Origin: a virus
DNA: 23,263 nucleotides
IMG/VR virus record: IMGVR_UViG_3300048834_000381
Coordinates: 1 to 23,263 of that record
Reading direction: 5' to 3' (one strand)
Shown: piece after piece, positions 1-23,263 of the stretch
How positions within the stretch are numbered: the first letter of the stretch is position 1
Layout: each line of letters starts with the position of its first letter
Notes under the pieces: model-generated
What the model was told of the DNA's origin: nothing
The model's input: the letters and a program-made list of their open reading frames with translations, nothing else
The model's database searches: none
Translations under genes and position numbers: made by a program

Positions 1-162
1 ACCAAATTACCGTTTAGGTCTGTCTCAGAACTACTGAAATTTGCGGAAGGACCGTCGCTTAGAAATTCTATTAGAGAAGGAATCGTATTTAAGAGTCTTA
101 GTAGAGACTTTTCATTCAAAGCAATTTACAACCAATTCCTTCTACAGGAGACGTACAAGTGA
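1..162 (+). CDS. RNA ligase, C-terminal end (5' end outside window)
   Basis: The first frame is open from base 1 to a TGA at 160-162 and gives 53 residues. It contains REGIVFKSL followed by FSFKAIYNQFLL. These fit nucleotidyltransferase motifs IV (EGxVFK) and V (SFKxIS) of phage and DRB0094-type RNA ligases, where the motif V lysines contact the AMP phosphate. The enzyme would join RNA ends through a covalent lysyl-AMP intermediate; in T4 such ligases repair tRNA cut by host defences. The motif I lysine lies outside the window, so activity cannot be judged. The stop overlaps the GTG start of the next gene. A DNA ligase is less likely because the protein ends directly after motif V. Confidence 0.75.
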   Translation, partial: TKLPFRSVSELLKFAEGPSLRNSIREGIVFKSLSRDFSFKAIYNQFLLQETYK

Positions 163-371
163 ATACAGGGGATGTTGTTAAAGTTCTAAATATCCTTCTG
201 GCTAGAACATCTGCTTCTCGAAGGCAGATGGGTGAGGTGTATGAAAGAAACATCATCCAGGAACGATCACGTTATCAAAACCCCGACTGGACCAGGATTG
301 AGGGTGCTGTAGCAATTGAGAATGAAATTCGTAAACTGATAAAGGAAATAGAAGATGACTCAAGTTCTTAA
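159..371 (+). CDS. Small hypothetical protein, 70 aa
   Basis: The GTG start overlaps the RNA ligase stop (GTGA), and AGGAG lies about 10 bases upstream. The protein looks mostly helical and ends in an acidic, serine-rich tail (EDDSSS). The middle holds RYQNPDW and an Arg/Glu-rich segment. No family was recognised. It overlaps the next gene by 17 bases, so the two are probably translationally coupled in the small-gene operon. Confidence 0.7.
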   Translation: MNTGDVVKVLNILLARTSASRRQMGEVYERNIIQERSRYQNPDWTRIEGAVAIENEIRKLIKEIEDDSSS

Positions 372-573
372 TATTTTGATGAAAGAACAGCAAAACAAGT
401 ACCAACACTTTGATCCAAAGAATACAAACCACCTTAAGGCGTATAAATCCTTGCGGTTTGATGGTAGACAGCTTCCAGATTATCGATTCTTTGTTGAAGA
501 GCCATACTTGGATGTGTTTTCGATGATGCAAGCCAAAATATGTGATACGTACATTAGTGAGGCTGTGAAATGA
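355..573 (+). CDS. Small hypothetical protein, 72 aa
   Basis: The ATG start lies inside the end of the previous gene and the stop overlaps the ATG of the next (ATGA). GGAAATAGAAG upstream could serve as a weak ribosome site. The sequence is soluble, rich in Gln, Lys and Tyr, with no membrane segment or recognised motif. The unbroken chain of overlaps on both sides is the main reason to accept it as a gene. Confidence 0.65.
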   Translation: MTQVLNILMKEQQNKYQHFDPKNTNHLKAYKSLRFDGRQLPDYRFFVEEPYLDVFSMMQAKICDTYISEAVK

Positions 574-926
574 ATCTAACAATGCTGTTGCTTATAATTT
601 GGTTGCACTTCCTTGCAGATTTCATTATGCAATCCGATCGAGTTGCTCAAGCAAAAAGTACTAGTAACGTAGCATTGAGTGAGCACGTTCTCACATATCA
701 ACTACCATTCTTAGTGATGGTACCGTTTGTGTTTGAGTCCTTAATGGTTGGTGTTGCTTGGGTTTGGATTAACACATTGGCACACTGGGTGACTGATTAT
801 TTCACTAGTAGACTCTGCAGCAAATTATGGGGTCAAGGTGAACGGCACAACTTCTTCGTAGTCATCGGATTTGACCAAGCAATTCACTTGACAACTTTAA
901 TCACTACCTATATAATGTTATCATAA
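570..926 (+). CDS. DUF3307-like integral membrane protein
   Basis: The protein has 118 residues with about three hydrophobic segments (near residues 3-18, 43-65 and 95-116). The N-terminal LHFLADFIMQ and the later HWVTDYFTSR and FFVVIGFDQAIH match the pattern I know for DUF3307 family proteins, which are small polytopic membrane proteins found in phages and bacteria. The conserved H, D and Q residues on membrane segments suggest a metal or catalytic site, but the function is unknown. The start overlaps the upstream stop (ATGA). Confidence 0.7.
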   Translation: MNLTMLLLIIWLHFLADFIMQSDRVAQAKSTSNVALSEHVLTYQLPFLVMVPFVFESLMVGVAWVWINTLAHWVTDYFTSRLCSKLWGQGERHNFFVVIGFDQAIHLTTLITTYIMLS

Positions 927-1207
927 TGTATAGAATACTACACAAACCGTCGGGAAAGTGGGTGTCTTCTGGAGGTAGTCATATCACACTGACTGATATG
1001 GAAACTAAAAGTAAGATTTTCCCTAATAAGGGCATCCTGAGAGCACATATAACAAAAGCACTCAAGTCATTTCAATATTACGGTGTCTATTACAAAAACG
1101 TGGATGAGTGGGAATTTCAGGAGATTGAGTATTCGATAAAGAAGTCCAGCAGTCTCATGGAGGTAATTGAGCCTAATAAGATTTTGGGTATGTTGAAAGG
1201 TAAGTGA
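926..1207 (+). CDS. Small hypothetical protein, 93 aa
   Basis: The ATG overlaps the upstream stop (TAATG) and the stop overlaps the next ATG (TGATG). The N-terminus MYRILHKPSGKWVS reads like a short beta hairpin. It is followed by a predicted helix (residues about 38-50) and an aromatic-rich YYGVYYKNVDEWEF strand. No family was recognised; it is soluble. Confidence 0.65.
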   Translation: MYRILHKPSGKWVSSGGSHITLTDMETKSKIFPNKGILRAHITKALKSFQYYGVYYKNVDEWEFQEIEYSIKKSSSLMEVIEPNKILGMLKGK

Positions 1208-1509
1208 TGCAAGTTTTTGATATTGTAAATGGTTCGTTTGAGTTGTTTGGGGCATACTTTACTTGGATGAATTTTATCACTCTAAAACGTGATAAGCAGG
1301 TAAAAGGTATCTATTGGCCCACAACTATGTTTTTTGCTGCGTGGGGTTTGTGGAACTTAATTTACTACCCAGCACTAGACCAGTGGTTTAGTTTTTGGGG
1401 TGGTGCTGTTTTAGTGGGTGGCAACCTTGCTTGGGTTGTGTTGGCAGTTAAATATCTTTACTTTACAAAAGAGGTGGCTAATGAAAACCCCAGTGCATAT
1501 TCAAACTAA
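1207..1509 (+). CDS. Phage membrane protein, 100 aa
   Basis: ATG at 1207 is chosen over GTG at 1204, because the ATG overlaps the upstream TGA and lies well placed after GAAAGGTAAG. There are about three hydrophobic segments. The aromatic-rich YFTWMNFITL, KGIYWPTTMFFAAWGLWN and YYPALDQWFSFWGG resemble a widespread family of small phage inner-membrane proteins of unknown role. The C-terminus overlaps the next gene by 29 bases. Confidence 0.65.
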   Translation: MQVFDIVNGSFELFGAYFTWMNFITLKRDKQVKGIYWPTTMFFAAWGLWNLIYYPALDQWFSFWGGAVLVGGNLAWVVLAVKYLYFTKEVANENPSAYSN

Positions 1510-1762
1510 ATTTGGTCTTGATTACTATTTGTTCATTCACGATGAATTTAACAAGAATAAAGAAAGTGGACTACAAGAATTTTTCAGAGATTTATTGAAC
1601 TCAGAATGTAACAGAACATCGAAAGAAATAGATACATTTTTAGATAGTGATGATGCTGCTAGAAAACACAAAATGCATGACGAGGATATAGATGGTTGGA
1701 ATTGGTATAAAGGTATGAGTGACAAATATTCAATTTTAAATTATTATCGAGGTAGAAAGTGA
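1481..1762 (+). CDS. Small hypothetical protein, 93 aa
   Basis: ATG at 1481 is preceded by GAGGTGG and gives 93 residues. A longer in-frame start at 1418 lies inside the upstream membrane gene and lacks a ribosome site, so I rejected it. The protein is acidic and soluble, with DSDDAARKH and GWNWYKGMSDK segments. It was not recognised. The last bases GTGA overlap the next start. Confidence 0.65.
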   Translation: MKTPVHIQTKFGLDYYLFIHDEFNKNKESGLQEFFRDLLNSECNRTSKEIDTFLDSDDAARKHKMHDEDIDGWNWYKGMSDKYSILNYYRGRK

Positions 1763-1950
1763 AGGAAACAGTATTTCATAAATATGAAACAGTAGGATCT
1801 GGAGATACTTATTACACTACGTCAGAACCAGTATTCAAGGAAATTGACGGTATTAAGTATATTGAGGCAACACCAGATTTCCATCGGGTTGCATTTATTA
1901 GATTTGATATGTTGAGGTATATGGGAAATGAAACTAAAAGGCTTAGTTGA
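1759..1950 (+). CDS. Small hypothetical protein, 63 aa
   Basis: The GTG start overlaps the upstream TGA (GTGA). The sequence is rich in aromatic residues and looks like a small beta-sheet protein (KYETVGSGDTYYTTSEPVF, then GIKYIEATPDFHRVAF). No family was recognised. It overlaps the following membrane gene by 23 bases. Confidence 0.6.
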   Translation: MKETVFHKYETVGSGDTYYTTSEPVFKEIDGIKYIEATPDFHRVAFIRFDMLRYMGNETKRLS

Positions 1951-2149
1951 TTGGTACTTTGGTTTGGGTATGTTAAGTCAAACATTGATGGTGTCTGCGT
2001 TATTAGCTTCTGGTATTGCTTTTGTGGTTTTATTCCCAAAAACCACATTAGTTTTAACTGCTATTTTTGTCTTTTTGATCTGTGGGTGGTTGATAGCCAT
2101 GGCAATTAAAGAGTGCGATCCGAAAAAATACCACAGGAACCGTAAATAA
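1928..2149 (+). CDS. Small membrane protein, 73 aa
   Basis: Two adjacent hydrophobic segments (about residues 14-34 and 41-60) are followed by a charged C-terminal tail (KECDPKKYHRNRK), which suggests a two-pass inner-membrane protein with its tail in the cytoplasm. The start lies in the end of the upstream gene and the stop shares one base with the gp33 start (TAATG). No family was recognised. Confidence 0.6.
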   Translation: MKLKGLVDWYFGLGMLSQTLMVSALLASGIAFVVLFPKTTLVLTAIFVFLICGWLIAMAIKECDPKKYHRNRK

Positions 2150-2364
2150 TGTTTTTAACAGAAGCTTCGTTCCAACTAAAAGTTGAAGAAATAGTTCAGG
2201 TAAAACGACTATCATATATGGATGCCGTACTACATTTCTGTGAAGAAAACAATATGGATCCATCTGATATTTCTAAAATCGTATCGTCCAACCTGAAAGA
2301 GAAAATAAGATTGGACGCCATAGAGGATGGATTAATGAAAAAGACTGCAGTTTTACCTATATGA
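2149..2364 (+). CDS. 33: Late promoter transcription co-activator, gp33-like
   Basis: The protein has 71 residues. The pattern KRLSYMDAVLHFCEENNMD, then SSNLKEKIRLDA and a KKTAVLPI end, matches my recollection of the gp33 proteins of T4-like cyanophages, which are shorter than T4 gp33 (112 aa). Gp33 bridges the host RNA polymerase beta flap, the late sigma gp55 and the gp45 sliding clamp, and is needed for enhanced late transcription. The neighbourhood supports this: in T4 genes 33 and 59 lie together, close to 32, as here. No helix-turn-helix is seen or expected. Confidence 0.7.
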   Translation: MFLTEASFQLKVEEIVQVKRLSYMDAVLHFCEENNMDPSDISKIVSSNLKEKIRLDAIEDGLMKKTAVLPI

Positions 2365-2373
2365 GATGCAATC

Positions 2374-2970
2374 ATGAACGGCTGGGAAGTTTTCTTGGTG
2401 TTTCATCCACTTCATCTTCACTTCACAACTGAATATGACATATTCAAATATCGCCAAAAGGTCCGTGGCGTTTCTTTTGAGGCATTCCAAAAGAGAAACG
2501 ACCGGACATTCTTCGATCGAATTGCAACCAAGGCACAAACAAAGGAAAAAGCGGCAGGTCTGTGCCTTGCTAACTTCATCTATGAGTCAGGTAACTGGCT
2601 CCACCAAGACCTAAATTATTCTTGGTCTGTTTATACTCTATGGATTAAGAATAGAAAACAGATTAAAGAAAACGTCGAGCACGATCTAACACTGCTAGAA
2701 AATCTAATCAAGTCACAAAAGGTTGAAAGTAATGAAAAACTTTACACTAAAACTGGAAGAGGTGGCCTTCCGCCTCTGCTTCAATTATATCAGACTAAAA
2801 AGATTCTTCCTGAAACAATCTGTCTTCTTAATAGGAATCATCAGTTCCTACATAATTGGGTTGACCTGGTTTCTAGTGACCCTTTGGCATCTGATTGTGT
2901 ATTCAGATTGATTAAATACACACCTTTTTGTAACTTTTCTAAACTGGAGGATTTGGCGGTAAATGTCTGA
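2374..2970 (+). CDS. 59: Helicase loader gp59
   Basis: The protein has 198 residues (T4 gp59 has 217). The segment EYDIFKYRQKVRGVSFEAF followed by QKRNDRTFFDRI aligns in order with the T4 segment around DVIKYNW...YQKRRDKYFFQKL. A second conserved patch, ANFIYESGNWLHQD, corresponds to T4 SNLVANQDAWIGD. Gp59 binds forked DNA and gp32-coated single strands and loads the gp41 helicase onto recombination intermediates and forks. The gene lies 10 bases after gp33 and upstream of gp32, a T4-like arrangement. No strong ribosome site precedes the ATG, so it may be coupled to gp33. The stop overlaps the next gene. Confidence 0.85.
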   Translation: MNGWEVFLVFHPLHLHFTTEYDIFKYRQKVRGVSFEAFQKRNDRTFFDRIATKAQTKEKAAGLCLANFIYESGNWLHQDLNYSWSVYTLWIKNRKQIKENVEHDLTLLENLIKSQKVESNEKLYTKTGRGGLPPLLQLYQTKKILPETICLLNRNHQFLHNWVDLVSSDPLASDCVFRLIKYTPFCNFSKLEDLAVNV

Positions 2971-3142
2971 TTCAAAGAAACGCAGTAATAAACACATTTT
3001 TGACGATGATCGAATTGAGCAAAAAAATGCTGGTAAGAAAAAGCACTCTACTATGCGAGAGTTTGACGACGAAATTGATCTGGAAGAAGATGATCCATAC
3101 ATAGATTTAATCGATGATCGTCTTTTGAGGAGAATAAAGTGA
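2963..3142 (+). CDS. Small, highly charged hypothetical protein, 59 aa
   Basis: ATG at 2963, preceded by TTGGCGGTAA, overlaps the gp59 stop by 8 bases; the stop overlaps the next GTG start (GTGA). The protein is strikingly charged: Lys/Arg clusters (SKKRSNKH, GKKKH) alternate with acidic runs (FDDDR, FDDEIDLEEDD). This suggests a disordered nucleic-acid or protein-binding peptide. T4 has the small DsbA protein in the 59-33-dsbA-32 cluster, but I see no sequence reason to equate the two. Confidence 0.6.
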   Translation: MSDSKKRSNKHIFDDDRIEQKNAGKKKHSTMREFDDEIDLEEDDPYIDLIDDRLLRRIK

Positions 3143-3585
3143 CCCACTCAATATACAATACTAAAACATTGTATGAGAAGGACTCAGACGGAAACTTTGT
3201 GCCGGTTAGTGAATACTTAACACAAACTTTTAATCATGGTACCTGGTTGATTGTATCCAAACCAGGAACTATCTCGTATCAGAAAATTGATCCTCAATAT
3301 GACTTAGTTATGGCGGTGGTATCTAATATAGAAGATGAACTAACAAAATACATAGTCGAAACAACCGAAGGTAGAACTAGTGGTAATTCAAAAGAAACTA
3401 TAGAAAAGTTCAATAAGTTCTGCACAAAGAATAAGATCCATTGGATAGAAATAGATTCAGCACATAAAATAGTTGATCATATAATCAACCTCCTGCAGGA
3501 GAAGGTTGAAGCTAAAATGACTAACGATAGTATTCGACGTGCTAGTGAACATCTAAATCTGCTGGTTAAACTGAGTGACAATTAA
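3139..3585 (+). CDS. Hypothetical protein, 148 aa
   Basis: The GTG start overlaps the upstream TGA, and TTTGAGGAG sits 8-9 bases before it. An N-terminal beta-rich part (HGTWLIVSKPGTISYQKI, DLVMAVVSNIEDE) is followed by helices; the C-terminus is a long helix. I recall phage proteins with a similar GTWLIVxxPGxxSY pattern but no known function. It is larger than its neighbours and soluble. Confidence 0.65.
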   Translation: MTHSIYNTKTLYEKDSDGNFVPVSEYLTQTFNHGTWLIVSKPGTISYQKIDPQYDLVMAVVSNIEDELTKYIVETTEGRTSGNSKETIEKFNKFCTKNKIHWIEIDSAHKIVDHIINLLQEKVEAKMTNDSIRRASEHLNLLVKLSDN

Positions 3586-3880
3586 ATCTACAATGTGCTT
3601 GCTAGAATTATCACCTACTAGCAATAACGTTTCATCGAGGACATATCTAATAAAGTATGACACCGCACTTGGATACATAAATCTACTTCAAAATAGCGAT
3701 AAATTTGGGAAATCCTATATAATCAATGCTATTGGTATAAACTATATAGATGGTGAGAAAGAATTCTTCAAAATGATTTGGGGTGGTGAAATAGTGGATA
3801 GTTTTTCCAACATCATTGAGAACGATTGGGAGTTATCCACCGTATTTAGGTTGTTATTGTCTGCAGAGGAACTAGAGTGA
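3575..3880 (+). CDS. LSA-motif small protein, 101 aa (copy 1)
   Basis: GTG at 3575 overlaps the end of the previous gene; ATG at 3593 is an alternative start. The N-terminal strand MCLLELSP and the C-terminal helix STVFRLLLSAEELE are shared in pattern with the next three genes and with two genes near 19.8-20.2 kb. I read them as diverged copies of one unnamed family (strand-rich body plus final LSA helix). Function unknown. Confidence 0.6.
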   Translation: MTIKSTMCLLELSPTSNNVSSRTYLIKYDTALGYINLLQNSDKFGKSYIINAIGINYIDGEKEFFKMIWGGEIVDSFSNIIENDWELSTVFRLLLSAEELE

Positions 3881-4128
3881 AATTTTACGCAGGTGTTTTA
3901 GGTGGTCCTGTTTATTGGAGTTCGTTGGGAATGCCTATAGTTCCGATGGGTTCGAATACTAAAGTGGTTTGCTTTAAGGTGAATAAAAACGGAAAAGCGA
4001 AGAATTTGAACTTCTATCGCAGCATGGCTGATTGTGTTAGATTAACTAAGGAAGAAATGCTAACAGTAGTACTAAGCGCCTTCGAAGATAAATCTCAACT
4101 AGTTTATAATCTTTGGCCCCCTAAGTGA
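3877..4128 (+). CDS. LSA-motif small protein, 83 aa (copy 2)
   Basis: The GTG start overlaps the upstream stop (GTGA). The N-terminal half holds GGPVYWSSLGMP and VVCFKVNKNGKAKNLNFYRS. The C-terminal EEMLTVVLSAFEDKSQL matches the final-helix motif of the neighbouring family members. No catalytic residues or membrane segments are evident. Function unknown. Confidence 0.6.
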   Translation: MKFYAGVLGGPVYWSSLGMPIVPMGSNTKVVCFKVNKNGKAKNLNFYRSMADCVRLTKEEMLTVVLSAFEDKSQLVYNLWPPK

Positions 4129-4400
4129 AGCTCAATAAGATCTACGTTAAACTAAAGGATGGTAGTTGTTATTTTTATAGGTCAAAGAGACCTGTAGTAA
4201 GTAAAAATAAGTCAACAGTAGATCGAGTGATAATGTTCTTATCTGAATCTGGTTGGCTAGACTACGTATTTTCGTTAGATTTAAAACTATTTTATTACTA
4301 TCGAAGTGAGTTGATTGAGGGTGATTTTGAAGATAAAAAACACCTATGCCTACTAGATGCGTTGACTGCCAAATCATTAAAAGAATTCTTCAGACAATGA
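4125..4400 (+). CDS. LSA-motif small protein, 91 aa (copy 3)
   Basis: The GTG start overlaps the upstream stop (GTGA). It begins with a strand-like KIYVKLKDGSCYFYRS and ends with HLCLLDALTAKSLKEFF, where LTA replaces the LSA of the relatives. The end resembles the DEILLAILSAKPIDEYY end of the protein at 19768-19998. Function unknown. Confidence 0.6.
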   Translation: MKLNKIYVKLKDGSCYFYRSKRPVVSKNKSTVDRVIMFLSESGWLDYVFSLDLKLFYYYRSELIEGDFEDKKHLCLLDALTAKSLKEFFRQ

Positions 4401-4621
4401 TCTATGCTGTATTTTGTCACCGTGACACCGGTGAAATTTTAGTTAAGAAGTATAATCAAAAAGGTTTCATCTGGCCTAATTATCTTAAATTCATGTACTC
4501 ATACGAAATGACTGACAACCAATTCTCATGGAATCTAATTTCAGATGAATACAAACCTATAGGTAGACGACCATTTGAGTCAGATATAATTATGCAAGTA
4601 TTGAGCGCAACATCAGTATAG
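4397..4621 (+). CDS. LSA-motif small protein, 74 aa (copy 4)
   Basis: ATG at 4397 overlaps the upstream TGA (ATGA). An in-frame start at 4346 lies inside the previous gene and is less likely. The protein ends with SDIIMQVLSATSV, the shortened form of the family motif. It opens with a strand, MIYAVFCHRDTGEILVKKY. It is the last gene of the operon before the gp32 promoter region. Confidence 0.6.
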   Translation: MIYAVFCHRDTGEILVKKYNQKGFIWPNYLKFMYSYEMTDNQFSWNLISDEYKPIGRRPFESDIIMQVLSATSV

Positions 4622-4667
4622 TCGGAAAGTAGATCAACTTCATTTAGAGTCAAAATTACAGTCAAAA

Positions 4668-4702
4668 TTTGCATTAAACACCCAATTATACTATGATAAA
4701 TA
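4668..4702 (+). promoter_or_regulatory. Composite promoter region before gp32
   Basis: TTGCAT at 4669-4674 and TATGAT at 4692-4697, 17 bases apart, form a good sigma70-type promoter. TTTGCATTA (4668-4676) differs by one base from the T4 MotA box (WWTGCTTYA) and lies 10 bases before a TATACT. GATAAATA (4695-4702) matches the late octamer seen twice at 11553-11582. T4 gene 32 also has several promoters. The 5' part (4650-4670) holds a short direct repeat AGTCAAAATT. Confidence 0.55.
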
Positions 4703-4774
4703 GTAGGTGATAAGTTATTTTGTCATTCTATAACGCAATTTACGATATTTTACGCAAACAAGGAGAAAAGCGAT

Positions 4775-5638
4775 ATGTCAAACGCAATGCAAAAACTACT
4801 AGATAAAGTCAATAAAACTAAATCCCAAGGATTCGAAGACCCTCATGCGGATAAGTTCTGGAGGATGGAGGCAGACGCAGCAGGTAACGGATTTGCTGTC
4901 ATTCGTTTCCTACCTGGTCATACCGAAGATGATGACGTGTTTATCAAGACAATGTCTCATGGTTTCCAAAATGCAGCGGGTAAGTGGTTCATTGACAACT
5001 GCTTGACTACAATTGGTCAAGAGTGTCCGGTGTGTGAGGAAAATAATACACTATGGAATTCTGGTGTAGAAGCCAATAAGGATATTGTCCGTAAGCGTAA
5101 GCGCAAGGTTTCATACATCAGCAACATTCAAGTTATTTCCGACTCTCGCCACCCAGAGAATGAAGGTAAGGTCTTCCTATTCAAATATGGTCAGCAAATC
5201 TTTGATAAGATCATCAATGCACTGCAACCAGAATTTGAAGATGAAAAGCCACTTAACCCATTCGATGCTGAAACAGGTGCAAACTTCAAGTTGAAGATGC
5301 GTCGTAAGGATGGATATGCAAACTTTGAGAGCTCTGCATTCGAAGAAGCATCTGCCATCAACAAGAAGGATCTTAAAGACATCATGGGTAAGATATATGA
5401 CTTGCAGGTGTTCTTAGCACCAGCTGAGTTTAAGTCATATGATGATCTTAAGGATAAGCTGTATAAAGTTATTGGTGGTCCTGTCAATAATAAAGCATCT
5501 AAATCTAGGGAAGATGTTGAAGACGATGATGTACCAGTGAAAACTGAACGTCAGCAACGGAAAGATGCGGTGGAAACACCTGCAGACGACGATGACGATT
5601 CTATTTCGTTCTTTCAAAAACTAGCTGAGGAAGATTAA
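4775..5638 (+). CDS. 32: Single-stranded DNA binding protein gp32
   Basis: The protein has 287 residues (T4 gp32 has 301). The zinc ligands are visible as H62, C76, C84 and C87 (in ECPVCEE), the same order as H64, C77, C87, C90 in T4. The basic N-terminal region drives cooperative binding in T4. The C-terminus is very acidic (EDVEDDDVP, then DDDDDSISFF), the usual partner-binding tail that recruits gp59 and the polymerase. Gp32 coats single-stranded DNA in replication, recombination and repair. AAGGAG lies about 8 bases before the ATG. It is transcribed from its own promoter region; in T4 it also represses its own translation, but no pseudoknot could be confirmed here by eye. Confidence 0.93.
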   Translation: MSNAMQKLLDKVNKTKSQGFEDPHADKFWRMEADAAGNGFAVIRFLPGHTEDDDVFIKTMSHGFQNAAGKWFIDNCLTTIGQECPVCEENNTLWNSGVEANKDIVRKRKRKVSYISNIQVISDSRHPENEGKVFLFKYGQQIFDKIINALQPEFEDEKPLNPFDAETGANFKLKMRRKDGYANFESSAFEEASAINKKDLKDIMGKIYDLQVFLAPAEFKSYDDLKDKLYKVIGGPVNNKASKSREDVEDDDVPVKTERQQRKDAVETPADDDDDSISFFQKLAEED

Positions 5639-5640
5639 TC

Positions 5641-5925
5641 ATGGATAAATGGTCGTCACCGTGGGATATTGAAGTTTCCGAAGAAGAAACACCATCAACA
5701 TTCCCAGAACAATCGGTATCTAGGTTCGATCTAGAAGAACAAATCATGGAGTGCTGGCAAGTTACGAATGATATTCGTCTCTTGCATGAAGCATTTAATC
5801 TTAATTCAGCAACTATTGGTGAATTTTCTGATTCACTAAAGGGTCTCGCTGCACTATATGAGATTAAATTCAATCGTATGTGGAACACATTCGAGGGTCT
5901 AATCTCAGACCGTAAGATAACTTAA
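5641..5925 (+). CDS. Conserved small T4-like protein, 94 aa
   Basis: It starts two bases after the gp32 stop and is surely co-transcribed with it; GAGGAAG in the end of gp32 is the ribosome site. An acidic N-terminus (residues 1-25) precedes RFDLEEQIMECWQVTNDIRLL. This is a pattern I associate with a small uncharacterised protein common beside gene 32 or other replication genes of T4-like cyanophages. It is all-helical by appearance. The last four bases (TTAA) are shared with the end of the tape measure gene on the other strand. Confidence 0.7.
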   Translation: MDKWSSPWDIEVSEEETPSTFPEQSVSRFDLEEQIMECWQVTNDIRLLHEAFNLNSATIGEFSDSLKGLAALYEIKFNRMWNTFEGLISDRKIT

Positions 5926-7796
5926 GCGTACCTCATTCGACTCTGCAGGAATGTTTGCAGAGTCGAATCTGGGTTCCTCACCCCCAACGTAACATTAGTA
6001 GAGTTGCTATTTGATGTAACAGGTGTAGTCACAACTTTTACTTGTTTTGTGGCCTCAACCAATTGTGCGTGTTTAGCATCTTCTTTCTTCTCTTTCTTCT
6101 CTTCTTTTTTGTCCTCAACTGCCTTCAACGTATTAATTTGCGCTGCCACTCTGGTTGTTTTAGAGCCTGCGTTGGTTACTGGAGCTGAGATTAATTTCGG
6201 ATCTACATCTACTCCTCTTGCCTTTAATTTATTTGCTAATACAGTAGAAATCGGCCTTCCTTCCGCTTTAGCTTTGTTGTAATACTCAAGCTCTTGTTTC
6301 TCCTCACCCTGCTTTATTTTGTCGTCGGTTGAAGAGCCGAACCATCCTTGAACTGTTTCAACTCCACTAACCAACTTGTCGCTCAACCCTAGTTTCTTAT
6401 TCAACCACGATCCAATTTTGAACCCAGCCATTGCTGCACCTATCACACCTAGTACTGGCCCCAACGCCATTGCTAACTTACCAAATAGTCCTATAACGGG
6501 TCCCATTGCAACCATTAGCCCTTTAATGATCGGACCAAACCCACCCTTAAGTATTGGTAGTAATCTTTTAAATATCCCTTTAAAACCTCCAGCGAGTGCC
6601 CCAAATAGAGAGGATTTTCCTGTTTGATCCTTCTCACCATCTCCATCTTCTTTCGGTTTACCTCTAAACATGGTTTGCAATCTTTCAGCAAATGTCTTTC
6701 TAGGTTCGACACGAGTGTTCTGCTCTTCTGCTTGTTGGGCGGGTGCATCAGGTGCTTGTTGCGTAATTCTACCACTTCTGAACACTGCAGGCATCGTGGG
6801 TGAAATTGGTGTTACTGCAGCAGGTGCTTGTTGCGTAATTCTACCACTTCTGAACACTGCAGGCATCGTGGGTGAAATTGGTGTTACTGCAGCAGGTGTC
6901 GCAGAGGCAGTAGTAGCAGGTGCCGCAGTAGTAGCAGGTGCCGCAGTAGTAGCAGGTGCCGCAGTATGTGCTGCTTTTACATTCCTCGCTGTTTTAGATA
7001 ACACACTATTCAAAAATACAGATGTTGCAACTGCTCGTGACCCAAAACCCCCAGTGGATGCCACTCCACCCAAAACAGCGGTCCCTAAGGGTTTCAGCAA
7101 ATTACTAAGTATACTATCCTTTTTCCGACTAGAACCATCTTCATTATCATCATCTTGAGCCCCGACAGAATTAGATGACCCATTCGCAGTATTCTCAGCA
7201 ATCTCCTCCAGTAGTGATATTATTTTTTTGTTTGCTGGGTCAGAGGAGCCTGCTTTTCTAAGCCCCGCCATCTCTGCATCTGCCTTAGACTTTATCTCAC
7301 TCTCTTTTTCTGTATATTCCTGAGTGCCTGTATATTTGCGTTCTAACTTAGCTGCTGCATCTCTGGATGCACCATATAGAGCCCGCATTACCGGTGATTT
7401 GGTTGTAGAAATCTGCTCATTTGTTTTCTCTTTGGTCTTACGTATCCAAGAGGGAACAGAAGACTCATAGAGGTCTTTCAGTTGAGCATCTCTCTCTGCT
7501 TTTACCTGTGTTATGGTTCTTCTATTGGTTGGTGGTTGATTACCCCCAGCACTAGAAGGTGGTGGGGCACTCTGTCTTGCTTGCTTTGGGTCTATGTTTA
7601 ATTCACTTCGCAACCATGAGTCTGGAGGAACCAACTCAGAGGGCACTGAACCTGAGGCAAGTGCATTTCTATACTCTGTTAATAACTGATTTTGCTCAAC
7701 TGGATTTCTTGCAATCCAATTTTCAGGTAGTCCATCCCATTTTTTAGCTAGCTCTAACTCGTCTCCATAACCAAACTTTGGGGTTGCTCTAACCAT
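5922..7796 (-). CDS. Tail tape measure protein (gp29-type)
   Basis: The protein has 624 residues, close to T4 gp29 (590). It lies directly after the tail chaperone frame, the usual place of a tape measure. Residues about 1-250 are charged and mostly helical. Residues 280-350 are Ala/Pro/Thr-rich with a 6-residue repeat and a tandem 24-residue repeat. Residues about 395-490 are Gly-rich and hydrophobic (GGFKGIFKRLLP, GPVIGLFGKLAMALGPVLG), typical of tape measures that insert into the membrane during DNA entry. A Lys/Glu-rich stretch (EDKKEEKKEKKEDAKH) follows. It would set tail length and form part of the hub. AGAGG lies about 10 bases before the ATG. The assignment rests on position and composition rather than on aligned motifs. 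Confidence 0.7.
   Translation of the reverse strand: MVRATPKFGYGDELELAKKWDGLPENWIARNPVEQNQLLTEYRNALASGSVPSELVPPDSWLRSELNIDPKQARQSAPPPSSAGGNQPPTNRRTITQVKAERDAQLKDLYESSVPSWIRKTKEKTNEQISTTKSPVMRALYGASRDAAAKLERKYTGTQEYTEKESEIKSKADAEMAGLRKAGSSDPANKKIISLLEEIAENTANGSSNSVGAQDDDNEDGSSRKKDSILSNLLKPLGTAVLGGVASTGGFGSRAVATSVFLNSVLSKTARNVKAAHTAAPATTAAPATTAAPATTASATPAAVTPISPTMPAVFRSGRITQQAPAAVTPISPTMPAVFRSGRITQQAPDAPAQQAEEQNTRVEPRKTFAERLQTMFRGKPKEDGDGEKDQTGKSSLFGALAGGFKGIFKRLLPILKGGFGPIIKGLMVAMGPVIGLFGKLAMALGPVLGVIGAAMAGFKIGSWLNKKLGLSDKLVSGVETVQGWFGSSTDDKIKQGEEKQELEYYNKAKAEGRPISTVLANKLKARGVDVDPKLISAPVTNAGSKTTRVAAQINTLKAVEDKKEEKKEKKEDAKHAQLVEATKQVKVVTTPVTSNSNSTNVTLGVRNPDSTLQTFLQSRMRYA
5935..5968. terminator. 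Hairpin between convergent genes (possible two-way terminator)
   Basis: A perfect 13-bp stem (5935-5947 with 5956-5968, arm ATTCGACTCTGCA) encloses an 8-base loop. It lies inside the last codons of the tape measure gene, just past the stop of the converging gp32-side operon. No U-run follows on either strand, so termination is inferred only from position and stem strength. Confidence 0.5.
6749..6892 (-). repeat. Tandem 72-bp repeat within the tape measure gene
   Basis: Copies at 6749-6820 and 6821-6892 are identical and in frame, giving two 24-residue units (AAVTPISPTMPAVFRSGRIT and four more residues). A third copy begins (CAGGTG) and is then lost. Perfect identity suggests a recent duplication. 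Confidence 0.9.
6907..6960 (-). repeat. Triple 18-bp repeat encoding Ala/Pro/Thr hexamers
   Basis: GCAGTAGTAGCAGGTGCC occurs three times without a mismatch (6907-6924, 6925-6942, 6943-6960). On the minus strand it encodes three APATTA-type units, forming a flexible linker in the tape measure beside the 72-bp repeat. Confidence 0.9.
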
Positions 7797-8657
7797 TTTT
7801 ATTTGCCTCTTTTTCCAACTGTTGTATTAAAAGTGTTACATATATCTCACGTTCATAAGGTATCATCTGTTCCAACTCTGACAGTGAATATGAATGTTTT
7901 GTCATTAGAAAGAAATTTATAGTAAAAAAATCAGATAGAGTCTCTAATGACAGGCCTATGCGAAAAAACTGTCGAGGCCCTCCAATAAAATAGAGTTTGT
8001 TTCACCACAGTTTACACATACAAACTTATCTTCCAAATAAACCTTAGGTGCTGATGATATAAACTCTTGCAGCAACTCAATGTGCTTGTGTGTTAGGTTA
8101 CCTATAAAATCAATCTGCTTTTCTAATGGGACTTCAGTATAGTCATATGTTGATTCCCCAATAATTAACTTATCTATACATGATGCTATATACTCCTCTG
8201 CTGCAGATACTTCGTCTGTTGCATCCAACAGCTTATAGGTGGCATTCATAGTAGGATACTTCATAATAACCCAAACTTTACCCTTCTCTAATTCGATCTC
8301 TGGCTCCATTGTTTTTTTGGTGATATTGATCTTAGACATATCTAAAGTCAGAATTTTTTTTGTTTTGCACTTACTGCATTCTGTTTGTATCTCAACCCCC
8401 TCACCAAAGGATTTATTTCTTATATGAACAAACAGGAATTCAATATCTGCAGCAGTCATACTATCCACATCTAACTTTTCAAACGTGCACGCAGATACTA
8501 TCTGCTTCATTGATCTCACTATAGAATCAGATTTACCTTCTTCTATAGCAAGCAGTAGTATTTTTTCCTCTTTCACCACAAATGGTCTATACTTCACTTT
8601 CTTTTTTGTTGTAGGTAGGGTTACTTCATATGTTGGTAGTTGCAATTCAGGTAACAT
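7789..8657 (-). CDS. Predicted -1 frameshift product: gp26-like protein plus 57-residue extension
   Basis: Residues 1-232 come from the gp26-like frame. After a slip at 7968-7962, reading continues from 7962 to a TAG at 7791-7789 and adds 57 residues, giving about 289 aa. The extension contains DFFTINFFLMTKHSYSLSE followed by LEQMIPYEREIYVTLLIQQL. I associate this pattern with the second domain of tail chaperones (gpT/gp51-like). Its stop overlaps the tape measure ATG. This copies the gpG/gpGT layout of many phages, in which both forms are needed to load the tube onto the tape measure. An internal ATG at 7905 could start a separate 38-residue protein, but it has no ribosome site. Confidence 0.65.
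7956..8657 (-). CDS. 26: Baseplate hub assembly / tail chaperone, gp26-like (T4_baseplate family)
   Basis: The protein has 233 residues (T4 gp26 has 208). The N-terminal LPTYEVTLPTTKKKVKYRPF, then VVKEEKILLLA, is the signature of the T4 gp26/gp51 baseplate family. Two cysteine pairs, C94/C97 and C214/C217, look like a zinc ribbon split over the protein. Gp26 helps assemble the central hub in T4, and such proteins behave like tail chaperones in other myoviruses. AAGGA lies about 7 bases before the ATG. It follows gp54 by 14 bases and precedes the tape measure. Its end carries a slippery heptamer; see the frameshift product. Confidence 0.85.
   Translation of the reverse strand: MLPELQLPTYEVTLPTTKKKVKYRPFVVKEEKILLLAIEEGKSDSIVRSMKQIVSACTFEKLDVDSMTAADIEFLFVHIRNKSFGEGVEIQTECSKCKTKKILTLDMSKINITKKTMEPEIELEKGKVWVIMKYPTMNATYKLLDATDEVSAAEEYIASCIDKLIIGESTYDYTEVPLEKQIDFIGNLTHKHIELLQEFISSAPKVYLEDKFVCVNCGETNSILLEGLDSFFA
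7962..7968 (-). promoter_or_regulatory. Candidate -1 ribosomal frameshift site (T TTT TTC)
   Basis: On the minus strand the last codons of the gp26-like gene read AGT TTT TTC GCA TAG. The heptamer T TTT TTC is in the exact X XXY YYZ phase for a -1 slip. The -1 frame is open for 57 codons beyond it, up to the start of the tape measure. No strong downstream hairpin or pseudoknot was found by eye. Confidence 0.75.
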
Positions 8658-8671
8658 GATAATCCTTTCGA

Positions 8672-9481
8672 TCAGAATGATATAATAGAGTTAGTAAAAC
8701 TTGGTAATGATATACCGCTTGGTATGACGTTATTTAGTTTGTCTTGAGCATATTTAGATGCATCACCCAAGATTGTTTTTGTTGGGTCCAACGATTTAAG
8801 TTTGGATAGGTCAAATGCATTAGCTGCCTCGGGCATAAGAGTTCGCACTGTATCAAAATTTAGTGATGACCCAATCTCATCTTGAATAGACTTAATACCA
8901 GAGATAGATCTACTCATAGATTCAAGAGGACTAGATACACCAATCATATTTTCGTTAACTGCTGCACTAAACATCATTTCAAAATACTCATATGTTAGAT
9001 CAATGTGAATATTATGAACTGTATTTATTGCGCCATAGGACACTTGATCTGTATCTATGTTCTTTATAAAGCAATTATGTAAAGCAAATTCAGATATTGT
9101 CATATCATTAACCCCTGAGGCATCCAATACCTTTATTCTAGTATCAAAGACATAGTCATCGTAGTACTTAAAACTATGACTAGTTGAGTTTATCACTTTA
9201 TCCTTGTACGAGTAAAGGGATGATGGTAACTCCCAAGACCTATCTATATAAAACGACATTTTAGCTGAGGAGTAACTTATGTCTGATGGCATCTCTTTTG
9301 TCACACCATATATCTTGTTAGGCACTGTATGAATCTGCCAAGAAGGGATTGTTGCTGTGTGACAGAAAAACCGCAAATCCGAATCAATTGCAAAGTGACC
9401 AGAAAACTCAACTAAAAACATGCAGGGCTTAGATAACGAAAACCCACTTTGATGTAGTTGTGCTAAGAACGTTTGAATCAT
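8672..9481 (-). CDS. 54: Baseplate tail tube initiator, gp54-like
   Basis: The protein has about 269 residues from ATG at 9481; a TTG at 9508 would add nine residues. I prefer the ATG because GAGGAG lies 12 bases before it. Residues about 20-190 have the look of the gp19/gp54 tube fold: CMFLVEFSGHF, FFCHTATIPSWQIHTVPNKI, MSFYIDRSWELP, YYDDYVFDTRIKVLD and HIDLTYEYFEM. The tube proteins share the PGxxxxxxxNKxYG and YYDxYxxxIxxxxLD patterns. Gp54 sits on gp48 and starts polymerisation of the tail tube. The C-terminal third is less conserved. It heads the minus-strand tail block. Confidence 0.7.
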   Translation of the reverse strand: MIQTFLAQLHQSGFSLSKPCMFLVEFSGHFAIDSDLRFFCHTATIPSWQIHTVPNKIYGVTKEMPSDISYSSAKMSFYIDRSWELPSSLYSYKDKVINSTSHSFKYYDDYVFDTRIKVLDASGVNDMTISEFALHNCFIKNIDTDQVSYGAINTVHNIHIDLTYEYFEMMFSAAVNENMIGVSSPLESMSRSISGIKSIQDEIGSSLNFDTVRTLMPEAANAFDLSKLKSLDPTKTILGDASKYAQDKLNNVIPSGISLPSFTNSIISF

Positions 9482-9536
9482 AGTTACTGATAACTCCTCT
9501 GGTGTCAATCTTCTGACAGGTAGAAATTTAATAAAT

Positions 9537-9544
9537 CATAAATA
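9537..9544 (+). promoter_or_regulatory. Late-type promoter octamer before the HNH gene
   Basis: CATAAATA differs in one base from the T4 late consensus TATAAATA. It lies about 70 bases upstream of the endonuclease start on the same strand. Assignment by similarity only. Confidence 0.4.
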
Positions 9545-9613
9545 AAGTGTAGGTCGCGGAATTGGAACTTCCCACCCACTCTAACACTATAACCTTAAGG
9601 AGGAAATGTCAGC

Positions 9614-10534
9614 ATGTCCAATATTTATATCAATGAAATTAAATTAGTTGCGTTAAACAACAAATATACTCGGTGGTACATAAATCTAATTGAATCTAGG
9701 TATTTTTATGCACCAAATAAATACAACAAAAGGGTAATGGGTAAAAATATGTATGGGCCGGGGAACTCTGAATGCCACCACATATTTCCTGTTTCACTGT
9801 GTTCAACTGATGAGATGAAAAATGATCCATGCAACTTAGTTGTATTGACTCATAGGGAACATTTCATTGCTCATCGACTGCTATCCAAAATGTTTTCTGA
9901 CGTTAGAATAAAATCTAAGATGGTAAATGCTATAACAATGTTTCAGAGATCATATGATAGGGCACTAACGTCTTGGCAGTATGCAATTGCACGAACTGAA
10001 GCAACGAAATTACTAAATGCGAGAAACACTTTAACTGGAGAAACAGATAGGCTTCTGAGAGAGTATATTGATGGTGTTATTTGGGTAAATGCTGCTACGG
10101 GAAGAAAACACAGTGAAAAATCAAAAAGGCTGATATCCGAAAGACAAAGAGGAGTCCCTAAACCACGAGAACATGTTGAAAAAATTGCGGCAAAACGGAG
10201 AGGAATGCCGCTGGGACCACAATCACCCGCGCATAGTGATAAGATAAGACAAAAATTAATAGGAAGAAAACCTAGTAACGTTCTCTTGTTCAATCGAAGA
10301 CGAAAGAAGGTAGTAGAAATTATAAGTAATAACCATGTTAACTCCTGGGAAGAATTTGTTCAATTGTTCAAACAGACATATGCAAATACAAAATCAATAA
10401 ACAAAACTAGGATATTATTAAAGATAGATCATGACACCGCAGTTGGATTTACATATGACTGCATACTTGAAAACTATGAAGATCACAATTTAGTTCCTCG
10501 CGCATACGGATTCAAAAACCCAAACATGGCTTAG
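9614..10534 (+). CDS. Free-standing HNH homing endonuclease with NUMOD3 repeats
   Basis: The protein has 306 residues. The HNH core is ECHHIFP (H55, H56), then NLVVLTHREHFIAHRLL (N74, H80, H83, H87). Residues about 163-219 hold three NUMOD3-like DNA-binding repeats (GRKHSEKSKRLISERQRG, GVPKPREHVEKIAAKRRG and a third). The enzyme would cut a relative lacking this insert so that repair copies the gene across. AAGGAGG sits 9 bases before the ATG. It lies between gp54 and the gp2-like gene but on the opposite strand, and its stop overlaps the gp2-like stop by four bases. The neighbours look complete, so the insertion fell between genes. Confidence 0.9.
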   Translation: MSNIYINEIKLVALNNKYTRWYINLIESRYFYAPNKYNKRVMGKNMYGPGNSECHHIFPVSLCSTDEMKNDPCNLVVLTHREHFIAHRLLSKMFSDVRIKSKMVNAITMFQRSYDRALTSWQYAIARTEATKLLNARNTLTGETDRLLREYIDGVIWVNAATGRKHSEKSKRLISERQRGVPKPREHVEKIAAKRRGMPLGPQSPAHSDKIRQKLIGRKPSNVLLFNRRRKKVVEIISNNHVNSWEEFVQLFKQTYANTKSINKTRILLKIDHDTAVGFTYDCILENYEDHNLVPRAYGFKNPNMA

Positions 10535-11109
10535 TATCGTGAGTTTTTCTTCCACACTTCTTGCACGGTCATCTTTTTCATCGATTCCACTGGCAAAAAT
10601 ATTGCTGAAAAATAGTCGACAGGTGGAATCTTTAGAAACTTAGATTTTACGTGACTTTTTAGATACATTCGAACACATTTATCCACACCCGGGAATCTAG
10701 ATGCGTTGCTTATAAATTTCCACGATAAGTTGATCCTCATCTTGTCTGACAATTTATCGTCAGATGCGAATACTAATAGTTTAGATAGGAGTAACAACCT
10801 AGCACGTGGGTAAATCATATGCATATTCAAACACGTAAAGTGCTGACCCGTTGCACTGAAAGGAATTGCCAAAGGAAACGTGTCATAAAAAGGTAGTTCT
10901 TCCTTATATTTTGGGTCATAGAAAAATTGATAGAAATACCCAGGCAGTATCCTATCTGTTTGGTGGATTTGGTTATCCCCCATAAGTGCCAATGGTTTTA
11001 CTCCCTGAGCGGTAGCCAGGTCACGCACGTTACGCATGAACCAAGACCACGAATTGGTGGTAGAATACTTTGGGTCTCTCCTAACAACGTCAAATATATT
11101 TTGGTTCAT
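10531..11109 (-). CDS. Conserved T4-like head protein, gp2-like (DNA end protector?)
   Basis: The protein has 192 residues. GYFYQFFYDPKYKEELPFYD, then TFPLAIPFSATG and LNMHMIYPRARLLLL, with a C-terminal YFSAIFLPVESMKKM and VQEVWKKNSRY, match a protein common beside gene 4 in T4-like marine phages. As I recall, it is often named DNA end protector (gp2). T4 gp2 has 274 residues and caps packaged DNA ends against RecBCD. The gene starts inside the gp4 stop (ATGA), so the two are translationally coupled, as genes 2 and 4 are neighbours in T4. The identity with T4 gp2 itself is uncertain. Confidence 0.55.
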   Translation of the reverse strand: MNQNIFDVVRRDPKYSTTNSWSWFMRNVRDLATAQGVKPLALMGDNQIHQTDRILPGYFYQFFYDPKYKEELPFYDTFPLAIPFSATGQHFTCLNMHMIYPRARLLLLSKLLVFASDDKLSDKMRINLSWKFISNASRFPGVDKCVRMYLKSHVKSKFLKIPPVDYFSAIFLPVESMKKMTVQEVWKKNSRY

Positions 11110-11546
11110 AATCCTAAGTTCTTTTCAGTTAATATCATCCACTCCCACCCATTTTTCTTACAGAAATCCTCTGCTGCGTCCCACTTGCACCTGTTTGTTA
11201 TATAAGTTGTCACTTCTTCTAAGTATCCCTTAGAATTATTCGATTTCTTTTTGGGGGCGATAGTTTGCTTTAGTGGTTTCACTTCTATCAAATATTTCTT
11301 AATTACCCCATCCTTCTGTTTTATCATTGCCGCGAAATCCACGAAGTACCGTCGATTCCTTCCAGTTGCTTTATCATAGTATGGTATTACAATCTCCTCA
11401 CTGGAATACTTTAATACGTTTGGGTTACTATCGAAGAACCTCAACAGTTTTAGTTCCCAGCTAGATCGAAAGACAATGTTTTTGGGATCCCCCACGTACT
11501 TTGATGGATTCCTAAGAATGTATTTTCCCTGTAAGTAGTTCCTCAT
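11106..11546 (-). CDS. 4: Head completion nuclease gp4
   Basis: The protein has 146 residues (T4 gp4 has 150). The segment VFRSSWELKLLRFFD, a strand YFVDFAAMI and KYLIEVKP give the TnsA/PD-(D/E)xK nuclease order E31, D70, E88-x-K90. Gp4 acts after DNA packaging, completing the head so that a tail can attach; it may trim protruding DNA. The gene is preceded by a late-type octamer 28 bases upstream (11575-11582, minus strand) and has no clear Shine-Dalgarno site. Its last bases overlap the next gene. Confidence 0.9.
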   Translation of the reverse strand: MRNYLQGKYILRNPSKYVGDPKNIVFRSSWELKLLRFFDSNPNVLKYSSEEIVIPYYDKATGRNRRYFVDFAAMIKQKDGVIKKYLIEVKPLKQTIAPKKKSNNSKGYLEEVTTYITNRCKWDAAEDFCKKNGWEWMILTEKNLGL

Positions 11547-11552
11547 TTAGAT

Positions 11553-11582
11553 GATAAATATTGGAATAATCATATATTTATC
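11553..11582. promoter_or_regulatory. Divergent pair of late promoters
   Basis: GATAAATA is present on the plus strand (11553-11560) and again on the minus strand (11575-11582), 30 bases before gp48 and 28 bases before gp4. Each differs in one base from the T4 late octamer. The face-to-face placement means that the two transcripts overlap at their 5' ends. Confidence 0.65.
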
Positions 11583-11590
11583 AAAATAAA

Positions 11591-12580
11591 ATGTCAGATC
11601 TAGCTAATAGGTACGGAGTACAAAAAGAGAAGAATATTGTTGGTACTAGGAATAAACCAGGTGGTGAATACGAAACCATAGAATTCCCATCCAACTTGGG
11701 TGAGGATAAGTATCCCTACTACGTCATATTCTACATCAACTCAAACACCAAAGCTACCATAACTAAGAAATCAAAAAATATTGAGTTGAAGGGCTTGCCC
11801 CAAAAGTCATCAAACCAGGGGTTGGCGAGGGATGCAGGTGCTGCAATGGAAAAACTAAAAACTAGTAGTGGCTCAGTAGCCGATATGCTCAAGAGTTTTA
11901 CCTCTTCATCCATGAAGCGTCTGCTTCACGCAATAGTTCTTCATATGCCGCACCAAGTTAAGGCATCATATTCAACTGAATATGACGACTTTACAAATGG
12001 TGGAATTGCAGGATCACTAATAAAAAACATATTGGCTGGCCAATCATTAACTGACGCAGCGAGTAGCGCGGCCGCGGGGGTCCTCAAAGAGGGGATTGCT
12101 GCTGCGGTGGGTGGGGTTGGTGCCGCTGTAGGTGTTGAAGGTGCATATAGCGCAATTCAAAAAGCTAGAGGTGAGGTTGAAAATCCACGAGCTGAAATAC
12201 TATTTAAGTCTGTTGGGTTTAGAAGACATGAGTTCAATTACATATTTGCGCCGAAGAACGAAATAGAATCTGAAACTGTAAAAAATATCATTAAGCTATT
12301 TAAGTTTCATATGCATCCAGAAATACTAGACTCTGCCAACCAAGGCCAATACTTAGCCATACCGAGTGAGTTTGATATTGAATATTACTATAAAGAGAAT
12401 GAAAACGATAGTGTTGGGAGAATAGCAACATGCGTGCTTGAGTCATGCAATGTAGATTATACCCCAAACGGTTCTTGGTCTGCATTTGATGAGACACCAC
12501 ACCCTGTACATATAACTATGTCGTTACAGTTCAGAGAAACCGAACCACTATATCGAAATATGATCGAATTGGGATATTAA
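11591..12580 (+). CDS. 48: Baseplate tail tube cap gp48
   Basis: The protein has 329 residues (T4 gp48 has 364). The N-terminal YPYYVIFYINSNTKA is followed by an Ala/Gly-rich central stretch (residues about 135-190, with AASSAAAGVLKEGIAAAVGG). The C-terminal half holds FKSVGFRRHEFNYIFAPKN, IIKLFKFHMHPE, IPSEFDIEYYY and the final MSLQFRETEPLYRNMI. This end is the gp19-like tube domain typical of gp48. The protein caps the hub and forms the first ring on which gp54 and the tube grow. The hydrophobic middle may contact the tape measure. No ribosome site stands out; the leader from the late promoter is short. Confidence 0.85.
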   Translation: MSDLANRYGVQKEKNIVGTRNKPGGEYETIEFPSNLGEDKYPYYVIFYINSNTKATITKKSKNIELKGLPQKSSNQGLARDAGAAMEKLKTSSGSVADMLKSFTSSSMKRLLHAIVLHMPHQVKASYSTEYDDFTNGGIAGSLIKNILAGQSLTDAASSAAAGVLKEGIAAAVGGVGAAVGVEGAYSAIQKARGEVENPRAEILFKSVGFRRHEFNYIFAPKNEIESETVKNIIKLFKFHMHPEILDSANQGQYLAIPSEFDIEYYYKENENDSVGRIATCVLESCNVDYTPNGSWSAFDETPHPVHITMSLQFRETEPLYRNMIELGY

Positions 12581-12581
12581 G

Positions 12582-13112
12582 ATGACGACGTTCCTATCAA
12601 GATTAGACAACCTGCAATATGACTTTACTGTTAGAACGGATTCTGATAAGAAGGTTTACCCTATCTTAGATATTTTAACAAAAATAACAACTAGAATAGA
12701 TGACGACGATGTAAGTGAATGGACTGAGAAGTATTACATTACGTTAGATGAAACACCAGAAATAATTGCATACAAGTACTACGGCAACATCCACCTACAT
12801 TGGGTGATTCTGTATGTCAATAAAATTTATGATCTGGGAGAGCAATGGCCGTTGCAAGACAAGACAGTTTATGACTTGGCAGTTACCAAATATGGTGAAA
12901 ATAATATCAATGACATCCACCATTATGAGTATAATGGTGTTACAATGGATCAAACATTCATAAATGATACGTATGGAGCAGAAAATGCATATCCGATAAC
13001 CAACTTAGAGTATGAGGAGAGCTTGAATGAAGCGAAAAGGAATATTGTTTTGATAAAACCAAAATTTATAGATGAGTTCATTGAAATGTTCAACAATGAG
13101 TTAGTATCATGA
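12582..13112 (+). CDS. 53: Baseplate wedge protein gp53
   Basis: The protein has 176 residues (T4 gp53 has 196). The diagnostic stretch is ETPEIIAYKYYGNIHLHWVI, followed by LYVNKIYDLGEQWPL, the LysM-like N-terminal part of gp53 proteins. The rest (HHYEYNGVTMD and onwards) fits the wedge-binding half. Gp53 joins neighbouring wedges around the hub. It starts one base after the gp48 stop and overlaps the hub gene by four bases (ATGA). Confidence 0.9.
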   Translation: MTTFLSRLDNLQYDFTVRTDSDKKVYPILDILTKITTRIDDDDVSEWTEKYYITLDETPEIIAYKYYGNIHLHWVILYVNKIYDLGEQWPLQDKTVYDLAVTKYGENNINDIHHYEYNGVTMDQTFINDTYGAENAYPITNLEYEESLNEAKRNIVLIKPKFIDEFIEMFNNELVS

Positions 13113-14398
13113 GTTCCGAAGTACTTCAAGCTGGTGGTTTAACACATCTTAAGACGTTAGATTTGGTTTATAATGGAGGAACTGAACGATTAGACTTAAA
13201 AAACTTAACAGTTGAGATTGACGTATATGAAGATATATTTTCTAATGTAATGACTGGCACAGTTACGTTAGTTGAAGCATTCAACCTAATATACTTAGTT
13301 CCTATCATAGGTGAGGAGTGGATAGATCTTGAATTTAAAACACCTGAATTTCCCGATGATAAAAAAATAAAACATAGATTCTACGTATATAAAATCACGT
13401 CTCGTATAGTGGGAAGTGATATGAAGTCAATGTATGTTCTAAACCTAATATCATATGATGCGATAAACGACCTAAACCAAAAGGTAAGTAAACCGTATAA
13501 TGGTAACTTCAGTGAAACGGTGAAGAAGGTTTTTAGTGGTTACATAGAGAAGGATTCTAACAGGTACCAAAAACCAATTGAAGTCGAGAACTCAAGTAAC
13601 AAGTTAAAGTTTGTGTCAAACTTTTGGTCTCCATACAAGATCATAAACTACTGTGCATCCTTAGCTGAGAATCAAAAAGGAACACCCAACTATATTTTTT
13701 TTGAGAGCAATAAAAAATATAGGTTTGTTAGCTTAGAAACTCTATTAACACAAGAGCCTAAATATCAATACTTCTACGACTCAGCCACTAGAAGGGTAGA
13801 TTCGGCTAAAGAAGGGCAGTCAGTAAGAGATGTTGTGCGGGATGTTCAGACGATAAGAAACCTATACGTAAATCACTCATTTGATTACATAAAGCAGAAC
13901 ATGTCTGGAATGTATTCAACATCGACGTTAGAAGTTGATTTAGTTAGGAAGGAAATAAAGAAACACAAATGGGTGTATAGCACAGATTTTGATAGCTCTA
14001 AACATCTTAGTCCGTTTAAGGTATCAACTGACTTTGTCCCCTATGACCAGAGAAACGGTCTGCTAAATGTATCAACAATATATCCTAGAACGCACGATGG
14101 TATAGAACTAAAGATAGGTAAAATACACAATAAACGGCTTCCTCTATTGGGGCAGATGGATATTTTTAGTGTAGATGTTGAGGCACAGGGAAGAACAGAT
14201 ATTGCAGCAGGTGAGGTTGTATATCTTGAATTGGGTACATACGGACAGGCGAAGGAAATATTGCAAACTAAACAGGACAAATACTACACCGGTAAGTACT
14301 TAGTAGGAGCAATAATGCATCGTGTGACTAAAACTAGGCATGAAATGAAAATGCAACTATTGAAGGATTCTTTGAATGACAGATATGAAGGGATTTAA
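13109..14398 (+). CDS. 27: Baseplate hub protein, gp27-like
   Basis: The protein has 429 residues (T4 gp27 has 391). The N-terminal LKNLTVEIDVYEDIFSNVMT, then GTVTLVEAFNL, and later VYKITSRIV and YVLNLISYDAIND, are typical of the first tube-like domain of gp27/gpD-type hub proteins. A central WSPYKIINYCASLAENQKG is the conserved helix that follows the second such domain. As a trimer it would form the cup that joins the hexameric tube to the gp5 spike. It lies directly upstream of gp5, the partner it binds; in T4 the two genes are apart. Confidence 0.8.
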   Translation: MSSEVLQAGGLTHLKTLDLVYNGGTERLDLKNLTVEIDVYEDIFSNVMTGTVTLVEAFNLIYLVPIIGEEWIDLEFKTPEFPDDKKIKHRFYVYKITSRIVGSDMKSMYVLNLISYDAINDLNQKVSKPYNGNFSETVKKVFSGYIEKDSNRYQKPIEVENSSNKLKFVSNFWSPYKIINYCASLAENQKGTPNYIFFESNKKYRFVSLETLLTQEPKYQYFYDSATRRVDSAKEGQSVRDVVRDVQTIRNLYVNHSFDYIKQNMSGMYSTSTLEVDLVRKEIKKHKWVYSTDFDSSKHLSPFKVSTDFVPYDQRNGLLNVSTIYPRTHDGIELKIGKIHNKRLPLLGQMDIFSVDVEAQGRTDIAAGEVVYLELGTYGQAKEILQTKQDKYYTGKYLVGAIMHRVTKTRHEMKMQLLKDSLNDRYEGI

Positions 14399-16882
14399 GT
14401 GAACAATTATCACTTTGGTGTGGTTGAGGATAGATTAGATCCTCTTAAGTTAGGTAGGTTGCGTGTAAGAATTGTGGGATTGCACAATGAGAATAAGGCA
14501 GAATTGCCAACTGAGGATTTACCCTGGGCAACTCCTGTGCAAAACTTCACTAGTGCGGCAATGAATGGGATAGGATTCAGCCCGACAGGTCCTGTAGAAG
14601 GAACCTGGGTTTTGTGTATATTCACAGACGAAAGTATGCAAACACCCATAATACTGGGTACGGTAGGCGGATTCCCATTGGTTAAAGATGTATATTTAAG
14701 TGAGGTGGAATCGGATCAAATGGGTGGTCAGCCTAGTGGAGCTGCATTAACCCCATCCGCCCCACCATTAGAACCTGATCCTCCAGTACCACCTGAGCCA
14801 AGTTATGTTGGTACTGGCACTGGTGGTATTGTAACCGATAGTGAGGGTGCTCCAGTCACCACAGGAGATCCCAACGAAGGGGTGACACCTGAAGGAAAAT
14901 ACCTTGGGTCCTTGACTAAAGATCAATATGCCAAAATAAAGCAACATATAGGAAACTTAGAGTCATCAAATAATTATCAAGCAATAGAGAAAAACAACGG
15001 TCACTATTTAGGAAAGTATCAAATAGGTGCAGGTAAGTTGGTTGATTATGGGTATATCAAGGGTGATGCATACAAAAAGTATGGTGCAGCAGCGGTGGAC
15101 CATGCTGATGCTTGGGTAGGCAAAGAAGGTATAACATCGAAACAGGATCTTCTAAACAACCCAGTACTTCAAGAGAACCTGATGGACAGGATGCTTCACA
15201 ACAACTACAAACAATTAGTTAAAGGCACCGGAATAAAGGGTGAGGAAGTTGATCCAGCAAAATTGGGTGGACTGTTATATGTTGCACATAACCAGGGTGC
15301 AGGTACTGCGATCAAGTATGTAAATAGTGAGGGTGCATATCAAACAAAGGACGGAAATGGACTAACCACACTTCAGGCATACAAGAACGGATATGCAGCT
15401 ATAGCTGGTTTTGCTCCTAAATCAGCAGAAAATCCTACTCCTAAGAACATCAAAAAACCCGCTTGCACAAACCCATCGCCAAAGTGTAGAGGAAATTGCA
15501 AAAGGTTTGATGTATCTAAAGACCCTACTTCTAAGAAAGAGGAACTGCAGGATAAGCAATGTGAGTTGGACGGATTTAAGGATCCATTTAAGAAGTACCC
15601 ACTTGAAACTCATTTGAATGAACCAGACACCAATAGACTGTCACGAGCACAGAAAGTAAATGAGACGATAGTGAATATAAAGGAACAAGAACGAATTCAA
15701 CATATTCCTGTTGCTAACAGTTCAACAACGTGGTATCAACCATACATTCCTTATAACGCAAAATATCCATATAACCACGTCTATCAGTCTGAATCAGGAC
15801 ATATCATGGAATTTGACGATACTAAAGGATTTGAGAGAACTCATTTTTATCACAAATCAGGTACCTTTTCTGAGGTGGATCACCACGGAACCAAAACTGA
15901 TAGAGTTAAAGGTGCTCGAGTTGTTATTGTTGAGAAGGATGACTTAGTTTATGTGATAGGATCAGGACATGTAGCAATTCAGGGTGATATGTCAGTTAAA
16001 ATTATGGGAAATTCAAATATAGACGTAGCGGGCAATGCATCTATGAACGTAGAAGGAAACTATTACGTAGATGTCAAAGGGGATTGGCATAACAATGTTA
16101 GAGGCAACTACTATATGACTGTGCAAGAAGATGTGCATTGGATAACAGAGAAGGTGCACCGTGCTCGTGCTGGAAGTGGATCGAATGACCCTGATTATGC
16201 ATCAGAAATACCAGCGTATTCACCTTCCATTGTTCTTCCAACACCATTCACTAGAAAAGAAGAGGAGAGCATAACATTGGAACACACAGACGAAGCAGCT
16301 AAGAAAGCAGATGCAGCAAGTAGAGATTCAACCTCCCCCACACCATCTGAGGAACAGAAGGATGAGGAAAAGCCAAAGGAGGTTGAGCCAGAAACCACGG
16401 AGTGTGATTTTATACTTCCTCTGTCTCCAAGTACAAAACTGACAGCAAACTTTAGATTGAAGGACTTAATAATGTCAGGACACAGGTTCCCTTATGGTGG
16501 GGAATGGCAAGGACTCAAAGACACTAAAATAGCTTGCAACCTAAAACATCTATGTATGAACGTGGTTGAACCTCTTTTTGAAAAATATGGCGGTGATGGT
16601 ATTACCATAAACAGTGGGTTTAGAAGTCTAGGAGGAAATTCGCAACACGAAAGGGGACAGGCTGTTGATATTGGATTCGGTGGTCATAGAGGAAACAGAC
16701 AGTTTTACTTTGACAAAGCAAAGGAAATTAAGAATTTAGTGCCATACGATCAATTGTTATTAGAATATGATGGAGGATCCGTTTGGATTCATATATCATT
16801 TAGTCAAGAATCAAACAGAAAACAAATCTTAACACTCAATAACCATCGAACATACGGTCAAGGATTGATACTATTAGCTTAA
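14399..16882 (+). CDS. 5: Central spike gp5 with transglycosylase-like and M15-peptidase-like domains
   Basis: The GTG start follows the gp27-like stop at once; the protein has 827 residues (T4 gp5 has 575). Residues 1-100 form the OB-fold (YHFGVVEDRLDPLKLGRLRV, GPVEGTWVLCIFTDE). Residues 165-340 look like an SLT/lysozyme domain (NLESSNNYQAI with probable catalytic E188, then YLGKYQIGAGKL). Residues 455-590 are the spike beta-helix (MGNSNIDVAGNASMNVEGNY and similar). Residues 675-815 look like a VanY/M15 peptidase: SQHERGQAVD gives H750 and D757, and VWIHIS gives H798 as zinc ligands. The spike pierces the outer membrane and cuts both glycan and peptide bonds. T4 gp5 has one lysozyme (GH24) domain only. 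Confidence 0.85.
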   Translation: MNNYHFGVVEDRLDPLKLGRLRVRIVGLHNENKAELPTEDLPWATPVQNFTSAAMNGIGFSPTGPVEGTWVLCIFTDESMQTPIILGTVGGFPLVKDVYLSEVESDQMGGQPSGAALTPSAPPLEPDPPVPPEPSYVGTGTGGIVTDSEGAPVTTGDPNEGVTPEGKYLGSLTKDQYAKIKQHIGNLESSNNYQAIEKNNGHYLGKYQIGAGKLVDYGYIKGDAYKKYGAAAVDHADAWVGKEGITSKQDLLNNPVLQENLMDRMLHNNYKQLVKGTGIKGEEVDPAKLGGLLYVAHNQGAGTAIKYVNSEGAYQTKDGNGLTTLQAYKNGYAAIAGFAPKSAENPTPKNIKKPACTNPSPKCRGNCKRFDVSKDPTSKKEELQDKQCELDGFKDPFKKYPLETHLNEPDTNRLSRAQKVNETIVNIKEQERIQHIPVANSSTTWYQPYIPYNAKYPYNHVYQSESGHIMEFDDTKGFERTHFYHKSGTFSEVDHHGTKTDRVKGARVVIVEKDDLVYVIGSGHVAIQGDMSVKIMGNSNIDVAGNASMNVEGNYYVDVKGDWHNNVRGNYYMTVQEDVHWITEKVHRARAGSGSNDPDYASEIPAYSPSIVLPTPFTRKEEESITLEHTDEAAKKADAASRDSTSPTPSEEQKDEEKPKEVEPETTECDFILPLSPSTKLTANFRLKDLIMSGHRFPYGGEWQGLKDTKIACNLKHLCMNVVEPLFEKYGGDGITINSGFRSLGGNSQHERGQAVDIGFGGHRGNRQFYFDKAKEIKNLVPYDQLLLEYDGGSVWIHISFSQESNRKQILTLNNHRTYGQGLILLA

Positions 16883-16893
16883 AGGAGACATAT

Positions 16894-17109
16894 ATGGATG
16901 ATAAAATCTCAGTTTTTAATTTACCTCAACAAGATAGGGATCGTGTACTGTCACACGCAGAGTACCTGCTACAAAAAGGATACATGGCTGGTGATTTGAT
17001 TGAATTGGCCAATTTCCTAGCATCCAAAGAAGTATTGAAGGAACACAAACCTGAGTTTATTCAGTTACTAATGGAAAAGGTTAATACACCAGAGGAAATA
17101 GATGACTGA
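16894..17109 (+). CDS. Small hypothetical protein, 71 aa
   Basis: AAAGGAG lies 7 bases before the ATG, and the gene starts 11 bases after gp5, so it belongs to the baseplate operon. The protein is helical (QQDRDRVLSHAEYLLQKGYM, LIELANFLASKE). No family was recognised; its position suggests a late role, but nothing in the sequence shows it. Confidence 0.65.
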   Translation: MDDKISVFNLPQQDRDRVLSHAEYLLQKGYMAGDLIELANFLASKEVLKEHKPEFIQLLMEKVNTPEEIDD

Positions 17110-17158
17110 GTATTCTGAACTGATTGATAGTTGGCTACACTGAAGGTATATTATCGCA

Positions 17159-17332
17159 ATGTATCCATTAATTAACAAACTTACGTTCCTTTCCATCCTT
17201 GCAATACCTTTTATTTTAATTGGTACACATTCGTTTATCCCAATCCTACTAATCCCTCCGCTGTATGCACTACTAAGGTATACTGATGAAAAACTATACC
17301 ATCAATGGTGGGAATCCAAACATATCCGTTAG
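17159..17332 (+). CDS. Small membrane peptide, 57 aa
   Basis: ATG at 17159 runs to TAG at 17330-17332. A GAAGG motif lies about 13 bases upstream, which is rather far. Residues 9-39 are almost entirely hydrophobic, forming one or two membrane segments (LTFLSILAIPFILIGTHSF). A charged and aromatic tail (YTDEKLYHQWWESKHIR) follows. It fills the gap after the baseplate operon and ends at the base of a long hairpin. Not recognised. Confidence 0.55.
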   Translation: MYPLINKLTFLSILAIPFILIGTHSFIPILLIPPLYALLRYTDEKLYHQWWESKHIR

Positions 17333-17333
17333 C

Positions 17334-17388
17334 TTGTTCACTTTTAATGGTTGTTCATGAAACATGAACATTGCCTAAAAGTGAACAA
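17334..17388. terminator. Long nested hairpin after the baseplate operon
   Basis: Outer arms 17334-17346 and 17376-17388 (TTGTTCACTTTTA) pair perfectly over 13 bases. Inner arms 17352-17359 and 17363-17370 (TGTTCATG) pair over 8 bases around an AAA loop, with a 5 by 5 internal loop between. It starts two bases past the preceding stop. It is probably a terminator, but no U-run follows; an operator or RNA-processing site is possible. Confidence 0.55.
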
Positions 17389-17404
17389 ATTACTAACACA
17401 TTAA

Positions 17405-17470
17405 AAATCAATAAGTTATAAATAATTTCCCATCTTTAAACCAACTGATGTATAATTAGTTCATTGGTTT
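17405..17470 (+). promoter_or_regulatory. Promoter module copy 1 (upstream of hexapeptide-repeat genes)
   Basis: It contains an exact late octamer TATAAATA (17417-17424) and a TATAAT (17451-17456) preceded by CCAACTGATG. A 66-bp match with nine differences occurs at 20226-20291, also just before a gene. No clear -35 hexamer is seen at 17 bases, so the early promoter may use a phage-specific or extended contact. Confidence 0.6.
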
Positions 17471-17500
17471 GATTTATTCATTGAATAGGAGATTTAGATC

Positions 17501-17977
17501 ATGAAGAAATATGAATTCACTGGCGTCAAAAAAAATGGCTTGATGCAAATTCGAGCAGTACGAGATTTCGGTTCGGTTAAAAAAGGCGACATTGGTGGTT
17601 GGATCGAAAAAGAATCCAATTTGAGCCATAACGATACTTGTTGGGTGCGTGGTGATGCGCAGGTGTTCGATGACGCTCAAGTGTTCAATCGGGCACAAGT
17701 GTTAGGTCAAGCGCAGGTGTATGGTAACGCTCAAGTTAGCGATAAAGCTCGGGTGTCAGGTGATGCTCAAGTGCTCGATAACGCTCGGGTGTATGGTGAT
17801 GCTCAGGTGTCAGGTCACGCTCAAGTGTTCGATAACGCTCAAGTGTTCGGTTATGCTTGGGTGTCAGGTGATGCTCGGGTGTCAGGTGATGCTCGGGTGT
17901 CAGGTCACGCTCAAGTGCTCAATAACGCTCGGGTGTCAGGTGATGTTTGGGTGTCAGGTAACGCTCGGGTGGTGTGA
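17501..17977 (+). CDS. Hexapeptide-repeat (beta-helix) protein A, 158 aa
   Basis: The first about 45 residues (MKKYEFTGVKKNGLMQIRAV, then RDFGSVKKGDIGGWIEKESN) are a conserved head found in phage and prophage proteins. After it come about 18 hexamers of the type (A/G)xVxGx, for example DAQVFDDAQV and DARVSGDARVSG. These should wind into a left-handed beta-helix, as in acyltransferases and polymer-forming proteins. No catalytic histidine of an acyltransferase is seen. The AGGAG ribosome site precedes the ATG. Codons are repetitive (GCTCAAGTG, GCTCGGGTG), so the repeat number can change by recombination. Role unknown; a structural or host-directed binding surface is possible. Confidence 0.75.
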   Translation: MKKYEFTGVKKNGLMQIRAVRDFGSVKKGDIGGWIEKESNLSHNDTCWVRGDAQVFDDAQVFNRAQVLGQAQVYGNAQVSDKARVSGDAQVLDNARVYGDAQVSGHAQVFDNAQVFGYAWVSGDARVSGDARVSGHAQVLNNARVSGDVWVSGNARVV

Positions 17978-17984
17978 AATAATC

Positions 17985-18494
17985 ATGAAGAAATATGAAT
18001 TCACTGGCGTCAAAAAAAATGGCTTGATGCAAATTCGAGCAGTACGAGATTTCGGTTCGGTTAAAAAAGGCGACATTGGTGGTTGGATCGAAAAAGAATC
18101 CAACTTAAGTCACGGAGGTAACTGCTGGGTGTTTGGTGATGCGCAGGTGTTCGATGACGCTCAAGTGTATGGTAACGCTCGGGTGTTCAATCGGGCACAA
18201 GTGTTCGGTCGAGCGCAGGTGTTCGATGACGCACAAATGTTCGATCGAGCGCAGGTGTCCGGTCGAGCGCTAGTGTATGATAACGCTCAAGTGTATGGTG
18301 ATGCTCAGGTGTCAGGTTGCGCTCAAGTGTTCGAGAACGTTTGGGTGTTCGATAACGCTTGGGTGTTCGATGATGCTCAAGTGTGCGATAACGCTCAAGT
18401 GTTCGGTACTGCTCGGGTGTATGGTTACGCTCGGGTGTATGGTTACACTAAAGTGTTCGATAACGCTCGGGTGTATGGAGCGCTCAAGTGTTGA
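17985..18494 (+). CDS. Hexapeptide-repeat (beta-helix) protein B, 169 aa
   Basis: This is a tandem copy of gene A starting 8 bases after its stop. The first 119 coding bases are identical to those of A. The true start is ATG at 17985; a longer in-frame opening from 17721 only reads gene A out of frame. About 20 hexamers follow (AQVFGRAQVFDDAQMF and similar), ordered differently from A. The ribosome site is weak, so translation may depend on A. The last coil reads RVYGALKC: a one-base loss relative to the repeat phase moves it out of frame just before the stop. Confidence 0.75.
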   Translation: MKKYEFTGVKKNGLMQIRAVRDFGSVKKGDIGGWIEKESNLSHGGNCWVFGDAQVFDDAQVYGNARVFNRAQVFGRAQVFDDAQMFDRAQVSGRALVYDNAQVYGDAQVSGCAQVFENVWVFDNAWVFDDAQVCDNAQVFGTARVYGYARVYGYTKVFDNARVYGALKC

Positions 18495-18511
18495 GGTGAG
18501 GTATATTTTCG

Positions 18512-18595
18512 ATGATTGAACTAACTCTAATTGCTGTTGCCCTGTTTTTCATTGCACCTGAGTTGTGTCTTTTAGTTAAGGAGATGTGCGAATGA
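18512..18595 (+). CDS. Tiny hydrophobic peptide, 27 aa
   Basis: ATG at 18512, with TTGAGGTGAGG about 11 bases upstream, runs to a TGA that overlaps the next start (GAATGA). The sequence MIELTLIAVALFFIAPELCL is one membrane helix with a short charged tail. Acceptance rests on the ribosome site and the overlap; it may mainly couple translation. Confidence 0.45.
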   Translation: MIELTLIAVALFFIAPELCLLVKEMCE

Positions 18596-19065
18596 TTCCG
18601 AAGTTTATTTCAGGTACTGACATGGTTGGGTTCCTTCGAGCCCTACCCGAGAATGCAGACTATCAAAACATGCTCAAGTCGGACTTCGGTATTGATGCAC
18701 CTGAGAATGCTGCGCCCTTCCATATGGAGTACTACTACAAGTACTTGGTGCAGGGTCACTATTTGGGCAAACAAGATGACGAACTGCGTACCTACGCATA
18801 CAACAAGGTGCTCAAGTTTGCTGAGGACTTTCCCCACGTGATTCAGAAATTCGTCCCCAATGAGAGGGTTATTGAAAAACCTCGTGCATATCGAAAATCG
18901 GCGGATGCCCAGGGTATGCACGGGGTTATTGTGTGGAATGAAAAATTCGGTAAGTATGATGGCTATGTGAATGGTAAGGTGGTCACTCGTGCTTCATCTG
19001 CAGAGAAATGTAACCAAACCATGGTCAAGAAGCATGGTGTTGAGGGTGCTCTTCAAGGAGAATAA
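18592..19065 (+). CDS. Hypothetical protein with a C-terminal FGK-W/Y module, 157 aa
   Basis: ATG at 18592, 8 bases after AAGGAG, is preferred to GTG at 18586. Residues 1-100 are helical with no recognised family. Residues about 112-152 (VIVWNEKFGKYDGYVNGKVV, then TRASSAEKCNQTMVKKHGV) align with the N-terminus of the AAA+ protein at 20317 (IRYNKRFGKWEGVVDGRVVS). Both have two strands and a helix, a shape reminiscent of small DNA-binding beta-beta-alpha modules; this reading is inference. Base use is richer in G+C than in the left part of the window. Confidence 0.65.
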   Translation: MIPKFISGTDMVGFLRALPENADYQNMLKSDFGIDAPENAAPFHMEYYYKYLVQGHYLGKQDDELRTYAYNKVLKFAEDFPHVIQKFVPNERVIEKPRAYRKSADAQGMHGVIVWNEKFGKYDGYVNGKVVTRASSAEKCNQTMVKKHGVEGALQGE

Positions 19066-19066
19066 T

Positions 19067-19351
19067 GTGAAGAAAACGTTTAAAACAGCGACTGAGTGGC
19101 TGGAATGGGTTGATTCTTTACCGAAAGAACTTCAAGATGTAATGAAAGACTTCTGGGATGTAACAGGAAGACCCACAACTGATCTTACGGAACGCCGAGT
19201 TATCTGCCGTCTGTTGAAAATGTCAAATACATTCACTGAATTCAACGAAAAGGTTAAATTAATTTTAGGTGATAACAAAAACACAGCAGATTATTGGGAT
19301 GGTTATCTAACCGGAATGAATGCTGCTGTTGAGTATCTTAAGAGAAAGTAA
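19067..19351 (+). CDS. Small hypothetical protein, 94 aa
   Basis: GTG at 19067, 6 bases after AAGGAG, is the likely start; an in-frame ATG at 18971 would lie inside the previous gene. The sequence is helical (TATEWLEWVDSLPKELQ, FTEFNEKVKLIL) and ends with YWDGYLTGMNAAVEYLKRK. The last segment resembles the GYxxGxxxA helix of several phage proteins of unknown function. Not recognised further. Confidence 0.65.
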   Translation: MKKTFKTATEWLEWVDSLPKELQDVMKDFWDVTGRPTTDLTERRVICRLLKMSNTFTEFNEKVKLILGDNKNTADYWDGYLTGMNAAVEYLKRK

Positions 19352-19357
19352 AGCAAA

Positions 19358-19645
19358 ATGATCGCCCTGCCATTCAAATATCTAAGTGTGGTTGAGCGTA
19401 AGCGAGCTAAGGCTATGTTCATTAACGCATCTGTTGGTGATGGATATATGTACGAGTTGGACATTGATGGCAAGGTACTATGTCGAAACAAGAAACCTTT
19501 AAAGGACTATGCTCGTGATAGTGTCGATGCTCTATTGAACATGACAGAGCAGGATATCCGTCTAATGGCAGGTGAAATGACTGCTCAGGAGATGCGAACT
19601 GTCAAGGCAATCCTTAGGGGTATTTGGTCTAAACTACAGGATTAA
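19358..19645 (+). CDS. Small hypothetical protein, 95 aa
   Basis: ATG at 19358 follows the previous stop by 6 bases. The protein is basic in its N-terminal part (VVERKRAKAMF) and then helical. No membrane segment or known motif is evident. The ribosome site is weak (AGAGAAAG further upstream), consistent with coupling to the gene before it. Confidence 0.6.
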   Translation: MIALPFKYLSVVERKRAKAMFINASVGDGYMYELDIDGKVLCRNKKPLKDYARDSVDALLNMTEQDIRLMAGEMTAQEMRTVKAILRGIWSKLQD

Positions 19646-19647
19646 TT

Positions 19648-19737
19648 ATGAACACACTTGAACTAAATCGTAACAGTTGGCACTATCGTCTTGCTACTAA
19701 GTATAGCAACTATCGTGAGGTAGATCAATGGGGTTAA
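19648..19737 (+). pseudogene. Truncated 29-residue remnant of a phage membrane protein family
   Basis: MNTLELNRNSWHYRLATKYS resembles the opening of a known group of longer phage proteins (xLNxNSWHYRLA, then a cysteine-containing loop and membrane helices). Here the frame stops after DQWG. A shift by one base would continue for only 13 codons, and no membrane helix follows. It may be a decayed copy or a very short peptide gene. Confidence 0.4.
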
Positions 19738-19767
19738 GGATCGTGTCTGTTTCACAATTAAATTTAA

Positions 19768-19998
19768 ATGAAACCAAAAACCTATATTGAGTTGCAGAAT
19801 AATGGCAACTATCAATGGTTTGTGTTAGGTTGCAGTTGGATTCCCCCTTTCACCTCCTCAAAAAGAAGACTTTACTTAAGTGCTGATGGTAAAACAAAAA
19901 CTACTCCAAGTATGACCAACGACGAAATACTTTTAGCTATCCTATCTGCTAAACCAATCGATGAATACTACAATGACAAACCGGACCCTTTACGTTGA
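19768..19998 (+). CDS. LSA-motif small protein, 76 aa (copy 5)
   Basis: It begins KPKTYIELQNNGNYQWFVLG and ends DEILLAILSAKPIDEYY. The end matches the gene that follows and the family at 3.6-4.6 kb. The body is strand-rich. The ribosome site is poor (ACAATTAAATTTAA before the ATG). The last 26 bases overlap the next gene. Confidence 0.6.
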   Translation: MKPKTYIELQNNGNYQWFVLGCSWIPPFTSSKRRLYLSADGKTKTTPSMTNDEILLAILSAKPIDEYYNDKPDPLR

Positions 19999-20227
19999 GC
20001 TAAATACGGATGATGGTTTTTATAACTACCGCTGGTTTAGTGCTTCAATTGAATTCCACGATAGCGATGATACTTGGTTGAGCATATATCCGAATGCACG
20101 TCGAAGATTTATGCCCTTTGATGATGGTTTTATTTCGGCTCCAAAAGGTTTCGTTGATAAAAACGATGTTATTCTAGCCCAACTATCTGCAATACCAATT
20201 AGCGATTACCTTTTGAGTTACTTATAA
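19973..20227 (+). CDS. LSA-motif small protein, 84 aa (copy 6)
   Basis: ATG at 19973 (MTNRTLYVELNTDDGFYNYR) is preferred to 19961 because it aligns with the start of its upstream neighbour (KTYIELQNNGNYQW). The C-terminus NDVILAQLSAIPISDYLLS carries the family motif. The pair is a clear local duplication. Function unknown. Confidence 0.6.
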   Translation: MTNRTLYVELNTDDGFYNYRWFSASIEFHDSDDTWLSIYPNARRRFMPFDDGFISAPKGFVDKNDVILAQLSAIPISDYLLSYL

Positions 20228-20291
20228 ATCAATAACTTATAATTAATTTCCCACATTTAATCCAACTGATGTACAATTGATTCATTGGTTA
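20226..20291 (+). promoter_or_regulatory. Promoter module copy 2 (upstream of the AAA+ gene)
   Basis: It agrees with 17405-17470 at 57 of 66 positions, including TTTCCCA, CCAACTGATG and TTCATTGG. The -10-like element is TACAAT (20272-20277). The late octamer of copy 1 is altered here to TATAATTA. This copy therefore probably keeps only the early activity. Confidence 0.6.
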
Positions 20292-20316
20292 AATGAGTTT
20301 GGGAGTTATTTAGGTC

Positions 20317-21225
20317 ATGGAAAACGTCGAAATTCGCTACAACAAGCGGTTTGGTAAATGGGAAGGTGTTGTGGATGGGCGTGTTGTTTCCCGTGCTGCA
20401 ACCGAACAGAAAGTCATGAATTCCCTGGCCCGCAAAGGGCTTTCGATTGAGGTTGATGATCGTCAGGGTTCGAACTTCGATTTCGAGCAAGAAAAAGTCA
20501 AGTTCTCTGTCAATGAGCGATTCACCTTCCTCGAGCATTTCGTCAAGATGGTTGCTCGTGGTCAATCCACTGCGTTGTTCATTTCGGGTCCCGGTGGTCT
20601 GGGCAAAACGCACACTGTCATGGAAACCCTGAAGCAGTGTGGTAAGACCGAGGATACGATCGGTGAGATTGATGGTGATTTTATCGTCATCAAGGGTTTC
20701 ACCACTGCGAAGGGCATGTATCGCTGCCTCTTTGAAAACAACGGCAAGATCATCGTGTTTGATGATGCTGACAGTTCGTTCAAAGACGTGATTGGCATCA
20801 ACATCCTGAAAGGTGCTTTGGATTCCAACGAAAAGCGTGTTATCAGCTGGATGGCCGAGACTCGTAGTCAAGACGACGACCTCCCGTCCCGTTTTGAGTT
20901 CACTGGCCGAGTCATCTTTATCAGCAACCTCCCGATGAACAAAGTGCCGCAGGCCTTGGTTAGCCGCTGCACGAAGGTGTCGTTGGATATGACGACCGAA
21001 GAAAAGGTCGATCGTATCGAAATGGTCATGAGTGAAGGTGGTTTCATGCCGAACGTCGACCACTACATCAAAATGGAAGTGATGCAGTTCGTTCGTGAGA
21101 ATTCGGTCAAATTTACCGATCTCAACGTTCGCAGCGTCATGAACTTGGTCAAGATTCGCAACAGCATGGATCAGGACGAAGCGAAAATGTTCAGCCGTGT
21201 TGCTCTGTATTCGGCTACGGCCTAA
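20317..21225 (+). CDS. AAA+ ATPase with N-terminal FGKW module, 302 aa
   Basis: Walker A GPGGLGKT is at 91-98, Walker B IIVFDDAD at 145-152, sensor 1 FISNLP around 201-206 and an arginine finger candidate in VSRC around 215-218. These make an AAA+ ATPase of about clamp-loader or DnaC type. Residues 1-45 (RYNKRFGKWEGVVDGRVVS) form a small module shared with the gene at 18592. GGGAG lies some 15 bases before the ATG. Third codon positions are far richer in G and C than in the structural genes, which suggests acquisition from another source. The partner and the substrate are unknown; remodelling of a protein-DNA complex would be the usual role. Confidence 0.8.
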   Translation: MENVEIRYNKRFGKWEGVVDGRVVSRAATEQKVMNSLARKGLSIEVDDRQGSNFDFEQEKVKFSVNERFTFLEHFVKMVARGQSTALFISGPGGLGKTHTVMETLKQCGKTEDTIGEIDGDFIVIKGFTTAKGMYRCLFENNGKIIVFDDADSSFKDVIGINILKGALDSNEKRVISWMAETRSQDDDLPSRFEFTGRVIFISNLPMNKVPQALVSRCTKVSLDMTTEEKVDRIEMVMSEGGFMPNVDHYIKMEVMQFVRENSVKFTDLNVRSVMNLVKIRNSMDQDEAKMFSRVALYSATA

Positions 21226-21248
21226 TTTTGGAAAAGGAGTATTAAATC

Positions 21249-21524
21249 ATGTTGAAATTCTCTAAAGTTCATGATGTAGATGGTGACCCTGCAGTTAAGG
21301 AGATTTTGGTATTCTCTTCGGTGATGTTAGCGGTAACCCACACCTCACCGGTGTATAAACTGAGAGCAGTTTTGAATGGTAATGGAACCTGGTCGCCCAT
21401 TATTCGTTGTGGTGTCACAGGTACGCTGTTGTTCGCAAATTTAGCAGTAGGAAGTGCAGCTGAGGCTCTGAAGCAGGCCAAAAACATGCTTAAAGAACTA
21501 ATTATGGAAGAAACCGATTGGTAA
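21249..21524 (+). CDS. Small hypothetical protein, 91 aa
   Basis: AAAAGGAG lies 9 bases before the ATG, so this is a well-expressed start. The protein begins with strands (EILVFSSVMLAVTH, VYKLRAVLNGNGTW) and ends in an amphipathic helix (SAAEALKQAKNMLKELIMEE). No family was recognised. It lies 23 bases after the AAA+ gene and is likely to be co-transcribed with it. Confidence 0.65.
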   Translation: MLKFSKVHDVDGDPAVKEILVFSSVMLAVTHTSPVYKLRAVLNGNGTWSPIIRCGVTGTLLFANLAVGSAAEALKQAKNMLKELIMEETDW

Positions 21525-21542
21525 GAAGAAACGGAGTATAAG

Positions 21543-21896
21543 ATGAGTTGGTCATGGTTTAGTTATTTAGCTATTGCTCTACTGTGGATTCCATTATTCT
21601 TCTATACCGGCATGTTTTATGAACGAATGAAATGGAACCAACTAATTGAAGAGGGTATTCTACCAAAACCCACCAAAAGAAAACGAATTTTCGGAAATAA
21701 AATGGAATATAAAGTAGAATTATACTCGACCGTAAATGATTATGAGGATATTATCTACCTTTTAACTAAACTCAATATCAAATATAGGGTAGAAAATCAG
21801 TACGTTGTTGGGAGCGGTAAGGGTCTAAGAACAAAAGACACCTTTTATTTCAATAACGAAAAAGACGCACTATGGTTTAAGCTAAAATATGTTTAA
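21543..21896 (+). CDS. Membrane-anchored DALxFxL-family protein, 117 aa
   Basis: The N-terminal hydrophobic segment (residues 4-24, WFSYLAIALLWIPLFFYTG) is followed by a basic linker (KPTKRKR). A domain of about 60 residues then ends in DTFYFNNEKDALWFKLKYV. The end is nearly identical to that of the next gene. An internal ATG (MEYKVELYS) could give the soluble domain alone. It is the first member of the paralog array. Confidence 0.6.
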   Translation: MSWSWFSYLAIALLWIPLFFYTGMFYERMKWNQLIEEGILPKPTKRKRIFGNKMEYKVELYSTVNDYEDIIYLLTKLNIKYRVENQYVVGSGKGLRTKDTFYFNNEKDALWFKLKYV

Positions 21897-22095
21897 AGTA
21901 GAATTATTCACCTCAGTCGAGGAACACGGATCTATCAAGAAGGAATTGGTGGAATTGAAAATAAATTTTAAAGTAAAAAACCTTGATAGTACCAATAATC
22001 AGAGAGATTCAAACGGTAGAATAAGAACAAAAGATGTATTTTACTTCAATAACGAAAAAGACGCACTATGGTTCAGGCTAAAATATGCTATATAA
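21889..22095 (+). CDS. DALxFxL-family small protein, 68 aa
   Basis: It overlaps the previous gene by 8 bases. MFKVELFTSVEEHGSIKKEL aligns with MEYKVELYSTVNDYEDIIYL of the previous protein, and DVFYFNNEKDALWFRLKYA with its end. The two DNA ends share long exact words (TTCAATAACGAAAAAGACGC). It is a recent duplicate without the membrane anchor. Confidence 0.65.
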   Translation: MFKVELFTSVEEHGSIKKELVELKINFKVKNLDSTNNQRDSNGRIRTKDVFYFNNEKDALWFRLKYAI

Positions 22096-22342
22096 GTTGC
22101 TTAATAAGATTTTCGGTTGGGACTATATCCACTGGTCGAATTCAGTAGACGGTGGAATAGCCAGAGTGCAGCTAGACGCACAGCAAAATCCATACTTCTG
22201 GCAGTACAAGGCTTCGAAGGTTCTTAGACAGATAGAAGATCCAAAGCAAGTAGTCTGGCTGACGTGCCAGCCAGAAAAATACATGACAATGTTCTATCTA
22301 AAAATAGAGCCCAAGACAAGAGTTTCCAATTTAGTGCAATAA
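22085..22342 (+). CDS. Conserved small phage protein, 85 aa
   Basis: It overlaps the previous gene by 11 bases. NKIFGWDYIHWSNSVDGGI, FWQYKASKVLRQIEDP and QVVWLTCQPEKY follow a pattern that I have seen in small proteins of many phages, with unknown function. It lacks the DALxFxL end of its neighbours. Confidence 0.6.
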   Translation: MLYKLLNKIFGWDYIHWSNSVDGGIARVQLDAQQNPYFWQYKASKVLRQIEDPKQVVWLTCQPEKYMTMFYLKIEPKTRVSNLVQ

Positions 22343-22403
22343 AATAGTAAGAAAACCAATTTAGCAGGTAAGTAAGAAAACAAGAGAAAAATGGTGGATC
22401 TAG

Positions 22404-22655
22404 GTGATTAAGTCGTCTAATGCGGAGTTGTACGTGATACCGTACTATAGTGGTGAGCAAGAAGTGAGATGGTGCATTCAGCACTGCACGAAGGAGTTGT
22501 ACGTGATACCATACGCTAGTGGTCAGAAAGAAGTGAGAACGTGGTGCGAGCAGCACTGCTCGCAGGAGTGGTACTTAGTAGACGGAATATGGGCAGTAAT
22601 CTTCAGCAGTGAGCAAGATGCGCTACTATTCAAGCTAAGTGGTCAAGATGAGTGA
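22404..22655 (+). CDS. DALxFxL-family protein with a duplicated first half, 83 aa
   Basis: The start is taken as GTG at 22404; no better in-frame ATG exists. Two tandem units, ELYVIPYYSGEQEVRWCIQH and ELYVIPYASGQKEVRTWCEQ, precede the usual end AVIFSSEQDALLFKLSG. The domain of the family is therefore present one and a half times. Cys residues follow each unit (CIQHC, CEQHC). Function unknown. Confidence 0.6.
   Translation: MIKSSNAELYVIPYYSGEQEVRWCIQHCTKELYVIPYASGQKEVRTWCEQHCSQEWYLVDGIWAVIFSSEQDALLFKLSGQDE
22424..22564 (+). repeat. Intragenic tandem repeat (69 and 72 bp)
   Basis: Copy 1 is 22424-22492 and copy 2 is 22493-22564; both start GGAGTTGTACGTGATACC. Copy 2 has one extra codon. A third start (GGAGTGGTAC at 22565) begins the rest of the gene. 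Confidence 0.8.
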
Positions 22656-22857
22656 GATGAGTTGGCACCCGACAGCTCACGAGTACTTCAAGGAGAACCC
22701 GCACCCTTTAGTAGTACCATATAGTAATAGTCACGGAGAAGTGTGCAGATGGTTGAAGCAGCATCACGTAGGTAAGTACTACTTAGCACTTGGCGCACAC
22801 CTGGTTGAGTTCGATAACGAGCAAGATGCGCTAGTATTCAGATTATGGGCGAAGTGA
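22648..22857 (+). CDS. DALxFxL-family small protein, 69 aa
   Basis: ATG at 22648 overlaps the previous gene; GTG at 22639 and ATG at 22657 are alternatives. PLVVPYSNSHGEVCRWLKQH aligns with the IPYxSGxxEVRxWCxQH unit of the previous gene. LVEFDNEQDALVFRLWAK is the family end. Function unknown. Confidence 0.6.
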   Translation: MSEMSWHPTAHEYFKENPHPLVVPYSNSHGEVCRWLKQHHVGKYYLALGAHLVEFDNEQDALVFRLWAK

Positions 22858-23033
22858 ACTATAGTAGTGAGCAGTACTTGTGCGACCTCATGTTTCGATC
22901 CGATGGTCGTGAGATAAAGAAGTGGTGCAAGGAGAACCTCAGTCCCGACACTTATACTATAGGTGAGTACGGAAGATATATTAAGATATACGACCCTAAA
23001 GCAGCAGCATGGTTCAAGTTGAGGTGGATGTGA
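22845..23033 (+). CDS. DALxFxL-family small protein, 62 aa (diverged)
   Basis: It overlaps the previous gene by 13 bases (GTG at 22854 is an alternative start). MFRSDGREIKKWCKENLSPD keeps the E-xxW-C helix, and YIKIYDPKAAAWFKLRWM is a degenerate form of the family end. Its stop overlaps the next ATG (TGATG). Confidence 0.55.
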   Translation: MGEVNYSSEQYLCDLMFRSDGREIKKWCKENLSPDTYTIGEYGRYIKIYDPKAAAWFKLRWM

Positions 23034-23263
23034 TGTTACCCGGATGGTTTCTCATTGTAGTATCGGATCCTCGGTCAGGTGAGCACTCAGTTAGGGATAC
23101 TGCTCATGAGTGGATAGTAGCTAACTGTTGTTCGTATAGATTGATCCGTGGTCACGTGACACGTGACCACGGCCGTGGTCACGTGACTGTTGCTTGGATG
23201 AAAAATGAGTCGGAAGTAGTTAGGTTACTACTAGCAGTAGATGGATTAAGAGTGATGGGTGGA
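23033..23263 (+). CDS. Partial CDS, possible diverged family member (3' end outside window)
   Basis: ATG at 23033 overlaps the previous TGA, and the frame stays open for 77 codons to the window edge. FLIVVSDPRSGEHSVRDTAH, then EWIVANCC, follows the strand-helix order of the upstream paralogs, and VAWMKNESEVVRLLL could be the family end. Between them lies RLIRGHVTRDHGRGHVTV, encoded by a cluster of palindromes. Confidence 0.55.
   Translation, partial: MLPGWFLIVVSDPRSGEHSVRDTAHEWIVANCCSYRLIRGHVTRDHGRGHVTVAWMKNESEVVRLLLAVDGLRVMGG
23146..23185. repeat. Triple palindrome cluster of CCGTGGTCACGTG
   Basis: CCGTGGTCACGTG (23146-23158), its reverse complement (23160-23172) and the direct form again (23173-23185) follow one another. 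This gives a 27-bp inverted repeat with a one-base centre and an adjoining perfect 26-bp palindrome, inside a coding frame. Confidence 0.9.

Follow-up and report, generated by a model that had tools for sequence, protein, structure and literature searches.

Whether a run of T residues at the end of a gp26-like tail gene marks a place where ribosomes change frame is the question raised by the locus studied here, which lies in a 23,263-nucleotide stretch of viral DNA (IMG/VR record IMGVR_UViG_3300048834_000381, positions 1 to 23,263; hereafter the window). The initial annotation, made from the letters alone, had proposed a likely programmed -1 frameshift, and the conserved heptamer and open -1 frame of related loci support that proposal. 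By all available comparative tests T TTT TTC is a real programmed -1 frameshift site, and the locus very probably encodes two tail assembly chaperones of the gpG/gpGT type, a short form and a long form, the latter produced by a -1 slip.

Slip site in the window

The heptamer (minus strand, 7968-7962) lies three codons from the end of the gp26-type gene and is phased as X XXY YYZ; the zero-frame codons there are AGT TTT TTC GCA TAG, and the stop occupies 7958-7956. Across the region the minus strand reads GGAGGGCCTCGACAGTTTTTTCGCATAG. The in-phase heptamer followed by GCA TAG, as first described, is confirmed, with coordinates correct to within a few bases. After two Phe codons the -1 frame stays open for 57 codons, again as claimed, until a TAG at 7791-7789, giving a predicted fused product of 289 aa. 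This stop falls five bases within the next gene (ATGGTTAG) and thus overlaps its codons 2-3; the initial annotation was right about the overlap but had placed it exactly over the ATG, which lies at 7796-7794. T6Y is not rare on its own (17 observed in the window versus 26.6 expected). Codon shuffling gave p ~0.016 for an in-phase slippery heptamer within the last five codons, and 57 open -1 codons have a chance probability of ~0.008. Table 1 lists the features of the locus.

Table 1. Features of the frameshift locus, in window coordinates
Feature	Position	Strand	Basis or match
Slippery heptamer T TTT TTC	7962..7968	-	phase; T TTT TTN kept in 101/101 loci
SD-like GGAGGG, 9 nt upstream of heptamer	7978..7983	-	anti-SD duplex -9.8 kcal/mol
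gp26-like gene, short form (TAC-N), 233 aa	7956..8657	-	PF12322, phrog_150 'baseplate hub'
-1 extension (TAC-C, gp51 C-terminal homologue), 57 codons past slip plus stop	7789..7967	-	phrog_634
624-aa gene, probable tape measure protein	5922..7796	-	position, length and hydrophobic stretches only

Products and neighbouring genes

In hmmscan searches the zero-frame product matched PF12322 (T4_baseplate; E 1.2e-52, 179 bits, curated cut-off 24.5), in agreement with the gp26-like identity first claimed for it, and phrog_150 (E 2e-56); the closest gp26 found is 45% identical to the window protein. The extension matched phrog_634 'baseplate hub assembly catalyst' (gp51) with E 1.4e-20. Comparison of its 57 residues with gp51 and lambda T had been suggested at the outset: hhalign found T4 gp51 (E 1e-5), whereas single lambda G and T sequences showed no similarity. 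The extension is homologous to the C-terminal part of T4 gp51. The extension also matches the end of phrog_150 (231-279 of 282), indicating that one profile spans both parts in other phages.

The neighbouring genes are of T4 type (gp4, gp2, tail tube-like, gp48/54, gp53 and gp5). The 624-aa gene into which the extension runs probably encodes the tape measure protein, as its position, length and hydrophobic stretches suggest; family and phage matches to it were sought and none was found, and its HTVC008M counterpart is annotated 'putative tail tape measure'. This gene contains whole-codon tandem repeats at 6744-6966 (72 nt x 2.2, 98%; 18 nt x 3.3, 100%), which could alter the length of the gene and, with it, that of the tail. 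On the opposite strand, flanked by the gp2-like and tail tube-like genes, a 306-aa gene (9614-10534, +) with a weak NUMOD3 match (E 0.005) probably encodes a homing endonuclease. In the gp5-like protein (14399-16882, +), which has OB and trimerisation domains, the C-terminal part weakly matches peptidase M15 (E 0.009) and the middle part resembles another gp5 family. Further along, at 17501-18494, are two adjoining genes with an identical start (MKKYEFTGVKKNGLMQIRAVRDFGSVKKGDIGGWIEKESNLS). Both are built of 18-nt tandem units that match the YdcK beta-solenoid repeat (E 5e-19 and 5e-18), and their resemblance to each other suggests a recent duplication. No tRNA genes were found in the window.

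Conservation of the heptamer and the -1 frame

The comparison set consisted of 80 IMG/VR loci and ~20 annotated phages, 101 sequences being analysed with the window included, and 46 representatives were taken as loci below ~75% gp26 identity. The decisive support for the heptamer is comparative and drawn from sequence: every locus retained T TTT TTN in identical phase together with the open -1 frame, including those of Kyanoviridae, Schizotequatrovirus, Angelvirus, Pootjesviridae, pf16, Menderavirus and a Desulfovibrio phage. No relative lacked the heptamer or the open frame, and a candidate separate start was confined to a few exceptions described below. Among the representatives the Z base of the heptamer is most often C (28), less often T (14) and rarely G (3) or A (1), while the preceding wobble T and the first slip codon TTT are invariant (46/46), with a chance product of ~1e-24 from per-locus codon usage, a figure not corrected for phylogeny and overstated because the loci are related.

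The distance from the heptamer to the zero-frame stop is 10 nt in 33 of the 46 representatives and ranges from 7 to 43 nt in the others. In four loci (L028, L055, L067 and L070) the zero-frame gp26 runs on, the heptamer lying 31 to 49 nt ahead of the stop, so the stop codon need not adjoin the slip site. As in relatives generally, the homologous extension of these loci begins at the heptamer, not at the stop, despite the long gp26 tail. Substitutions in the -1 frame of 26 non-overlapping close-relative pairs numbered 37, 26 and 128 at codon positions 1, 2 and 3 (128/191 at the third), a bias indicating that the frame is translated and selected.

Correspondence with T4 gp26 and gp51

Almost all of T4 gp51 (249 aa) is covered by phrog_150 (13-280 of 282), and its residues 1-201 match PF12322; T4 gp26 (208 aa) matches PF12322 in full and phrog_150 at 14-235, reaching the slip point only. 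BLASTP shows the two proteins to be paralogues (E 2e-6 over 161 columns). The fused product aligns end to end with T4 gp51, across the junction, and the unshifted product aligns with T4 gp26, so that the two paralogous T4 genes correspond to the frameshift products of the window phage. The initial annotation was right that T4 makes gp26 and gp51 as separate proteins. This picture is refined in that gp51 is not the extension alone: it is a gp26-like domain plus the extension. T4 gp51 is thus itself a covalent fusion, which agrees with the idea of a fused form linking the two systems, a link already proposed in 2022 (see Discussion). Gene 26 of T4 ends GAG TTC TTT GAG TTA CTA TAA and that of Krischvirus reads AGT TTC CTT at the slip position; with TTC TTT and TTC CTT, respectively, the slippery site is absent from both two-gene lineages checked. 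A PDB sequence search with T4 gp51 gave no match. In the T4 literature gp26 and gp51 are listed as hub assembly chaperones, and gp51 is not in the particle (PMC3004832).

Start codons in the -1 frame

The extension might instead be a separate small gene encoding a free gp51-like protein, with an independent start that is often coupled to gp26 termination. GenBank records annotate a separate extension CDS in S-PM2, P-SSM2, KVP40, phiM9 and others, and in a minority of phages (KVP40, phiM9, RHph_I46, AF3 and Ps15) an ATG overlaps the gp26 stop, which favours such a gene. However, conservation starts at the heptamer, upstream of any start, and T4 gp51 joins both parts covalently. In 43 of the 46 representatives the stretch from the preceding -1 stop to the heptamer contains no ATG, GTG or TTG, and in many that stop adjoins the heptamer; the first start past the heptamer is scattered from +9 to +135 nt. 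The first possible start in the window is an ATG at +63 nt (residue 22 of 59), where initiation would lose 21 of the 59 conserved residues, and in Desulfovibrio phage 7757 the entire extension frame is devoid of ATG, GTG and TTG. We therefore consider a separate gene very improbable as the explanation of the locus.

The ATG on the gp26 stop of KVP40, Pootjesviridae and Menderavirus lies 12 nt past the heptamer start (L084 1501-1516, L091, L094, L097 and L099). A separate start is possible in these phages, which, as far as their sequences indicate, could make a free C-terminal domain besides the frameshift product.

Frameshift stimulators

Within its gene, the GGAGGG element of the window ranks in the best 2% for pairing with the 3' end of 16S rRNA, and we infer that it is probably a frameshift stimulator of the dnaX type. 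An upstream SD-like element was in the best 5% for 19 of the 46 representatives. The 40 nt downstream were more stable than shuffled sequence (z < -2) in 18/46 representatives versus 13/184 control windows (p 1e-4); in the window, minimum-energy folding revealed no downstream hairpin (z 0.2 to 0.6). A single hairpin common to the relatives was rejected, since the stems, judged by eye, lie in different registers; these differ between lineages, so the hairpins look lineage-specific. Mutual exclusion of the SD-like element and the hairpin was likewise unsupported (Spearman -0.17, p 0.25).

These elements also bear on a second explanation, in which RNA polymerase rather than the ribosome slips on the T run. 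The runs are six or seven bases long, with seven in many relatives, which would favour transcriptional slippage, but six bases are short for such a process, the flanking SD-like and hairpin elements are of the ribosome-acting kind, and the heptamer keeps one phase with respect to the gp26 codons even where its distance to the stop varies. We regard polymerase slippage as slightly less probable even than a separate gene. A sequencing error or gene decay as the source of the frame break, the true gene being single-frame like T4 gp51, has a negligible probability, because an identical frame change occurs at the identical place in 101 records, the extension is under purifying selection, and many complete phage genomes contradict a single frame.

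Discussion

Translational frameshifting at a tail assembly chaperone gene thus remains our preferred reading, and it is directly supported by the sequence, its conservation, the selection on the -1 frame and the homology to both T4 proteins. Counted against the chaperone pair are the missing hairpin in the window, the lack of similarity to lambda G and T, a tape measure gene without homology, and the ATGs of some relatives. For the window phage we infer that ribosomes slip, how often they do so, what stimulates them, the role of the products as chaperones and which protein is the tape measure, as follows. Most ribosomes would end at the gp26 stop and yield the short form. A minority would slip back one base at T TTT TTC, two tRNA-Phe re-pairing on TTT TTT, and would read on in the -1 frame to give the long form (TAC-NC) with its gp51-type C-terminal helical domain; the upstream GGAGGG would probably promote this by base-pairing with 16S rRNA. 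If the proteins act like those of lambda, the short form would coat the tape measure protein and tube subunits would be recruited by the long form. In T4 the same two forms come from the paralogous genes 26 and 51.

Expression of the C-terminal domain may also vary by lineage, by frameshifting only (the window and the Desulfovibrio phage), by frameshifting with a coupled ATG (KVP40 and Pootjesviridae) or from two genes (T4), with the stimulator having switched between SD-like sequences upstream and hairpins downstream, the latter in differing registers; we put this scheme forward tentatively and think it rather unlikely to hold as a whole.

The gpG/gpGT layout noticed at the outset is borne out by an in-phase heptamer near the 3' end and a conserved extension without its own start; if the adjoining 624-aa gene is indeed the tape measure gene, the overlapping -1 extension would lie immediately ahead of it, as in lambda. 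The systems differ in that gp26 has an added second domain, and the lambda slippery site is G GGA AAG. In the AlphaFold model of gp26 (pLDDT 90), the N-terminal domain has the HK97 tail assembly chaperone 2ob9 as its second-best match (VIA-align Z 7.6, 83 residues, rmsd 3.5), after 3fgx, an uncharacterised Bacillus protein (Z 7.8), the third match having Z 4.6. The re-alignment covered 995 solved chains, both top Z values are under 8, and the Foldseek match is not significant (E 1.9), so the HK97 fold match is supporting rather than proving. The N-terminal 84 residues of gp26 align with 2ob9, but at 10% identity, and gp26 has ~150 further residues with CxxC motifs. The extension is modelled as three helices (pLDDT 78), and a fold search with it alone in BFVD gave no significant match.

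Frameshifting in the G-T genes is widely conserved, T4 excepted (Atkins et al. 2016, PMC5009743). As cited in PMC10885494 and PMC12846349, Vladimirov, Gautam and Davidson (Virology 2022, doi 10.1016/j.virol.2021.11.003) reported tail assembly chaperone genes of T4-like phages, with short and long genes in some and poly-T slippery sites in others. On those accounts the main claim made here is not new, and nothing essential sets the window, an uncultivated relative, apart from that system: both have a gp26-type TAC-N, a poly-T slippery site and a gp51-type -1 C-terminal domain, the short and long genes being separate in the T4 group. The abstract of the 2022 report is said to name T4 genes 26 and 51 and to describe frameshifting as conserved in several T4-like groups. 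Our analysis adds the survey of 46 diverse representatives, phage 7757 without a start, T4 gene 26 without the heptamer, and a survey of stimulators, with the SD-like element in the window and lineage-specific hairpins elsewhere. Many records of these phages, in which gp51 is a separate truncated gene or is unannotated, are probably wrong. Like the window product, T4 gp26 and gp51 both carry PF12322; gp51 has the C-terminal extension and gp26 ends near the end of the unshifted product, whereas T4 uses two paralogous genes on opposite strands with no slippery site in gene 26. T4, long listed as the exception to G-T frameshifting, is thus exceptional in gene layout only, its gp26 and gp51 corresponding to what its relatives make as short and long products by frameshifting.
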